Of a stretch of 64,000 bases of DNA, positions 1 to 64,000 are shown one piece after another. The notes beneath the pieces are model-generated. The model saw nothing but the letters and a program-made list of their open reading frames with translations. It did not search any database and was not told the DNA's origin. Both the position numbers and the translations under genes were made by a program. Source of the DNA: Halocatena pleomorpha (GTDB taxonomy: Archaea; Halobacteriota; Halobacteria; Halobacteriales; Haloarculaceae); the NCBI RefSeq assembly GCF_003862495.1, contig NZ_RRCH01000014.1:186001-250000 (forward strand). Reading direction: 5' to 3'. Numbering within the stretch: the stretch's first letter is position 1; each line of letters opens with the position of its first letter.

Positions 1-107
1 GGAGGGCTGTGATATACGTGTCTCGGGTGGTGTGCATACGCCTGTCTGACTGTTCGACGCCCAGGATAGTCAAGTCTTGGCAAGCAGTTCGAACCGATGA
101 AGACCAG

Positions 108-1742
108 TCACGAAGAGGGAAGAATATCGACGGTGTCACCCGGTTCGACGTTTATCTCTTCGTCGAGACGCAGAATCGTCACCCCATTTTGTACGTCGAG
201 GACCCGAGCGGAGCGACGTCCCTGTTCGGGAAACTGTCGGTCGATCATCGATTCGAGTTCAGCGATCCGGTCGTTCAACACCTCGAGACGCTCGACGACC
301 GTCGACGATGGTTCTGTCGCTGCATCGTCGGTCTCTTTCGCCCGGTATTTTTCGTCGACCGTATCCGTCCGTCCCATAGCTGTCTCTCTTGAAATCGCTT
401 GCGTGGCAATGCCTTCCCGTTCGAGATCAGGGGTTTCACACCGGTCATTCGACGGAAACTCAGATTCGGCATCCGCTGTGAGGACATCGCTACTGATCGG
501 TTGTCGGGGATCGATCCTCTGTCGAGTAACGTAGCGTTCGACCTGATCAGAGACCCACGGCGGTGGGGTCCACCCCGTCTCGTTGAGGAGCGTATGATTG
601 AGCCTGTCGTTTGTGGCCCAGACGTAGCTACTGTAGTGGTCTTTGTACTGATCGGCTGCCGAACCGGTTTCATGGAGGATGATGAGATGGATCGGTGCGA
701 GCGACTTGATGACGCGATCGATCGTAGACCGACGCGGGTGATTTTTAAGCGGGAACGAATAGACGGTACAGGTGGCTGCCGTAACGGGTGGACCACCACC
801 GGCAGGGATCTGGACGAGGGTCGCCGCGTCATCGGTCCGGATCTGCTCAAAGAGGCGAGCGGCACTCGTCGCGCTATCGGCGGTTGGTACGTCAGGCCCA
901 GCGATCGTTACCTCACCGGGCGCGAGTACAGCCGATGGCGAATCGAATTCGGGCACTGTCGAGACGCCGGGCAGATCGTAGTTAAGACGTTCTGCCAGGA
1001 TCGCTGTCTGTCCGACAAGCGTGATCGGAAACTCTCGCCCATACTCAGTGGAGACGCGGCTGAGCAGATAACCGAGGTGGAGTCCCATCTGTCCACCCGC
1101 CGTAACGAGGACGGTCGAGCCAGCGGTTGCACGGTCGGAGATCGTCTTCACAGTACGTGTCGCAGCCGATTCGAAATCTTCGCTCGCCGTTGCTGAGAGC
1201 AGGCACACGTCAATGTCGAGCGGCAGATCCGCATCAAACCCTGAATATCCCGCTGTCCGTCGCAGCGTGAAATCCCCCGTCGCAAGGACGGTTCGTGTCT
1301 GGTTCCCATCGTCAATCGCGAACAGCAAACTCGCCGCGCCTGGAGCGTGGCCTGCGGGCAATGCTCGGACGCGCAGCCCATCAACGATCGTGGTCCATCC
1401 GTCGATCGGCGTTACAGCAGAGAGAACGCTGTCGTGATCGACAGCCGAATGGGGCTTTCCAACCTGATAGGACGCTTCTAACAATTGTGTGGTGTCCGGT
1501 GTTGCATACACGGGGGCACCGTCCCGGAGATTAGAATCGAGGGATTGGTAGTGATCGTAGTGGGCGTGGGTGAGACAGATTGCGGTCAGATATTCATCCT
1601 CATCGAGGAGTTCATCGACATTCACATCGTCACCTGAATCGATTAGAATGCAGACAGTTTGGTGAGGAAGAAGGCCCTCGATTCGAAGCAAAACAGATTC
1701 ACAACCGGAGTATGGATTCGCATGTTGATAACTCAGTTTCAT
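108..1742 (-). CDS. MBL-fold metallo-hydrolase, exonuclease/beta-CASP-like
   Basis: Predicted 544-residue cytoplasmic metal-dependent hydrolase of the metallo-beta-lactamase fold, of the kind annotated as exonuclease or RNA-processing nuclease in Halobacteria. The zinc motif HAHYDH is at residues 59-64, and later GHAPGAAS and ATGDF segments fit the remaining metal-binding strands. After about residue 380 comes a low-complexity acidic linker, then a short helical segment (VVERLEVLNDRIAELESMID) and a small beta-rich tail. The start was set at the MKLSYQHANPYSG methionine because homologues begin there; ten further upstream codons are open. Substrate is not determined. Nuclease activity is inferred from the family only. 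Confidence 0.8.
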   Translation of the reverse strand: MKLSYQHANPYSGCESVLLRIEGLLPHQTVCILIDSGDDVNVDELLDEDEYLTAICLTHAHYDHYQSLDSNLRDGAPVYATPDTTQLLEASYQVGKPHSAVDHDSVLSAVTPIDGWTTIVDGLRVRALPAGHAPGAASLLFAIDDGNQTRTVLATGDFTLRRTAGYSGFDADLPLDIDVCLLSATASEDFESAATRTVKTISDRATAGSTVLVTAGGQMGLHLGYLLSRVSTEYGREFPITLVGQTAILAERLNYDLPGVSTVPEFDSPSAVLAPGEVTIAGPDVPTADSATSAARLFEQIRTDDAATLVQIPAGGGPPVTAATCTVYSFPLKNHPRRSTIDRVIKSLAPIHLIILHETGSAADQYKDHYSSYVWATNDRLNHTLLNETGWTPPPWVSDQVERYVTRQRIDPRQPISSDVLTADAESEFPSNDRCETPDLEREGIATQAISRETAMGRTDTVDEKYRAKETDDAATEPSSTVVERLEVLNDRIAELESMIDRQFPEQGRRSARVLDVQNGVTILRLDEEINVEPGDTVDILPSS

Positions 1743-2030
1743 ATTGATAGAGAAGATAGTATAGCGAAGCAAAAAACAGTCTCGATCGATTAACAGGTAC
1801 GATCTCCCGGAATTCCTCGTACCAAATCAATATTTTTTAAGTCTATTTACATCATGTAGAATTATAAAATGGTTACAATACACTCAGCAGTGAATGACAC
1901 GTTAAAGCCATCAAGTAAAAATATTTATATGATGTTCAGGTAGCGATCCTGTCGATCGAACGAAATAGGTGTTCTCACGAAAAACTGGTGGGCTATCAGG
2001 TGGACAGCACGACTGTCGCTGGCGTTCGTG

Positions 2031-3353
2031 TTACAGTACGATCAATAGTACAATGACGGTCGTGATTGCCACGATCAGCGGTTTGTTTTCGAGTACTTGC
2101 TGGTGAAGTGACCGTTGTTCGTACGCCTGACGGAACTGTTTGCGATTTTCTTCGTTGTAGAAATAGCGCTTTCGGAGTGCAAAACGTTCCGTCACTGCGC
2201 AGTCGGTACACACCGGCTTACCCTCAGTCCGTTCGGTTCGGATGTGGCGCCAACAGCTGATACTCCCACAGTTATCACAGTAGGTCAACGGCGTCCAGGA
2301 CCATCCACAGTGAACACAGCGAGCGATTCCATTGTCAATGAGGTGTCGATCTGATCCGACAGCGTCGTACTCCAGCGTATAAACGTATTCGTTCAGCTGT
2401 GTCTCCGAGCGGATACGGGGTACGTACAGTGGTTCGATCTCGGTGGTTGAAACGTCCGATTCGGTCGGGACGCACTCCTTCTCGTAGTCAACGTTGTTGT
2501 CACCGGTGTATTCGACCGTCGTCGCGTGTTTTTCCTGAAGTCGATCGACAGCCCACGCTTCGAAATCGGTTTCGGCGTGTCGAAACCGCACGACAGTCGT
2601 GTCGACGAATTCCTCTCGTTCTTTTGCGTCCGAAAGATTGATCGATCGGTGGGACTTCCCGGCGATGAACTGTTGTAGCGAGTCTTCGATGGGCTGTGGA
2701 GGAGTGTGGTCGCCGTGGACGTGGAAAGTATCACGCTCGTTTACGCTGTGAATGACGCCCACAGAGGTTTCGAACTGCGCATCCGTGTGGGTCTCGATCG
2801 TTGCGAGCGGACGGAACTCGGCTGTCGATTCGATTCGATCGAGATCGGCCGTGGCGATGTTCTTGATGGCTTCAAACTGCTCAACAACCGGCGGTTCGAC
2901 ATCTCCCGGCGGAAGCGTTTGGTGACAGATAAGCTCGACAGTCCCATTCTGAAGATCTAATCCGGTCTGATCAGCGATCTTTACGAGCGTGTTTCCGTCG
3001 ACCAGATCGATCTCAAGTCCATTCCCGTTCGTTTTGACCTTCTCAACGTACTCGTGGGCCTGTATCGTAAACGTGCCGGACGTGACGACCATCCCACGAA
3101 CGGGACTCGAATTCTCATACGTGATCACGGCAGAATGTAATTTTTGGACGACTCCTCGACCAACCTGTTCCATGTGTTTGCACTCGACGACGATGTCCTG
3201 TCGATGCCCGTTGACCGACTCTGTCATCAAAATGTCGCGGCCTTCGTCTCCCGTTTTGGGCGTTTGTCGGACGTTCTCATAGCCGTAGTTCCGGAATACA
3301 TCGACCATGATGGATTCGAATTCAAGTCCTGACAAGTCATCGAGGACGGTCAT
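2031..3353 (-). CDS. Mrr-type restriction endonuclease with zinc ribbon and C-terminal membrane segment
   Basis: 440 residues. The N-terminal 110 residues form an Mrr_cat-like PD-(D/E)XK nuclease: D40 in GDEGRD, then E57 and K59 in ECKH, with Q70 further on. Family members cut DNA, often modified DNA, as type IV-like restriction. A cysteine-rich zinc ribbon lies at 346-385 (CxxC, CxxC, CxxC spacing), and the last 15 residues are hydrophobic (LIVAITTVIVLLIVL), predicting a membrane anchor. A TATA box about 26 bases upstream of the ATG suggests a leaderless transcript. The middle 200 residues were not recognised. Nuclease fold is well supported; the biological target is inference. Confidence 0.8.
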   Translation of the reverse strand: MTVLDDLSGLEFESIMVDVFRNYGYENVRQTPKTGDEGRDILMTESVNGHRQDIVVECKHMEQVGRGVVQKLHSAVITYENSSPVRGMVVTSGTFTIQAHEYVEKVKTNGNGLEIDLVDGNTLVKIADQTGLDLQNGTVELICHQTLPPGDVEPPVVEQFEAIKNIATADLDRIESTAEFRPLATIETHTDAQFETSVGVIHSVNERDTFHVHGDHTPPQPIEDSLQQFIAGKSHRSINLSDAKEREEFVDTTVVRFRHAETDFEAWAVDRLQEKHATTVEYTGDNNVDYEKECVPTESDVSTTEIEPLYVPRIRSETQLNEYVYTLEYDAVGSDRHLIDNGIARCVHCGWSWTPLTYCDNCGSISCWRHIRTERTEGKPVCTDCAVTERFALRKRYFYNEENRKQFRQAYEQRSLHQQVLENKPLIVAITTVIVLLIVL

Positions 3354-3373
3354 AATTCACGATGCAACGTGTG

Positions 3374-3384
3374 TAATATATATG
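3374..3384 (-). promoter_or_regulatory. TATA box of the Mrr-type nuclease gene
   Basis: On the minus strand the element reads CATATATATTA, centred about 26 bases before the start codon at 3353. That is the normal spacing for a haloarchaeal leaderless transcript. Confidence 0.6.
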
Positions 3385-3471
3385 TTCTGAATATCGTACA
3401 GCACACAGACCCACCGATACGAACCGTTTGTCGCGTCGGTGCACGAAAATGACTAAAAATGAGAAAGATTT

Positions 3472-4803
3472 ATGATGAAGAATGTCATCACAAATATCGT
3501 GGCTGGTAATATCACACACCAAAACAGCAATAGTTTGGCACGTGGCGACACCGTATCACGGCGGTGGTTGCTAAAGGGACTCGGTGTTGTCGGAACCGTC
3601 GGTTTGACCGCGGCAGCAACTGATTCGGTGCGGGCTGCGTCGGGAGATCCCGTCGCGTTCCAGTATTTTCACGAGACATGGAACACTATTACGAGCAACC
3701 TTTCGACCGTTGCTGATCGAGGATACGACGCCGTTTGGATACAGGCACCCCAGAAAAGCGGGTTGACGTGGGCGGATCAGGGAGGGCGTAACGATCCACC
3801 GCTGGGGTATCAGCCGATCGATTTCACGAGTTTCGAAAGCGAGTTCGGAACGGAAGCCGAGCTTCGAACGCTCATTGATACGGCCCACAACCACGGTATC
3901 GAGGTGTACGTTGACTGCGTCATGAATCACATGGCGGACGGAAACGGATATGAATTCCCTCGATTCAGCTATTCGGATTTCCACCACTGCTGTGGCGGGA
4001 TCGACGACTGGAACGATCCACACGAAGTCAAAAACGGCGAACTACTCGGCCTTCCAGATCTGAAACAGGAGTCAAGCTACGTTCGTGGCGAGTTGTACAA
4101 CTACATGCAGAAAATCGCCGCGGTTGGTGCGGACGGCTACCGGTACGACGCTGCGAAGCATATGTATCCTAGTTACTTCCGAGACTATGCGAACCCGTGG
4201 GCGGACGAATTCGGGATGGAACGCGTTGCTGAAGTGTACAGCGGAAGCGTCCCCTACGTTCAGGAGTACATCGATACCGGAATGAACGCGTTCGACTACC
4301 CCTTATTCTACACGGTGTCCGATGTTTTCAGCGGTGGGGATATGAGCACTCTGCAGGGCGCAGGCGTCAAAGCACAGGACCCATGGCACGCGTGGCCGTT
4401 CGTCGACAACCACGACCAAAACGGTCCGGACCAGTACGAACTCGCACACGCACATCTCCTGACAATGGAAGGCTGTCCTGTTGTGTACAATCTCTATCCG
4501 GATTGGATACTCAATAACGACGCCATAAACACCATGGTCAAGGTGCGAAAGAACCACTGCAGCGGGGAGACGCACTGGCGACACACCGACACGGATCTCG
4601 TGGTCTATGAGCGATACAACAATCTTCTCGTCGGGCTGAACAACAACACTACCGACTGGCGGAGTAGTTCTGTGTACACCTCGTGGACTGACACAGTGTT
4701 GCACGATTACAGCGGGAACACAGACGACGTGAGCGTCGACGGTGATGGACGGGTCGAGGTGTCCGTCCCGCCCGAGGGATGGGTGTTTTACGCACCGACG
4801 TGA
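3472..4803 (+). CDS. Tat-exported alpha-amylase, GH13
   Basis: 443 residues. A Tat signal peptide is visible: the twin arginines R30-R31 in SRRWLLKG are followed by a hydrophobic stretch and an AxA-type site near residue 56, so the enzyme should be secreted folded. All four GH13 regions are present: DCVMNH (148-153), GYRYDAAKH with nucleophile D226, the EVYSG acid/base E254, and VDNHD with D315. It should hydrolyse internal alpha-1,4 bonds in starch-like glucans. The C-terminal 90 residues look like the GH13 beta-sandwich domain C. Two adjacent ATG codons open the frame (3472 and 3475) and either could be used. Confidence 0.92.
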   Translation: MMKNVITNIVAGNITHQNSNSLARGDTVSRRWLLKGLGVVGTVGLTAAATDSVRAASGDPVAFQYFHETWNTITSNLSTVADRGYDAVWIQAPQKSGLTWADQGGRNDPPLGYQPIDFTSFESEFGTEAELRTLIDTAHNHGIEVYVDCVMNHMADGNGYEFPRFSYSDFHHCCGGIDDWNDPHEVKNGELLGLPDLKQESSYVRGELYNYMQKIAAVGADGYRYDAAKHMYPSYFRDYANPWADEFGMERVAEVYSGSVPYVQEYIDTGMNAFDYPLFYTVSDVFSGGDMSTLQGAGVKAQDPWHAWPFVDNHDQNGPDQYELAHAHLLTMEGCPVVYNLYPDWILNNDAINTMVKVRKNHCSGETHWRHTDTDLVVYERYNNLLVGLNNNTTDWRSSSVYTSWTDTVLHDYSGNTDDVSVDGDGRVEVSVPPEGWVFYAPT

Positions 4804-4825
4804 ACAACGAGAACAGAAGCGTTCT

Positions 4826-5566
4826 CTACCGCTGTCTGTTCCAGTCGTCCGTTTTGAATCGCTCTGTGGCGAGTTCATCCGCTCGTGCGAGCTCTTCGTC
4901 TGTGAGGCTTCCAACGCCGTTGTTGTACCGCTCTGTGTAGGCGTCCGTAATCGCCTCGATGATCGTCTCTCGCGTCGCATCAGTGTGGTCGGTGATACGT
5001 TCGACACGCTGTTCTGCCGACTGGACAGCCTTATCCGACAGCTTCTCCTCACCGATCCGAAGAACTCGTAACATTTCACGGAGATCGAGGGCGTAACTCA
5101 ACGTCACATGGTGAAGGACGCCGTGGTCAACCCGGAGTTGGGCAGCACCGCCGAGTTTCCCGTCGGGATGAACGATGTCGTTTAGTGGTTCGTGCCGCGC
5201 AGGCACACCGATGTCTTGCAGCGCTTCGACGATTGGTGCATCCAGTACGTCGTAACTCGCTTCGACATCGTCAGGAACGTCCGCTCGGGGGAGATACAGG
5301 GAGAACGTGATCACGTCGCCGGGTGCGACGTACATAGCACCGCCGCCAGTGATTCGCCGGACGACATCGATACCGTGTTCGCGGACGTAGTCAACAGCGA
5401 CCTCGTTTTCGTAGGCTTGGAACCGCCCGATTGGAACGGCCGGAGCCGTCCGATACCAGAATCTGAGAACAGGCTCACGCTCACCGGTTGCAATCCGATC
5501 GAGCAACAGTTGATCAAGCGCGTGATGGGTCGGCTCTGAAAACGGATTGCCGTGGATGATTCTCAT
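4826..5566 (-). CDS. lplA: Lipoate-protein ligase, catalytic subunit
   Basis: 246 residues of the biotin/lipoate ligase fold. It activates lipoate with ATP and transfers it to lysines of E2 or GcvH proteins. RRITGGGAMYV (about residues 70-80) is the lipoate/nucleotide-binding loop, and GKLGGAAQ (about 136-143) carries the conserved lysine. It overlaps the upstream small gene by four bases (ATGA). That gene supplies the C-terminal accessory domain, so the ligase is split into two chains as in Thermoplasma-type enzymes. The residues after 200 are a short helical tail. Confidence 0.9.
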   Translation of the reverse strand: MRIIHGNPFSEPTHHALDQLLLDRIATGEREPVLRFWYRTAPAVPIGRFQAYENEVAVDYVREHGIDVVRRITGGGAMYVAPGDVITFSLYLPRADVPDDVEASYDVLDAPIVEALQDIGVPARHEPLNDIVHPDGKLGGAAQLRVDHGVLHHVTLSYALDLREMLRVLRIGEEKLSDKAVQSAEQRVERITDHTDATRETIIEAITDAYTERYNNGVGSLTDEELARADELATERFKTDDWNRQR

Positions 5567-5829
5567 TGATGGACTGCCTCCTCAAGGGCTGTGGCGAGGG
5601 TCTCAGCGTCGAAACCGATGAGTTGCGCGTCCACCCGCTGGATGGCGGAAACGATCCGAGCGTGATCACTGTCCGTCGGAAGTCCTTCAATGGCCGCTTC
5701 CAGTTCTTCGAGAGCGTCAGGCGGTTCAAGAAAGAAATCACCCCGGATCGTCACGTCCTCAAGCTCGTCATCGTACGTGACACGCACCTCGACGAGTTTT
5801 CCGGCCTTGTGTGTTGCTGTTCCTTCCAT
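5563..5829 (-). CDS. lplB: Lipoate-protein ligase accessory (C-terminal domain) subunit
   Basis: 88-residue homologue of the lipoate ligase C-terminal domain, encoded separately and translated first, immediately before the catalytic subunit (four-base ATGA overlap). The N-terminus (KAGKLVEVRVTYDDELEDV) and the FFLEPPDALEELE segment match the accessory domain that archaeal split ligases need for lipoate adenylation. It is cytoplasmic and expected to form a heterodimer with the downstream product. Symbol follows the archaeal LplA/LplB convention, not bacterial octanoyltransferase LipB. Confidence 0.8.
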   Translation of the reverse strand: MEGTATHKAGKLVEVRVTYDDELEDVTIRGDFFLEPPDALEELEAAIEGLPTDSDHARIVSAIQRVDAQLIGFDAETLATALEEAVHQ

Positions 5830-5967
5830 ATCACTACGTGGATACGGAGTGGAATAAGGATTCGTTGCACCCTTCGATGGGCCCGATACTCACAGGAGTC
5901 TTGCTGTAGGCGGTGCTCAGACACCGCTCGACGCGATCGAGGGCACTCGCTTCGATTTCCGAGGACA

Positions 5968-6069
5968 TCACATCTGCTGGCTGTGTTCCTCTTGGTTGTG
6001 CCCTTGGAGATCTTCTTGAGTATCAAACGTTTCGCCGCACATCTCACACTCGTATTGGTCACCCGTCAT
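5968..6069 (-). CDS. 33-residue C2H2 zinc-finger protein
   Basis: A short frame encodes one classical zinc finger. It starts MTGDQYECEMCGETF and continues with Cys-x2-Cys-x12-His-x4-His spacing (cysteines 8 and 11, histidines 24 and 29), then ends six residues later. Perfect finger geometry in so short an open frame makes chance unlikely. Very short zinc-finger proteins are a known haloarchaeal class whose roles are mostly regulatory or unknown. It lies just upstream of, and co-oriented with, the split lipoate ligase genes, but 138 bases separate them. A further 44-codon frame (5834-5968) overlaps its stop by one base and was not accepted. Confidence 0.65.
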   Translation of the reverse strand: MTGDQYECEMCGETFDTQEDLQGHNQEEHSQQM

Positions 6070-6251
6070 ACGCCTACAACGACGAAAAGGCACGTAAAAT
6101 CTTGGCACGCACTCGCATGCTCACACCGCTTATACGTTCGGTGGTGCTCCACCGCGAAACGGGACCGAGACCTCCACTTCGGACGAACGGGGAACTGAAC
6201 AGTGTCAATGTGCGCTCGCTGTAAACAAGGTTTATGTACGATGGCCTCACG

Positions 6252-6259
6252 TTTTATAA
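6252..6259 (+). promoter_or_regulatory. TATA box upstream of the restriction-modification gene
   Basis: TTTTATAA stands in a GC-richer background. Transcription would start near 6282, giving a leader of roughly 120 bases before the preferred ATG at 6405, or a short leader if an upstream TTG at 6285 in the same frame is used. The rest of 6070-6404 holds no other recognisable gene. Confidence 0.45.
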
Positions 6260-6404
6260 GTAGATTACATGACGTGGAGACGGATTGAACAGGAGCCCAG
6301 AGGGGTCGTCCGGAGTGAAACCGCTGGGGTTGAAGCGGTCGCAGCCAGCGGTGCTATACAGACGTAAAAACTGTTCTCAGCCAGCCACATTCGGAGTTCT
6401 CTGT

Positions 6405-9400
6405 ATGCAAACTGTGCCTGCCGTTCGGACGAGTTGTGATTTGTTTTCGAACTACTATCTCGACGAACACCTTCCTAAAACCGAAGCATGGAACGACACC
6501 GACGAAAAAACGGTGCGAGCCGTTTACGACGACATCAAAGAACGGTGGGAACACGAAAAACGCACAACACTCAAACACGATGAGGCGCAATCTAACGAGC
6601 AGTTCATTCGGGGGGTGTTCCGAGAGCTGGGCGTTCCGTTCGGCGCTGAGGACCACGCTGATCGTGGCCAGTGTCGGCTTGGCGACGGATTCTTCACCAC
6701 TGGAGACGCCGCTACCGCGTTCGAACGCCGCGAGGAAGTCGGAGATTTCTATGAGAACGCCATCGTAGATGTGAAACCACAGGACCGTCCGCTCGATATC
6801 AACAGGAGTGACGAACACAGGGAGAAGGCCGAGAATCCGAGTTATCAGATACACGTGTATCTTCAGGAAACGTCCGCTCGCTGGGCCGTTCTGACGAACG
6901 GGAGGAGATGGCGACTGTACCACGACCGAACCAGCCACCGACTTGACTCTTACTACGAGGTCGATCTTCCAGCACTGATAGAACGAGATATGCCGGAAGA
7001 GTTCAAATACTTCTATCTCTTTTTCCGAACAGAGGCGTTTCTCGAAGACGATCACGGGAACTGCTTTCTCGACGACGTTTGTGACGAGTCACGCGCCGTC
7101 TCACAGGAGTTAAAAGAAGACGTCCAGGACAACGTCTACCGGGCGATCGAGGTGCTCTCGGAGGGATTCTTGCGGTATCCCGACAACGACCTCGGTGAAG
7201 ACGATCTCGATCTGATTCACGACGGCACTATCGTCTACCTGTATCGACTCATCTTCGTCCTGTACGCCGAAGCGGAGGACCGTGTGCCACTCGATACGAG
7301 CAACGAGAGGTACGAACAATCATACAGTCTGAATTCCCTCAAGCAGGAGGTCACGGCGGAACTCGACAGTAGCGATCCGAAATACCGCAGCCAGCAGAAT
7401 AGCCTTCAGTCACGTTTACACGAACTGTTCACTCTCATCGGGAATGGTAGTACGTACCATGAGATCTCCGAAGAGGAGCTGTACGTCCCGGCGTACAACG
7501 GCGGGCTGTTCCGTACCGATCCAAACGAGGACGATAGGCGCGAGACACGCTTTCTTGCCGATCACGACATCGGTGACGTTCATCTTGCGAGAGCTATCGA
7601 ACTCCTGACTCGGCGTCGGACCAACGACGGAACGAGCTTCATTGATTACACCTCTCTCGATGTCCGCCACCTCGGGAGTATCTATGAGGAGCTATTGGAG
7701 TACAACTCCGATATCGCTGCTGAACCACTAACCCTCGACGGCGGCGAATACGCGAGCGCCGAGGAAGACGACGACGTGGTCGTTCGAAAAGGGGACGTGT
7801 ATCTACGGACGGACAGCGGCGAGCGGAAAGCCACAGGTGCCTTCTACACGCCTGAATACGTTGTTGAGTACATCGTCGGGAACACGCTTGGGCCCCTCGT
7901 CAACGACATCCGTGAGGATGTGATGACACGGAATCCCTGTAGTGACCAGAATTTCGCCGCGGAGTTTGCTGAGCGGGTGTTTGACCTGAACGTGCTCGAT
8001 CCGGCGATGGGAAGTGGACATTTCCTCACGAGCGCCGTCGACTATCTCGCCCGGGAGATCATCGGCGTTCAAGAGGCGCAGGTCCGTCAGCAGGGGATCG
8101 GAGCTGTCGAGGAAGAACGCGACATCGACTGGGCGCGTCGACAGGTCATTCAGCACTGCATTTACGGCGTCGACCAAAACCCGTTGGCCGTGGAACTGGC
8201 GAAGGTGTCGCTGTGGTTACGAACGCTCGACGCTGACCAGCCGCTCGCGTTTTTGGACCACCGTTTAAAAACCGGAAACGCCCTCCTTGGAAGCGATATC
8301 GAGGAGCTAGACTATCAGGATGTCGTTGCGAATGAAAACCGAGACCCTGCTGATGTTTCGAAGATAGCGTCCAAATACGACGAATTCGAACAGAACGCAC
8401 TTCGTGAACGACTCGAAGCGGTGGCAAACGTTCGTACCGCCGAAACGGTCGGCCTCGATGATCTACCGAACGACGCGTACGAGCGGATGGCAGCGGCACT
8501 CGAAGACGATCGGAGGTGGCAAAGCATCGAGCGGGCGCAGTGGTTTCAGGACGCTCAGGAACTGGCAGTCGATGATGAATATTTTCATTGGAAGCTGGAG
8601 TTTCCGACCGTCTTCTACGATGACAGCGGAAACAAGCGACCCGATGCAGGCTTTGACGCAGTGATCGGGAACCCGCCCTATATCAGAAGCCGGACGCTTC
8701 CGGAGGCACACAAAACGTTCTACAAAAACAGGTATCGATCTGCTCACGGAGCATACGACATCTACGTTCCGTTTCTAGAGCGGGCTGTCGAACTCGGCAA
8801 CCGGTGTTCGTTCATCGTTCCTAACAAATGGACGACGACGAGCTACGGGGAAGGCATCCGCGAGCTGCTTCTCGAAGAGTACGAGCTACACGAGTTAGTG
8901 GACATCTCCCGCCTCGACGTATTCTCAGACGCCGACATCTATCCGCTCATCATCTCCTATTCGTCTACCGATAACACAGACAGCCAGAAGCTCTCCATAC
9001 GGCACGTCGAAGATCCAAACGACATCGACAGCACCAGCCCAGTAACGTTGTCTCGGGATATCATCGATCAATTGGGCAGTCATATCATTCCTGTGAATCT
9101 GACGCCGGATTTCGTGCCGATAATCGAGAAGGCACTCTCCCAGTCCCAACTCGGGGACCATATCGAGATGACAGAAGCGATTCACACCGGCAACATCAGG
9201 GAAAAACTAGTCGTAGACGAGAACGTCGGTGACAGTTGTGAAAAGCTGGCTGACGGAACGTCGATCGATCGGTACCACGTAGAATGGAGCGGACGATGGA
9301 TCCGATACGACGAGGACGTGATTGATAACGAACTCGGAGAATACGGAGATCTGCGAACTCGAAGCGTGTTTGATGCGAGCGAAAAGTTATTTATTCGTGA

Positions 9401-10367
9401 TATTAGTTACCATCCCGTTGCCGCATACGACGCTGATCAGTTGTTCGCTCTAAACACGTTGTACAGCGTCAGACGGAAAAATCACTCGAGTTACGGTCTG
9501 AAATACCTGTTAGCGGTGTTCAACTCGAAGTTCGTCGATCGATATTTTAGACAAGTGTACGGCGGGACTCACGTCAGCGGCGACTACCTCCGGTTCAAGC
9601 CGATGTTCGCGTACAAAATACCGATTCCCGAGCCGGATGAATTGGCAGACGAGCATGAACGGCGGCTGGTGGAATTCGATCCCACCATCGACGTTTCGTC
9701 GACCGTTGCTGCGATAGAAGATTTGACAGACATCATTCGAGAAGCAAAGGACAGCAAAAGCGACTTGAATCCGAGCATTGTCGACGTTCTCGGTGACTAC
9801 TCCGATGGGAAGGCAGTAACCGACATCGCAGGCTACCGGTCTCCGACAGGAGTGTCGAGCTCACTGCTCTCCGAAACGACACGTTCTCGGAAGAACCTGC
9901 GTGTTGGTTCGGTCGCTGTTAGAACGGACGATGAGACGCTCACTATCGCAGTGTCCGCTCGATACAAACCGGACGACGATGACGAATTCGAAACCGACCG
10001 GTGGGGATACACTGAGACCAGTGTGATGCCCGCCATGGAGTTTGTCGGTGTGGAACGGACCGAACGACTCCTACTCCGAGAATTCGTTCCGTACGCCATC
10101 GAAGCGGCCGACGGATTCGCGGGGTTCCGAAACAACGCAACCAAAACGAACTCCCTGATCGATCGGTTAGAGGAGATAACGCTCCCGAAAATTTCCGATA
10201 TCGGAGACGAACTGCGTCGATACCGGGAGCAACGCCGGGAGGCAGACCGCATGAACGAACGGATCGAGACAGCTGACCGAATACTCGATGAGATCATCTA
10301 CGATCTGTATGGATTGACGGGCGATGAAAAAGAGACACTCGAAGAGACTGGAGAGTTTCACGGCTAA
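6405..10367 (+). CDS. Type IIG restriction-modification enzyme (Eco57I family)
   Basis: 1,320-residue single-chain enzyme that should both methylate adenine and cleave DNA. The N-terminal part has a PD-(D/E)XK-like site with D122 and K124 (IVDVKPQ) followed by QIHVYL and AVLTNGRRW, as in type I/IIG nuclease modules. The methyltransferase follows: AdoMet motif I (LDPAMGSGHFL, D532 region) and catalytic NPPY at 756-759. The C-terminal 450 residues resemble target-recognition domains, ending in a helical RREADRMNERIETADRILDE tail. No separate methylase or specificity gene is adjacent, which fits IIG architecture. Start set at 6405; the frame is open upstream with only a TTG. Confidence 0.88.
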   Translation: MQTVPAVRTSCDLFSNYYLDEHLPKTEAWNDTDEKTVRAVYDDIKERWEHEKRTTLKHDEAQSNEQFIRGVFRELGVPFGAEDHADRGQCRLGDGFFTTGDAATAFERREEVGDFYENAIVDVKPQDRPLDINRSDEHREKAENPSYQIHVYLQETSARWAVLTNGRRWRLYHDRTSHRLDSYYEVDLPALIERDMPEEFKYFYLFFRTEAFLEDDHGNCFLDDVCDESRAVSQELKEDVQDNVYRAIEVLSEGFLRYPDNDLGEDDLDLIHDGTIVYLYRLIFVLYAEAEDRVPLDTSNERYEQSYSLNSLKQEVTAELDSSDPKYRSQQNSLQSRLHELFTLIGNGSTYHEISEEELYVPAYNGGLFRTDPNEDDRRETRFLADHDIGDVHLARAIELLTRRRTNDGTSFIDYTSLDVRHLGSIYEELLEYNSDIAAEPLTLDGGEYASAEEDDDVVVRKGDVYLRTDSGERKATGAFYTPEYVVEYIVGNTLGPLVNDIREDVMTRNPCSDQNFAAEFAERVFDLNVLDPAMGSGHFLTSAVDYLAREIIGVQEAQVRQQGIGAVEEERDIDWARRQVIQHCIYGVDQNPLAVELAKVSLWLRTLDADQPLAFLDHRLKTGNALLGSDIEELDYQDVVANENRDPADVSKIASKYDEFEQNALRERLEAVANVRTAETVGLDDLPNDAYERMAAALEDDRRWQSIERAQWFQDAQELAVDDEYFHWKLEFPTVFYDDSGNKRPDAGFDAVIGNPPYIRSRTLPEAHKTFYKNRYRSAHGAYDIYVPFLERAVELGNRCSFIVPNKWTTTSYGEGIRELLLEEYELHELVDISRLDVFSDADIYPLIISYSSTDNTDSQKLSIRHVEDPNDIDSTSPVTLSRDIIDQLGSHIIPVNLTPDFVPIIEKALSQSQLGDHIEMTEAIHTGNIREKLVVDENVGDSCEKLADGTSIDRYHVEWSGRWIRYDEDVIDNELGEYGDLRTRSVFDASEKLFIRDISYHPVAAYDADQLFALNTLYSVRRKNHSSYGLKYLLAVFNSKFVDRYFRQVYGGTHVSGDYLRFKPMFAYKIPIPEPDELADEHERRLVEFDPTIDVSSTVAAIEDLTDIIREAKDSKSDLNPSIVDVLGDYSDGKAVTDIAGYRSPTGVSSSLLSETTRSRKNLRVGSVAVRTDDETLTIAVSARYKPDDDDEFETDRWGYTETSVMPAMEFVGVERTERLLLREFVPYAIEAADGFAGFRNNATKTNSLIDRLEEITLPKISDIGDELRRYREQRREADRMNERIETADRILDEIIYDLYGLTGDEKETLEETGEFHG

Positions 10368-10649
10368 CCGCACCGACAGAGACGCGGTGACAGAGCAAAC
10401 ACTTGGATGTCCTGTCGAATGGAGGGATGAATTACGTTTGTCGGTAATGGGACGGTGTCTCAATGCGTCACTGTTCGGTTATACAGATAGAAATTTTGAA
10501 ATAGTTGTGGTCGATACGTTCGAGCATTACACGCCTTCCTGAAAGGGTATAGCCCATAAGACGGTATTATTGAATCTTGTTATGTCTCTCAGTGATCGGC
10601 TGGCTGATTGTTCGTCTCGGGATGGATCAAATCGCCATATGATGGTTGA

Positions 10650-10671
10650 ATAGTATTATGTGCAATACTAT
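10650..10671. promoter_or_regulatory. Palindromic operator candidate before the PadR gene
   Basis: Perfect 8-bp inverted repeat ATAGTATT / AATACTAT around a 6-base spacer, ending 14 bases before the regulator start codon. PadR-family proteins bind such palindromes and often repress themselves. The remainder of the 10368-10685 gap shows no gene. Confidence 0.45.
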
Positions 10672-10685
10672 CATCGGTCTATTGT

Positions 10686-11048
10686 ATGTCGGTGACAGTG
10701 TCGGATGACAGTGAACTGGATATCGCACACGAACTAACGGCCTTTCAACAGCGGATCCTCGCTATTCTCGCTGAGGAGGCGCGCTATGGGCTGGCGATCA
10801 AGAGCGAACTCGAAGAGTACTACGGTTCAGACGTTAATCACGGACGGCTCTACCCGAACCTCGACGATCTCGTCGAGATGGGACTCGTCGAAAAGAGTGA
10901 GCTTGATCGACGAACGAACGAGTATGCGCTGACTGAGGCGGGTCACGACGCAATCATGAACCAGCTGGCGTGGACGTTCTCGCGGTTCATCACATCCGAT
11001 AGTAGAGCCGAAGAAATAAACGAGCTCATTAGTGCGACACAGGAGTAG
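10686..11048 (+). CDS. PadR-family transcriptional regulator
   Basis: 120-residue winged-helix protein. LTAFQQRILAILAEEARYGL, the helix pair through SDVNHGRLYPNLDDLVEMGL and the wing SELDRRTNEYALTEAG are the PadR signature used by many Halobacteria, where the family is expanded. It has a short C-terminal helix only, as in the small PadR class. A perfect inverted repeat lies 14 bases before its ATG and is a likely autoregulatory site. Target genes are unknown; the next gene downstream is a deaminase 126 bases away. Confidence 0.85.
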   Translation: MSVTVSDDSELDIAHELTAFQQRILAILAEEARYGLAIKSELEEYYGSDVNHGRLYPNLDDLVEMGLVEKSELDRRTNEYALTEAGHDAIMNQLAWTFSRFITSDSRAEEINELISATQE

Positions 11049-11174
11049 CGAAGTTCCGCTCACAGAACACCTTTCTATCGTCATACAGCTCTCCGAGAGG
11101 TATAGCAGTTGAGTACGGCAACAATGGTCCCCTCGCCCCGATAATTTATTTTGTTTGTAGGTCGAACAATAATC

Positions 11175-11651
11175 ATGGCAGGCGTGAATATCGACGATTT
11201 CGACCACGATTCACATCTCCGCAGAACCTTCGAACTCGCTCGTGAGGCGACAGACCGCGGAGATAAACCGTTCGGCAGCGTGCTCGTCTATGAGGACGAA
11301 GTCAGTATGGCCGATTCGAACCGTGAGCTCACAACAGACGATATCCGGCGACATCCCGAGCTTCACCTCGCGTATCGCGCGTGTCGAGAGTTAGCGCCAG
11401 ACAAGCGTGCCGAAACCGTGATGTACACGAGTACGGAGCCATGCCCGATGTGTGCCGGAGGGCTGGTTACGGCCGGGTTTGATCGGATCGTTTACAGCGT
11501 GGGGAGCGACGAGATCACGGAGTTCACAGGAGCTGAGCCATCGGTTCGGTCAGCGGAAATCCTTGACGGCGTCAGTGACGTTATCGGACCGTTCCTAAAC
11601 GACGAAGGACGACGGATTCACGAGGAATTCGCCTGGGAAACCGAACAATGA
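11175..11651 (+). CDS. Nucleoside/nucleobase deaminase, CDA superfamily
   Basis: 158-residue zinc-dependent deaminase. The zinc-binding HxE motif appears as HPELH, with E as proton shuttle and Pro where family members usually have Ala. The second motif is the canonical PCPMC. Family members deaminate guanine, cytosine or adenosine in tRNA; the sequence alone does not decide which, though the short form with KPFGSVLV resembles guanine deaminase-like proteins. Start chosen at MAGVNIDDF; eight upstream codons are open but preceded by a TATA-like TTTATT. Confidence 0.8.
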   Translation: MAGVNIDDFDHDSHLRRTFELAREATDRGDKPFGSVLVYEDEVSMADSNRELTTDDIRRHPELHLAYRACRELAPDKRAETVMYTSTEPCPMCAGGLVTAGFDRIVYSVGSDEITEFTGAEPSVRSAEILDGVSDVIGPFLNDEGRRIHEEFAWETEQ

Positions 11652-11715
11652 GGACTCCTGAAAACGTCCTTCGAAATCCTCGACCGTCTCGTCGGATCAC
11701 TGCTGTTCCATCAGT

Positions 11716-11988
11716 ATGACCGACGATACCCGAACAGTCTCAGTGCTGGCCTCCGTGTACAGTTGTATGCGTAATCAACAGACACCGCTTGAGCCGACCG
11801 AAAAAGACGCACTCGAACGACTGCGCGAGGAGTACAAGCCAGTTGTAGAAAGCTTTTCACGGGAGGTCGCCGTCGACACTCTCGGTGAAATCGATCTCGA
11901 TGCCCCTGTTGCGCACGGCGTACTCGATCGGTTGCTTTCGAAGGGTTATCTGTACGCTGTCGATGACGATCTCCACATCACGGATTAA
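11716..11988 (+). CDS. Small hypothetical protein
   Basis: 90 residues, acidic, no membrane segment. No family was recognised. The protein is mostly helical (EKDALERLREEYKPVVESF) and ends in a segment GVLDRLLSKGYLYAVDDDLHI that looks like the recognition helix and wing of a winged-helix domain. It follows the deaminase by 64 bases in the same direction and may be co-transcribed. Function unknown. Confidence 0.55.
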   Translation: MTDDTRTVSVLASVYSCMRNQQTPLEPTEKDALERLREEYKPVVESFSREVAVDTLGEIDLDAPVAHGVLDRLLSKGYLYAVDDDLHITD

Positions 11989-12124
11989 CTGAGTAGACGT
12001 GCTGTGTCGTCACACTAACATCCAGGAAAGACCACGGTGTCGGCAGTGGACGCACAAAAATTCGGTTGAATCGTCTGCCCGGTCAGGCAGGTGTTGTGCC
12101 GTCTCAGTGAAGGGGATGGCCGTA

Positions 12125-12655
12125 CTACACCGAAGCCGGTGCTTTGTGTACTTTGAGCTCGATCTCCCGTTCTTCGCCTTCTAGGTCAGCGACCATCCGT
12201 CGTGTGATGACGTTAGCAGCCGTTTCGATCTTTGGCTTAACTCGGTCGATGATTCGGCTGACAGGAATAACGCTGGGAAGGTTGAGGGTATCCCCGTCCG
12301 CCGAATCCGGATCGAACTCCGAATAGAATCGGACCCGACAGGCGTCCGATTTGTCTTCCGGTGCCTCCTCTGGAACGTGGTCGATCTCCCAGTGGCCGTG
12401 GGCGTCGATGCCTTTGGCAAGCTCCCACTCGATCTTGGACGGACGATCGACGTCGGTCACCTCCGCTTGCGCTGTGTAGGTGACTTTCCACCACGACAGA
12501 GGGATGTCGTACACTGCACCGGCGTCCTCGTCCCCTTGACGCTCGACATCCGAGACGTATTTGGTGTAACTTTCATACTGTCTGAAATCTACAAGGAACT
12601 CGTAGATTTCTTCTGGCGACGCGTATACCAACGTGCTTGCTTCTACTGTTTCCAC
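12125..12655 (-). CDS. SRPBCC (START/COQ10-like) family protein
   Basis: 176 residues with the helix-grip fold. It begins VEASTLVYASPEEIYEFLVD, the usual first strand and helix of polyketide-cyclase/COQ10-type proteins, and continues with beta strands ending in a long C-terminal helix (RVKPKIETAANVITRRMVAD). Such proteins bind hydrophobic ligands in a deep cavity, and haloarchaea carry many of unknown ligand. It stands alone: converging with the preceding small gene and divergent from the HNH nuclease gene. Confidence 0.75.
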   Translation of the reverse strand: METVEASTLVYASPEEIYEFLVDFRQYESYTKYVSDVERQGDEDAGAVYDIPLSWWKVTYTAQAEVTDVDRPSKIEWELAKGIDAHGHWEIDHVPEEAPEDKSDACRVRFYSEFDPDSADGDTLNLPSVIPVSRIIDRVKPKIETAANVITRRMVADLEGEEREIELKVHKAPASV

Positions 12656-12850
12656 GCAGTCCGGTTGGTTGTCATCCCGTTAAAGAATTCTGATCTCTTT
12701 CGATCACACACTCTCATGTGGACAATCATGTATGATGAGACGGTACTCATCTCAAATGATGACCGAACGGCGGTAACAACGGTCCGGCGGACCATTGTTC
12801 AACGATTGCGATGCCAGCTATGGCTCGCTCGCATAGAAATAGATGACGTT

Positions 12851-12857
12851 TTTATAT
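12851..12857 (+). promoter_or_regulatory. TATA box of the HNH nuclease gene
   Basis: TTTATAT about 40 bases before the chosen start at 12894, leaving a leader of about 12-15 bases. This supports starting at 12894 rather than at the upstream in-frame codon at 12843. Confidence 0.45.
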
Positions 12858-12893
12858 CATGAGGTACAGTCCGGTAGTAGCCCAGTAATATCG

Positions 12894-13550
12894 ATGAGTT
12901 CGACGACACGGGAAATCAACCCCACTTATGACGAGCAAGACGGATACGACCAGTCCGACGACAGATACCCACCTGATTGGGATGCCCGGAAGAAAGCCGT
13001 TCAGAAGCGTGATGACTGGACGTGTAAGGACTGTGGCGTGAAGAGTGGTCCACACGCAGGTGACGACGGGAAACAGCTCCACGTTCATCACATTACCCAC
13101 CTCTCTGATGGCGGATCCAACCAGCTGTCGAATTTAACGACGCTGTGTGTGGACTGTCACAATGATCGGCACGAGCACGACATTACGGAGGGACTCGACG
13201 ACTACCACCCCGAACCCGGCCTTTGGGAACGGTTTCGTCAGTTGGTCCGATCGATCGTCAGCGGAGTGGTCTGTCTCCCGATCCATGCGGGCGTGGTGTC
13301 TCTCCTTCTCACGCAGCCGAGCCACTCACCACTCTGGTTGGTCAGCCTCGGTGCTTTCGTCGTACTCGCGGCTGTACTCGCCATTCGGCCGGGAACAGTG
13401 GCGGCAACGTACACCGCCACAGCGGCGACGGGGACCGTAATCCACTACGGCTCGTCGATCGATCAGCTTGGAGGCGAGGACGCCAGTACTCTGTTGTTAA
13501 GCGCGTGGCTCCCGGCATTGCTCGCGGTCGGATGGTGGTACTACCGGTAG
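12894..13550 (+). CDS. HNH endonuclease with membrane-spanning C-terminus
   Basis: 218 residues. An HNH nuclease domain occupies residues 25-100: zinc cysteines C44/C47 (CKDC) and C85/C88 (CVDC), with the HVHH metal and catalytic histidines at 63-66 and N80-N90 completing the ββα-metal site. From about residue 120 the chain is hydrophobic with three to four predicted membrane helices, the last ending WLPALLAVGWWYYR. It should be a membrane-tethered nuclease facing the cytoplasm. HNH proteins nick or cut DNA in restriction, homing and defence. No partner gene is adjacent, so the role is open. Confidence 0.8.
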   Translation: MSSTTREINPTYDEQDGYDQSDDRYPPDWDARKKAVQKRDDWTCKDCGVKSGPHAGDDGKQLHVHHITHLSDGGSNQLSNLTTLCVDCHNDRHEHDITEGLDDYHPEPGLWERFRQLVRSIVSGVVCLPIHAGVVSLLLTQPSHSPLWLVSLGAFVVLAAVLAIRPGTVAATYTATAATGTVIHYGSSIDQLGGEDASTLLLSAWLPALLAVGWWYYR

Positions 13551-13934
13551 TGTGTCTTCGAGTGAGAACTGTGTGGTCAGGACGGATCTGCCTGGTTTTG
13601 GGCAGCGTGGTCTAACAGCTGTGGTACGTATCGTTGTTCGTGCTGGTGAACGGTCTGTGCGGTGAGACCTTGTCCCCAGTGGACATCAGATCATAAACGC
13701 CGAACCGTCAGTGGAGCCAGTACTGCTGAAGTGAACGGTCTCAATCGGTTACGGAATCGGAGTGTTGGAGGTACGTATCGCACGCAAGTAAAGGCGCGGC
13801 GTGCATCGGAAGAAACGTTCGCGGGGGCAGTCGAGAGCGGCCACGACGCATCGATGACGCCACCGCTCGATCCACCCTGCAAGTGTCGGCACAGTACTTA
13901 GCCGCTTATCTCCCGATTGTATAGAGGAGAGACA
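13551..13934. other. Intergenic stretch with no confident gene
   Basis: 384 bases between the HNH gene and the DUF892 gene. On the minus strand, roughly 13575-13682, a 36-codon open stretch reads plausibly protein-like (HWGQGLTAQTVHQHEQRY), but it has no start codon and follows a stop. It may be a gene remnant or chance. Nothing else is recognised. Confidence 0.4.
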
Positions 13935-14441
13935 ATGGCCATCAACAATCTCGAAGATCTGTTCGTGCACGAACTCGAACAGATGTACTACATTGAAACC
14001 CGGCTCGTGGACGTGCTTGGGGACTTCGTGGAGGAAGCGAACAACGAGACACTTGCCTCAGGGTTTGCTGAGCATCGTGACGAAACCAGAACCCACGCTG
14101 AACGCATTGAGCAGGTTTTTGATGCGCTTGGACGCGAAGTTACCGAAGAACAGAGCCACGTACTCGATGCGCTTGTCGAAGAACACGATTCGTTCGTCGA
14201 AGAATCTACCGACGAACAGCTCCATGACCTCTATGATATGCAAGCGGGAATGAAAACCGAACGCATCGAAATCACCGCGTATCAGGGGCTACTGACGCTC
14301 GCGGGAAAGCTTGACTACCCCGACGCGGTCACCGACCCGCTTGAGGACACCCTCTCCGAAGAGAAATCGACGCTCCGGAAACTCGAAGGACTCTCGAAAG
14401 GCTCGAAGATAAAGTCGATGATTGGGAAACTCACTGGCTGA
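13935..14441 (+). CDS. DUF892 ferritin-like protein
   Basis: 168-residue all-helical protein of the DUF892 (YciE/YciF) family, beginning INNLEDLFVHELEQMYYIET. Conserved E and H residues (ELEQMYYIE, EHRDETRTHAERIEQVF, ITAYQGLL) fall where the ferritin-like four-helix bundle binds a diiron centre. Family members are linked to stress and are expanded in Halobacteria. Purine-rich GAGGAGAGAC just before the ATG at 13935 can serve as a ribosome site and supports that start. A tandem two-domain relative occurs at 35783-36859. Confidence 0.85.
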   Translation: MAINNLEDLFVHELEQMYYIETRLVDVLGDFVEEANNETLASGFAEHRDETRTHAERIEQVFDALGREVTEEQSHVLDALVEEHDSFVEESTDEQLHDLYDMQAGMKTERIEITAYQGLLTLAGKLDYPDAVTDPLEDTLSEEKSTLRKLEGLSKGSKIKSMIGKLTG

Positions 14442-14517
14442 TCGGGATACTTCTTTAAAATACAAAATAGAGAAAGTATTTTCAATTACCCTTAGAAAAT
14501 TCTAACTTCGACACTAA

Positions 14518-14527
14518 TTAAATAATA
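14518..14527 (+). promoter_or_regulatory. TATA box of the formaldehyde dehydrogenase-like gene
   Basis: TTAAATAATA centred about 24 bases before the ATG at 14546, in an AT-rich patch (14455-14530). Spacing implies a leaderless transcript. Confidence 0.55.
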
Positions 14528-14545
14528 GGTCGAGGTAGTTCAACT

Positions 14546-15724
14546 ATGTCGATGAAAGCTGTTGTATTTCAGGGCGATAACGATGTCGCTGTCGAAGAGG
14601 TTGACGAACCGGAAATCAAGAACCCAAATGAAGTCGTGGTTGACATCACGACCACGGCAATCTGTGGTTCCGATCTGCACATGTACGAAGGGCGGACGGA
14701 CGCCGAACCGGGACTCGTCTTCGGACACGAAAACATGGGCATCGTCGAAGAGGTTGGTGAGGGCGTTACCACACTCTCGGAGGGCGACCGGATCGTGCTT
14801 CCGTTTAACGTGGCCTGTGGGTTCTGTCGGAACTGCGAGGCCGGTTACACTGGATTCTGTATCAACGTTAACGAGACGGGGAGCGTTCCTGCTGGGGGGG
14901 CGTACGGATATGTGGGGATGGGTCCCTACCAAGGCGGTCAGGCTGAGAAGCTACGCGTTCCCTACGCGGACTTCAACGCGTTACAACTCCCGGAAGGCGA
15001 CGAACACGAGAACTCCTTCGCGTTGCTCGCTGATATCTTTCCAACGGGGTGGCACGGCACGCGGCTCGCAAATCTCCAACCCGGCGAGTCGATCGTGATC
15101 TTCGGCGCGGGACCAGTCGGACTGATGGCCGCTTACAGCGCGAAGTTACAAGGTGCTTCCGAGATATACTCGGTGGATCGGGTGCCGAGTCGACTTGACC
15201 TCGCTGAAGAGCACTGTGACTCGACGCCGATCAATTTCGAGGAGGGAGATCCGACTGAGCAGATCAAAGACGAACACGGCGGCGAAGTTGACAAAGGGGT
15301 CGACGCTGTCGGGTACCAAGCGATCGATCCGGAGACGGAGGCGGAGGATAAAGACGAGTACTCGCCGGCTCGCGAGAACCCGGCTGTCGTGCTCAACCAA
15401 CTCATCGATACCGTGCGACCTACCGGTCAGCTCGGTATCGTTGGCCTGTACGTCCCCTCGGATCCGGGTGCACCCGATGAGACGAGTGCAGCAGGGCGGT
15501 TGGGAATTGATTTCGGGCGGCTCTTCGAGAAAGGCCATCGCTTCGGCACCGGCCAGTGTGACGTGAAACGGTACAACCGACGGCTGCGTGATATGATCAT
15601 TGAGGGACGGGCTGATCCGAGTTTCCTTGTCTCGCACCGAGTCGGCTTAGATGACGCTCCCGAGATGTACGAGGCGTTCGACAGCAGAGAGGAAGGAGTC
15701 ACGAAAGTCCTCCTCGAACCATAG
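14546..15724 (+). CDS. Zinc-dependent alcohol dehydrogenase, glutathione-independent formaldehyde dehydrogenase-like
   Basis: 392-residue medium-chain dehydrogenase. Catalytic zinc ligands are in ICGSDLHMY and GHEN, and structural zinc cysteines in CGFCRNCEAGYTGFC. The Rossmann motif GAGPVG binds NAD(P). The long insertion around residues 245-310 (including VDAVGYQAIDPETEAEDK) and the C-terminal pattern match glutathione-independent formaldehyde dehydrogenases, which oxidise formaldehyde or other aldehydes with tightly bound NAD. It stands as a single leaderless gene. Substrate is inferred from family. Confidence 0.88.
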   Translation: MSMKAVVFQGDNDVAVEEVDEPEIKNPNEVVVDITTTAICGSDLHMYEGRTDAEPGLVFGHENMGIVEEVGEGVTTLSEGDRIVLPFNVACGFCRNCEAGYTGFCINVNETGSVPAGGAYGYVGMGPYQGGQAEKLRVPYADFNALQLPEGDEHENSFALLADIFPTGWHGTRLANLQPGESIVIFGAGPVGLMAAYSAKLQGASEIYSVDRVPSRLDLAEEHCDSTPINFEEGDPTEQIKDEHGGEVDKGVDAVGYQAIDPETEAEDKDEYSPARENPAVVLNQLIDTVRPTGQLGIVGLYVPSDPGAPDETSAAGRLGIDFGRLFEKGHRFGTGQCDVKRYNRRLRDMIIEGRADPSFLVSHRVGLDDAPEMYEAFDSREEGVTKVLLEP

Positions 15725-15818
15725 CACCGGAGAAATCGCCCGTCCCCGGCGGACACCACCGTGGTTAGCCGTGATACCGGGGCTGCTGAGATCCTCCTCG
15801 AAGACACACGACGTGTGT

Positions 15819-16484
15819 TCAACGCTGTGAGCTGTCGTCAGGCTCGACGAGGAGGGCATTCTCAATCAGACACCGTGTTGCTCGACGGAAACGTTCGGAG
15901 AGTGCCTGATGAGAGATGCCGAGATCAGCGGCAATGTCCGATAGCTGAGCTTCGCGTGGAATGTCGTAATAGCCGCGTTCAAATCCCTTGACGAGCGCTT
16001 CGTGTTGATCACTGGTGAGATCGTAGCGGACGCGACGAATGGCGTCAACGTCATAGAGGCGTCTGAGATCGTACGAGTAGTCGTGTTCCTGGGCGTAGTC
16101 GCTCACTGCTGAAATCCCGTCTCGATTGGGAAACAGCACCTGCAGGTGCCATGATCGATCGTGCGCGATGGCCCGCTGGATGGTCGCCTCCTGTTCGGTA
16201 ATCATGTACGCCACGACCTGAGCGTCAGCAGCCCATGTCATGTTATAGAACTGTTCGTCTTCGTATTCCGCAAGGAGTTCACAGTCTGTAACGCTTGGAT
16301 CTTCCGCAAGAACCGTTTGTAGTTTCTCGCTCCCCGGGCCAGACATCCAAACAAACGGAAGCACGTGAGTCGAGTCGTGTGCAACAACGCGGTCGACTTC
16401 GATCTCGGTCTCCGGCAGGCGTTCGAGGGTTGTCTGCAATGCGAACTCCTCAGCTGGAATCGCAAACTCTGCAATCGATGTCAT
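15819..16484 (-). CDS. Bacterio-opsin activator-type HTH regulator
   Basis: 221 residues. The C-terminal 60 residues are an HTH_10 (Bat-type) domain: LTSDQHEALVKGFERGYYDI, then LSDIAADLGISHQALSERFR. The N-terminal 150 residues are the alpha/beta sensor-like region usual for this Halobacteria family, without a PAS or GAF domain. It is a predicted DNA-binding regulator of unknown target. It converges with the dehydrogenase gene. Confidence 0.85.
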   Translation of the reverse strand: MTSIAEFAIPAEEFALQTTLERLPETEIEVDRVVAHDSTHVLPFVWMSGPGSEKLQTVLAEDPSVTDCELLAEYEDEQFYNMTWAADAQVVAYMITEQEATIQRAIAHDRSWHLQVLFPNRDGISAVSDYAQEHDYSYDLRRLYDVDAIRRVRYDLTSDQHEALVKGFERGYYDIPREAQLSDIAADLGISHQALSERFRRATRCLIENALLVEPDDSSQR

Positions 16485-16968
16485 AAATTGAGAAAGAGGC
16501 CAGGAGGGAAATCTTTTACCGTCAATTGTGCCTTAACAAGGTAGAGTAGTCTCGTATCTACCGTTCTCTCACGTTTACTGGTAGCGTTCTTATCCTCAAT
16601 CAACAAACATAGATGTAGTATGATATTTATCAGGCGCTCGAAAGCCGAAATCTGATCGGGCAAAGAGAGCTGCGACTATACGCTGAATTGAAACGAATGA
16701 AAACACAACACCTGTGCTGTGTATGGCAAACACACTACATTCTATATAATTCTCGTTGACTGGTGGAGGACAGTGAATCTCCAATCAAGGGGGATAGCCG
16801 ATCTCAAAACCGACTGGCTGACGGCCCATGCGTTATTCGCCTTCAGTTCTCTTCGTTCACAGCGGTAAGCATTGATGTGATCCTGTTCGGTGGTATGACG
16901 TCGCTCGGCATCAAGGTGTGGCGTGACCACCAGTATCGAAACAGAGCCGATCGAACAAGAAGCCACCA
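16485..16968. other. Intergenic region, no gene recognised
   Basis: 484 bases between the divergent HTH regulator and the zinc-finger protein gene. AT-rich patches near 16530-16640 could hold promoters for either side. An imperfect 9-bp inverted repeat (ACACAACAC / GTGCTGTGT) lies at 16703-16720. No open frame with coding character was found. Confidence 0.4.
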
Positions 16969-18348
16969 ATGACCGGACTGTTCGAAGTCGTCGCCAAAAA
17001 CACGATCAAGCGATACGTGGATACACGTGGAATCAATACAGAAAACGAGATGAATGTACGGGATTCGTCCTCTGATTCGGATGAGGAACCCAGCGAACAC
17101 TCCTCCATGGCGTCCGAGGAAAGCGACATGGCTCAGAAATCTTCGAAAGACAAGGGCGAGAAGACCGGTGAGCACGTTGAACCTCAGCTACTGTGTGAGT
17201 ACTGTGAGACGGGGTTCGATGCAACGGAGTTGCTTAAACACGTTGCGTACTCAGAGGATGAATCACACGGCTCGCTCGGGAGTGTTCCCAAGGGGTTTCA
17301 TCCCGCCGCTGCACCGGTACTCGAAGACGGTACTGTACAAGTTGCAGTGCCAGACGAACTGCGTACAAACGTACATTTCCATCCTCTCTGCCGATGGTGT
17401 GGAAAGAAATTTTACCTGATAGAGAATTATATAGAACACATCAATGATAACGAAGAATCGCTCGATGGAAATTGTCATCGGTCCGGTAGTCGACGGTCCA
17501 AACGACCTTTGCTCGTCCCGTTCAGTAGAGACGGTACTGTTATTCCGATGATTCCACCACTGACTGAACTCACTGGGAATTTAGATGAGGCAACCGCTTT
17601 TGACAGGAAAAAACGATCCGAATCAGATAGTTCACTCGATTCGAACAAATCGGAGACAACCGCTGAGCAGATATCTTACACTCGAATAGAAACAATGAAT
17701 AAAGAAAATAGAAACGTGTCGAGCGACGCAGCGACATCTCCGGAAGAGATGGATGGGGACGATCCGTCTAACGACGAAACAGAGCAAGAAAAACGGAGCC
17801 CCACGGCTGTTATCGACCGCGATCGTGACTCAAAAGAAAAAAATAGTGCTACTAGAAGTGAGAAGAGCGATCAAGTAACAACTGCTACAAAAGAAGCAGT
17901 GAATAAAAAGACAGTGAAGATCGACGGCGTGCTCGTAGCTCTCGTCGACCTCATCGTCGAGAAAGAAACCACAGAGTACGATTCACGAACTGCTCTTCTC
18001 GACACAGCTCTCGAAGAGTTTCTTGGGTCGGTGATCACAGACGGTCAAACGAGTTTTGACGATCAGATCACCACTAGTCGCCGTTTCGATATTAAAACCG
18101 ATCCTGTACTCAAATATCTATTAGAGGAGATAGTCAAAGATCAGGAGGAATTTAGCTCGTATCACGAATTCGTACAGCATACTCTACTTGATCAGCTCGA
18201 TATCGATGCTGGTGCGAATGAGATACTCATTCCGAACTACAACCGATATGCGTTCGTCATCGAACAGCTTATTCAGATTGACGCTAATCCGTACGAAACC
18301 TCCAGCCATATTGTTCATACTGCTCTCGAAAACCACCTCAAAATATGA
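16969..18348 (+). CDS. Unrecognised protein with two CxxC/His zinc sites and three ribbon-helix-helix-like repeats
   Basis: 459 residues, not assignable to a named family. N-terminal low-complexity acidic tract (30-66). Two finger-like sites follow: C76-x2-C79 with H91 and H100, and C141-x2-C144 with H157 and a late C169/H170. Residues 175-315 are polar and probably disordered. The C-terminus holds three related units of about 40 residues, starting near 316, 372 and 420. Each has a short strand, a helix, a Y-x-S turn and a second helix ending in A/L-L-x-x-x-L, the ribbon-helix-helix plan of CopG-like DNA-binding proteins. DNA or protein binding is inferred. Stands alone, in a lower-GC stretch than its neighbours. 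Confidence 0.7.
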   Translation: MTGLFEVVAKNTIKRYVDTRGINTENEMNVRDSSSDSDEEPSEHSSMASEESDMAQKSSKDKGEKTGEHVEPQLLCEYCETGFDATELLKHVAYSEDESHGSLGSVPKGFHPAAAPVLEDGTVQVAVPDELRTNVHFHPLCRWCGKKFYLIENYIEHINDNEESLDGNCHRSGSRRSKRPLLVPFSRDGTVIPMIPPLTELTGNLDEATAFDRKKRSESDSSLDSNKSETTAEQISYTRIETMNKENRNVSSDAATSPEEMDGDDPSNDETEQEKRSPTAVIDRDRDSKEKNSATRSEKSDQVTTATKEAVNKKTVKIDGVLVALVDLIVEKETTEYDSRTALLDTALEEFLGSVITDGQTSFDDQITTSRRFDIKTDPVLKYLLEEIVKDQEEFSSYHEFVQHTLLDQLDIDAGANEILIPNYNRYAFVIEQLIQIDANPYETSSHIVHTALENHLKI

Positions 18349-18409
18349 ATTATTTTGTACTCTAAATTCCAGATACAATGGAGTGGTGTACCAATCACGG
18401 AGCGCGTGA

Positions 18410-19045
18410 TCAAGGAGTGTACTCGGAGTGGTCCGAGTGGCTCAGTTGGCGTTCGTACCGAGTGTGAATCATACCGAACAGGTCGGTGCCGATCTCCGTC
18501 CGTAACCGCGGCTCAGCCGTGGCGAAGAACTCGTCTAGCCGGTCGTACTCAGCGAAGTTCTCGTTGTCTTTGTTTTCGTCGTATCTCTGTTGTCGTTCGT
18601 ACTTGAGCGCCTGAAGGCAGTTATCGATCAGATCCATATCCTTCACGAAGCGAGCAAGGGGCGTCTCTCTCGCCTCGTAGCTCTCCCACAACGCCATAAA
18701 ACGAGGGGCATCGAATGAATCTACGAAGTCGATCATCACTTCACGCTCGTGTTGTTCTTTCTGTTCTTGCTCGATGTCCTGAGATACATTCTCAGCGCGC
18801 GTGGCCACATCACCGGTGCGGGCCTCAGCGAGGTCGTGAACGAGTGCCATCGAGACGGCCCGCCCCGGATCAACGCCGGCGTCGTCTGCGAACAGCAGAC
18901 AGAGAACCGCGGTGCCCCAAGTGTGTGCAGCGACTGACTCCGGATTTTCGATCTCTCGAAGCTCCCAGCCGGTCCGAAGCTCGTCTTTCAGTTCGTACGT
19001 TTCCAGGAGTGTATCGATCTGTGTCGTGGACGGTGAATCCGTCAT
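18410..19045 (-). CDS. HD-domain phosphohydrolase, YfbR/HDDC2-like
   Basis: 211 residues. The HD metal motif is spread over SVAAHTWGTA (first His) and ALVHDLAEARTGD (His-Asp), with the final Asp in KDMDLIDN. This arrangement matches 5-prime-deoxynucleotidases and HDDC2 proteins, which dephosphorylate dNMPs using divalent metal. Cytoplasmic, stand-alone. Substrate preference cannot be read from sequence. It converges with the preceding zinc-finger/RHH gene, 61 bases away. Confidence 0.82.
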   Translation of the reverse strand: MTDSPSTTQIDTLLETYELKDELRTGWELREIENPESVAAHTWGTAVLCLLFADDAGVDPGRAVSMALVHDLAEARTGDVATRAENVSQDIEQEQKEQHEREVMIDFVDSFDAPRFMALWESYEARETPLARFVKDMDLIDNCLQALKYERQQRYDENKDNENFAEYDRLDEFFATAEPRLRTEIGTDLFGMIHTRYERQLSHSDHSEYTP

Positions 19046-19160
19046 ACAGAAGGTGGCTTCCGGAGCAGTTTACGTTTGTTGTGGCGGTGTACACCGTGTT
19101 CTAATCGAAACCGTCCCGATAGCCGAGACAGCGGTGCTGTAACGATCTGTGTGGATCCGC

Positions 19161-19196
19161 TCTCAGTCATGCGTGATCTCTCAGTCATGCGTGATC
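19161..19196. repeat. Perfect tandem 18-bp direct repeat
   Basis: Two back-to-back copies of TCTCAGTCATGCGTGATC lie about 100-135 bases upstream of the GH95 start. They could be a regulatory site or a recent slip duplication. Confidence 0.75.
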
Positions 19197-19239
19197 TACT
19201 CGTCCCGACGCTCTGAGATGACACACTGGAATTTATTGA

Positions 19240-19266
19240 TTTATCATTGTTGATAAAATATTTAAT
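19240..19266 (+). promoter_or_regulatory. Inverted repeat and TATA box before the GH95 gene
   Basis: A perfect 7-bp inverted repeat TTTATCA / TGATAAA with 4-base spacer (19240-19257) directly abuts an AT-rich TATA-like element (AATATTTAATC region, 19256-19266). Transcription would start near 19288, ten bases before the GTG at 19298. A protein bound at the palindrome would contact or block the basal transcription factors. Confidence 0.5.
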
Positions 19267-19297
19267 CTCCTGTGTGTATTTATTGAACAGAATACTG

Positions 19298-22138
19298 GTG
19301 ATAGACGGACAGTCAACACAGACGGAAACGTCGAACAGAGATGGTGAAAGAGACGGGAATGATTCGGAGATATCCCGGCGAGCGGTGTTGGCCAGTATGG
19401 GGGCACTACTGTTCGCGGATCGGGTGACCGGTTCAGTCGGAGTCAGGGGGACGGACGACGGGAACGAGACGCCGAAACTGTGGTACACCGATCCCGCAGA
19501 GGAGTGGGAATCGGGGGCGCTCCCGCTCGGCAACGGGCGGTTAGGTGCGATGGTGTTTGGTCGAACAGACAAAGAGCGGATACAACTCAATGAGGAAAGC
19601 CTCTGGGCAGGCAATCAACACGAATCGGACGGAAACAATCCGATGGCAGCCGAGGTGTTGTCCGATGTCCGGGAACACCTACTGAAGGGCGAACACGAGC
19701 AAGCCGAAGCCCGCATTGATCCCCATATGCTGGGCGATCCTCCCGATTACGAAACCTTAATACGGCCGTATCAATCGTTCTGCGATCTGTTCATTGATGT
19801 CGGCCACACAGAAGTATCAGACTATCACCGTGAGCTCGATCTCGATGCGGGCATTGCACGGGTCCGCTACCGAACTGGTCGAACGAAATACGAACGGGAG
19901 ATGTTCGTGTCCGCCCCCGACGACATTCTGGTGATCCGGCTCATGGCACGAGGACCGGATCCAGTTTCGGCTTCCGTTTCACTGACACGCGAACAAGACG
20001 CCGAAACCGTGGCCGACGGCGACGACCTCGTTCTTCGAGGACAGATTCAAGAGGACTCATCGATCGACTTCGACGGTCCGGGAATCGAGTTCGAGGGACG
20101 ACTTCGGGCGATTCCACAGACGACGGGGTCTGTTTCGACAACCGGTGACCGGATGGATATCGAAGATCAAATAGGAGTCACGCTGCTCTTTACGGGAGCG
20201 ACAGGGTTTCGAACGGCGAGAGAGCCAGATCACATCGTCAAAACCCTGCTCGAAGCGCCAACAGCCAAGACGTACGGGCAGTTGCGGAACGCTCACGTCA
20301 CGGAACACCGAGCGTTGTTCCGGCGGGTTGAACTCGATCTCGGTGGGACTGAAACGAAACTCCCTACTGACGAACGGCTCGCGTCCGTTCAGGACGGGGG
20401 CATCGATCCAGCGTTGACGGAGTTGTATTTTCACTACGGCCGGTACTTGCTGATGAGTAGCTCCCATCCGAACGGCAGGCTTCCGGCGAATTTGCAGGGA
20501 ATCTGGAACGAAGAGATGTACCCCCCGTGGCAGAGCGATTACCATATGAACATCAACCTCCAGATGAACTACTGGCCGGCGAACGTCTGTAATCTTTCAG
20601 AATGCGTTCGACCCCTAGTCGACTGGCTCAATATGCAGCGAGAACCAGGTCGAAAAACGGCGTCGATCCATTATGACTGTGATGGCTTCGTTGATCACGT
20701 GTCGAGTGATATGTGGGGAAGTACACCACCGGAAGGCTGGTTCGGGGCGGTTTGGCCGATGGGAGCCGTCTGGCAGTGTCGGCTGCTCTGGGAGCAGTAC
20801 GCGAAAACCGGTGATCAAGAATTCCTTCGTGAACGAGGCTACCCGATCATGAAGGAGGCTGCGCGGTTCGTGCTCGATTTCCTCATCGAAGATGATCAGA
20901 ACAGACTTGTTACCGCTCCGTCGAATTCGCCAGAAAACTCGTTCATCAACGATAGCGGGTATACGGCGCTCTATGACGTTGCTCCGACGATGGACATCCA
21001 GCTCATTCACGATCTATTCAACAACTGTGTAGCTGCTGCGGAGACGCTCAACATCGACACATCGTTGAGTGAAGAGCTGTTGGAGGCAGCGACGCGGCTA
21101 CCACCGTATCAGATCGGAGCAGATGGCACACTACAGGAGTGGATGCACGATTACGAGGAAGCGGATCCAGGACACCGACACATCTCACATCTGTTCGCGT
21201 TCCATCCAGGAGACCAGTTTACGCTGCGTGAGACCCCTGTTCTGAGCCACGCTGTGCGAAATGCGCTCAAACGCCGACTCGAACACGGCAGCGGGCATAC
21301 GGGCTGGAGTCGGGCGTGGCTCATAAACCAGTGGGCGCGGTTCGAGGACGGAGCGAAAGCCCACGAAAACCTCGTGGCGCTGTTCAGACAGTCCACCCTC
21401 CCCAACCTCTTCGATACGCATCCGCCGTTTCAGATTGATGGTAACTTCGGCGGGACCGCCGGCATCGCTGAAATGTTGTTACACGATCACGCGGGGGAGT
21501 TGAGTCTTCTTCCCGCGCTCCCGAACCAGTGGGCTGACGGCGAAGTGAAGGGATTGCGAGCACGAGGCGTGTTCGAAGTCGATATGGAGTGGTCTAACAG
21601 ACGACTCGAAGCGGCGACGATCCACTCGGCGGCCGGTGGCGAATGTCGCGTTCGCACCCACGACGGTGTCCAACTTTCGATCGCGTCAGTGAGTCACGGC
21701 ACCGAACCCGCTGTACGCCGACCGACGACACAGGTCATTGCGTTCTCAGCCGAGCCAGAACAGACGATCTCGCTCGAAGCCGATCCCGTATCCGTAGCCA
21801 CCCTCACGATCGATTCGTCCGAAATCGAAGTCGATCGGAACGAGAAACGCGTCCACATCACTGTCCGTGTGCGTAACACCGGCACGACGCGGTCGGCAGA
21901 GACCGTCGTTCGTCTCGTGAACGTAAGCGATGAACGGAAACCGATCGGGACGGAACTATCGGTTCCGCCGCTCGCTGTCGATGAAACCGTCGTGGTTGGC
22001 TCCGAACTCCATACAGGAGAGTTTCTAAACGGCGACAATCAGCTCTGGGCGCTGATTGATCCGGAACAGACGGTCAACGAACTGGACCGGAACAATGCTG
22101 TCGAAACCGTCGGAACGGTTCGTATCGAATCGGAGTAG
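19298..22138 (+). CDS. Tat-exported GH95 alpha-L-fucosidase-type glycosidase
   Basis: 946 residues with GTG start, chosen because it follows the TATA box and leaves a normal Tat leader ([14 protein letters not shown]). The GH95 catalytic pattern is intact: N418/N420 in [12 protein letters not shown], acid E546 in SPEN, D714 in [13 protein letters not shown]95 enzymes remove alpha-1,2-linked L-fucose or L-galactose by inversion. After about residue 825 a CARDB-like beta-sandwich ([20 protein letters not shown]) is appended, probably for adhesion or carbohydrate contact. It converges with an enolase-superfamily sugar-acid dehydratase gene, suggesting a deoxy-sugar scavenging pair. Confidence 0.88.
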
Positions 22139-22169
22139 CCAGTCAAACGATTCCGGTTTCGGATACCGC

Positions 22170-23345
22170 TCACTCATAGACGTGAAGAGAACCGGTTTGG
22201 TTGTCCTCGATGTACTCCCAGTCGTAGTCGACGCCGAGACCAGGTCCGTCCGGAACGGTAACGCGGCCGTTCTCGTCAACAGTGTCGATCATATCCGAGT
22301 AGTCACCGTTATAAACTGGCGGTTGGGTGTTCTGGCAGTCCGGATGGAGCAAAGCCAGTTCGTAGTAGTTCGTGTTCCGTGTCGCAGCGATACAGTGTCG
22401 CTGTGCCGGACCCGGAGCATGGAATTCGACGTCGAGGCCGAACGATTCGGCCATGTGTACGATCTTCATCGCACCCGTAATCCCGGCGTCGTACTCGGGA
22501 TCTGCACGAACGAAATCAGTTCCCTCACTGACAACGAAATCGGCGTGCGATTCGAGTCCGCGAACGTGTTCGGTCTGCAAAATAGGCGTCTGAAGTTTGT
22601 CACGAAGTCGACGGTGTCCCTGCTGGGAGATACCACCATCGCGGTAGGGATCTTCATACCAAAAGAAGTTCTGCTCGTCGAGTGCTCGTCCGACCGTGAG
22701 TGCGTCAGCGAACGTCTCGTACTCACAGGCGGGATCGAACATGAGATCCATCTCATCACCCACTTGCTCACCGACGGCGGTTATCATCTCGATCTCACGA
22801 TCGATGTCACGGCTCGCGTCGCTCCCACCCCATCCGTGGATCTTGTACCCCGAAAACCCGCGTTCGTAACACGCTTGAGCGAAATCTGCGAACGCTTCCG
22901 GAGAGTCGAGACCTCCGTTTTCATCGCCGTGATACGTCGACGCGTACGCAGGGATCGACGTGCGGTAGGTCCCGAGCAGTGCGTGAATCGGGGCGTCGTA
23001 GTACGCCCCGGCGAAATCCCAGAGCGCGATATCGATCGGACCGATCCCCATCCGATCGTACTTCCGGAGTGCTCGTTTGATCTCGCTCCAATGTTTCTCG
23101 CGTTCGAGCGGGTTCTCGCCGATGAGATAATCGGCAAACATGTTTATTTGGGCCGCCCCGGGAGAGTTGCCGCCGACGTATTCCCCCGTGATTCCACAGT
23201 CGGTGTGAATTTTGATACCGAATAGGTTGCGCCACGTCGTCTCACCCGGTTCGTAGATGAGATTGAATCCGTTTCGATCCGTTCCGATGTCTTCGAGTGG
23301 ATACCGAAACTCCCGGCTTTCTATTCGTGTTATAGTCGGTTCCAT
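22170..23345 (-). CDS. Enolase-superfamily protein, mandelate racemase subgroup
   Basis: 391 residues. Metal ligands D204 (MFDPACEY), E231 (WYEDPY) and E259 (LQTEHV) are present. The His-Asp side of the active site is seen as H309 (EFHAPGP) with D282 or D286 (VRADPEYD). The other face has K168-x-H170 (YKIHGWGG) in place of the usual KxK. Members dehydrate or racemise sugar acids such as fuconate, gluconate, rhamnonate or galactarate. Position beside a GH95 fucosidase makes a deoxy- or hexonate dehydratase role plausible, but substrate cannot be fixed from sequence. Confidence 0.82.
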   Translation of the reverse strand: MEPTITRIESREFRYPLEDIGTDRNGFNLIYEPGETTWRNLFGIKIHTDCGITGEYVGGNSPGAAQINMFADYLIGENPLEREKHWSEIKRALRKYDRMGIGPIDIALWDFAGAYYDAPIHALLGTYRTSIPAYASTYHGDENGGLDSPEAFADFAQACYERGFSGYKIHGWGGSDASRDIDREIEMITAVGEQVGDEMDLMFDPACEYETFADALTVGRALDEQNFFWYEDPYRDGGISQQGHRRLRDKLQTPILQTEHVRGLESHADFVVSEGTDFVRADPEYDAGITGAMKIVHMAESFGLDVEFHAPGPAQRHCIAATRNTNYYELALLHPDCQNTQPPVYNGDYSDMIDTVDENGRVTVPDGPGLGVDYDWEYIEDNQTGSLHVYE

Positions 23346-23842
23346 ATCAGGAATTCAGGGACAGACGATATAAACCCTCTCAGAGATATGTTTTCTTATG
23401 ATTATTGGATTGCGGCCCGTGAACGACGAATCTGATTGGACTGTTGATATATAGACATTCGAATACTACACACATCTCAAATACGTACATATGATGTGTC
23501 TTTTTGTTATGTACTCAGTGATTCTCTTCTGGTAGCTCGCCGGCGACAGCGTCAGATTCATTCATTTGAGAAGTGGCAGGGGACGTTCGCCAAAATGTGT
23601 AAGTGTATAATATTTTTCTATTTATCTTATTATTCCATTTTTAGACCATCCCAGTGTTTTGTGGCATACTTTCGACGTACATAGAGCGTCCGGTAGAACG
23701 ATACCGGGTACCGAACGCATGTCATGTGACTACAGGAGTGGACTTCCAGCACAGCGGTATCGTCCGACTCCTCAAATCTGTCGGGAGGGAGTTCGTTATG
23801 TCGATCGCTATCTATAGGAGTCTGTAACAAAGAGGAAAACGA
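23346..23842. other. Intergenic region between divergent genes
   Basis: 497 AT-rich bases separating the enolase-superfamily gene from the nucleotidyltransferase gene. It includes a separated inverted repeat ACACATC / GATGTGT (23470-23499) and several TATA-like tracts. No coding frame was accepted. Confidence 0.4.
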
Positions 23843-24664
23843 ATGGCTACCGATCATCTCGATCTGACGCACAGCGATGAAGAGATACGGACGTTTATCG
23901 AAGAAGCCGTCGCTCAAAAAGGAACGCGGCATCAGCCTCGGTTTTACGCGGTGACGGGCAGTCACGTGTACGGGTTCCATAGTGCTGACAGCGATATCGA
24001 TGTTCGTGGGATTCACGTTGCTCCGGCTGAGGAGTACGCGTACCTACAGACCCCGGTCGGGGAAGTAACAATCAACATGGATGGAACAACCGAAGGGTTC
24101 GAAGCACATTCTGAGATTGATCTGCGGAGCTATGAACTCAAGAAGTTCGGATCGTTGCTGGCGAAAGCCAATTACAACGTGATCGAACTGGTGTTCGAGG
24201 CTCCGACGGTGATGAATGGAATACCTTTAGAGATGGACGCACTGGAGACCCTCATCCGAGAGCACCTTCCGATGAACGTACCCCACGCGTATCTCGGGAT
24301 GGCAAAATCGAACTACTACAAACACCTCGACCGTGAGAAATCGGAAGGCTATGATCCACGGCCCAAGAAATTCCTCTACGTCTACCGAGGGCTTCTGGGC
24401 GCGAAATACGTTCTTGACTATGAGGATATCGAGGCGAACATCAAGACGTTGGCTGCTGAAGTCGAGGGGGGCGACCCAGAACTCGTCGAGGAACTGATCG
24501 CCCGCAAACGCGAAACTGAGGAGTCAGCCGTCCCCGAGGCGCTCGAACAGCGGGCGAGAGACGCCATCGTCAAGCAGTTCAACGCGCTCGGTGCGCTACC
24601 TACGCCTGATAAGGCCGACTACTATGAAGCACTCGACGAGTGGATGCACAACGTCAGGGCGTGA
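23843..24664 (+). CDS. Predicted nucleotidyltransferase, RlaP/COG3541 type
   Basis: 273 residues of the DNA polymerase beta superfamily. GSHVYGFHSADSDIDVRG (residues 37-54) holds the GS and DxD metal-binding core. The partner helical region FLYVYRGLLGAKYVLDYE is the family's conserved second block. COG3541 proteins include the RlaP group that accompanies RNA ligases, but no ligase is adjacent here. It is a cytoplasmic protein with unknown acceptor; nucleotide transfer is inferred from the active site. The mechanosensitive channel gene follows in the same direction. Confidence 0.8.
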   Translation: MATDHLDLTHSDEEIRTFIEEAVAQKGTRHQPRFYAVTGSHVYGFHSADSDIDVRGIHVAPAEEYAYLQTPVGEVTINMDGTTEGFEAHSEIDLRSYELKKFGSLLAKANYNVIELVFEAPTVMNGIPLEMDALETLIREHLPMNVPHAYLGMAKSNYYKHLDREKSEGYDPRPKKFLYVYRGLLGAKYVLDYEDIEANIKTLAAEVEGGDPELVEELIARKRETEESAVPEALEQRARDAIVKQFNALGALPTPDKADYYEALDEWMHNVRA

Positions 24665-24760
24665 AAACGGCCATGAACCCGATTGATCGGGGGCGGAGCG
24701 TGAACCACCACGTTGCCTCGGGTTCGACGGCCTTACTTCCGTCCTCGTTCTGTACGGGAC

Positions 24761-25909
24761 GTGAACGACGTAGTGAGCGGATATCTGACTTGGTTGCTCG
24801 ATGGAATGGGGGGATGGCAAGCGACCGTACTGCTGCTTGGAGTGTCCATTGGTGTCGCAGTCGTGTTGGAGTTCGTCGTGCTTAGATCATTGTTACAGTA
24901 CACGAAGCGAACTGAAACGCAGTTTGATCACATACTCGTCGGTGAATTACGGGTGCCGACCGTCCTCACAGCCGCGTTGACAGGAGTGTATCTATTGACG
25001 CAGCTTCCGTCAGTGGTCGAAAACGTGCTGCTGGGGCAAGAACAGCTCGAAATCTTCTTCGGAAAGCCCTCGTTGTCGATCATCATTCTCACGTGGGCGT
25101 TGGCGGCCAACCGCATCGTCAATCGAGCTGTTGAAGAGGTGAAAGGCGCGGACTCACGATTCGATTTCGTACCCATCTTCTCGAACATTTGGACGCTGGT
25201 CGTCCTGATTGGCACCACAGGACTGTTGCTCTCCGTGTGGAACTACAGCATCTCGCCGCTGTTGGGTGCTGCAGGCGTTGCCGGCATCGCTGTCGGTTTC
25301 GCCGCACGGGATACCGTTGCCAACTTCTTCGGTGGGATCGCGCTGTACTTCGACGACACGTACAAGCTGGGCGACTACATCGAACTTGACTCCGGGGAGG
25401 CGGGAACCGTCGTCAAAGTGGGCGTGCGTTCCACGACGCTCATGACGCGCGATGAAGTCATTATCACTGTTCCAAATTCCGTTCTCAACGCCTCGAAAGT
25501 GATCAACCAGTCGGCGCCTCAAGCCAGAAAGCGTCTTAAGATCCCGATCGGAGTCGGATACGGGACCGATATCGATGCGTTCGAAGAATTAGTCGTGGAC
25601 ACCGCAAGCGAGGAAGCACTCGTCCTCGACACGCCGAAACCACGGATGCGCTTTCGTCGGTTCGGAGATTCAGCTCTCGAATACGAACTCTTCTGTTGGG
25701 TGCATTCACCGACCCGGGCCGTCAAAGCCCGCCACGAACTCAACCGGACAATTTACAAGCGACTGAACGACAGCGATATCGAGATTCCGTTCCCACAGCG
25801 GGACGTGCAGGTGACAACTGTGAATCCGGCTGATCGCTCCACGACAGCGACCGATCTCTCAGTAGAAAGGGGAGGTGTTTCCGAAACGAACACGGCAAAT
25901 AGAAGATGA
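24761..25909 (+). CDS. mscS: Small-conductance mechanosensitive channel, MscS family
   Basis: About 382 residues. Three or more membrane helices precede the pore helix, where the glycine/alanine-rich LLGAAGVAGIAVGFAARDTVANFFGG matches TM3 of MscS. The beta domain follows (YKLGDYIELDSGEAGTVVKVGVRSTTLMTRDE), and the alpha/beta cage reaches IEIPFPQRDVQV. It opens on membrane tension to release solutes on osmotic downshock. Start placed at a GTG (24761); alternatives are a TTG at 24713 and an ATG at 24806 that would trim the first helix. The last 30 residues are a polar tail. Confidence 0.88.
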   Translation: MNDVVSGYLTWLLDGMGGWQATVLLLGVSIGVAVVLEFVVLRSLLQYTKRTETQFDHILVGELRVPTVLTAALTGVYLLTQLPSVVENVLLGQEQLEIFFGKPSLSIIILTWALAANRIVNRAVEEVKGADSRFDFVPIFSNIWTLVVLIGTTGLLLSVWNYSISPLLGAAGVAGIAVGFAARDTVANFFGGIALYFDDTYKLGDYIELDSGEAGTVVKVGVRSTTLMTRDEVIITVPNSVLNASKVINQSAPQARKRLKIPIGVGYGTDIDAFEELVVDTASEEALVLDTPKPRMRFRRFGDSALEYELFCWVHSPTRAVKARHELNRTIYKRLNDSDIEIPFPQRDVQVTTVNPADRSTTATDLSVERGGVSETNTANRR

Positions 25910-25933
25910 TACAGCTGATCGACACTCGATAGG

Positions 25934-25990
25934 ACATCGTTCCACCCTCGATACTCAACAGACATCGTTCCGCGTTAGATACATCGTTCC
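25934..25990. repeat. Three direct repeats of ACATCGTTCC
   Basis: Copies at 25934-25943, 25962-25971 and 25981-25990, all in the same orientation, 28 and 19 bases apart, just left of the origin repeats. Possibly binding sites for a replication or regulatory protein. Confidence 0.65.
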
Positions 25991-26124
25991 CCGCTCAGAC
26001 TACGCCCTCTCGGATGATCGCTTTGAAAACCCCTCGTTTTGAATGGATTTTACCATAGACTTTTTTACTACTTTTATTGTCATTGATTTTATTTGGATCC
26101 ATAAATTTTGTTAGGGAGGGAGAG

Positions 26125-26144
26125 ACACCCCTCTATCGATGTGT
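26125..26144 (-). repeat. Origin-box-like repeat, copy 1
   Basis: Perfect copy of the 20-mer ACACATCGATAGAGGGGTGT read on the minus strand. The GGGGTGT end is the G-rich part typical of archaeal origin recognition boxes. Confidence 0.8.
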
Positions 26145-26194
26145 AGCCTCGACAGATCGTACCCCTCCCCCCCCTCCCCCACCGCTTGAGTCAC

Positions 26195-26214
26195 ACACCC
26201 CTCTATCGATGTGT
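26195..26214 (-). repeat. Origin-box-like repeat, copy 2
   Basis: Perfect minus-strand copy, 70 bases from copy 1. A run of C residues (26161-26181) lies between the two copies. Confidence 0.8.
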
Positions 26215-26321
26215 GAACAGAATCGAAACCAACTACGATTCCACAGGAGAAATCGTATATCCAGCCCATTATCATCCATACATTATATGTATGATAAAGA
26301 ATGTAGACGAAATGGCTGTTT

Positions 26322-26341
26322 ACAGATCGATAAAGGGGTGT
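26322..26341 (+). repeat. Origin-box-like repeat, copy 3
   Basis: Plus-strand copy with two changes (ACAGATCGATAAAGGGGTGT). It faces copies 1 and 2 across about 107 bases of moderately AT-rich DNA. Confidence 0.75.
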
Positions 26342-26355
26342 CCACAAGGACAACT

Positions 26356-26375
26356 ACACATCGATAAGGGGGTGT
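26356..26375 (+). repeat. Origin-box-like repeat, copy 4
   Basis: Plus-strand copy with two changes (ACACATCGATAAGGGGGTGT), 34 bases from copy 3 and 25 bases beyond the stop codon of orc1/cdc6. Confidence 0.75.
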
Positions 26376-26399
26376 CTTTGGATTTCCCAACAGCGTTGT

Positions 26400-27839
26400 C
26401 TACGTTTCGTTTTGAATTTGTGCGTTGACGACGGACGCGACCTCATGGTCAGAAATCATGTCGATCCGTGAATCCTCTCGAAGCGTTTCTAAAATCGTCT
26501 CGGGCTGTTCACCGAACTGGAATTCCAGGAACATTCCGGAACTGGGACCGTGACTTCGCCGCTCGAAATCAAGAAGAGAATACGTGGTCAGTTCCTTCAT
26601 CTTATTCACATATGTTTCTTGGTAATATTGGTCGACATCGATCGCGTCAGTCAGATACTGATATACGCGATAGCCGGTTGTACTGCGGGCTGCTCCATTA
26701 GACGTTTGTGCTGCGACGGCTGCTGTCGCGTACAAGCAGATCTTTTTTTGTGTGCTGATGCCACGGACAACTTCCAAAACGCGATTCTTCTCTACTTTGT
26801 CTTGAGCTTGTCGGACGTGTTCCTCGTGAATGCCGTCATCCCCTTCCCGCTCTGCAAGTTCACCAGCAACACGCATTAGATCGATTGCCTTCCTCGCGTC
26901 GCCGTGGGTTTGGGCTGCGACCGCAGCTGCAAGTGGTATCACACCGCTGTCTACTACCCCCTCATGAAACGCATCCTGCCGTCGACGAAGGATTGCCTGT
27001 AGTTGCTTCGCGTCGTAGTCATCGAAGTGCACATCCTCGGGGGTGAACGAACTCAGAGCTCGGCTTCCGACCGCTTCCATCATCTTCGTGTCGTTCGATA
27101 TCGCAACGACGGAGATGTAAGCGGTCAGATCGTCATTGGCTCCAGCCCGAGAGAGTTGATACAGGAGTCGAGAGAACGCAGGGTCCTGTTTGTCCCGCCG
27201 ACCGACGAGCATATCGAGTTCATCGAGTACGAACACTACTGAATCGAAGTTCTCGTTAACGATGCGGTAGAGTTCGTCCCATTTTTCCTTCGTCGCAACA
27301 CCGTGTTTCGGAACTTCGACCTCCACACCGGCCTCATCAGCGGATCGTTCTGCTAGTTCATAAACCGCTATGTTCAATGTATCTAAATCTTGACAATTAA
27401 CCTCTATCGTCCCGAATTTTATATCCCTTGCCTCACATATTTTGTGGATGTTTTTACAGACAGCCTTCATTATGAGCGATTTTCCGGTCCCCGAAGGGCC
27501 GTAAAGGAAGAGATTCGGTGGACGGTTATTCCCGAGGGCGACACGGAGCATTTTCGTTACTTCCTGAAGCTGCTCGTCCCGGCCAACGATTCGGTCTTCT
27601 TCGACCACGTAATTCGGGTCAAGAAGGGATCGATCGCGGATCAATCCGTCCTGCTCATCAAATTCGAGTAGCATTTCCTCAATGGACTGTGATGATTGTT
27701 CTGCTGTGTTCGTGGGAGTCTCTTGTTCTGTTGGGTCCGTGGCTGTTTTTGATCCGTCAGACGAGGGGCTAGTGCTTGGGGGTGGCTCGTCCCGAGACGT
27801 TTCCGGGTCGGTGGGGATCTGGGAGTCATCAGGATCCAT
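26400..27839 (-). CDS. orc1/cdc6: Orc1/Cdc6 replication initiator
   Basis: 479-residue AAA+ initiator that binds origin boxes and recruits MCM. After a disordered acidic Pro/Ser/Thr-rich N-terminus (1-55), Walker A is GPSGTGKS (114-121), Walker B VFVLDELD (202-209), and the sensor-2 region GDARKAID (313-320). A winged-helix DNA-binding domain fills residues 355-479. The start at 27839 is favoured because a TATA-like TTTTGATTA lies about 25 bases upstream; in-frame ATGs at 27851 and 27866 are alternatives. A degenerate origin box (27874-27893) sits right at the promoter, consistent with autoregulation. Repeat arrays flank it on both sides. Confidence 0.93.
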   Translation of the reverse strand: MDPDDSQIPTDPETSRDEPPPSTSPSSDGSKTATDPTEQETPTNTAEQSSQSIEEMLLEFDEQDGLIRDRSLLDPNYVVEEDRIVGRDEQLQEVTKMLRVALGNNRPPNLFLYGPSGTGKSLIMKAVCKNIHKICEARDIKFGTIEVNCQDLDTLNIAVYELAERSADEAGVEVEVPKHGVATKEKWDELYRIVNENFDSVVFVLDELDMLVGRRDKQDPAFSRLLYQLSRAGANDDLTAYISVVAISNDTKMMEAVGSRALSSFTPEDVHFDDYDAKQLQAILRRRQDAFHEGVVDSGVIPLAAAVAAQTHGDARKAIDLMRVAGELAEREGDDGIHEEHVRQAQDKVEKNRVLEVVRGISTQKKICLYATAAVAAQTSNGAARSTTGYRVYQYLTDAIDVDQYYQETYVNKMKELTTYSLLDFERRSHGPSSGMFLEFQFGEQPETILETLREDSRIDMISDHEVASVVNAQIQNET

Positions 27840-27873
27840 GTGAAAGTCCATACAGGGGGTAATCAAAAAGGTT

Positions 27874-27893
27874 CCTCACCTCTATCGAAGTGT
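27874..27893 (-). repeat. Degenerate origin-box-like repeat, copy 5
   Basis: The ACAC..CGATAGAG half matches with one change (TCTATCGAAGTGT on plus); the G-rich end is mostly lost. It lies 35 bases upstream of the orc1/cdc6 start and overlaps the likely promoter. Confidence 0.5.
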
Positions 27894-28001
27894 GATTCAC
27901 TGGATGAGTCGGTGTTACCTTCAGCTTTGGAAGTTCGAGTAGTAGCTATACACAGCGACGCCAGCGACTAACGAAGTGTCGATACCGGAAACCAGATAGA
28001 T

Positions 28002-28021
28002 ACACCCCTCTATCGATGTGT
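28002..28021 (-). repeat. Origin-box-like repeat, copy 6
   Basis: Perfect minus-strand copy at the left edge of the AT-rich block. Confidence 0.8.
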
Positions 28022-28039
28022 TCACCACCTCAATGGACT

Positions 28040-28450
28040 AGGACGCAAAACGGTAAATCATCTAGTAAAGATTGCACTGCCGTATTAATTGTTATTATTT
28101 TGTTATTTTATTATTATTTATTTTATTGTTATAACATATAGTAAATAGTAGATAACAAGACAACACAAATATAAATAATAATAGTGTATTAATTCCTATT
28201 ATTATACTATTGATATAACTATCATTTAGCTAGTGTCTACCTGCAACCCCCACACCCCTCTATCGATGTGTTCTACGTATATTGCGCCACCCCTAGAATC
28301 TGTTAATAATTTAGGGAAGGAAATTAATAAATATAACTAAATAAGAGTAAAAACAATAGATAATAATAGAAGAACACAATAAATATAATAATACTGTATA
28401 GATATAGGCGGAACAAAGTAAGTGAAAAAGAAAGAACTTTGGTATGTTTT
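28040..28450. other. AT-rich duplex-unwinding candidate within the origin
   Basis: Two strongly AT-rich blocks (about 28080-28230 and 28300-28410), consisting largely of A/T runs such as TTATTATTTTGTTATTTTA, separated by repeat copy 7. They contrast sharply with the rest of the window. Origin boxes face inward from both sides, which is the normal arrangement around a DNA unwinding element. No gene is present. Confidence 0.65.
28252..28271 (-). repeat. Origin-box-like repeat, copy 7
   Basis: Perfect minus-strand copy between the two AT-rich blocks. Confidence 0.8.
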
Positions 28451-28548
28451 CCTTTAGATGCAGATTCGAATTACAGCTAGCTGAAAAAGAGCTAGACTCC
28501 CCCGAAAAACCATGGTTCTCTCCCCCCGTCCCCCCTTGATTGAGTGAA

Positions 28549-28568
28549 ACACATCGATAGAGGGGTGT
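28549..28568 (+). repeat. Origin-box-like repeat, copy 8
   Basis: Perfect plus-strand copy facing copies 6 and 7. A C-rich tract (28521-28537) precedes it, mirroring the tract beside copy 2. Confidence 0.8.
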
Positions 28569-28611
28569 GTGAGTTAGACCGACCGGGGGGAAGTGGGATC
28601 CGAATGGAGTT

Positions 28612-28631
28612 ACACATCGATAGAGGGGTGT
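28612..28631 (+). repeat. Origin-box-like repeat, copy 9
   Basis: Perfect plus-strand copy 63 bases beyond copy 8. It is the last copy of the array. Confidence 0.8.
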
Positions 28632-28785
28632 GGGGGTTATGGATCTCGTGGTCAAGCTTGATGAGTCACGCGTCAGGAACGAAATGGGACCGTGACGGAA
28701 TCCACTGGTCCGCTGAAATGGGGCGTGATTATTCTCATCGAATGGGACACGACGGACTCGCCATCCAAGTCCGTCTACAAAACGC

Positions 28786-28808
28786 AAAAAAGCTGTTATC
28801 GAACAGCT
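28786..28808 (-). terminator. Hairpin plus T-run terminator of the DUF1102 gene
   Basis: On the minus strand AGCTGTT-CGAT-AACAGCT forms a 7-bp stem followed by six T residues, 16 bases after the DUF1102 stop codon. It would also insulate the origin from transcription. Confidence 0.55.
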
Positions 28809-28823
28809 GTCCTCCGCCTCAGA

Positions 28824-29384
28824 TCAGCTCGAACTGGCGTTCGGCAGGGTCGCGGTCCGTGCCGCACCGTCTTTCTTTGCAGTGATCGTAATGTGTTCGG
28901 TGATCTTACCGCTCGATTTTGTTTTACCACTGGCGTCAATTTCGACACCGACATTGATCGTCTCTCCGGGCGCAACCGATTTCCCATCAGTCAAGCTGTT
29001 ACCGTTCTTGCTATCGTAAAACGTGATCATGTCTTTTTTTCCTTCCGTGACCTTCACGTTCACTTCCTGAGTCCCCTGATTTTTGATGGTAAACACGTTG
29101 TCGAAGGTCGTGACGGAGTTGGGATTGACACCCTGTCCTCCAGCCTCTGTCTCCTTCTCTTTGGTGAATTTGATTTCCAACTCTCCTTTGCTGTTTTCGT
29201 GTGCGAAATGACCGTTACCCCCGTCATATGGTATAAGGCCCAGATACGCGTTTGCGTCGCCTGCCACATTGACTTCGGCAGTCCGTTCGGCTTGCACACT
29301 CGTGAAAGCGCCCGTGGCTGTAACCAGAGACGCCGCAACGACGATCATAACCAACGCCAAGAGTTTTCCTCGTGGTACGTACAT
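28824..29384 (-). CDS. Secreted DUF1102/TasA-like beta-rich protein A
   Basis: 186 residues. The N-terminal hydrophobic segment (LLALVMIVVAASLVTATGAFTS) ends in TGAFTSVQAER, the haloarchaeal pattern for SipW-type cleavage before a short beta-sandwich. The mature part is rich in beta strands, Gly, Asn and Lys, with a conserved NANAYLGL-like early strand (GDANAYLGLIPYD). Members of DUF1102 are exported and resemble TasA/AbpA-type fibre subunits in size and layout. It is transcribed away from a second such gene plus the dedicated signal peptidase. Fibre formation is inferred. Confidence 0.75.
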   Translation of the reverse strand: MYVPRGKLLALVMIVVAASLVTATGAFTSVQAERTAEVNVAGDANAYLGLIPYDGGNGHFAHENSKGELEIKFTKEKETEAGGQGVNPNSVTTFDNVFTIKNQGTQEVNVKVTEGKKDMITFYDSKNGNSLTDGKSVAPGETINVGVEIDASGKTKSSGKITEHITITAKKDGAARTATLPNASSS

Positions 29385-29507
29385 GGATTGTTTTGATTCT
29401 TGTTGTCACCCACACTGATACACATCGATACCTGTTATCACCATACTGCTGCGCATCACTGCGGGATCGTACATAACCCAAAGACAGAGAGGTACTTTGT
29501 ATTGGTG

Positions 29508-29536
29508 TGCTTGAAAATCTTCAAGCACTGCTTGAA
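29508..29536. promoter_or_regulatory. Three-half-site operator candidate
   Basis: TGCTTGAA (29508-29515), its inverse TTCAAGCA (29520-29527), and a third TGCTTGAA (29529-29536) lie between the divergent secreted-protein gene and the HTH membrane-protein gene. The first two form a perfect 8-bp palindrome. A regulator bound here could control both directions. Confidence 0.5.
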
Positions 29537-29751
29537 AACGGATTCTATTCAGTTCATGATCGTTCACAGCTGACTTTGCACCTTATGGACATCCTATCTA
29601 TCCGTAATCAAATGTGAATATAGTGGGTGTAAATCAGAAATCGAATGAACTATCGATGGTATTAAATATTGCTGGGATATATCATCACATCCGGTGAGTC
29701 GCCCTCTGGACGGCTGACCTCCATCGGTCAGTGTTGTTAACGCAGTTATGC

Positions 29752-30348
29752 ATGAATCAAGGATACCCGCAGGCACGACAAGGAACGGACATCAAACCGG
29801 CAGACACATCGCTTACGAAAGACACGCTGTTTCAACTCCTCGGGAACCGACGACGACGATGGGCAATCAGATATCTCACTCACAACCAATGCACCCAGCT
29901 GAGTGATCTTTCCGAACAGATCGCCGCGTGGGAAGCCGGGATCCCAGTTAAACAAGTGACGGCAAGACAACGAAAGCGCGCGTACACATCGTTGCAACAG
30001 ACGCATCTCCCGGCGCTCGATGAGGCCGGTGTCATCGACTTTTCTGTTGCGAGTGGTGATATCGAGGTCACTGAACGGATGGAGACGTTGGATATCTATC
30101 TTGAAGTCGTCCACAAGCGCACCATCCCATGGAGTGTGTACTATCTCGGCGTCGGACTAGTTAGTTGTGTGGTTGTTCTGGCAATAACGACAATCAACGC
30201 GTGGCCGTTGACTGCTATCTCTCTCCACGGATGGGCACTGCTGTTCAGCTTCATGATCACGATCTCTGGTCTTGTCCACACCTACCGAACCCGAATGATG
30301 CATCTCGGAAATCACGAGAGACCTCCAGAGGTGAAATACAATCCATGA
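29752..30348 (+). CDS. HTH membrane regulator (DUF7344-like)
   Basis: 198 residues. The cytoplasmic N-terminus has a winged-helix fold (DTLFQLLGNRRRRWAIRYL, then SDLSEQIAAWEAGIPVKQVT and QRKRAYTSLQQTHLPALDEAGVI), the DUF7344 signature of Halobacteria. Two membrane helices follow near residues 125-180. It probably controls the local secretion cluster from the membrane. Its stop codon overlaps the ATG of the next gene (ATGA), so the two are translationally coupled. Start at MNQGYPQ; an upstream in-frame ATG-less extension exists. Confidence 0.75.
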   Translation: MNQGYPQARQGTDIKPADTSLTKDTLFQLLGNRRRRWAIRYLTHNQCTQLSDLSEQIAAWEAGIPVKQVTARQRKRAYTSLQQTHLPALDEAGVIDFSVASGDIEVTERMETLDIYLEVVHKRTIPWSVYYLGVGLVSCVVVLAITTINAWPLTAISLHGWALLFSFMITISGLVHTYRTRMMHLGNHERPPEVKYNP

Positions 30349-30932
30349 GACGAAACAGTTCTAAACTTAGATATTTCAGTATGGCTCTGGTCGTTGGTGG
30401 TCTCGTTCTCGTGATAACTGGAACCGGAGCGTTCACCAGTACAACTACAGAGAAACAGATGCCTGTTGACATTGCGGACGAATCAGCGTACCTTGATATC
30501 GAAGCTGCAGATCCCACAGTGTCTCAGACAGGCGTCGACTATTCGCTTGGACAACTTCCTGTGATCGGACAAAACAGGATGTTGTGGAACAGCAGCAACA
30601 ATACACGGGTCGTTCTTGGAACGATTACGAATCGTTTTTCTACCCCTCTCACATCGATCACTGTCTCCGTCCCGGAGGACCATTCTGGAGCTGTTACGGT
30701 TCGAAATCCGACTGTTCCAGACACGTCGATTCCGTCAGGACATTCGAGTCAGTTGATTGCTGCTGTCGACTGTAATTCTCTCACGGGTGGAACGGAAATG
30801 GTGAACGTTTCCATCGAGGCAACGAGTTCAGAAACCTCAATTTCGACTGACCGCTCCGTACCAGTCACGTGCGCAGGTGGTCCTTCCCAAACCGGAGCAA
30901 CGAACGTGACGACACAGCCTTTCCGACCATGA
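30345..30932 (+). CDS. Secreted DUF1102/TasA-like beta-rich protein B
   Basis: 195 residues. Signal anchor FSMALVVGGLVLVITGTGAF is followed by TSTTTEKQMPVDIADESAYLDI, the same layout as the divergent protein at 28824-29384, so both are likely substrates of the SipW-type peptidase encoded next. The mature domain is a beta-sandwich of about 150 residues, with Thr/Ser-rich strands and two cysteines that could pair (in VDCNSL and VTCAGG). It overlaps the HTH gene by four bases. The Thr/Gln-rich C-terminus ends in PFRP. Confidence 0.72.
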   Translation: MRRNSSKLRYFSMALVVGGLVLVITGTGAFTSTTTEKQMPVDIADESAYLDIEAADPTVSQTGVDYSLGQLPVIGQNRMLWNSSNNTRVVLGTITNRFSTPLTSITVSVPEDHSGAVTVRNPTVPDTSIPSGHSSQLIAAVDCNSLTGGTEMVNVSIEATSSETSISTDRSVPVTCAGGPSQTGATNVTTQPFRP

Positions 30933-31009
30933 GTGAGAGATTCCGTAGCGGCCGTCTCGGACAGCCAGACAGCCAGACAGCGAGAATGCGATCGAGTCCG
31001 TAGCATAGA

Positions 31010-32176
31010 ATGGTTCAACACAGGGTTGGCACGGTACTACAGATCGTTCTCGTTCTCGCTGTCGTCGCGATTACGGTGGGACAGTTCATCGGGCAGCCGG
31101 TGTTACTGGCGTACGTCACGAGCGACAGCATGGAGCCGACGCTGTCGACTGGTGATGGGTATCTCGTACTCCCCTCTATGGTCACTGACTCCGCCGAGGA
31201 AGGCGATATCATCGTCTTCAACGCTAAGACACTTAGCGACGAAAACGGCGGACTCACGACACATAGAGTTGTTGAGGCGACTGACCGAGGAGTGGTTACT
31301 CAGGGTGACAACAATCTATTCACCGATCAGGATGGCGGTGAACCGCTCGTCAAGAGCCATCAAATCGTGGGCAAGGCGATCATGATCGGTGACAACCCGA
31401 TCGTGATCCCACAGCTTGGGACAGTGTTTACCGGTATCAGAGAGGCAGTCACGAACGCACAGCGTTCGATAGCGATCGCATTAGGGACTCGATCGTTGTT
31501 GGGGACACAAGGACTTTCCTACCTCCTGTTCGGTGTTGGCATTCTCCTTTATGTCGGGAGTGTGTTTGCTGAGGACGACGGATCGAGAGCGCGACGACGG
31601 AACCGAAAGCGGAAACGAAAACAGACCCGTCGAATACCGAAACTAGTGATCGCACTTGCGCTCGGCGGCGTACTCGTCGCTTCGTTGACGGCTACGATGA
31701 TCGTTCCCGGTGGCATGCAGGAATTAGGCGTTGTCAGCTCCGAGCAGGGTTCTGGTGGACCCACTATTATTGCCAGCGGCCAAACTGAGCAGTTCAATTA
31801 CAGCGTTCCGAACGGGGGCATCGTACCGGTCGTGACGTATCTTGATCCGGCAAGTGAAGGAGTCAAAACCCCTGATGAGAACATAATCGTCGGACCTGGT
31901 GATCGACAAACCGTTGGTATCCAACTTTCAGCCCCAGAAGAAACAGGATACTATCCCCGGTACGTCACTGAACATCGGTATTTGGCGATCCTGCCGCCGT
32001 CGTGGATCGACGTTTTGTACCGTCTACATCCATGGCTTCCAGTGATCGTCATCGACGCGATCGTGTTCGGAGCGTTCCTGACGGTAGCGATGTCACTTCT
32101 CGGACGTGGCCATCTCCGGCCGCGCCAAAGTCGGAGTTCACTCCTACGGAGTATCAAGCGACGACTGAGATTCTGA
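31010..32176 (+). CDS. sipW: SipW-type signal peptidase I with extended C-terminus
   Basis: 388 residues. The catalytic Ser-His dyad of the ER/SipW type is present: S40 in TSDSMEPTL and H85 in GGLTTHRVV, with membrane anchor 8-30. After the ~150-residue peptidase domain come further membrane helices, a strongly basic loop (RARRRNRKRKRKQTRR), an extracellular beta domain (about 250-320) and a final helix with basic tail. This extra part is not found in simple archaeal Sec11. SipW peptidases are dedicated to TasA-like fibre proteins in Bacillus; here two candidate substrates are adjacent. Confidence 0.88.
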   Translation: MVQHRVGTVLQIVLVLAVVAITVGQFIGQPVLLAYVTSDSMEPTLSTGDGYLVLPSMVTDSAEEGDIIVFNAKTLSDENGGLTTHRVVEATDRGVVTQGDNNLFTDQDGGEPLVKSHQIVGKAIMIGDNPIVIPQLGTVFTGIREAVTNAQRSIAIALGTRSLLGTQGLSYLLFGVGILLYVGSVFAEDDGSRARRRNRKRKRKQTRRIPKLVIALALGGVLVASLTATMIVPGGMQELGVVSSEQGSGGPTIIASGQTEQFNYSVPNGGIVPVVTYLDPASEGVKTPDENIIVGPGDRQTVGIQLSAPEETGYYPRYVTEHRYLAILPPSWIDVLYRLHPWLPVIVIDAIVFGAFLTVAMSLLGRGHLRPRQSRSSLLRSIKRRLRF

Positions 32177-32206
32177 GCGTACACTATCCGATGCAAGTTT
32201 AAAACG

Positions 32207-33355
32207 ATGGATTCAAACCGACAAACACGGCTCAAGGTACTGCTTGACGACTACTTTCTTGTGATTGCGGTCGCCCTCATCATCATCGCAGCCGGTGGGG
32301 CGTGGGCAACGTACTCGACGGTACTCTCCCCTGGCTCGCATATCGAACAGCGTTCAGTCGCCTCGTGGAATGTCAGTGGTGGATTCAGTCACAGCGGCAC
32401 GGTTGTCAATGACTCATTGGTTTTCGATGAGGGTGATGTCCGTAATGATCGGATGTTCTACATAACGAACTCGACACCGACACTCAACGGAACGTTTTGG
32501 TTCCAACTCGGCGGCTCATCCGGGAATGCGACGGTGTCAACAGAGGCGTACATCGTTGACTTTGCTTACTATGAGAAGGAAAATGAGGAATCACGGAATA
32601 TCCAACGACGTATCTGGCAGGACCGACGCCCAATTTCGGTCGACGTGGCTGAACTCCGGTCAGGTGAAACGAAAAACATGTCGTTCTCGGTCGATGCTGA
32701 TCGACTCCGTGACCGCAAGCGGACCCTTCATCAGAAACACAAATCACTTTATCAAGTAGCCGACATTCGAACGCAGGTGTTCGTCATGACTGAAGTTACG
32801 GGTAGGGTCGACGGATATCCTGTCAATCGAACGTTCAATTACACCCTTCCGATCAACAGCACGATGGATTATTTCGTCGTGTCCCCGACTCAAACCCCTG
32901 ATGAGCAGATAATGATCGCGCCACCCACGGAGGTTCCCAACCAGCCTGGAACGCTTATACAGGCCGGATCGATCGCCGTGCTACTCGCTTCGCTCCTTGC
33001 CCTTTTCGGACTCATCTACGGACGGGATGATGACTGGTTCGACGTTTCTGAGACGAAACGTACAGATATCCAACACGAGAAACTCAAATCAGAGTTCGAA
33101 GACTGGGTTTCGACAGGGACGATTCCGGAGACAGATCGGTCAACGATCGAAGTCGAATCTTTAGAGGGTCTCGTTGATATCGCGTTCGACTCCAATCGGC
33201 GCGTTGTTGAAGACGCAGCAACCGGCGTGTACGTGGTCCGTGACGACGGCGTCTGGTACCAGTACACCCCAGAGTGGTCCGAGATGGACGGCACCGATGC
33301 TGAAAACAGTAGCAGCGACGATAACCGATCGGACACCGAGAAGGATACTCGATGA
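32207..33355 (+). CDS. DUF5305 membrane protein
   Basis: 382 residues. N-terminal helix (YFLVIAVALIIIAAGGAWATY), a large external beta-rich domain (40-240) with many N-glycosylation-type Asn-x-Ser/Thr sites, then a second helix (near 250-275) and a cytoplasmic acidic tail (DDDWFDVSETKR onward). This is the DUF5305 layout, a haloarchaeal family found beside signal peptidase I. The role may be assembly or surface anchoring of the fibre-like proteins; this is inference from context. It lies 30 bases after the signal peptidase gene. Confidence 0.8.
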   Translation: MDSNRQTRLKVLLDDYFLVIAVALIIIAAGGAWATYSTVLSPGSHIEQRSVASWNVSGGFSHSGTVVNDSLVFDEGDVRNDRMFYITNSTPTLNGTFWFQLGGSSGNATVSTEAYIVDFAYYEKENEESRNIQRRIWQDRRPISVDVAELRSGETKNMSFSVDADRLRDRKRTLHQKHKSLYQVADIRTQVFVMTEVTGRVDGYPVNRTFNYTLPINSTMDYFVVSPTQTPDEQIMIAPPTEVPNQPGTLIQAGSIAVLLASLLALFGLIYGRDDDWFDVSETKRTDIQHEKLKSEFEDWVSTGTIPETDRSTIEVESLEGLVDIAFDSNRRVVEDAATGVYVVRDDGVWYQYTPEWSEMDGTDAENSSSDDNRSDTEKDTR

Positions 33356-33435
33356 ATCGGTCTCGCCGTTTCGGAGTTGTCCTGTTAGCGGCTGGGGTAG
33401 TGACGAGTGTTATCTATCACAACTGGAAACTCTAA
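33352..33435 (+). CDS. 27-residue single-span membrane peptide
   Basis: The ATG overlaps the DUF5305 stop codon (ATGA), and the frame encodes MNRSRRFGVVLLAAGVVTSV plus a short tail ending NWKL. The layout is basic N-terminus, one short hydrophobic helix and polar end. Stop-start overlap is the same device used elsewhere in this cluster, which supports real translation. Such peptides are often missed in annotation. Function unknown; perhaps an accessory of the secretion complex. Confidence 0.5.
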   Translation: MNRSRRFGVVLLAAGVVTSVIYHNWKL

Positions 33436-33600
33436 CCGCGGTAAACGGGACTTTTTGCGGTGACGAACGTCCCTGATCACGACGCCGCGGTCGATATCGT
33501 GGTCTTAACCGCCGCCGCATAATACACGGCGATCGACAAACTGTAGCACGCTTACCGTCAACCGATGTGTCTAAGTGGGTTGACCAGTGGATGCATACCG

Positions 33601-34221
33601 ATGACTGAACCGAGCCGAGAGCGGACGGCAGAAGATGAAGGGAATACGAGAGGGACCGACGTAGAACTCGTTGGCGATGCGGTGACGATCAACGTTGCTC
33701 GCGCCGCGTTGTTCGCGGCACTAATCGGTGCGTTCTCGTATGTGAGCTTTCCGAATCCGGTTTCTCCAACTCCCGTTACGTTGCAGGTACTAGGGGTGTT
33801 TCTGGCTGGGATCTTTTTAGGCCCGATCTGGGGTGGAACCGCGTGCGTACTGTATATCGTTGCTGGCATACTCGGTGCGCCGGTGTTCGCTGGAGGGGCA
33901 GCGGGATTCGGTGTGCTTGTGGGACCCACAGCGGGCTATCTGTGGTCAATGCCAGTGGCAGCGTTCACCGTTGGTATGGTCGTTCACGGTGGATTCACAC
34001 CTTCAGATCCGAAATCAAACGGTCCGATTCGGCTCGTGAGTGCGATGGTTGCGGGAACAGTGCTCATCTACGCAACTGGCGTCATCGGGATGATGTTCAC
34101 GCTCGATCTCGCTCTCTCAGAGGCGTTCATAACGGGTGCGGTCGTGTTGGTGCCTGCGGAGGTGTTGAAGATTGCGGCCGCGGTCGGGATCGTCCGAAGC
34201 GATGCAATAACTGCGTCGTAA
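33601..34221 (+). CDS. bioY: Biotin ECF transporter S component BioY
   Basis: 206 residues with about six membrane helices. Conserved BioY segments are visible: FPNPVSPTPVTLQVLGVFLAG, LGPIWGGTACVLYIVAGILGAPVFAGG and the GYLWSMPVAA block. It binds biotin at the outer face and works with the ATPase and T-component encoded immediately downstream (7 bases, then overlapping), forming bioYMN. Start MTEPSRER chosen; twelve codons upstream also lie open. Confidence 0.93.
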   Translation: MTEPSRERTAEDEGNTRGTDVELVGDAVTINVARAALFAALIGAFSYVSFPNPVSPTPVTLQVLGVFLAGIFLGPIWGGTACVLYIVAGILGAPVFAGGAAGFGVLVGPTAGYLWSMPVAAFTVGMVVHGGFTPSDPKSNGPIRLVSAMVAGTVLIYATGVIGMMFTLDLALSEAFITGAVVLVPAEVLKIAAAVGIVRSDAITAS

Positions 34222-34227
34222 CTGACT

Positions 34228-34953
34228 ATGATCGAACTCAGAAACCTCACGTTCCGATACGAACGCCGGTCGGATGAGAGCAGAGCACGCTCTCACCCCA
34301 TTGTTGACAACGTTTCACTCACCATTGACGATGGTTCATTCGTCGTGCTTGCTGGCCCGAACGGATCAGGAAAAACGACACTTGTCCGCCACTTCAACGG
34401 ACTCCTTGATCCCGATGCGGGACGGGTAGCGGTGAACGGCCGACGAGTCAGCGAGGATGTCGTGGCCGCACGAACCGCGGTGGCAATGACGTTCCAGGAC
34501 CCACGGGACGGATTCGTCGCCCCCACTGTGAGAGCAGATGTCGCGTTCGGTCCTGTTAATCTCGGATTAGAACGAGAACAGATCAACCAGCGGGTACAGG
34601 AAGCACTCGCGGCAGTACAGATGGGTGGGTCTGAACGCCAGCGCATCGACCGGCTTTCGGGTGGAGAGCAAGCGCGGGTTGCGATCGCTGGCGCGTTAGC
34701 TATGCGGCCGGATCATCTCGTGCTCGATGAACCGTTTGTGGGACTTGACGAACCGGCTCGCCAGTCGGTACTCGAACGTCTCGAAGCGCTCTCGACTGAG
34801 GGGATGGGTATCGTTGTTGTCACCCACGACCTCCGAGAACTCTGTGATCTCGCTGATCGGTTGCTGGTCATGTCCGATGGACAGATCATCCACGACGGAC
34901 CGCCGGTGTCGGTGCTCGATCAGTTGTCCGGAGAGGTGTACGTGCCGTGTTGA
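34228..34953 (+). CDS. bioM: Biotin ECF transporter ATPase BioM
   Basis: 241-residue ABC ATPase. Walker A GPNGSGKTT, Q-loop TFQDPRDGF, signature LSGGEQARVAIAGALAM, Walker B HLVLDEPFVGLD and H-switch VVTHDL are all intact. It energises biotin uptake with BioN and BioY. The gene follows bioY by 6 bases and overlaps bioN by 7 bases, so all three are co-translated. Confidence 0.93.
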   Translation: MIELRNLTFRYERRSDESRARSHPIVDNVSLTIDDGSFVVLAGPNGSGKTTLVRHFNGLLDPDAGRVAVNGRRVSEDVVAARTAVAMTFQDPRDGFVAPTVRADVAFGPVNLGLEREQINQRVQEALAAVQMGGSERQRIDRLSGGEQARVAIAGALAMRPDHLVLDEPFVGLDEPARQSVLERLEALSTEGMGIVVVTHDLRELCDLADRLLVMSDGQIIHDGPPVSVLDQLSGEVYVPC

Positions 34954-35651
34954 CCTACGAACCCGGATCGTCGATCGCTCATCGACTCGATCCGCGATCA
35001 AAACTCGCCGTACAGATCGGTATCGCCCTCGCAGCGTTTTCCCACACGACACCGCGCGGTCTTTCGTTTGTGACGGTGCTTACTGGGTGCATTCTCGCAG
35101 TTGCGGCCCTATCACCGCTTGCTGCCCTTCAAGAGATTCGCTACGCACTGCCGTTTCTGGTTGCTGGACCGTTGCTTTCGATGATTGTTCTCCGGCCACC
35201 CTGGCTCGCGCCTCCGGCAGCGATCAGACCAGCGCTTGCGAGCTACCGTGTCTTGCTCGTCTTGCTCGTCAGTGTCGCCTACGTTCGGACTACCCGTGTT
35301 CGAGAATCGCGGGCGGCGATTCAGCTCGTCGTGCCCGGACGTGTTGGGCGATTGCTCGGTGTCGGTGTATCGCTCGTCTTTCGATTCCTCCCGGTGTTGA
35401 TCGCTGATCTTTCCCGTGCACGAGTGGCAATGCGGGCGCGACTCGGAACCGAACGTCGCCTCATCGATCGAATGCGAATCGTCGCAACGACGGGCGTTCG
35501 ACGGGCGTTTGGACGTGCTGATCGCTTGGGGACAGCGCTCCGTGCTCGATGCTTTGCGTGGAATCCGACACTTCCGACGCTTCAATTGGCTCCTCGGGAC
35601 GTTCCGTTTCTCCTCTTGGCAGTCGCCCTCATAACGTGGTCGTTTGTTTGA
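34947..35651 (+). CDS. bioN: Biotin ECF transporter T component BioN
   Basis: 234 residues, GTG start inside the end of bioM. Hydrophobic helices at the N- and C-terminus flank the cytoplasmic coupling region. The A-R-G-type coupling motifs appear as ARVAMRARLG and ALRARCF. It links the ATPase to BioY. The stop codon lies in a 14-bp tandem duplication (TCGTTTGTTTGATG twice, 35640-35667), which leaves the reading frame unaffected. Confidence 0.9.
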   Translation: MLTYEPGSSIAHRLDPRSKLAVQIGIALAAFSHTTPRGLSFVTVLTGCILAVAALSPLAALQEIRYALPFLVAGPLLSMIVLRPPWLAPPAAIRPALASYRVLLVLLVSVAYVRTTRVRESRAAIQLVVPGRVGRLLGVGVSLVFRFLPVLIADLSRARVAMRARLGTERRLIDRMRIVATTGVRRAFGRADRLGTALRARCFAWNPTLPTLQLAPRDVPFLLLAVALITWSFV

Positions 35652-35782
35652 TGTCGTTTGTTTGATGTTGTTACTTCGCTTTCTACGATCTCTACGAGGA
35701 GAATCGAGAATGATACATCCTGCCACGCTCTCTCTGCTCTCTCTTGATCCGTGGTGTCCGTGGTGTCAGCCACCGACAGCGA

Positions 35783-36859
35783 TCAGCTTCCGGTAGTTTG
35801 TGGACGAAGATCCTCGAATCCCTGCCTTTCGAGCGTCGATGTTGCCTCATGCACTTCGTGGCTGTTCGTCGTCAATTGATCGACGGCGTCCACTGGATAC
35901 TCGATCCGTTCGGCCAACGTTAGTAGCTCTTCGTAACAGCGGTTCTCCATTCGTTTGGCTGCCACAGCGATTTCGAGATCAAACAGATCGGTCCGACCGC
36001 CGTTTCTTGCTGCGGATTGAGTCTCTCGGGATTTGAGAAGGCCGTCGAGCGTACGGTTTTGCATCTCCGCCGACTGGAGTCCGATCCCGTCGAACACTTT
36101 TCCCAGACGATCGACGTGACTCTGTGCCTGATCGTGCTGTTCGGTGAACGTCGCACTGAGTTCGTCGTTTGTGACGGTCATCGCCAATTCTTCGAACAGG
36201 ACTGCAAGCGTCCGCTCGATGTAAGACAGATTCCGAAGCTGGTAAACGAACATATCTTCGAGTGTCTCGATGTTTCCTCCCGAGCGAGCGAGCGACGAAC
36301 GATTAGCGGGATCAACAGGACTCGTCTCAAGTAACGTCTCGACCGACTCTCTACCAGCTAATGACTCAAGATCGTCGAGCATTTCCTGTTCTTCCTTGGC
36401 GTTTTGCGCGATGTTCTCGACGACACCTTCAATCTCCCCCTCGTTTTCGAGCTGTTTGGCCAGTGTTACCATTGGCTCGTAGGCTGATCGTTCGATCTCT
36501 TCGAGCTTCAGCGTCGCGTCGAGGAAATACAACGGCCGGAGCTTGTCGTTCAGGATGATATTATTGAACCGTTCCTTATCCGCAATCCAACCATCGAGGC
36601 CGGGCGCGTGCCGAGCAATCGGCTGCTCATCGACCGCTTCGAAGACCGTTTCGAGCCGTTCGACGTGCGTTCTCGTTTCATCACGGTGTGTTTCGACGCG
36701 ATCTTGCAGTTGTTTCCGGCAGTCCGTCTCCGTAAGATCGTCCAACGTGTCGATCGAAACGTCAGTTGCTAGCACATCGAGCGTGGCGACCAGTTCCTGT
36801 TCCAAGTAATACAGTCGCTGTAATCCGGTCGTGAACGTGTCGAAGGTGTCGTCTGTCAT
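35783..36859 (-). CDS. Tandem DUF892 protein (two ferritin-like domains)
   Basis: 358 residues consisting of two DUF892 helical bundles, about 1-175 and 190-350. Each contains the LYYLEQEL/LSYIERTL opening helix and a HRDETRTHVERLETVF or EQHDQAQSHVDRLGKVF helix. Some metal-site residues differ between halves, so one may be structural. Single-domain relatives (such as 13935-14441 here) are usual; the fusion could form an internal pseudodimer. Function in stress or iron handling is family knowledge. It precedes the DUF5789 gene's stop by few bases in the same direction. Confidence 0.82.
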   Translation of the reverse strand: MTDDTFDTFTTGLQRLYYLEQELVATLDVLATDVSIDTLDDLTETDCRKQLQDRVETHRDETRTHVERLETVFEAVDEQPIARHAPGLDGWIADKERFNNIILNDKLRPLYFLDATLKLEEIERSAYEPMVTLAKQLENEGEIEGVVENIAQNAKEEQEMLDDLESLAGRESVETLLETSPVDPANRSSLARSGGNIETLEDMFVYQLRNLSYIERTLAVLFEELAMTVTNDELSATFTEQHDQAQSHVDRLGKVFDGIGLQSAEMQNRTLDGLLKSRETQSAARNGGRTDLFDLEIAVAAKRMENRCYEELLTLAERIEYPVDAVDQLTTNSHEVHEATSTLERQGFEDLRPQTTGS

Positions 36860-36878
36860 CGTCTATCACGAATATAGT

Positions 36879-37202
36879 TCAGAACGATTGGATGGGACGG
36901 TCGAACAGCTCGTTTCGTTCGTCGCCGCGATCACTGTACCGAGGACGGCCAACGGCGTCTCGTCGGACGCCGTTGAGGATCGCTGTCGCTAGCGCGTTCC
37001 GAGACGTGTAGGTCTCGTGGCCTGATCGTTCGAGGATTGCCCGGAGCGGATCGGACCCCCGGGGATATTCGACTTCAACGCTGCCGAACTCCCTGAGGAT
37101 GTCTTCGGTAGTCGTCGGGAACGTCGTATTCTCAAACAGTTCGTTGACATCCCGCATTTCGAGCGATCGAACCGTCCCTGTTTCTTGGTCGCTGTGCCCC
37201 AT
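36879..37202 (-). CDS. DUF5789 family protein
   Basis: 107 residues with the DUF5789 pattern: VNELFENTTFPTTTEDILREFG, then VEYPRGSDPLRAILERSG, ending in a Gly/Arg-rich VRRDAVGRPRYSDRGD. This small family is restricted to Halobacteria and is of unknown function. It is transcribed first, 19 bases ahead of the tandem DUF892 gene, so both probably share a promoter and function in a stress-related set. Confidence 0.8.
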   Translation of the reverse strand: MGHSDQETGTVRSLEMRDVNELFENTTFPTTTEDILREFGSVEVEYPRGSDPLRAILERSGHETYTSRNALATAILNGVRRDAVGRPRYSDRGDERNELFDRPIQSF

Positions 37203-37229
37203 ACACAGGAACTAGTGCGATAAGCGAGA

Positions 37230-37266
37230 AAAGATCACAGCTTGTATTTTCTCCGTCGTGATCTTT
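37230..37266. promoter_or_regulatory. Long-spacer inverted repeat between divergent genes
   Basis: AAAGATCAC and GTGATCTTT (9-bp perfect arms) with a 19-base spacer, in the 206-base interval between the DUF5789 and DUF4112 genes. Could be a two-turn operator shared by both promoters. Confidence 0.4.
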
Positions 37267-37408
37267 CTCCGTGGCTTATGGTCCTCTGTAGCGAGGTTGT
37301 CGGTGTTTCGCTCACAGTCGTTGTTGCTGTGGCTCAACGACGATACGAGTGACCGCCGCTGGTAATCGCCGGCCGGGGACATATATTCTCCGATCGAGAT
37401 AAGGAGGT

Positions 37409-37783
37409 ATGGTGACTGACAATGAGCTCTCGAACGCGACCCCCAAGCAACGGGCTGCAGTACGACGTACTCGGACGGTTGCGCGTATTCTCGACGAGTC
37501 GGTTCGGGTTCCCGGAACGAACTTTCGCTTCGGGGTCGATCCCCTCGTAGGGATCCTTCCCGTCTCCGGAGACACTGCTGTAGCCGTTCTCTCCTTCTAC
37601 ATTGTGTTCGAAGCGGTACGGCTCGGTGTCCCGCCGAAAACACTGGCGATGATGGGCCTCAACATCGCTGCCGATGTCGTTGTGGGATCGATTCCGATTC
37701 TCGGAACGCTGTTCGACGCCGTCTGGAAGGCTAACGTTCGGAACGTAGCCCTCCTCGAAGAACAGATCGAAAAGAGCGAGTAA
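37409..37783 (+). CDS. DUF4112 membrane protein
   Basis: 124 residues with the DUF4112 core: FRFGVDPLVGILPVSGDTAVAVLSFYIVFEAVRLGVP, followed by MMGLNIAADVVVGSIPILGTLFDAVWKAN. Two membrane segments with a conserved D-P-x-x-G-x-x-P loop. Widespread in bacteria and archaea; function is not established. Single gene with its own upstream region. AGGAGG at 37402-37407 lies two to seven bases before the ATG and may act as a ribosome site. Confidence 0.82.
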   Translation: MVTDNELSNATPKQRAAVRRTRTVARILDESVRVPGTNFRFGVDPLVGILPVSGDTAVAVLSFYIVFEAVRLGVPPKTLAMMGLNIAADVVVGSIPILGTLFDAVWKANVRNVALLEEQIEKSE

Positions 37784-37884
37784 CACCGTGTTTCTCGGAC
37801 CTTGCTATTACAGGCCTACGTTTGTAATGAAACGGTTAAATAATTGCCACGATCATGGATCAAATGACGACCGCGCTGATCGGG

Positions 37885-38409
37885 TTACTGGTCGGTCGAT
37901 TCGTCCGTGATTTCAATGTCGGTACCGATGTCCGGGTTCCAGGTTTCGGCCGCATTGCTTCCGAGACCGGGGAGATAGTCTTGGATACCTCCCTCTTGTG
38001 CTGTGGCAGTGATCTCAGTCGCCATCCGTTCGAGTTCGGTGCTGTCTGCGAGCGTGCGTACTTGGTTGGCGACGGCCTCGGGATCACCGTACTCGATGAA
38101 CGCTTCCACTGCTGCTTCCCCGAGTTTGTTACCGACGACGTTTCCGACTGTCGTCTCGATAATCCGGCCCAACGGCAGATAACTTGTCAACTCCTTTGCG
38201 ACCTCTCGCCCGATGAGCCGACCGATGACTTTTCCGACTTCTTCGGAATCGATGGACTCACCCTCTACGCTATCGATCTCCTCATCCAGTAGCTCTTCGA
38301 TATCGATGGCCTCAAGCAGGCTGTGGACGGCATCAGCTGTGAAGTACGTTTCTAACCCCGTTGCTACAGCGTCGCGCACACCGTCCGGAATAGGCTCTGG
38401 ATCCATCAT
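37885..38409 (-). CDS. Hypothetical protein with glycine-zipper-like segment
   Basis: 174 residues, acidic, no family recognised. A central amphipathic segment EVGKVIGRLIGREVAKELTSYLPLGRIIETTVGNVVGNKLG has regularly spaced glycines that could pack on membranes or self-associate. A related GR-rich segment (VGRQLGEIVGRRVGERLG) occurs in the gas-vesicle operon protein at 49594-50133, though overall similarity is weak. Start MMDPEPIPDG chosen over an upstream frame extension lacking coding character. Confidence 0.55.
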   Translation of the reverse strand: MMDPEPIPDGVRDAVATGLETYFTADAVHSLLEAIDIEELLDEEIDSVEGESIDSEEVGKVIGRLIGREVAKELTSYLPLGRIIETTVGNVVGNKLGEAAVEAFIEYGDPEAVANQVRTLADSTELERMATEITATAQEGGIQDYLPGLGSNAAETWNPDIGTDIEITDESTDQ

Positions 38410-38534
38410 CCAACCTACTGGCCGAGAGTTGATAAAGATGGTCTCGATCGAGGCCCTGACTGGAACAGGGCACACCGTTCTGGGGTTGTGTGGTCCACAA
38501 TCACCTTTTTTGTGCTCCTATCGGTAGTAGATGT

Positions 38535-38927
38535 ATGCCTTCGAATCTCTCACACGTTCTGTTGGCTGTGTGTGTCGCTGTTGCATTCGTGTTTTCTGGC
38601 TGTCTCACGTTTGATCCGTCGCTCACGGCGGATACGAGCGAGTCCTCTGTGTTCAAAACCCTTTCAACTGATGAACCGTGGGCCGGTCACTACGTTCGGG
38701 TTACCGCAACGCTCCGTTCGACAGCGGCGGCCGAAAACGTCACATCGATCACCGTGATCCAGGCAAACGGACAGAAATACGATTCGATCGATGTCGGATC
38801 CGGACAAACGACCGTTACCCTCTGGGTGCCTGCAAATCAGAATTCAACGCTCGTTGCGAGCGATAGCGTCAATTCGACGACGCTCGACACGCTGAACGTT
38901 ACCACCGGCGGACAGTACGTCGTTTGA
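38535..38927 (+). CDS. Small secreted lipoprotein
   Basis: 130 residues. The leader PSNLSHVLLAVCVAVAFVFSGC ends in the lipobox FSGC, so the mature protein should be lipid-anchored at the outer face of the membrane. The remaining about 100 residues are beta-strand rich (HYVRVTATLRS, VTSITVIQANGQKYDSIDVG) with several Asn-x-Ser/Thr glycosylation sites, resembling a small immunoglobulin-like domain. No family name can be given. Confidence 0.65.
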   Translation: MPSNLSHVLLAVCVAVAFVFSGCLTFDPSLTADTSESSVFKTLSTDEPWAGHYVRVTATLRSTAAAENVTSITVIQANGQKYDSIDVGSGQTTVTLWVPANQNSTLVASDSVNSTTLDTLNVTTGGQYVV

Positions 38928-39016
38928 GCGCGTAGTAATTTATAGGATAAATGACTTATACACACATCGGTCGACGCAGGGACGGGATTTTTACTGCTAT
39001 CAGATGTGGGTGTTGT

Positions 39017-39247
39017 ATGGGAGGACGCCAAGAACCCACGCGTTGGGAGTACGAAACAGTCCGGCCACCAAGAGGGTCCACTCGAAAAGAAGCGACGGAT
39101 CCGGGAGCAGTGCTGAACGAACGCGCTGCCGATGGATGGCGCTTCGTGGACACGATCGACTACACCGGCGGCGGAACCAAGTATCTCGTGTTCGAACGTC
39201 CCATCCGGTCGGATACTGATGACTCTCCCACCGAGGCGATGTCATGA
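39017..39247 (+). CDS. DUF4177 family protein
   Basis: 76 residues with the DUF4177 pattern RWEYETVRPPRG...LNERAADGWRFVDTID followed by GGTKYLVFER. Small cytoplasmic protein family of unknown function. Start at MGGRQEPTRW. It overlaps the following membrane-protein gene by four bases (ATGA), indicating co-translation and a shared role. Confidence 0.75.
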   Translation: MGGRQEPTRWEYETVRPPRGSTRKEATDPGAVLNERAADGWRFVDTIDYTGGGTKYLVFERPIRSDTDDSPTEAMS

Positions 39248-40287
39248 GTTCTGAGATCGACGAATCTTCGATTGATACGGATGTCGATGTCAGCACGGCG
39301 AACACCATGCGCGAACGCGCCGGGGAAAATCGATTCAAGCTCTGGTTGTTGTTACATGCCAATCGTCTCATCGTTACAGGGGCCTTAGCGTTGGCAATTT
39401 TCGTTGTCTTCGTCGTGGCTGTGGCGATCCTTCCGCCGCCGTTGATTCCCCAACTCAGTTCTCAGGATACGATCGAGACGATGTTTTCGACGATGATCAG
39501 CGCGGTCATCACTGGTACCACGCTCGTCGTCACCATCGGACAACTCGTGCTTTCCCAGGAGAACGGTCCGCTCGGTGATCAACGCGCGCGAATGGAAGAT
39601 TCGATGGATTTTCGAGATTACACGGAGGAGCTGATTGGCTCTCCCAGTCCTGCCGATCCATCGACGTTCCTCCGCAGTCTCGTCGACGTTTCACAAGACC
39701 GCGCGGAGGCGGTACGTGACGGTCTCGGAGACATCGACAGCGATCAACTCCAGTGGGAAGTCGACGAATTCACTGACAGTCTTATCGGCAACTCCAAATT
39801 CGTACGCGAGCAACTCGACGGTGCGGAGTTCGGTTCGTTCGACGTGCTGTTTGCTGCCCTGAATTACAACTACGGTTGGAAGATCTTCCAAGTCGAGCGA
39901 ATCCTCTATGATCATGAGGAAGATCTCGGACCGCCCGAGAACAATCTCCTCAACGAGCTAAAGGATGCACTGACAATGTTCGGTCCAGCACGCGAACACA
40001 TAAAGACGCTGTATTTCGAGTGGGCCCTCGTTACGCTCTCACAGTTGATCCTCTACGCGTCGATCCCGGCACTCGCTGTTGCAGGAATCATGCTCACTGT
40101 TGTCGATGCGGGAACACTTCCTGGGAGCACGCTCGGTGTCGAGAACATGACATGGTTAATCGGTGGTGCTTTCACCGTGACACTGACGCCGTTTCTGCTG
40201 TTCATCTCGTACATTTCGCGCATCGTGACCATCGCCAAGCGGACGCTTGCGATTGAGCCGTTGATCCTCCGCGAGTCACAGCGGTGA
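39244..40287 (+). CDS. Four-helix haloarchaeal membrane protein
   Basis: 347 residues, four predicted membrane helices: RLIVTGALALAIFVVFVVAVAIL, the TMISAVITGTTLVVTIGQLVL segment, and two in the C-terminal 90 residues (LYASIPALAVAGIMLTVVDAG, GGAFTVTLTPFLLFISYI). Between the pairs lies an acidic cytoplasmic domain of about 150 residues. Similar proteins are seen in Halobacteria without assigned function. Overlap with the DUF4177 gene suggests they act together. Confidence 0.72.
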   Translation: MSSEIDESSIDTDVDVSTANTMRERAGENRFKLWLLLHANRLIVTGALALAIFVVFVVAVAILPPPLIPQLSSQDTIETMFSTMISAVITGTTLVVTIGQLVLSQENGPLGDQRARMEDSMDFRDYTEELIGSPSPADPSTFLRSLVDVSQDRAEAVRDGLGDIDSDQLQWEVDEFTDSLIGNSKFVREQLDGAEFGSFDVLFAALNYNYGWKIFQVERILYDHEEDLGPPENNLLNELKDALTMFGPAREHIKTLYFEWALVTLSQLILYASIPALAVAGIMLTVVDAGTLPGSTLGVENMTWLIGGAFTVTLTPFLLFISYISRIVTIAKRTLAIEPLILRESQR

Positions 40288-40553
40288 CCGGCGTCGCTGA
40301 AGTCTCCGGCTCTCACGATAGCGTTTCTGGCTGCTCAGACCACTGTGGATGAGATTGCCCTCCAATGATAACATTAATAGTCGCATGAGGCACTGTTACA
40401 GTATTAGAGATCAAGTAATATACCGAGGAACGCTTTCGTGATACGATATTCCCACTCCGCTTCAGTCTTTCTAGTAGAAATATATTTACACAAACCCATT
40501 TTCTGACGCGGGGTTCACCTCCGGAGTCTCTGTCTATTAACTGTTTCCTCCTC

Positions 40554-40859
40554 TCAGACGCTCGTAAGCCGTGGTGCAGGAAGTCCCTCGTAGTAGATGC
40601 CCTTCTCTCGAAGTGTCGCCTCCGTCAGTGGTGTCTCCCCATCCCAATCCGGGAGATACGTGGATACATCAGCAGCGAACACAACGACGACAGTTGCTGC
40701 GTCAGCCGGATAGTCGGGATTCACGCCAGCAACAGTGCGACCGCCGTATGTGAGCCACTCTGAAGCAGGTGTTTCCGGTAACGCCACGACGACCCTCGGT
40801 GAGAGACCCTCATCACGAATCATAACCGTCTGACCGATGACGAACGGAGTGGTGGTCAT
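40554..40859 (-). CDS. Hypothetical small protein
   Basis: 101 residues, not assigned to a family. The sequence (FVIGQTVMIRDEGLSPRVVVALPETPASEW, then TVVVVFAADVSTYLPDW) suggests a small beta-rich soluble protein. Acidic bias and codon use fit a real haloarchaeal gene. It lies alone in a region with 266 bases of unassigned sequence to the left and 189 to the right. Confidence 0.55.
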   Translation of the reverse strand: MTTTPFVIGQTVMIRDEGLSPRVVVALPETPASEWLTYGGRTVAGVNPDYPADAATVVVVFAADVSTYLPDWDGETPLTEATLREKGIYYEGLPAPRLTSV

Positions 40860-41048
40860 AGTCGCCTATCGTAATATACGTGGGGGTGTGTGATAACTCA
40901 TGCACCTCTAATAACAATTAAATTGCCATAGGGTATGAAATTATAAATAAGTTTATGGTAAACTAAAATAATTTTCCGATAACCTCTCCTGTTGTTCATG
41001 GAGATTGCACCTGCTATGGATCACAACTCACGGGATATCTGTTGGAGA

Positions 41049-42023
41049 TCAGTCGGTGTAGCCGAGTGCCACAAGACGCTCTGTAACGGTGTCATCCGAT
41101 TCCGTCGTTCGATCGGAGGCGTCGGACGAGGGTTCCGACCGCACAATCGGCTTTCGTTCTGTATACGGCGGAACGAACCACGGCACGGTGTTGAGCGATG
41201 GAATTCGTACATTGCTCGGATGGAAGTAGACCGGCATCGGGAACGGTGTCGCCCACTCACCGATCGCGTTCCCGTGGTCGGCCGTAATCACTGTCTTTCC
41301 TGGAAGTTTTTCCGACAAGGGGATGGCTGTATCCAGTACACGAATCAGATTATCTCGGTAGGCCTCCCAGAACACGCCTTCTTCGATCTCTCCTCGGCGC
41401 AACGCTTCCCAGGCGAATTCGAAATCCCCGTCCGGATCTGAGTCAGCGTCATCGCGCATCATCTCTCGGAGCCCACTCGTTACCCTGCTATTGACCGTGA
41501 GTTGTGTTTCACCGATGAAGGGCACGTGGGGCTGCATGAAGTGGACGATCAAGCGTTTGTTCGGGTACTCTTCGTGAACGGAGCGCGCCCGTTTCGACAG
41601 GTCTTCCGGTAGAACGATTCCGTCCTCCTCGCTCCACGCGTCGACCCACGCACGATCGGTGTGGTAAAACGATCCGTCGAGCACTCGCTTTTCGTGTGGA
41701 TTGGCGGTGACGTACACGGTGTCGTTGTACGTCCGTCCGCCGAAATTTTCGATCATAAATTCCGCCGAGGAACTCCCCCGCGACTGGAACGTGGTTAGTT
41801 CCCCCTCTAACGACTGCTTGGCGTGGATCTGTGTGAACACGTCGTAGCGACAGCCATCCAGAATGAGAAGATTATCCCAATCGGCGTCCATAACGTATTC
41901 GCCGTCATTGCCATGGATCCGTTTTTGAATCGGCCCCAGAACCGAAGATAACACCATTTGACGCCGCATGAAGGGATTCGTGAGCATTCCTTTCATCATT
42001 CCAAGCCTCTGTCGAATTCCCAT
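41049..42023 (-). CDS. Alkaline phosphatase-superfamily (sulfatase-like) protein
   Basis: 324 residues. The sulfatase/phosphatase fold is suggested by NLLILDGCRYDVFTQI (first metal-binding strand with D), MQPHVPFIG and the characteristic VITADHGNAIGEW with D and H metal ligands. Haloarchaeal relatives sit in surface-polysaccharide and N-glycosylation loci. The enzyme may hydrolyse or transfer a phosphate or sulfate ester; substrate unknown. Start MGIRQRLGMM preferred; the upstream frame reads into the promoter of the divergent oxidoreductase. Confidence 0.75.
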   Translation of the reverse strand: MGIRQRLGMMKGMLTNPFMRRQMVLSSVLGPIQKRIHGNDGEYVMDADWDNLLILDGCRYDVFTQIHAKQSLEGELTTFQSRGSSSAEFMIENFGGRTYNDTVYVTANPHEKRVLDGSFYHTDRAWVDAWSEEDGIVLPEDLSKRARSVHEEYPNKRLIVHFMQPHVPFIGETQLTVNSRVTSGLREMMRDDADSDPDGDFEFAWEALRRGEIEEGVFWEAYRDNLIRVLDTAIPLSEKLPGKTVITADHGNAIGEWATPFPMPVYFHPSNVRIPSLNTVPWFVPPYTERKPIVRSEPSSDASDRTTESDDTVTERLVALGYTD

Positions 42024-42141
42024 GAATGAATATTTAATCACCAGAATAAAAGACCACCGAACGCCGCAACCGACTTGGTACGAATGTACAAGCGTGGACC
42101 GCTTTCCCAATCGTTATCCTTCACAGACTCTGACATCATCT

Positions 42142-43164
42142 ATGGAGTTCTCTGTTGTCGATCTCTCTCCGGTTCCTGCCGACGGCACTGCAGCTGATGC
42201 GTATGCGAACACAGTCGCAACTGCACAACAGGCCGAACGGCTCGGATACTCTCGGTTTTGGGTTGCTGAACACCACGGGATGGCGGACACCATCGCTGGC
42301 ACGACGCCAGAGGTGTTGCTTGGCCATCTCGCTGCCGAAACCGACGAGATCCGGATCGGATCCGGGGCGGTGTTGCTCAATCACTACAGTCCGTTTAAGG
42401 TTGCCGAGGAGTTTGCCACGCTGGACGCGCTCGCTCCCGGCCGCATCGACGCGGGTCTCGGGCGGGCAAACGGGTCGCCTGCCGCTGATCGCGCCTTAGA
42501 GACCGATCGCCACGTCCGGAACCCGGACGAGGACCACGCGGAAAAGATCGAGGCCGTTGTCACCCATCTGTACGACGATTATCCAGATGGTCATCCATAC
42601 AGCGATCTCGAACTTCCCCGTTCGGAGCAGGAGACGCCCGTGCCGTGGGTGCTCGGATCGAGTCCCTCTAGTGCGAAAATCGCCGGTGAACTCGGGTTAC
42701 CGTACTGCTTTGCGGCGTTTATCCGTCCACAGTTCGCTGTCCACTCGTTCGAAGCGTATCGAGAGCAGTTCCAGCCGTCACGGTTGGCCGGTGGGCTTGA
42801 TGAGCCACAGGGGATGATCGCGGTGAACGCGATCTGTGCGGATTCCGATCAGGAAGCGGCCCGACACCGAGCGGTAGCCGAAGCGTCGTACAAACGGATG
42901 CAGCAGGGAAACGTCGGATCCAGACCGTCCATCGAGGAGGCGCTTGACGAACTCGGCGGCGTTCCCGATCCGACGCCGACGACACTCGACGCTGATGAGT
43001 GGCCCCGCGCGATCTCAGGGAGTCCCGAAACGCTTGCCGGACTGTTAGAGCAACTCGCAGGCCGTGTCGGCGTCGATGAGGTGATGATCCAACACATCGT
43101 TGCCGATCACGACGACGCGCTCCGCTCCCACGAACTGCTGGCTGACGGCGTTGGACTCGTGTAA
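42142..43164 (+). CDS. LLM-class flavin-dependent oxidoreductase
   Basis: 340-residue TIM-barrel protein related to bacterial luciferase alpha and F420/FMN-dependent monooxygenases. It begins EFSVVDLSPVPADGTAADAY, and carries WVAEHHGMADTIAGTTPEVLLGHLAAETDEIRIGSGAVLLNHYSP, the classical flavin-binding block. GRIDAGLGRANG and PWVLGSSPSSAKIAGELG follow as usual. Substrate is unknown. Start at MEFSVVD; upstream frame is not conserved in type. Confidence 0.9.
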   Translation: MEFSVVDLSPVPADGTAADAYANTVATAQQAERLGYSRFWVAEHHGMADTIAGTTPEVLLGHLAAETDEIRIGSGAVLLNHYSPFKVAEEFATLDALAPGRIDAGLGRANGSPAADRALETDRHVRNPDEDHAEKIEAVVTHLYDDYPDGHPYSDLELPRSEQETPVPWVLGSSPSSAKIAGELGLPYCFAAFIRPQFAVHSFEAYREQFQPSRLAGGLDEPQGMIAVNAICADSDQEAARHRAVAEASYKRMQQGNVGSRPSIEEALDELGGVPDPTPTTLDADEWPRAISGSPETLAGLLEQLAGRVGVDEVMIQHIVADHDDALRSHELLADGVGLV

Positions 43165-43245
43165 CGCGAGGGTCGTACCCAGATCTTCCGAGTAGAACGG
43201 TCGATGGCCGGTTTGAACAGGTTTTTCTGATTAACTATTTTATAA

Positions 43246-44007
43246 ATGAACATGGTCGGTAGTTCAGAAGCACTCGACGGTAGTGTCGCACTCGTGACTG
43301 GCGCGTCCTCGGGAATCGGCGAAGCAACTGTGGAAGCACTCGCTGATGAGGGTGCGCGTATCGCCCTCGCGGCCCGACGCGAATCCCAGCTCCGGGAGCT
43401 CGCTGACAGGATCGAGGCAGACGGGGGAGACGCGCTCGTGGTTCCGACAGATGTCACCGACGAGAGCGACGTTCAGGAGATGGTTGAGACGACTCATGAG
43501 GCGTTCGGGCGGCTGGACATCCTTGTGAATAACGCGGGCGTGATGTTGCTCGAACCGCTTGAAGACGCCGACACCAACAATCTTCAGCAGATGGTCGACG
43601 TGAATCTAATGGGGCTGATGAACGCAACCCACGCCGCCTTGCCGATCCTGCAAGAGCAGGGTCATGGCCACATCGTGAACGTGTCCTCGGTTGCGGGTCG
43701 GCAAGCCAGTCCGAACGCCAGCGGCTACAACGCCACCAAGTTCGGTGTCAATGGCTTCACTGATGCCCTCCGACAGGAAGTTACCCAAGACGGTATTCGA
43801 ACGACTCTCATCGAACCTGGTGTGGTTGACACCGAACTCCAAGATCACATCCCGGACGAGAACGCAAAGGAATCCATTGAGGACTGGGTTGAATCGATGG
43901 ACCCACTCACGAGCGATGATATTGCGCGTGCCATTCACTACGCCGTGACACAACCCCAACACGTTAGTGTCAACGAGATTTTGATCCGTCCGACTCAACA
44001 GCAGTGA
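43246..44007 (+). CDS. Short-chain dehydrogenase/reductase
   Basis: 253-residue classical SDR. Cofactor motif TGASSGIG (residues 19-26), structural NNAG, catalytic Ser in VSSVAG and YNATK (Tyr and Lys) are intact. R near the second strand (LAARRES) suggests NADP preference. Typical of the YdfG/clavaldehyde-dehydrogenase-like haloarchaeal SDRs. Substrate unknown. A polysaccharide deacetylase gene converges 11 bases beyond its stop. Confidence 0.9.
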   Translation: MNMVGSSEALDGSVALVTGASSGIGEATVEALADEGARIALAARRESQLRELADRIEADGGDALVVPTDVTDESDVQEMVETTHEAFGRLDILVNNAGVMLLEPLEDADTNNLQQMVDVNLMGLMNATHAALPILQEQGHGHIVNVSSVAGRQASPNASGYNATKFGVNGFTDALRQEVTQDGIRTTLIEPGVVDTELQDHIPDENAKESIEDWVESMDPLTSDDIARAIHYAVTQPQHVSVNEILIRPTQQQ

Positions 44008-44018
44008 TATGTGATTGA

Positions 44019-44918
44019 TCAAAGATAGTCGCCGTTCGGTTCGTAGACGGACGGATCGTCGTCGTACCGCCGGGCGATGTCGGCCAACGTTTTGAACGCG
44101 GCGTTTTCGTGTCCGTTCACGTAATTGATGAACTCCTCCAAATGCGTGATCATGTGGGGGAGTCCATGGATGTCGGGATGGATCGTGAACGTGTAGACGC
44201 CGGCTCCACGACGGTTGTACAGATAGTCGAACTGGCGCTTATAATACTGTTCGTACATCATCTGTGGATCTTTGTACCCAGCGTGGTAGATGGGCTGTTT
44301 GATGAACAACATCGGTGGGATGTCGTCCCGATACCAACTGATGGGGATCTCGATCACATCTGTCTCCTCACCGTATTCGTACGGCGTCGTCCACGAGTCA
44401 GGATCTTGATCGTAGTCGATCTTCTCCCAGCTGTCACCGATTCGCATGTAGCCCGGTTCAAATTCCCGTTCCATGAGGCTACTGTCATAGAGGAAGTCGT
44501 ACTTCTCGACGAGTTCGGGGGTGTTTTCACTGAACTCCCACCAACTCGCTCGGTGACCAGCTGGCTTCTCGCCCGTCACCTCCTCGACGAGATCAATGGA
44601 CAGTTGGAGGATTTCGTCTTCTTGTTCTCGGGAGAGATCCGTCGGATTCTCGTGTGAATAGCCGTGCACGCCGATCTCGTGCCCGGCGTCGGCAACTGCT
44701 TGCACTTCGTCACGGAACGTTTCGATCGTGTGCCCTGGAACGTACCACGACGTGTCGATCCCGTGATCTTCGAACAGTTGAAGCATTCGCGGAATCCCCT
44801 CGTTTCCGGCTGAAAGTCCCCGCGAAAGGTCTGCTGGTGAATCCGCACCACCGTACGAACCGAGCCAGCCAGCAACACAGTCTGCGTCGACACCGATCGC
44901 TACGTCTACCTCACTCAT
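44019..44918 (-). CDS. Polysaccharide deacetylase-family protein
   Basis: 299 residues. Begins IGVDADCVAGWLGSYGG, with the first catalytic Asp. HEIGVHGYSHEN is the metal-binding H-x3-H block and RASWWEFSENT the motif 3. The arrangement resembles the PuuE/allantoinase-like branch, which can open cyclic amides or deacetylate amino sugars. Cytoplasmic; no signal peptide. It is followed on the same strand by asparaginase 74 bases upstream in genome order, hinting at nitrogen-compound breakdown, but that is inference. Confidence 0.85.
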   Translation of the reverse strand: MSEVDVAIGVDADCVAGWLGSYGGADSPADLSRGLSAGNEGIPRMLQLFEDHGIDTSWYVPGHTIETFRDEVQAVADAGHEIGVHGYSHENPTDLSREQEDEILQLSIDLVEEVTGEKPAGHRASWWEFSENTPELVEKYDFLYDSSLMEREFEPGYMRIGDSWEKIDYDQDPDSWTTPYEYGEETDVIEIPISWYRDDIPPMLFIKQPIYHAGYKDPQMMYEQYYKRQFDYLYNRRGAGVYTFTIHPDIHGLPHMITHLEEFINYVNGHENAAFKTLADIARRYDDDPSVYEPNGDYL

Positions 44919-44992
44919 TGTTCATCACCATGGTATGATCTTGCACGACAGCCGATAGCGATACTCCTCCTCGCAAATATTGCCGTAATTGA

Positions 44993-45979
44993 TCACAGAA
45001 GATTCGCTTCGAACGCTTCACGGAGCGCATTGAGATCGCGGTCGCGTTCCTTGATGAGCAACATGAGTTTCAGTCGCGCCTTGTGAGCAGGGAGATCACC
45101 GCCATCGATGACGCCGTGTGAGCGTAGTGTTTCTCCGCCGCCGGGTGTTCCGTAGACGGGCGCGACGGCTCCGCCCAGACAGCGGGAGGTGATGACGACT
45201 GGAATCTCTGCTTCGATAGCGTCACTGATCGCGTTGCCGAGTGCGCTCGTCGTGTTTCCGAGACCGGTTCCCTCGACGACGATGCCATCAACGTCCGTCT
45301 CGATGGCGTCGTTCACCTGCCCGGCACCAACACCGATCCCTGATTTCACCGTGACGACATCGGCCGACAGCGCGGTGGTCTCGATTGATGCCGACCGACT
45401 CCCCGGTTCGCGGTGGACACGAACGATTTCCCGCGTGAATCGAGCGATCGGGCATTTGTCTGGGGAGATGAATGTTGAAAGGTCATTCGTGTGTCGTTTC
45501 GTGACATCGCGTGCGGCGTGTACCTCTTCGTTGAAGGCGACGTAGACGCCACCCGCACCGCGAAATCGCTCGTGGCTTGCCGCCCGAACGGCCGTAAGAA
45601 GATTACTTGGTCCGTCGGGACTCACTTCGTCCGCACGGCGCTGTGCGCCTGTGAAGACGACCGGTGTGTTTCTGTCGAGTATGAGATCCATGTAGTAGGC
45701 GGATTCTTCCATGGTGTCTGTTCCGTGCGTGATGACGACGCCATCAGCGCCGTCGTCGATGACCGCGCGAGTGTGCTCCGCCACTGCTGTGAGTGATGGA
45801 CCATCCATATCGAAGCTCGGTGTCTGTACCACCTCTACCGCCTCGATATCGGCGTATGATTCGATTTCCGGAACCGCCGCGATGAGTTCCGCACCACGCT
45901 TGTTCGGTGTCGCACCGCCTTCTCTGAGTGTGCTGGCGATCGTTCCGCCGGTACTCAGCACCGTGATCGAGGCTGCCAT
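44993..45979 (-). CDS. ansA: Asparaginase/glutaminase-family amidohydrolase
   Basis: 328 residues. The two catalytic threonine sites are visible: T13 in TGGTIAS and T87-D88 in HGTDTMEES. The core matches type I L-asparaginase, converting asparagine to aspartate and ammonia. No signal peptide, so cytoplasmic. Glutamyl-tRNA amidotransferase GatD is a relative, but it has an extra N-terminal domain that is absent here. Start set at MAASITVLS by homologue length; thirty upstream codons are open. Confidence 0.88.
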   Translation of the reverse strand: MAASITVLSTGGTIASTLREGGATPNKRGAELIAAVPEIESYADIEAVEVVQTPSFDMDGPSLTAVAEHTRAVIDDGADGVVITHGTDTMEESAYYMDLILDRNTPVVFTGAQRRADEVSPDGPSNLLTAVRAASHERFRGAGGVYVAFNEEVHAARDVTKRHTNDLSTFISPDKCPIARFTREIVRVHREPGSRSASIETTALSADVVTVKSGIGVGAGQVNDAIETDVDGIVVEGTGLGNTTSALGNAISDAIEAEIPVVITSRCLGGAVAPVYGTPGGGETLRSHGVIDGGDLPAHKARLKLMLLIKERDRDLNALREAFEANLL

Positions 45980-46148
45980 TGACGACCTAGTGAAAGTCCC
46001 TGCCAATAGCCCTTCCGGGGAAACCGATTGGAGCAAGCCATTCGGTCCGACAGCCCTCTTTTCCATCACTGACTGTGTTGTCCGCGACCATCACTCGTGA
46101 GCGAGTGCCGAGACGCTCTTGATCGACCGGTTCTAACGGTCAGTCTGG

Positions 46149-46904
46149 CTACTGACTCAGATACCCACCTTCGACACCGAGGGCTTCCCCGGTGACAAAG
46201 GACGCGTTGTCATCACACAACCAGAGCACTGCGTTTGCGACTTCTGCTGGCGTTCCAAGTCGGTTCATCGCGTGACGCTGCTCGATCTGCTCCCTCTCGG
46301 CGTCGCTCATTCCATCCATGAGAAGCGGCGTTTCGATGAAGCCAGGACACACCGCGTTCACGCGAACGCCTGTTTCGCCGTTTTCGAGAGCGGCCGTCTT
46401 CGTCAGCCCGAGCACGCCGTGTTTCGCTGCGGCGTACCCCGAGGAGGTCTCGAATCCCGTCTTTCCAAGGACTGATGCGTTATTCACGACAACGCCACCA
46501 CTGTCCTGTTCCCGCATCCGGTTGATCTCGGCTTGCATACAGTTGAACACGCCGACAAGATTCACTTCAATAACGTTTTGCCACTTCTCGGCAGGATAAT
46601 CTGTGATCGGACTTCGTTCGCCGCCGATCCCGGCGTTGTTGAACGCGTAATCAAGCCGACCGTACTCATCGACCGCAGCATCTACCATTGCGTGCGTATC
46701 ATCCGTACTCGTCACATCCGTTTCCACGAAGATCGCTTCCCCGCCCTCATCTGCGATCTCTGTGACTGTCTCCTCACCGCCCGCAACGTCGACATCGGCA
46801 ATCACGACGCTTGTCCCACGATCCGCGAATTTCATCGCGGTCGTCCGTCCGATCCCCGACCCGCCGCCAGTGACGATTGCTACCGATTGGTTGAACGAAC
46901 TCAT
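46149..46904 (-). CDS. Short-chain dehydrogenase/reductase
   Basis: 251-residue SDR. TGGGSGIG cofactor motif, NNAGIGG, active serine in NNASVLG, and YAAAKHG catalytic Tyr/Lys are intact. D following the second strand (IADVDVAGG) favours NAD. It resembles glucose 1-dehydrogenase/3-oxoacyl reductase-type haloarchaeal SDRs and is close to the decayed copy at 58720-59438. Start at MSSFNQSVAIVTG; MIMSS upstream is an alternative. Confidence 0.88.
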   Translation of the reverse strand: MSSFNQSVAIVTGGGSGIGRTTAMKFADRGTSVVIADVDVAGGEETVTEIADEGGEAIFVETDVTSTDDTHAMVDAAVDEYGRLDYAFNNAGIGGERSPITDYPAEKWQNVIEVNLVGVFNCMQAEINRMREQDSGGVVVNNASVLGKTGFETSSGYAAAKHGVLGLTKTAALENGETGVRVNAVCPGFIETPLLMDGMSDAEREQIEQRHAMNRLGTPAEVANAVLWLCDDNASFVTGEALGVEGGYLSQ

Positions 46905-46984
46905 GATCATAATATCTGTAGAGGACAATAAAAAGATGTTCTACTGACTAGCGGGAAAAATAGTCTACTCGTACAGTATCGTTC

Positions 46985-47209
46985 CTAGTCGAATTCGTTC
47001 CGGTGTCGCTGGCGCTGGCGGGTATCCCACGCTTCGAAGAGACCGTACTCAGTCATTGTGTCCATGCCAGCGAGCGCTGCGCTGAGTTTGAGTCCGACGA
47101 GTGGGACATCAGCAACGGTGATGATCGCGTCGGCCCGAACGATTGCTCCGTCTCGGAGGACGACATCAACGAGATCGACAACGCCGTCCTCGGGTCGTTC
47201 TGGTTTCAT
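46985..47209 (-). CDS. gvpM: Gas vesicle protein GvpM
   Basis: 74 residues, GvpA-like (VDLVDVVLRDGAIVRADAIITVADVPLVGLKLSAALAGMDTMTEYG). Minor hydrophobic GvpA homologue needed for gas-vesicle formation in haloarchaea, probably at the nucleation stage. Last gene of the leftward operon, six bases after gvpL. Confidence 0.88.
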   Translation of the reverse strand: MKPERPEDGVVDLVDVVLRDGAIVRADAIITVADVPLVGLKLSAALAGMDTMTEYGLFEAWDTRQRQRHRNEFD

Positions 47210-47215
47210 CTGTTA

Positions 47216-48034
47216 TCAGGGTTCAGTGTCATTCGCCTCGATCGTCGGTGCGAACGTGTAGGGTGGCCATGGGCCTGTATACCGGATTTTGACGCCCGGA
47301 TCGGCTGCTACGTCGTCAAGCAAGTCGTCGATGTCGTGCTGTTGCTCTTCGTGGACAAGGAGCGCGAGCCGGGTTTCTCTCGTCATCTCGTCGTCGGTAT
47401 CAGGTTCCATCTCCAGCGTCGTCCGTTCGTGACCGAGATCGTGAAGGTCGCGCGCGATCGGTTCGAGTTGCTCAATGAGAGCCGCCGTCCGATCGGCACG
47501 CTGTTGGTGTTTCAACGTCTCTAATCGCTGCTCGTACTGGCGTTCGAGGAGATGGCTCGTTCCCGCGGAGGACTCGGCTATCTGCTCGTTAAGTTCGACT
47601 AATCGTTCATCGTCGCGTAACGTTTCCTCCACGGTGGCTTCATCGCGCCGAACTTCGACGCGGTATTCCCAACACTCTGTCATCTCCTCAAGCTGTGACG
47701 CAAACGTCTCCCGCTCGCGGTCGAGCCACGCACGGACTCGCTCGTCGTCCCCTCGAAGAATCGTGTCGAACTGAAACGGGATCGGTGTGCCAAAGCGGTC
47801 TCCAGCGGCGTCGATGACGTTTTGATGCTCCAATAGCCACTTTCGAACCACATCCACATCGGAGGTGTCATACAGCGTCTCACACTCGTGTACCACGATC
47901 CCGATCGTTTCTGTCCGTATAAGATACACGTCCTCCCCGTCGACACCGGTCGTTGAGAACGCAGATCCCTCTGTCTCCGGACACCTTACGACACAGTACA
48001 GATACCGACCGGTTTCGAACGAGCGATCAGTCAT
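47216..48034 (-). CDS. gvpL: Gas vesicle protein GvpL
   Basis: 272 residues, GvpF/GvpL family. The N-terminus is GRYLYCVVRCPE and the C-terminus KIRYTGPWPPYTFAP, both conserved in the family. GvpL interacts with other accessory Gvps and is required for vesicle assembly. The middle (150-230) is a charged helical coiled-coil region. Overlaps gvpK by eight bases. Start chosen at MTDRSFETG. Confidence 0.92.
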   Translation of the reverse strand: MTDRSFETGRYLYCVVRCPETEGSAFSTTGVDGEDVYLIRTETIGIVVHECETLYDTSDVDVVRKWLLEHQNVIDAAGDRFGTPIPFQFDTILRGDDERVRAWLDRERETFASQLEEMTECWEYRVEVRRDEATVEETLRDDERLVELNEQIAESSAGTSHLLERQYEQRLETLKHQQRADRTAALIEQLEPIARDLHDLGHERTTLEMEPDTDDEMTRETRLALLVHEEQQHDIDDLLDDVAADPGVKIRYTGPWPPYTFAPTIEANDTEP

Positions 48035-48356
48035 TGTCGATCGGTTCGTGAGTGGTTCCTTGCTGTGGGGGTTCCTCGACTGATCTGACGGCGTCTGCAA
48101 CGAGTCCGTCGAGTCGGTTGCGCAACTGTCCGACTGATTCCTCGATCCCTTCTTCCTCTTTGATCGCCGTTATCTCCGCGTCGAGCGCGGCGAACTGTGC
48201 ACCGACCCGCTCGACTTCCTCATCAGTGAGATCGCCGGACTCCATTCGACGGATCGCTTCCCGTTCCATGGCTTCGATCAGTAGTTCGACGATCGTTATC
48301 ACGAGCGTCATCAACCCATCGCGTGCGTTTTCTCCGTCGATATCAATCTGTGTCAT
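48027..48356 (-). CDS. gvpK: Gas vesicle protein GvpK
   Basis: 109 residues matching GvpK: LMTLVITIVELLIEAMEREAIRRMESGDLTDEEVERVGAQFAALDAEI. Essential accessory protein in haloarchaeal vesicle formation. Overlaps gvpJ by 14 bases and gvpL by eight, strong translational coupling. Confidence 0.93.
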   Translation of the reverse strand: MTQIDIDGENARDGLMTLVITIVELLIEAMEREAIRRMESGDLTDEEVERVGAQFAALDAEITAIKEEEGIEESVGQLRNRLDGLVADAVRSVEEPPQQGTTHEPIDND

Positions 48357-48660
48357 CGATCACCGTCTCGGCGTCTTTTTTCGGAGCGACGGCTTCCTCG
48401 GCTTTCTCGTCACTCTGGTCACTCTGGTTACTTTCTGTAGCCTTTGCGACCCGCTGCATATCCGTTCCCTCTGGGAACTCAAGTCCGTACTCTGCGGCTG
48501 TATCGAAGGAGGCGATCGCGGCGCGGAGTTGTATTCCGAGCAACTCCGTGTCACCAACAGAAACAGCGATGTCGGCGTTGATGACGACACCTTTGTCCAG
48601 TACGAGTTCTACTACATCTGCGAGACTGTCTCCGTTGCGTGTCGGTTGTGCATTACTCAT
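48343..48660 (-). CDS. gvpJ: Gas vesicle protein GvpJ
   Basis: 105 residues, second GvpA-like protein: SLADVVELVLDKGVVINADIAVSVGDTELLGIQLRAAIASFDTAAEYG followed by a charged Asp/Glu/Lys tail. Required minor shell-type protein. Overlaps the upstream unknown gene by eight bases. Start at MSNAQPTRN rather than a 55-codon upstream extension that is the shadow of that gene's end. Confidence 0.92.
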   Translation of the reverse strand: MSNAQPTRNGDSLADVVELVLDKGVVINADIAVSVGDTELLGIQLRAAIASFDTAAEYGLEFPEGTDMQRVAKATESNQSDQSDEKAEEAVAPKKDAETVIDDTD

Positions 48661-49597
48661 TATCGTTCCTCTGGGTGTCAAATCGGGAGCCGTAGATTCT
48701 AGGCGGATTCGATACAGTCGACCGGCGCGTATCTCGTGGAACGGTCGAGACCTTCGTCCCAACTCGGAGATTGTGGGACGGCATCGTCGAGTAGGCGGTC
48801 GGGTTCTGGGTGGATGGCTGTCCAATGTCGCCGGTCGACTCGGTTACACGTTCGTTGGCCTGCTCGCGCAACTCTGCGAGGCGGTCGTGTGTTTCAAAGA
48901 GCCCTTCGCGGAATTCCGTGACCGCGTCGAGCAGCTTCGACTGTATCGCTGCCTGCTTCATCTGCCCTTGCGTTCCCGACGCCATCGCGGCCACATCTCC
49001 AGCATCGTCGATCGAATCAGTGAGTGCCGTGCCGCTATTGGACTCCTTTACAGCCGTTTCGGCCAGCTGTTTCAACGCGACGACCACGATCCAGTTGCTC
49101 CCGTCGTTTCCATCGACGAACGCGGACACGGCCGTCTTGAATTCGTCTTTGTTCTGGTGTAGCTTCCTCACATCGATCGCGTCGAGTAGTTCGTCGAATT
49201 CGATCAGTTGCAACAGGGCTCTGTATCTGATGGCTTCGTCCGGCGCTCCGTTGGCGATCGCGATCGGAATCCCGCTCGCATCAATCGCTTCGTCAATGTC
49301 GCTGTCGTCGATCGCACCGGATGCTTGTGTGAGATCGACCGCTTCGAGCAGTTCTCCGGCCGCTTCGATGACGGATCGGAGCTCCTCGATGTCGTCGTTG
49401 ATCTCCTGTGGTGTCTCGTCATCAACTAGTGATTTGACGGCTCCTTCCGCTCGTTCGACCAGTTTGAAGGCGTTCTCATCCGTCATCGAGTCAGCTCCGC
49501 CTGAATTCGTCTCAGAGTGCTCGTCGGTGGCTTGGATGGTCTCAGATAACCGTTCGAGCGTTTCTTCGACGGATTCGTTCGTGTCGAATCCGCTCAT
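48653..49597 (-). CDS. Unrecognised gas-vesicle-operon protein z (314 residues)
   Basis: Located between gvpH and gvpJ where haloarchaeal clusters usually carry gvpI, but longer and different. Residues 1-60 are acidic; 60-240 are helical with repeated hydrophobic blocks (LELLEAVDLTQASGAI-type, RYRALLQLIEFDELLDAID). The C-terminal 45 residues are basic and Ser/Thr-rich (MPSHNLRVGTKVSTVPRDTR), reminiscent of the charged GvpI type only in composition. Overlaps flanking genes by four and eight bases. No family name assigned; a role in gas-vesicle biogenesis is inferred from operon position. Confidence 0.7.
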   Translation of the reverse strand: MSGFDTNESVEETLERLSETIQATDEHSETNSGGADSMTDENAFKLVERAEGAVKSLVDDETPQEINDDIEELRSVIEAAGELLEAVDLTQASGAIDDSDIDEAIDASGIPIAIANGAPDEAIRYRALLQLIEFDELLDAIDVRKLHQNKDEFKTAVSAFVDGNDGSNWIVVVALKQLAETAVKESNSGTALTDSIDDAGDVAAMASGTQGQMKQAAIQSKLLDAVTEFREGLFETHDRLAELREQANERVTESTGDIGQPSTQNPTAYSTMPSHNLRVGTKVSTVPRDTRRSTVSNPPRIYGSRFDTQRNDNE

Positions 49598-50133
49598 GAC
49601 TCGTCTTCTGGTTCGTTTCGTTGCTCCAACTCTTCTACCAGCTGGTTGGCCAACGACTGGAGTTCTTCGGTCGACATCTCCTCAACACCCGTTCCGGCCT
49701 CTTCTTCTTCCTCTTCAGTTTCTTCTTCTTCCTCTTCAGTTTCTTCTTCTTCCTCTTCAGCCTCTTCTTCCTCCTCAGCTTCTTCCTCTTCGGCCTCTTC
49801 TTCTTCCTCTTCAGTTTCTTCTTCTTCCTCCTCGGCTTCTTCTTCAGCCTCTTCTTCGGTCTCCTCATCTTCAGTCTCCTTCTCAAACGCACCTGATAGC
49901 ACGTCAGTGATCGATGGTCGCTCGAACCGCTCATCGAACGCCTGACCGAGTCGTTCTCCGACTCGACGCCCGACGATTTCACCGAGTTGCCGCCCGACCA
50001 TCTCTCCGCTCGCGTGCTTATACGCCTCTCGATTGATGTCGATCTTTTCCCCGAGCGTTTCTGTGTCTGCTTCGCTGGACAGATTCTCTCGTAAACGCGA
50101 GAGCTTCTGTGCTGTCTCTTCTTTTTGAGTCAT
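49594..50133 (-). CDS. Unrecognised gas-vesicle-operon protein y with Glu-rich tract
   Basis: 179 residues. The N-terminus is helical with SGEMVGRQLGEIVGRRVGERLG, a glycine-regular segment. Residues about 88-150 are an almost uninterrupted Glu-rich low-complexity tract built from repeated EEE-T/A-EE units; the C-terminus returns to a helix (ELQSLANQLVEELEQRN). The DNA of the tract is a near-perfect internal repeat. Overlaps the following gene by four bases. No homologue recognised. It may be a flexible acidic spacer or vesicle-surface protein. Confidence 0.7.
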   Translation of the reverse strand: MTQKEETAQKLSRLRENLSSEADTETLGEKIDINREAYKHASGEMVGRQLGEIVGRRVGERLGQAFDERFERPSITDVLSGAFEKETEDEETEEEAEEEAEEEEEETEEEEEEAEEEEAEEEEEAEEEEEETEEEEEETEEEEEEAGTGVEEMSTEELQSLANQLVEELEQRNEPEDES

Positions 50134-50150
50134 GGTTGTTGGGTATCGGA

Positions 50151-50600
50151 TTATTCGTCAGTCGATTCCCCGTCTTCGAGAGCAGCCAATATCGCGTCCA
50201 ACAACACGTTCACGGCTCCGAACACGGCGTCGGACGGCGATGGGATTCGGCCTTTGAGTTCGTCTCCACTCGGCAAGCTGGGGAGAACGTCGTCCAAGAG
50301 ATCTCCGCTGATCAGGTTCGGCAGGCCATCATCGAGCAGTCCTGCGACGGCTGACAACAGGTTGCCGAGGAGATTCTCCGGTCCTGAAACAGCTGTGATG
50401 TCGAGAACGACCTCGTCGAGATCAACCTCAAGCCCGAGGAGATCGAGAAACAGCCCCTCTAGGTCGAGATGAAGCACTCGGGTCTCCGCCTCGTCCTCAG
50501 CTTCGTCGTTTCCATCGGCGTTTTCGGCTTCTTCTCCCCCGTCTGCCAGTAGTAGCGGTGTCTCAGTGCGGTGCTTTCTCTGAACGAGCGTTTCCATCAT
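50151..50600 (-). CDS. Unrecognised gas-vesicle-operon protein x with LLGLxV/LLGNLL motif
   Basis: 149 residues. An acidic N-terminus is followed by LDLEGLFLDLLGLEVDLDEVVLDITAVSGPENLLGNLLSAVAGLLD. This matches a motif seen in exported or surface proteins of actinobacteria and haloarchaea (my recollection of the pattern, not a database result). The C-terminus is hydrophobic-acidic (AVNVLLDAILAALED). It overlaps gvpH by four bases and precedes gene y by 17 bases. Function in vesicles is inferred from position only. Confidence 0.7.
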   Translation of the reverse strand: MMETLVQRKHRTETPLLLADGGEEAENADGNDEAEDEAETRVLHLDLEGLFLDLLGLEVDLDEVVLDITAVSGPENLLGNLLSAVAGLLDDGLPNLISGDLLDDVLPSLPSGDELKGRIPSPSDAVFGAVNVLLDAILAALEDGESTDE

Positions 50601-51043
50601 TGTTTTTCCTCCGTCGGTCGGAGCCGAAATTCGAGGACACCGTTCGTGAGGTTACTCGTATCGATCGTGAGTAACTGCCTCCCGAGTGGAATGCGTTCCT
50701 CGACTGTTCCGTCGATTCCGAGCAGTAGCTCGTCGTCGGAAACGCTGGTCGACACGCGTTCCGGATCGATCTCGGGGATATCGATCGTGACCAGTACGTC
50801 CTCGTCTTCGTACCGAACGGCGATCGGTCGATCTGACGGACTCGGAACGTTCTGCGGACGGGCGGAACGGGGTTCGAACTCCGAGAGGTTGCCGGTGCTG
50901 ATTGAGTACTCGTAGCCGAGTTCTGTTGGACCACGAGAACTCGACCCGTCTTCGTGGCGTTGACTCTCGGTGGCAACTATCTCAAGCAGCTCCCGGAGCG
51001 TTCGGATGATTCCACCGCGTTCAGTGTCGTTGTCGTGTGTCAT
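50597..51043 (-). CDS. gvpH: Gas vesicle protein GvpH (Hsp20-like)
   Basis: 148 residues. The C-terminal 90 residues have an Hsp20/alpha-crystallin fold (VRYEDEDVLVTIDIPEIDPERV, then NGVLEFRLRPTEEK), preceded by a charged N-terminal helix. GvpH acts as a chaperone-like accessory and is not essential in haloarchaea. Overlaps gvpG by four bases. Confidence 0.85.
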   Translation of the reverse strand: MTHDNDTERGGIIRTLRELLEIVATESQRHEDGSSSRGPTELGYEYSISTGNLSEFEPRSARPQNVPSPSDRPIAVRYEDEDVLVTIDIPEIDPERVSTSVSDDELLLGIDGTVEERIPLGRQLLTIDTSNLTNGVLEFRLRPTEEKQ

Positions 51044-51291
51044 TGTTTTACCTGGATCTTAGTGCTCAGTGTCTCGTGGGCTTGATTTGCGACATCGAGC
51101 TGTGTCTGTAGCTCCTCCGACCGGCGTTCGTACTCCGCGCGAGACCGCTCTCCGAGTTCGAACAGGAGTCGGTTTTCTTTCATGTCATTTTTGATCTCAT
51201 CCCGATCGTACAGTTCCTCGACGGCCATCGCCTGAATGACCGTGAGAATCGACGTGAATGGTCTGATAAATAGGTCATCGAGTAGAAACAT
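51040..51291 (-). CDS. gvpG: Gas vesicle protein GvpG
   Basis: 83 residues, GvpG pattern MFLLDDLFIRPFTSILTVIQ followed by AMAVEELYDRDEIKNDMKENRLLFELGE and a coiled-coil tail. Accessory protein of the essential set. The start shares a base with the gvpF stop. Confidence 0.9.
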   Translation of the reverse strand: MFLLDDLFIRPFTSILTVIQAMAVEELYDRDEIKNDMKENRLLFELGERSRAEYERRSEELQTQLDVANQAHETLSTKIQVKQ

Positions 51292-51920
51292 TATTGGGAA
51301 CTGATCTCGATATCCACAAAGTTATACGGAGCCCACGGTCCCGTATACTGGACGGTCACAGAGTCACTGTATTCGTCGGTGATGGTATCCACAGCGCTGT
51401 CGAACGCGCTCCGTTCGTTCCGGTTGACCAAGTACGAACGATTGACAACGAGTCGATCGCTAAAGAGATCGTTTTGTGCCTCCTGCTCGCTTACGGTTGC
51501 GAGTCGGTTCGTGGTGGATTCACGCACGGCGTCCCGATCGATGGTCGTCTCCTCGTCTACAATGAGCTTCACCCCGAATTCGACCATCCCGTCCATTTCC
51601 CGCAGTGCCTGAGTGAACGCTCGCCGTCCACCGCGCAGTACGTTCTTCAACGGACGTTCGTTTTTGAAGGTCATTCCGAACTGCATTGGAACGACAGTTC
51701 GTCCCTCGTCCCAGAACATGACCGTTTGGAGGACTTCATCGTGGGCACGGACGTTCTCCTCGGTCTCCTCGGGATCCATCGTGTGTATATCCGACGTGAT
51801 CGCTGAGAGCGTCCGGTGGTCGACCGTGTAGGCTCGCGTCGCTCCTTCGACGCCCTCGATATCGATCCCTAACTCCTCGTTCTCGATCACTCCGTAGGCG
51901 TACAGATACTCCTCGCTCAT
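51291..51920 (-). CDS. gvpF: Gas vesicle protein GvpF
   Basis: 209 residues. GvpF family: YLYAYGVIENEEL at the start, VPMQFGMTFKNERPLKNVLRGG in the middle and YTGPWAPYNFVDIEI at the end. GvpF binds GvpA and is thought to nucleate the vesicle. First gene of the ten-gene leftward operon. Confidence 0.93.
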   Translation of the reverse strand: MSEEYLYAYGVIENEELGIDIEGVEGATRAYTVDHRTLSAITSDIHTMDPEETEENVRAHDEVLQTVMFWDEGRTVVPMQFGMTFKNERPLKNVLRGGRRAFTQALREMDGMVEFGVKLIVDEETTIDRDAVRESTTNRLATVSEQEAQNDLFSDRLVVNRSYLVNRNERSAFDSAVDTITDEYSDSVTVQYTGPWAPYNFVDIEISSQ

Positions 51921-51980
51921 GGTATCCCCTAATCACTGGTGGCATCCGTTCGGACGGAACGAACTGTGATCGACCATTGC

Positions 51981-51996
51981 GCGTGTCTGGACACGC
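51981..51996. promoter_or_regulatory. Inverted repeat in the divergent gvp promoter region
   Basis: GCGTGTC and GACACGC with a 2-base spacer, eight bases before the TATA-like TATATGATAT (52005-52014) of gvpA. The position matches the upstream activating site of haloarchaeal gvpA promoters, but the sequence differs from the GvpE site of Halobacterium. Confidence 0.5.
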
Positions 51997-52098
51997 TCAC
52001 CACCGTATATGATATTACGTCTTCCAGTAGATTTGTCTATTCGGCTTGCAGTGGCAGGCGAGACACTGACACCGACGTCACCAATAGATGGTACTGCA

Positions 52099-52377
52099 AT
52101 GACGAGTGAGCGTCCAAACACGACCAGCCTCGTAGAGGTGCTCGATCGAGTGTTAGACAAGGGTATCGTTATTGATATCTGGGCCCGCATATCGGTCGTC
52201 GGGATCGAGATCCTCACCATCGAGGCACGCATCGTCGTCGCGTCCATCGACACGTTCTTGCATTACACCAAGGAAATGTCTAAGATCGAACAAGCTAGTC
52301 AATCAGATGACGACGAAGCCCTCGAAAACCTCGATATCGGGACCTCTCCGATGGTAGAACCCGATTCGGGGGTGTAA
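52099..52377 (+). CDS. gvpA: Gas vesicle major shell protein GvpA
   Basis: 92 residues. The shell core (SLVEVLDRVLDKGIVIDIWA, then the VGIEILTIEARIVVASIDTF segment and LHYTKEM) matches GvpA nearly residue for residue, with a longer acidic tail (QSDDDEALENLDIGTSPMVEPDSGV). GvpA polymerises into the gas-filled shell. It stands alone as the first rightward gene, with gvpO 81 bases downstream. Start at MTSERPNTT; an upstream in-frame ATG at 52009 lies between promoter and gene and is unlikely. Confidence 0.95.
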   Translation: MTSERPNTTSLVEVLDRVLDKGIVIDIWARISVVGIEILTIEARIVVASIDTFLHYTKEMSKIEQASQSDDDEALENLDIGTSPMVEPDSGV

Positions 52378-52458
52378 CACGATCGACGCGCTGATGATTC
52401 GAGCGATATTTCAGCCGTCGTGCTGGTCTCACACACCGTTTCCCCTTGATTGACCATT

Positions 52459-53004
52459 ATGGAAGAACAAGACGTAACCCCGGAGGCGTACACGGTGGAT
52501 GAGCTCTCAGATGAGATCGAATCGATCGATGATCCTGCGACGCTCAAGGAGATGTACGACGCCGAGACCGAACAGCAGAATCGAACAGGAGCCAAAGAGG
52601 CCATCGAAGCGCGACTCGAAGAACTGGACGCTGATGCCAATACGAAGGCGGAGTCCATCGAAGAAACGAGAGACGCGATCGAACGCAGTCTCGAATCGAT
52701 CGACGGGACCGAAGACACGAGTGGCGACTCTGATGAGGCGGTACGCGGTTCCATCGGAGAAATCCAAGCGCACGTTCGTGATCGGTTGCCAGAGCTGATC
52801 GATCAACCGCTCGATTCGATTATTGAGGTGGATCGGGACGAAGAGGGGTGGCGAGTCATCGTTGAATGCATCGAACGACGTTCGGTGCCGGATACACAGG
52901 ACATCCTTGGTCGGTATGAGATCCGTCTCGGTGCGGACGGACAGATCCATCGGTACCGGCGTCGCAACCGGTATCGACGGGACGACACCAGTCCCGTGGA
53001 GTGA
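52459..53004 (+). CDS. gvpO: Gas vesicle protein GvpO
   Basis: 181 residues. The conserved C-terminal half (EGWRVIVECIERRSVPDTQD, then ILGRYEIRLGADGQIHRYRRRNRYRR) is diagnostic of GvpO, preceded by a helical charged N-terminus. GvpO is essential for haloarchaeal vesicle formation and influences expression of the cluster. Directly follows gvpA; gvpC and gvpN, which usually lie between them, are missing. Confidence 0.92.
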   Translation: MEEQDVTPEAYTVDELSDEIESIDDPATLKEMYDAETEQQNRTGAKEAIEARLEELDADANTKAESIEETRDAIERSLESIDGTEDTSGDSDEAVRGSIGEIQAHVRDRLPELIDQPLDSIIEVDRDEEGWRVIVECIERRSVPDTQDILGRYEIRLGADGQIHRYRRRNRYRRDDTSPVE

Positions 53005-53140
53005 CGATCACGCTTTCGACGAGCCGTGACCGAAACGATAGCCGCCACTGTGTCGAACCTGTCGATCACCCGCCTTGTTCGCCGCAAGCATCGCATACTC
53101 CGCCGTGGCGACCGAACGTTCTCTCGATATGGCTTCGGAG

Positions 53141-54127
53141 ATGACCGCCTACGTGATCGAAGAGCACGGCGATCCGGACGTTTTTGCTCGGACGACGACC
53201 GACGTTCCCGATCCTGCTCCGAACGAGATCCGCGTTGAAGTCGTTGCATCGAGTCTCAACCCCGTTGATTACAAGATTCGTCAGGGAGCGATCCCGGATT
53301 TCTCGCCCGAACTCCCCGCGATCCTTCACTGTGACGTTGCTGGCGTCGTTGACGCCGTTGGGGAGAACGTCACGACGTTCGAACCGGGAGACGCGGTGTA
53401 CGGTATGCCTGGTGGTGCACGACGACACGGCTCGCTTGCTGAGTACGTCGTCGGCCATGCAGGAACGTTCGCTCACGCCCCGGAGACGATCCCGCTTGCG
53501 GACGCTGCGGCGCTACCGGTCGTCGCGCTCACTGCATGGGAGATGCTCACCGACAAAACGACCGTCGGTATCGGTGATGAGGTTCTCGTGTACGGCGGGG
53601 CTGGCGGTGTCGGTCACATTGGTGTTCAACTCGCTGACTGGCTCGGCGCGGACGTGACCGCAACGGCGAGTAGCGACGATAAGCGCGCGTTCGCGGCCGA
53701 TCTCGGTGCCGACGCAACCGTCGACTACACCACGACCGATGTTGAGACGTACGTCGAAGCGCACGCCAGCAATGGCGGTTTCGATGTCGTTTTCGATCCG
53801 GTCGGTGACGACCACCTCCAAACGGCGTTCGAGGCTGTCTGTCCGTACGGAACCGTTGTGACGACCGAGTCGAGTTCGACGCAGGATCTCGCAGCGATGC
53901 ACCAGCGATCACTCACTCTCGGGGTCGTCCTTGTCATCCTTCCTGTGTTGCTCGGAGAACGGCAGGCGCGGATCGGTGATGAACTCGCTGACATCGCACG
54001 TCTCGTCGACGACGGCGCTATCGAACCTCATATCGAGGAACGCTTTCCCTTCGCTGCTGTCGCTGACGCCCACCGGCTAGGAGAGGACGGCTCGTTCAAC
54101 GGAAAGATCTTGCTCCTCAACGAGTAG
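53141..54127 (+). CDS. NADPH:quinone reductase/zeta-crystallin-like oxidoreductase
   Basis: 328-residue medium-chain reductase without the zinc site. SSLNPVDYKIRQG and LHCDVAGVVDAVGENVTTFEPGDAVYG form the N-terminal barrel. The NADPH-binding GGAGGVGHIGVQLADWLGADVTATASS completes the Rossmann region. It probably reduces quinones or enones. Start at MTAYVIEEHG; the in-frame ATG twelve bases earlier (53129) is an alternative. Confidence 0.9.
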   Translation: MTAYVIEEHGDPDVFARTTTDVPDPAPNEIRVEVVASSLNPVDYKIRQGAIPDFSPELPAILHCDVAGVVDAVGENVTTFEPGDAVYGMPGGARRHGSLAEYVVGHAGTFAHAPETIPLADAAALPVVALTAWEMLTDKTTVGIGDEVLVYGGAGGVGHIGVQLADWLGADVTATASSDDKRAFAADLGADATVDYTTTDVETYVEAHASNGGFDVVFDPVGDDHLQTAFEAVCPYGTVVTTESSSTQDLAAMHQRSLTLGVVLVILPVLLGERQARIGDELADIARLVDDGAIEPHIEERFPFAAVADAHRLGEDGSFNGKILLLNE

Positions 54128-54217
54128 CACTGCAGAAGCAGACGAACTCCGTCTATATCTTCACCTTGTCGCCAGAACCACTTAAAGAATCCACGCCTCC
54201 AATCGACGCGGTGACAC

Positions 54218-54994
54218 TCAGGATTTGCTCCCCCATCCGAACGAAAGCCAGCCTCCGTCCGGGTGCAGGATTTCACCGGTCATGAAATGGTTCGCCTCTG
54301 CGAGGAACGTCGCGCAGTTGGCGACTTCCTCGACGGTTCCGAACCGTCCAAGCGGTGTTCGGTCGATCACATCAGCCTCCTCGAAACCGATCTCGTCTTG
54401 GGCGTCGTCTACCATCTCGGTTCGGATGTAACCCGGTGCGATGGCGTTGACGTACACGTCGTGTTCGGCCCATTCGACAGCCAAACACCGGGTGAGATTG
54501 TTCACTCCACCTTTTGAGGTGTTGTACGGTGTCCGTCCGGTTTGGCCCTGTTCACCCATCATGCTAGAGATGTTGATGATACTCCCACCGGAATCCTGTG
54601 CTATCATCTGTGTGCCCGCCAGTTTTGCGCCGATGAACGTTCCTGTCAGATTCACGTCGATGACGCGTTGCCAGTCGTCCACCGACATCTCCTCGACAGG
54701 GCCACGAATGTTTATTCCAGCATTGTTCACCCACACGTCCACGGAACCGAATTCAGAGACGGTTCGATCAACGAGCGCCTGCATAGCGTCCACGTCCGTC
54801 ACGTCTGCTTCGATCGGCGTGACTGTCCCCGTTTCGGCAGTGATTTCTTCTGCAGCGTCGTTCGCTCGCGTTTGCGAGCGGGAGTTGACAACGACGTTCG
54901 CACCCTGTGCTGTGAACTCCTGTGCGATCCCGAATCCAATACCGCTGCTCGATCCCGTTACCACGGCCGTTTGACCGTCTAATGTGGTGGACAT
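54218..54994 (-). CDS. Short-chain dehydrogenase/reductase
   Basis: 258-residue SDR with TGSSSGIG, NNAGINI, ISSMMGEQG and YNTSKGG motifs all intact; NSR after strand 2 favours NADP. Most like haloarchaeal 3-oxoacyl-ACP reductase/glucose dehydrogenase-like SDRs. Stand-alone on this strand; the ABC exporter operon precedes it. Substrate unknown. Confidence 0.9.
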   Translation of the reverse strand: MSTTLDGQTAVVTGSSSGIGFGIAQEFTAQGANVVVNSRSQTRANDAAEEITAETGTVTPIEADVTDVDAMQALVDRTVSEFGSVDVWVNNAGINIRGPVEEMSVDDWQRVIDVNLTGTFIGAKLAGTQMIAQDSGGSIINISSMMGEQGQTGRTPYNTSKGGVNNLTRCLAVEWAEHDVYVNAIAPGYIRTEMVDDAQDEIGFEEADVIDRTPLGRFGTVEEVANCATFLAEANHFMTGEILHPDGGWLSFGWGSKS

Positions 54995-55082
54995 GACTGA
55001 TGATTATCCCGCCGACTGTTGGTCATTTCGAAACGTTCACCGACCGCGGACTACTACAGCGAGTCGCGAAACGACTGTCCGC

Positions 55083-55976
55083 TCACTGCACCGCGGAACT
55101 CGACGCGCCGTGCAAGAAGTAGATGGCGACCGCTCCGAGTGCGAAGTCGAGCACCGCCAAGATCCCGAGTGCGGGAACGAGTGTGTTCCACACACCGCCA
55201 AAGCTAGTCACCTCGATGACGGTCATAACGTCTCGACCGAACATCAGGGCACGCGCGGCGTCGACACCGTACGTGATCGGATTGAGCGTGGCGACTGTTC
55301 GGACCCAGCCGGGCAGCACCTCGATCGGGAGGAATGCGCTTGAGAGGAACAACATCGGAAACTGTAGTACGTTCACTGCAATGATGGTTGACTCCTGATC
55401 ACGGGTGAGGAGCGCCACCACGTTCGAGATCGCAGTGAACCAGATCGAAAACAGGATGGCGACGAGCACGATCCCGAACGCGCCGAACACGCCCGTCTTC
55501 ACGTACTCGTTTAGCGATGCGCCTGTATCCAGCGTGAGGAGCACGTAGCCGAGCACGAGGATGATGGTGACTTGTACGACGATCCTGATGACCTCCGAAA
55601 GGGATTTTCCGAGAAACACCGCGCCGCGGTGGAGCGGCGAGACGAGCAGTTTCTCGAACATACCGCTCTCGATATCCTCGACCTGACCGATCCCGGATGT
55701 TGTTGCGGCAATCATTGCAGTCTGGATCACGATTGCCGGCACCAGATACGTAATGTAGCTCGCTTCCGTTCCGAGGCTCTGGCTGATCGTCCCTTCCATG
55801 ATTCCGCCGAACACCTCTGTGAACAACACGAGGAAAACGAGCGGGTTCAACAGTGAGGACGTTACCACGAACGGATTCCGGACTGTCTTCATCAGCCACC
55901 GCTTCAGGACGATCCACGTGTCCCGAACGAAGCCGTTTCCGGTCGTCTTCTGTCCATCTGGCGTTTCGGCGCTCAT
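55083..55976 (-). CDS. ABC-2 type permease, drug or lipid exporter
   Basis: 297 residues, six hydrophobic segments. Typical ABC-2 N-terminus (WIVLKRWLMKTVRNPFVVTSSLLNPLVFLVLFTEVFGG) and mid-region IESGMFEKLLVSPLHRGAVFLGKSLSEVI with the cytoplasmic coupling helix. DrrB/YadH-like. It overlaps the ATPase gene by four bases, and both are controlled by the divergent TetR gene. Substrate inferred as hydrophobic toxicants. Confidence 0.88.
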   Translation of the reverse strand: MSAETPDGQKTTGNGFVRDTWIVLKRWLMKTVRNPFVVTSSLLNPLVFLVLFTEVFGGIMEGTISQSLGTEASYITYLVPAIVIQTAMIAATTSGIGQVEDIESGMFEKLLVSPLHRGAVFLGKSLSEVIRIVVQVTIILVLGYVLLTLDTGASLNEYVKTGVFGAFGIVLVAILFSIWFTAISNVVALLTRDQESTIIAVNVLQFPMLFLSSAFLPIEVLPGWVRTVATLNPITYGVDAARALMFGRDVMTVIEVTSFGGVWNTLVPALGILAVLDFALGAVAIYFLHGASSSAVQ

Positions 55977-56980
55977 CGAGTCGCCTCCGTGGTTGCCGTT
56001 GCTTCTGCGTCCACTCCATTGACTTCCACGTCGTTCCCGTCTGTGATCGTGAGGAACACGTCGTCGAGCGTCGGATCACGGATGTTGAATCCGGTGACGG
56101 TGATTCCTGCGTCCATCAGCGCAGCGAGAAGTTCCGTCCCTTGCTGTCTAGCTGCCGTCGATCGGATGCTGAGTCCTGTTTCAGTGCGATCGATCGGTGT
56201 GCCGTCGAACACGTCAGTCTCGGTGGCAACGCGGTGAGCGCGTTCGAGGGTCTCCTCGGGATCAGCGATTTCGATGTCGAGGACAGCACCACCGACGCGA
56301 TCTTTGAGTTCGGCGGGCGAACCGGACGCGACGATTTCACCGTTTCGGAGGACGCCGATCCGGTCACAGAGCTGATCGGCCTCTTCTAAGTACTGGGTCG
56401 TCAGAAAGATCGTCGTCCCGCGCTCGTTAATGTGCTCGAAGTAGTCCCATAGCCGGTTTCGAGCCTTTGGATCCAACCCTGTCGTCGGTTCGTCGAGGAA
56501 GACGATCGGCGGCTCGTGGACCAACGCGGTCGCCGCGTCGAGGCGCTTTTTCATCCCTCCGGAAAACTCTTTAGCTGGTTTGCCCGCGACATCTGCGAGA
56601 TCGACCAGATCGAGTAGGTCGTCGATCCGGGCGGTCCGTTCGTCGGCCGGCACCCCGTAGATCTCACAAGCGAACTGAATGTTCTCGCGCGCGGTGAGTT
56701 CGAGATCCACGCTGGTCTCTTGGGCCATATACCCGATCGACTCGCGCACTGCCCGCGGTTCGTCCGCAACATCGTAGCTGTTGACGGTGACGGTGCCTCC
56801 TGTCGGTTCGAGTAGTGTCGTCAGAACCTTTATCGTCGTCGTTTTGCCGGCTCCGTTCGCCCCGAGAAATCCGAACAGTTCGCCGTTCGGGATCGTGAGT
56901 GTGAGATCGGTAACGGCTTCCGTTCCGTCGGCGTAGGTCAATTCAACGTGTTGGGCGTCGATTGCGTTCGCCTCGCTCAT
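55973..56980 (-). CDS. ABC transporter ATPase, DrrA-like
   Basis: 335 residues. Walker A GANGAGKTT, signature FSGGMKKRLDAA, Walker B IVFLDEPTTGLD and H-loop TTQYLEEADQL are complete. After about residue 220 there is the DrrA-type C-terminal domain (DRVGGAVLDIEIADPEETLERA). Paired with the ABC-2 permease for efflux. The start MSEANAIDAQ lies about 28 bases from a TATA box that overlaps that of the divergent tetR gene. Confidence 0.9.
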   Translation of the reverse strand: MSEANAIDAQHVELTYADGTEAVTDLTLTIPNGELFGFLGANGAGKTTTIKVLTTLLEPTGGTVTVNSYDVADEPRAVRESIGYMAQETSVDLELTARENIQFACEIYGVPADERTARIDDLLDLVDLADVAGKPAKEFSGGMKKRLDAATALVHEPPIVFLDEPTTGLDPKARNRLWDYFEHINERGTTIFLTTQYLEEADQLCDRIGVLRNGEIVASGSPAELKDRVGGAVLDIEIADPEETLERAHRVATETDVFDGTPIDRTETGLSIRSTAARQQGTELLAALMDAGITVTGFNIRDPTLDDVFLTITDGNDVEVNGVDAEATATTEATR

Positions 56981-57003
56981 GTCCGTCCGATCGAAGTGGC
57001 AAG

Positions 57004-57012
57004 ACATATACT
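57004..57012. promoter_or_regulatory. Shared TATA element for divergent ABC exporter and tetR genes
   Basis: ACATATACT and its complement lie about 27 bases from the ABC start codon (56980) and about 27 bases from the tetR start (57035), so one AT-rich core appears to serve both directions. Both messages would be nearly leaderless. Confidence 0.45.
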
Positions 57013-57015
57013 TTG

Positions 57016-57033
57016 TGAATGAATATTCATTCA
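57016..57033. promoter_or_regulatory. Perfect 18-bp palindrome, TetR operator
   Basis: TGAATGAATATTCATTCA lies immediately upstream of the TetR gene (one base before the ATG) and four bases after the shared TATA element. TetR-family operators of this form overlap the promoter and block both divergent genes when bound. Confidence 0.75.
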
Positions 57034-57034
57034 T

Positions 57035-57658
57035 ATGGATGCACCAAAACCGTTCCAGTGCTCACCAGAGGACACCAATTCTCAGATCATGCAAGCGAGC
57101 TACGAGGCGCTGCGGAAACACGGTTATTCGGATCTCACGGTACAGCGCATTGGTGACGAATTCCCCAAGAGCAAATCTCTCATATATCAGCATTACGATG
57201 GGAAAGACGAGCTCCTCGTGGCGTTGCTCGAATTCCTTCTCGAACAGCTCAAAACCAATGTGCCGACCGACGATTTCGATGACGCACACGAGCATCTGAA
57301 AGCGCTTATCGAGCACACTGTGCCAGCGTCGTTCGACTCCGAACACACTGGTTTCATGGGTGCGGTCGCAGCGCTCCGTGGTCAAGCCCCCCACGACGAC
57401 GCGTACCGCGAACAGTTCGCTAAGATCAGCGCGTTCCACCGGGAGCACGTGGCCGATATCATCCGTAACGGGATCGATCAGGGCGTGTTCCGAGACGTGG
57501 ATCCGGAACAAAGCGCCGCGTTTCTCACGACGGCCATTCACGGCGTACGGAATCAGCGGGTGACCACCGGTAACGACGAGCCGGTTGAGACGTTGCGCCG
57601 TGAACTGTTTGCATACATCCGGATACGGCTACTCACCGACACCGAAAACGGACAGTAA
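57035..57658 (+). CDS. TetR/AcrR-family transcriptional regulator
   Basis: 207 residues. N-terminal HTH: IMQASYEALRKHGYSDLTVQRIGDEFPKSKSLIYQHYDGKDELLVALLEFLL, the TetR signature. The C-terminal helical ligand-binding domain of 140 residues ends with HGVRNQRVTTG. Expected to repress the divergent ABC exporter and itself through the palindrome at 57016-57033; inducer unknown. Confidence 0.92.
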   Translation: MDAPKPFQCSPEDTNSQIMQASYEALRKHGYSDLTVQRIGDEFPKSKSLIYQHYDGKDELLVALLEFLLEQLKTNVPTDDFDDAHEHLKALIEHTVPASFDSEHTGFMGAVAALRGQAPHDDAYREQFAKISAFHREHVADIIRNGIDQGVFRDVDPEQSAAFLTTAIHGVRNQRVTTGNDEPVETLRRELFAYIRIRLLTDTENGQ

Positions 57659-57803
57659 CCGACGGACCGGATACGTTGATACGACGGGTAATGACGCGAA
57701 GTCGCCGGCAGCCCGCCGTCTCTGTCCGATGCTACGGCCGGATCAGACAAACTATTTCGAATGAAATATCAGTACAGTGTTCGACTCCTCGAACGTCGAA
57801 CCG

Positions 57804-58487
57804 TCACGTGCTGGTGAGTTCGTTGACGAGTGATCGCAGACCGGGGAACTCGTAGGTCGGTTCAGCAGATAGGGATAGATCGAGTCGGTGTTCCCGGCGC
57901 AGGAACGCCGAGTCGATCCCGGCCCGTTCGGCCGCGATGATATCTTTCTCGCTGTCACCGACGTAGAGGGCAGCGTTCGTGTTCAGATCGTCGAGAGCAC
58001 GATTGATGTAATGGGGATTCGGTTTCTTCCGGTGTGCACCGACCACCGTCGGCTCTCGGCCGTAGTACGTTTCAAAGCGATCCATCAAGCCGTGGTGGTT
58101 GAGGATGAACTCGATTGTTTTGTGTTGGTTGTTGCTGACGAGACCGAGGGTATGGGTGAGGTCACGGAGGGCGTCGACATCGCTGTACAGCGCTTTCCGT
58201 CCGGTTCGAATATCTACTCGTTGAACAGCCGTCGCGTGTGCCTCCTGGCGCGGCCACCACTCTTCAGGATCCAGGCCGTACCGATCGTAGACCTCATCGA
58301 TCGGAACACGGTCCTCGTGGATACAGCGCTGAACGAACGCCTCGTCGGCCGTGACGTCGAACTCGTCGAAGCTGTTGTAGACCGCCTCTATCAGTCGCTG
58401 GCGGTCGGTTCGTTCGATGAGAACGCCGTCGTTGTCGAAGACGACAGCGTCGTACTCACAGTCGATTGTGGGCGTCGACGCACACAT
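57804..58487 (-). CDS. HAD-superfamily phosphatase
   Basis: 227 residues. Catalytic DxD in VVFDNDGVLIERTDR (D18 and D20 region), cap domain (35-95), VSNNQHKT motif II, KPNPHYI motif III lysine, and GDSEKDIIAAERAG motif IV. Closest in form to phosphoglycolate phosphatase-like HADs of Halobacteria. Substrate unknown. Start at MCAST; two codons further upstream offer another ATG. Confidence 0.85.
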   Translation of the reverse strand: MCASTPTIDCEYDAVVFDNDGVLIERTDRQRLIEAVYNSFDEFDVTADEAFVQRCIHEDRVPIDEVYDRYGLDPEEWWPRQEAHATAVQRVDIRTGRKALYSDVDALRDLTHTLGLVSNNQHKTIEFILNHHGLMDRFETYYGREPTVVGAHRKKPNPHYINRALDDLNTNAALYVGDSEKDIIAAERAGIDSAFLRREHRLDLSLSAEPTYEFPGLRSLVNELTST

Positions 58488-58719
58488 GTGCAACTTGTAC
58501 TAGATGAATGTGCCTCGACGCTTTTATTCTGTGTGGTGTCGGCAGATCTCCACGTTCTGCTTTTTGCGAGTCGCTGAGTGCGCGTTCGGTCGATAGCCAA
58601 AACAGCGATTCAGACTGTTTTCTAGTTCACAGAAACAGATCGTCAAGAGGATATACGATTGAACCATCAGTTCGTGACCGCACACAAACCTGAATGGGTT
58701 AGCTGGGAGGACGGTAGTT

Positions 58720-59438
58720 ATGACCGGAGCCGGTCTGGAATCGGACGTGCATCTGCGCGTCGCTTCGCTGATGAAGGAACGAACGTCGTCGCTGATATCG
58801 TTGAGGAGACCGGCCGTGAAACAGTCGATCTCATTGCGGACGCTGGCGGTAACGCGACGTTTGTCGAAGTCGACGTTTCCGATCTCGGGTCGGTTGAGCG
58901 CGTGACCAGCATCGACGCGGAAGTGTGGGACAAACTGCTTGACATCAATCTGAAGGGCGTCTGGGCGTGTATGAAGGCCGAATTTCCTGTTATTGCGGAG
59001 CACGGCGGTGGCGCGGTCGTCAACACCGCTTCTGAGGCTGGCCTAGTCGGAATGGGTGGTCTTGCCAGTTGCTCGGCCAGCAAGCACGGTGTTGTCGGCC
59101 TAACGAAATCAGTCGCGCTCGAATACGCCAGTCGAGACAGCAGAGTCAATGCGATCGCACCCGGGCCGACCAAGACGAATATTCAGGCTAGCTTGGTGGA
59201 TGCGCCTACTGATAGGTCGTCACTATTAGATCGGATCAAGACGGCCATTGAACTGCTTCGAACAGCGGTTCGGACGGTTCGAGCTGATTTCGACGCGTCA
59301 GCTATGCGTGACGTTCTGATGAACCGTATTGCGGATCCGGAGGAAATAGCTGGCGTAGTGGCCTTTCTCTGTTCATCCGATGCCTCCTATATCACTGGGC
59401 ATACGGTGCCCGTTAACGGCGGTCAGACAGCAGACTGA
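58720..59438 (+). pseudogene. Decayed short-chain dehydrogenase
   Basis: Fragments of an SDR close to the intact one at 46149-46904. The ATG at 58720 begins MTGAG; the frame is lost by one missing base at 58733/58734, after which SGIGRASARRFADEGTNVV continues in the second frame. Around 58901-58913 the chain jumps from DVSDLGSVER to IDAEVWDKLLDINLKGVW, missing about 35 residues including the NNAG motif. The catalytic Tyr of YxxxK is Cys (TGC at 59070-59072, CSASKHG). Residues after that remain normal. An in-frame ORF from 58659 would span most of it but lacks a good start. Confidence 0.7.
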
Positions 59439-59473
59439 ACGATGTCGTTTTCTTCGGGGGCGACAGATCCCAT

Positions 59474-61891
59474 CTACGGTGACCACCGCTTGAACCAACG
59501 AGCCGCTTTCGATGTGATTCCAAGGTCTCGTTTCGCCATGATGACCGTGTTTTCCGCCCGGTGACCAACCTCTTCAGGAATTGCACCGAACACAAACTGT
59601 TCTAGCAATCCTTCCCGAGTCGCGCCGATGATCGTAATGTCGTGCTCGGCTGACTGATCGATGATGGTATCAGCGACATTGGTTCCTTCCAACACTTGTT
59701 GTTCAGTGGGGATTTCTTCATCAATGTCAGCAGTGGTCGCGTCGAGTCGCTCTTTGGCGTCCGCCCAGTCCTCCTCGGACGCGGTGGGACCGAGCACACG
59801 CACGATATCGATTTGCGCATCGGTTGTTCGAGCGATCGACTGTGCGATCTCGGCAGCGAACGTCGAGTGTGGGCCTCCAGCGGTCGGCAGCAAAATCGAT
59901 TCGATATCTTTGACAGGGCCGATTTTCTTGACCAGTACGTCACACGGGGCGTTGGTAACGACTGTATCGATATTACTGCCGAGTACGAAGTCGCGTCGGC
60001 GGCGCTGCTTCCCCCGCCACCCCATCACTAATAACTCGGAGTCGTACTGTTCGACTGTGTTCAAAATTGCTCGTGCGACATCATGGCCGACGCGGATCGT
60101 GCCTTTGACCGGGATGTCGGCGTCGCTCGTCTCGACGAATGAGATCGCCTGATCAATCACCTCGCGTTCGTCATCAATGAACTGCTCGCCTTGATCGATC
60201 GGCGTCTGCTGGGGCACCGTAACGACGCTAATAACGTGAATTTCGGCGTCACGATCCCGTGCCAGATCAATAGCAGTCTGCAGTAGCGATTCCACACTCT
60301 CTGGATTGGCAATTGGGACAACGATTTCCGTCTCCCGCGAGGCAGGTGACCGCTCGGCCACAACTATTGGGGTCTCCTCTTCGAGCTTTTCGGCTTCCTT
60401 CTCGGCTGAATAACCGTAGTAGATCACTAACCCAAGCGCCATCCAGATCGCTGTGACACTCAGAGCGACCAATCCTTCGTTGCCACTGCCAATACCGATC
60501 GCTGCCAACCCGAGTTCATAAATAATGAACGGCAGCAGGATGAGCAGGAGAACAATCCCGATAACTGGTGGCCACGGCATATAGGGGATCGTGTACGTGC
60601 GGGGGAGATCCGGATGGGTGCTTCGCATCTTGATAACTGTCCAGTTCACCTGTAAAAACAGCAGAATAAACATGATGTCTGCAGCAGCAGCGACACTTTC
60701 GATGGGGAGCGTGACAGCCATCACCACGATAATAATCATTGAGATAAATATCGCTACGTGTGGGGTTTTCTTCTCCGGGTGAATCTGGTTGAACGTCCCT
60801 GGTAGTACGCGGTCACGTCCCATTGCAAACGAGACCCGACTGGAGGAGTAGACCGTCGCATTGAGCGCACTGATAGTTGAGGCCAGCCCGGCGATAATCA
60901 ATAGAGCGGCACCGTATGGGAGGAACTGCTCAGCAGCACGAATGAGTCCAAGTTCGCCGAGTTCCTGAAGCGCTTGCCAGACGGCTACCTCACTTGGCGG
61001 CCGCCCGATGTCTGCTACTGTGAGGAGTTCTGGCGTTATTTTGAGTCCACCGATCAGAGCGAACGCAACGAGGACGTACACCGGAACGACGATGAACAGC
61101 GAGTAGAAGACTGCCTTGGGGACGTTTTTCCCCGGATTAATGACTTCTTCACCCGATTGGACGATAATCTCGTATCCTTCGAACGCGATGAATGTAAATC
61201 CCATTGCGCCAATGATACCGGCGATACCTTCGGGAGCAAAACTGGGACGCGAGACGAATTTAGCTGGCCACGTCGGCGTACTAAACGTCGCCATGATCCC
61301 AAAGAGGATAAACAAACCAAGAATGACGAGTTTGATGACAACAACGACAATCTCTGCACTGCCTGTCTCTTCCGCACCGCGATAATTGATGTACGCGAAC
61401 GCGACGACGATGATTGCCGCGATCGTTTTTTCGATGATATGACGGGTAATAACATCGAATAGTACGAAGCTGGTGCCAAGATCAGTGAAAACTACAAAAA
61501 ATTCAGTGAGAAATACACCGAACGTCACAGCGTACAGCGAACACGCAACCGCGTGAGCAAACCAACTCATCCAACCTGCGTAGAAACCGTTTGGGTCTAC
61601 CAGTGCCTCCTTGACCCAAAGATAGCCGCCCCCTGCTTCGGGGAATGCTGCACCCAGTTCAGCATACGAGATAGCGATGAAGCCCGCAACGATTCCGTTC
61701 AGGATGAATGCGACTGTGATCGCTGGACCGGCGATCCCCGCTGCAAAGCCTGTGAGTGCGAACACACCCGCTCCGATCATCGCCCCGACACCGATCATCG
61801 TGATGTCGAGCAGACTCATGTCACGAGATAGTTCTACCTCAACCTCTCTCGTTGATCCCGCATCCCCAGATTCTGCGGATGGATCACTCAT
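59474..61891 (-). CDS. Amino-acid permease fused to two UspA domains
   Basis: 805 residues. First 470 residues are an APC-family permease with about 12 membrane helices (GVGAMIGAGVFALTGFAAG, GFTFIAFEGYEIIVQSGEEV). Residues about 500-650 and 660-790 are UspA universal stress domains (ILLPTAGGPHSTFAAEIAQ, then IIGATREGLLEQFVFGAIPEEV). Permease-UspA fusions are known in Halobacteria and may couple amino-acid uptake to adenylate levels. It converges with the pseudogene, 35 bases apart. Confidence 0.85.
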   Translation of the reverse strand: MSDPSAESGDAGSTREVEVELSRDMSLLDITMIGVGAMIGAGVFALTGFAAGIAGPAITVAFILNGIVAGFIAISYAELGAAFPEAGGGYLWVKEALVDPNGFYAGWMSWFAHAVACSLYAVTFGVFLTEFFVVFTDLGTSFVLFDVITRHIIEKTIAAIIVVAFAYINYRGAEETGSAEIVVVVIKLVILGLFILFGIMATFSTPTWPAKFVSRPSFAPEGIAGIIGAMGFTFIAFEGYEIIVQSGEEVINPGKNVPKAVFYSLFIVVPVYVLVAFALIGGLKITPELLTVADIGRPPSEVAVWQALQELGELGLIRAAEQFLPYGAALLIIAGLASTISALNATVYSSSRVSFAMGRDRVLPGTFNQIHPEKKTPHVAIFISMIIIVVMAVTLPIESVAAAADIMFILLFLQVNWTVIKMRSTHPDLPRTYTIPYMPWPPVIGIVLLLILLPFIIYELGLAAIGIGSGNEGLVALSVTAIWMALGLVIYYGYSAEKEAEKLEEETPIVVAERSPASRETEIVVPIANPESVESLLQTAIDLARDRDAEIHVISVVTVPQQTPIDQGEQFIDDEREVIDQAISFVETSDADIPVKGTIRVGHDVARAILNTVEQYDSELLVMGWRGKQRRRRDFVLGSNIDTVVTNAPCDVLVKKIGPVKDIESILLPTAGGPHSTFAAEIAQSIARTTDAQIDIVRVLGPTASEEDWADAKERLDATTADIDEEIPTEQQVLEGTNVADTIIDQSAEHDITIIGATREGLLEQFVFGAIPEEVGHRAENTVIMAKRDLGITSKAARWFKRWSP

Positions 61892-63391
61892 TCACAAACT
61901 GAATATAAGAGATAGCCTTCATAGGTATACTGGTTTCAAATACATACAACGGATAGTTAGTCATACTAGTTTTATTATAATATTTGTTCGGTGCCGTTGC
62001 CTGTTCAGCAATGAATCATTTAAAACCATCAAAAGTAATTTCATACCAGAGACTGAGTGCTGCTTCTATGGTCATGAGCAATGGTCAATCAAGCGTTCGA
62101 GATGGGTCGAACAGCTTCTACACTACCATGACACACAACACCTGTGTTGGTCTACTCGTCAATAGGCGTCTTCTAGTTCTACGATAGGCACCGTCAACTG
62201 CGAGTGAAATAATTGACCGATTAGACTGCGATAGCGAGTAGGTACAATTGGTGGATCAACCGCAAAATCGCTGAGACAATGCTACAGTAGTCGTACTAAC
62301 ATGAATTCGTATTTTTGAGATTTCATGAGCTGCAGTGGTAGTGTAATATCTGCTCTTCTGCTCTAGAATTACAAGAGTACTGCTGTAATGACGGTCTCTC
62401 TGTGTGATGACTGGCAGAAATTGCCCTCCTCTCTGAATTAATTATTTTATTAACTATGTATTCAGATAATAATTGTTGGGGAATAGCGTATGATTCTCAA
62501 AAATAGAACGGTTCATATCAGTACTCAAATAATAATTACGAAGTAATTTCTAAAATCGAATGAACTCAGATCTGCTAAGCACGTAGTATCAATATTATAC
62601 GGTTCTTTGAGTCCAGTGCGACGCGGTCTGTTGCCCCCACGGATCCAAGATCGGTTGTATTTTCGCTTTCGATCGCTCAAGAGAATCAGTTCTGTTAATG
62701 AGTTGTTCGTCAGCTTCCTCTTTCCACGCTACGCTCATCGTGAGTACTTCCGCTTCGGCCTCTGCGATGAGTATTGACCTTCGTATCGGACTTTTAGCTC
62801 ACCGAGATAAATACGGTTTTCTCATCCAGAACAATCATAGTTATGAGAAAACGAGTAGTATTCGACTACCGTCTAGGTCATCCGTTCTGGATAGTAACTA
62901 TCAATGTATGATTTGTATTGTATTATATCGTATCAAGATACCGGATTGCTATTCGACACTGCTTATTCTATAATAGAGAATAATGATTCAATAGAAGGAA
63001 TAACTTCATACTTCAATTATATCCTTTCTACTGTCTCAACTTCGGTGTTCATCCGGCGACCGTTCCTAAAGAAACTGGTGGCTAACAGTTACGTTACTGA
63101 TAGTTCTTTGACACATTACCACTCCAACATTCCTGTTGTGGGTAACTCAAGCTTTGCTTCCGCCGATTGCTCACTGATCGTAGTGCTACTACAACTGTGC
63201 ACGCGTCGCCGTTTCCGAGAACCGTTGGAGACGTTCATGTTCAAACACCGCCTTCGATAGGTTGAGATGCTCCTGTTTTCACCGATACGATGCGAGTTTC
63301 ACTATCGAGGGACGTACCGATGGCCGACAAGCGACCAACTGTCCATGAGTGCTTCCTTGATGGTGTGCGAGTTTAGGATCGCAGTGTTCGT
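61892..63391. other. Gene-poor AT-rich stretch
   Basis: About 1.5 kb without an accepted gene apart from one weak frame. Short frames (62595-62738 and part of 63160-63270 on the minus strand) look like gene remnants. It could be the decayed end of a former mobile or plasmid segment. Confidence 0.4.
62595..62738 (-). CDS. Weak 47-residue frame, possible remnant
   Basis: ATG start followed by SVAWKEEADEQLINRTDSL, then RSKAKIQPILDPWGQQ and a stop 13 codons later. Composition is protein-like and charged, but no motif or family was recognised and no promoter stands out. It could be the C-terminal scrap of a larger lost gene, as the frame remains open for 20 codons upstream of the ATG. Confidence 0.25.
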   Translation of the reverse strand: MSVAWKEEADEQLINRTDSLERSKAKIQPILDPWGQQTASHWTQRTV

Positions 63392-63640
63392 TCAATCGGT
63401 TCCAGAGCGTTCAATCCGCCACTGATGCAGCGTCTCGGTACTGTATTTGAGCGCTAGAAGTGCAGTGTAGCCGATGCTACAGATAATCACCGCGACCATC
63501 GCATAGAGTATCAGAAAGCCGGCGACCGTGTTCAACCCTGCTGCTGCTGCGGTTACAGACAGTCCTCCCAACCCTGCTGCTGCCGGCACGAGAGCCAGTA
63601 AGTACGGGTGTTCGAACCGTTTCATGTACAGATCTAACAT
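63392..63640 (-). CDS. Small membrane protein
   Basis: 82 residues with two clear membrane helices (PYLLALVPAAAGLGGLSVTA and VAGFLILYAMVAVIICSIGY) and a short charged cytoplasmic end (ETLHQWRIERSGTD). No family recognised. Start at MLDLYMKRF; MKRFEHPYL five codons on is an alternative. Divergent from the next small membrane gene. Confidence 0.55.
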   Translation of the reverse strand: MLDLYMKRFEHPYLLALVPAAAGLGGLSVTAAAAGLNTVAGFLILYAMVAVIICSIGYTALLALKYSTETLHQWRIERSGTD

Positions 63641-63763
63641 ATTCCACAAATACACGTCTATCGATATCAATTATGTGGTTTTGTAAAATGATCACACATC
63701 TACTCCGTATCGTGGCGTAACCAATCGCTGTCTTTATTGATTCCAACATGGTATTCGCCGTCA

Positions 63764-63973
63764 ATGCCCCAGCGCCCATCGAGTTTCAGTCACCAACTCT
63801 GGCTATCGATCTTTGCAGTCAGCGTTACAATGTTACTGTTACTGGGTTGGTCATTCATTTATCTTGAACCGGGAACGCCTTCGTACGTGATCGGACAAGT
63901 AAGCGCAGCTGTAATCGTTGTCGTCATTGCTGGAACGTTGCTGGTACTGTCTTCCGGTTGGGAGCCATTTTAG
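63764..63973 (+). CDS. Small two-helix membrane protein
   Basis: 69 residues starting MPQRPSSFSHQLWLSIF, with two membrane helices (VSVTMLLLLGWSFIYL and VIGQVSAAVIVVVIAGTLLVL) and ending SSGWEPF. Unrecognised. The product may pair with the small membrane protein on the opposite strand. It ends 27 bases before the right edge of the window. Confidence 0.5.
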   Translation: MPQRPSSFSHQLWLSIFAVSVTMLLLLGWSFIYLEPGTPSYVIGQVSAAVIVVVIAGTLLVLSSGWEPF

Positions 63974-64000
63974 ATCCGGATACACTAGGGGAGTTAGTCA

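Follow-up and report, generated by a model that had tools for sequence, protein, structure and literature searches.

A long-form GvpI and a probable accessory gene set in a gas-vesicle operon of Halocatena pleomorpha

The length of gas vesicles in Halobacterium depends on GvpI; its loss results in very long vesicles, and the protein binds GvpH (PMC4390858, PMC7688916). Homologues of gvpI with N-terminal extensions of >200 residues are known from Natrialba magadii and Haloterrigena turkmenica (PMC3403918), and the long form of GvpI is thus not new, having been reported in 2012 for Natrialba magadii. GvpC is an outer-surface vesicle protein. Haloarchaeal gvp clusters without gvpC were treated as reduced sets, and Vac-negative status is listed for several species without GvpC (PMC4390858). 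The names gvpX, gvpY and gvpZ are used as placeholders in gas-vesicle papers (PMC4390858, PMC7688916).

We analysed a window of 64,000 nucleotides from Halocatena pleomorpha (contig NZ_RRCH01000014.1, positions 186,001 to 250,000), in which the minus strand carries gvpF-G-H, ORF149, ORF179, ORF314 and gvpJ-K-L-M in this order, with gvpA and gvpO divergent on the plus strand (Table 1). A preliminary description had placed genes for 149, 179 and 314 residues between gvpH and gvpJ, and had noted overlaps of four to eight bases and one 17-base gap. The junctions agree: 4-base overlaps at gvpH/ORF149 and ORF179/ORF314, an 8-base overlap at ORF314/gvpJ, and the 17-base gap at ORF149/ORF179. Of the features it had pointed out, ORF179 contains the glycine-regular segment as well as the Glu-rich tract, and ORF149 the LLGL/LLGNLL motif. 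The H-to-J order is the same in Halocatena marina DFN5 and Halobacteriales archaeon YIM A00010, and a matching series (H, 176 aa, 138 aa, 317 aa, J) is found on H. salina plasmid NZ_CP096022, which is the closest record with annotation. H. salina keeps the three-gene arrangement at a protein identity of 67-73%, and the differences at codon positions 1/2/3 are 33/14/65 for ORF149, 21/20/52 for ORF179 and 62/44/95 for ORF314. Because the arrangement recurs in H. salina and the differences are biased toward position 3, all three are real genes; the codon-position differences show that selection acts on them at the protein level. The H. salina gene after gvpL (L030:8473-8715) carries the public label gvpJ, yet is GvpM-like by position and profile.

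Table 1. Features of the gvp locus, in positions of the window.
Feature	Position	Strand	Basis
gvpM	46985..47209	-	NF046091 E=6.6e-36, above cut-off
gvpL	47216..48034	-	PF06386 E=5e-59; NF045778 E=4.7e-100
gvpK	48027..48356	-	PF05121 E=9e-24
gvpJ	48343..48660	-	NF046090 E=1.8e-42, above cut-off
ORF314, gvpI (long form)	48653..49597	-	profile, hhalign, BLASTP, relatives
Basic GvpI signature tail of ORF314, NPTAYSTMP..STVP..RIYGSRF	48653..48814	-	residues 262-314, pI 10.8
ORF179, Y/Z-type glycine-zipper protein, partner of X	49594..50133	-	relatives and motif comparison
ORF179 C-terminal motif MSTEELQSLANQLVEELEQR	49618..49677	-	resembles first half of the SAP-like C-terminus of Z
ORF179 Glu-rich tract	49700..49857	-	recently arisen tandem repeat; short in relatives
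ORF179 glycine-zipper segment GEMVGRQLGEIVGRRVGERLGQ	49942..50007	-	motif comparison
ORF149 (X)	50151..50600	-	acidic N-terminus, LLGNLL core, C-terminal hydrophobic helix; class-wide family
LLGNLL core of X	50325..50483	-	54-position profile A3, E=1.9e-28 in own genome
gvpH (Hsp20-like)	50597..51043	-	PF05455 E=2e-9, above cut-off
gvpG	51040..51291	-	PF05120 E=1.2e-15; NF045779 above cut-off
gvpF	51291..51920	-	PF06386 E=1.8e-43
gvpA	52099..52377	+	PF00741 Gas_vesicle match G000:C6:238126-238242; same place as annotated gvpA in H. salina; start placed at internal ATG (mechanical ORF starts 52009)
gvpO	52450..53004	+	profile match in locus survey; same place as annotated gvpO in H. salina

The preliminary description held that none of the three genes matches GvpI, and for ORF314 this fails. 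A profile made from the C-termini of ORF314 relatives only, with no annotated GvpI among them, matched the annotated GvpI of Halobacterium NRC-1 (E=5.3e-12) and that of Haloplanus (5.3e-11). GvpI residues 14-118 were aligned by hhalign with ORF314 residues 214-311 (probability 97.7%, 2e-12), and pairwise BLASTP between the two proteins gave 3e-9. Of 80 haloarchaeal gvp loci picked by name, nearly all had one gene matching the same profile in their gvpH-gvpJ region. ORF314 directly precedes gvpJ with two genes separating it from gvpH, whereas in most other loci GvpI has H and J as its immediate neighbours. We regard ORF314 as GvpI with near certainty. Since a sensitive profile search places it as a clear GvpI, the "three unfamiliar genes" of the preliminary description become two genes and GvpI. 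The three are contiguous and overlapping in Halocatena, as would suit one new module unrelated to GvpI, but ORF314 bears the GvpI signature and in most loci a gene of its type is alone in the gvpI slot, with X or a zipper gene absent beside it there; we give that earlier reading practically no credence. Scans of ORF314 against Pfam and NCBIfam returned nothing above cut-off, and a hit to HcsL (E=0.019) was dismissed as noise. ORF314 as a Halocatena-specific protein was ruled out by its relatives and the profile matches across haloarchaea.

The conserved unit of GvpI is thus one long helix plus the basic tail NPTAxSTMP..STVP..RIYGxRF, and in most haloarchaea sampled an acidic helical N-terminal extension is added to it. 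ORF314 shares the gvpH-gvpJ slot, the helix and the STMP/STVP/YGxR tail with the short, basic GvpI of Halobacterium salinarum, and differs from it by ~210 additional acidic N-terminal residues and in overall pI (4.3 vs 10.0). ORF314 as a whole, with a pI of 4.26, is not a basic protein with a pI near 10; its tail (residues 262-314) has a pI of 10.8. Reported long GvpI forms are likewise not basic overall, and the tail, not the overall charge, was therefore taken as defining GvpI. An AlphaFold model of ORF314, of weak confidence overall, has helices throughout, with residues 207-254 forming a confident helix and the tail disordered. Homology with the Halobacterium protein suggests that ORF314 pairs with GvpH and limits vesicle length.

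Other arrangements of these genes were seen in second gvp clusters. The H. pleomorpha genome has one on contig C21 (L064, C21:212000-228000). Its gvpI (245 aa, L064:4964-5701) is displaced to a site downstream of two gvpO-like genes, and gvpM is closely followed by a zipper gene resembling ORF179 (127 aa, L064:11542-11925). In the second clusters of H. marina and YIM A00010 (L032, L073, L075) a gvpH-gvpI pair is found downstream of gvpO, outside gvpF-M, placed as if moved as a unit. The former G-J slot of the H. marina second cluster is occupied by an ORF of 237 aa that begins like GvpH and contains a helix like that of GvpI. On Halalkalicoccus jeotgali plasmid 1, a lone GvpI-like gene (L034:5866-6651) has no annotated gvp gene within 6 kb.

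ORF149 and ORF179 belong to undescribed families. No Pfam or NCBIfam family was above cut-off for ORF149 and its scanned relatives, nor for ORF179 and the Y and Z proteins scanned, and no paper on the LLGNLLC motif came up in a literature search. ORF149, which we call X, is acidic, has an LLGNLL core free of Cys and a zipper gene directly downstream, and occurs in a genome with gvp genes. The AF2 model of X (strands 43-66, helices 77-90 and 122-143) is of low confidence, with a mean pLDDT of 64, and a Foldseek search with this model gave no PDB match. A tblastn search of plasmids with X had matches in Halocatena only; X as a Halocatena-specific family is ruled out by the presence of its core in 130 of 391 Halobacteria genomes. 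In some lineages X proteins are 600-840 aa long and have degenerate ~18-residue repeats (PISALRSAASRVWDVVTS-like; L070, L082, L148, L152, L153), and L153 has one 54-base repeat. Secreted-looking LLGNLLC proteins of haloarchaea (L056:1501-2286 and L057:1498-2076) share the LLGLxVxL..LLGNLLxAVAGLLD core with X, in their case a terminal LLGNLLCAVAGLLDP core. Unlike X, they carry a Tat-like leader, contain a Cys within the core, stop immediately after it and lack a zipper partner; they form a distant, apparently exported branch of the X core.

The occurrence of X was compared with that of gvp genes in the 391 genomes, a sample of one class, Halobacteria, 161 of which had GvpF/L above cut-off. X and gvp were found together in 129 genomes, X without gvp in 1, gvp without X in 32 and neither in 229. 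When X was permuted within families the overlap reached at most 111 in 20,000 draws, and within genera at most 127 (0/20,000 reaching the observed 129); family and genus labels covered 353 genomes, every positive included, and the control is for these labels, not for a full tree. In seven informative genera 30/30 X-positive genomes were gvp-positive, as were 5/57 of the X-negative ones. Bacteriorhodopsin, used as a control, was not positively associated with gvp (odds ratio 0.48). Comparison of the positions of X and GvpF/L matches placed X within 10 kb of a gvp match in 24 genomes from six families (~0.7 expected under random placement), and in most other genomes X is distant from gvp. The sole genome with X and no gvp match, G257, belongs to genus g70, and its genus-mate G345 has both.

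These results bear on whether X belongs to gas vesicles at all. X, Y and Z might instead form a separate system of the cell surface, the membrane or granules that has simply been inherited together with gvp clusters lacking GvpC, as the lack of linkage in most genomes and the distant LLGNLLC-core proteins with a Tat-like leader would suggest. The association nevertheless holds within genera, physical linkage arose in six families, and X is present in only 1 of 230 genomes without gvp, and we consider a separate system improbable. X and its zipper partners very probably constitute a gas-vesicle accessory system of GvpC-less haloarchaea. The new vesicle-associated surface or assembly module that the preliminary description thought possible is in this respect supported for ORF149 and ORF179 by consistent co-occurrence with gvp, and falls for ORF314, the GvpI. 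The co-occurrence in gvp loci that it had proposed to look for is borne out in that X tracks gvp (129/130), but mostly at the genome level, the genes usually being outside the gvp locus.

Each of the 41 inspected X loci has genes for acidic glycine-zipper proteins next to X, one or two per locus and as a rule directly downstream; they were detected by motif pattern and not by profile. The usual arrangement is X followed by the zipper genes Y and Z, mostly away from the gvp locus, and at many loci the last zipper gene (Z) ends in a SAP-like motif. ORF179 lies directly downstream of X, has a glycine zipper, an acidic linker and a C-terminal LQSLA-type motif, and retains the first half of the SAP-like motif. 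ORF179 itself has a narrow distribution and its link to Y and Z rests on short motifs. Proteins of the ORF179 type are also neighbours of gvp genes in Haladaptatus and Halococcus, in several MAGs and in the second Halocatena clusters; at the Haladaptatus gvp loci the zipper gene is beside gvp and X is absent there. GxxxG-type repeats are shared by ORF179, Y and Z with the glycine-zipper/YtxH-type Pfam families PF05433, PF13488 and PF12732, but all scores are below the Pfam cut-offs, and the acidic linker and SAP-like C-terminal motif are specific to this set of ORF179, Y and Z. In ORF179 the Glu-rich tract is the product of a local expansion of a tandem repeat; it is short in the relative from H. 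salina (138 aa) and is not to be taken as conserved. Low-complexity family matches for it were dismissed as noise. ORF149 and ORF179 are a compact two-gene version of the widespread X-Y-Z set, located inside the gvpF-M operon in Halocatena.

Among gvp-positive genomes X and GvpC are mutually exclusive. With a Halobacterium GvpC query, a GvpC homologue was detected in 14/32 X-negative and 0/128 X-positive genomes, one weak match (5e-6) in a 673-codon frame being discounted; GvpC and GvpD were each searched with one query. The exclusivity is also seen inside genera, with X in G156 and GvpC in G161 of genus g24, and X in G122 and GvpC in G120 and G132 of genus g15. Neither X nor GvpC was detected in 18 gvp-positive genomes, and therefore neither is always needed; G027, G203, G246, G272 and G427 are among gvp-positive genomes of this kind, which may have diverged homologues or some third solution. 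Since the two types of cluster may have come down as inherited blocks, replacement is not proven by exclusivity alone. An alternative in which X tracks the loss of GvpD/E instead of GvpC is disfavoured, since six GvpC-positive genomes without detected GvpD are also without X. The GvpC query found no homologue in the H. pleomorpha genome, where GvpN above cut-off was also absent, and no sequence match to GvpC was seen in the X-positive genomes tested. X shares with GvpC only the proposed role, and differs in its architecture (LLGNLL core, glycine-zipper partners) and in its usual location outside the gvp locus.

As the X set is nearly confined to gvp-bearing species and never found with GvpC, it may do GvpC's job. 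The best overall explanation, which we hold to be reasonably probable, is that ORF314 is GvpI and that X and its zipper partners stabilise or shape the GvpA shell in GvpC's stead. X would most likely sit on the GvpA shell, attached through the hydrophobic core and the helix at its C-terminus, while its acidic part would point toward the solvent; the zipper proteins would oligomerise and hold X on the shell, and together they would do the stabilising or shaping job done elsewhere by GvpC. Binding and stabilisation of the shell by X are proposed tentatively. It is likewise possible, at less than even confidence, that X-Y-Z is an unrecognised coat or stabilisation system that replaces GvpC in most gvp-bearing haloarchaea, of which Halocatena merged a two-gene version into gvpF-M; on this reading X-Y-Z was overlooked because it is usually outside the gvp cluster. 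The missing likeness between X and GvpC, the low-confidence X model without a PDB match, the 18 genomes with neither protein and the Vac-negative listing of several species count against a coat role. The main rival is a role in assembly, tethering or regulation, in which X and the zipper proteins are not a coat and nucleate, tether or cluster vesicles, or regulate their formation. Glycine zippers often serve in oligomerisation or in contact with membranes, and SAP-like motifs, such as the one at the end of Z, can be nucleic-acid binding in other proteins. These properties, and the position of the Halocatena genes inside an operon of low-abundance assembly proteins (gvpF-M), speak for such a role, but a general assembly function leaves the exclusivity with GvpC unexplained and GvpD loss is no better correlate; we judge it rather unlikely.

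The comparison provides a rule for naming long GvpI proteins, the genes for which are labelled "hypothetical protein" in the plasmid records examined. A gene set that is co-inherited with gvp and exclusive with GvpC suggests that the gvp set as drawn is incomplete. X and its zipper partners are specific genes to add when GvpC-less vesicles are reconstituted, for biology or for the engineering of acoustic nanostructures.
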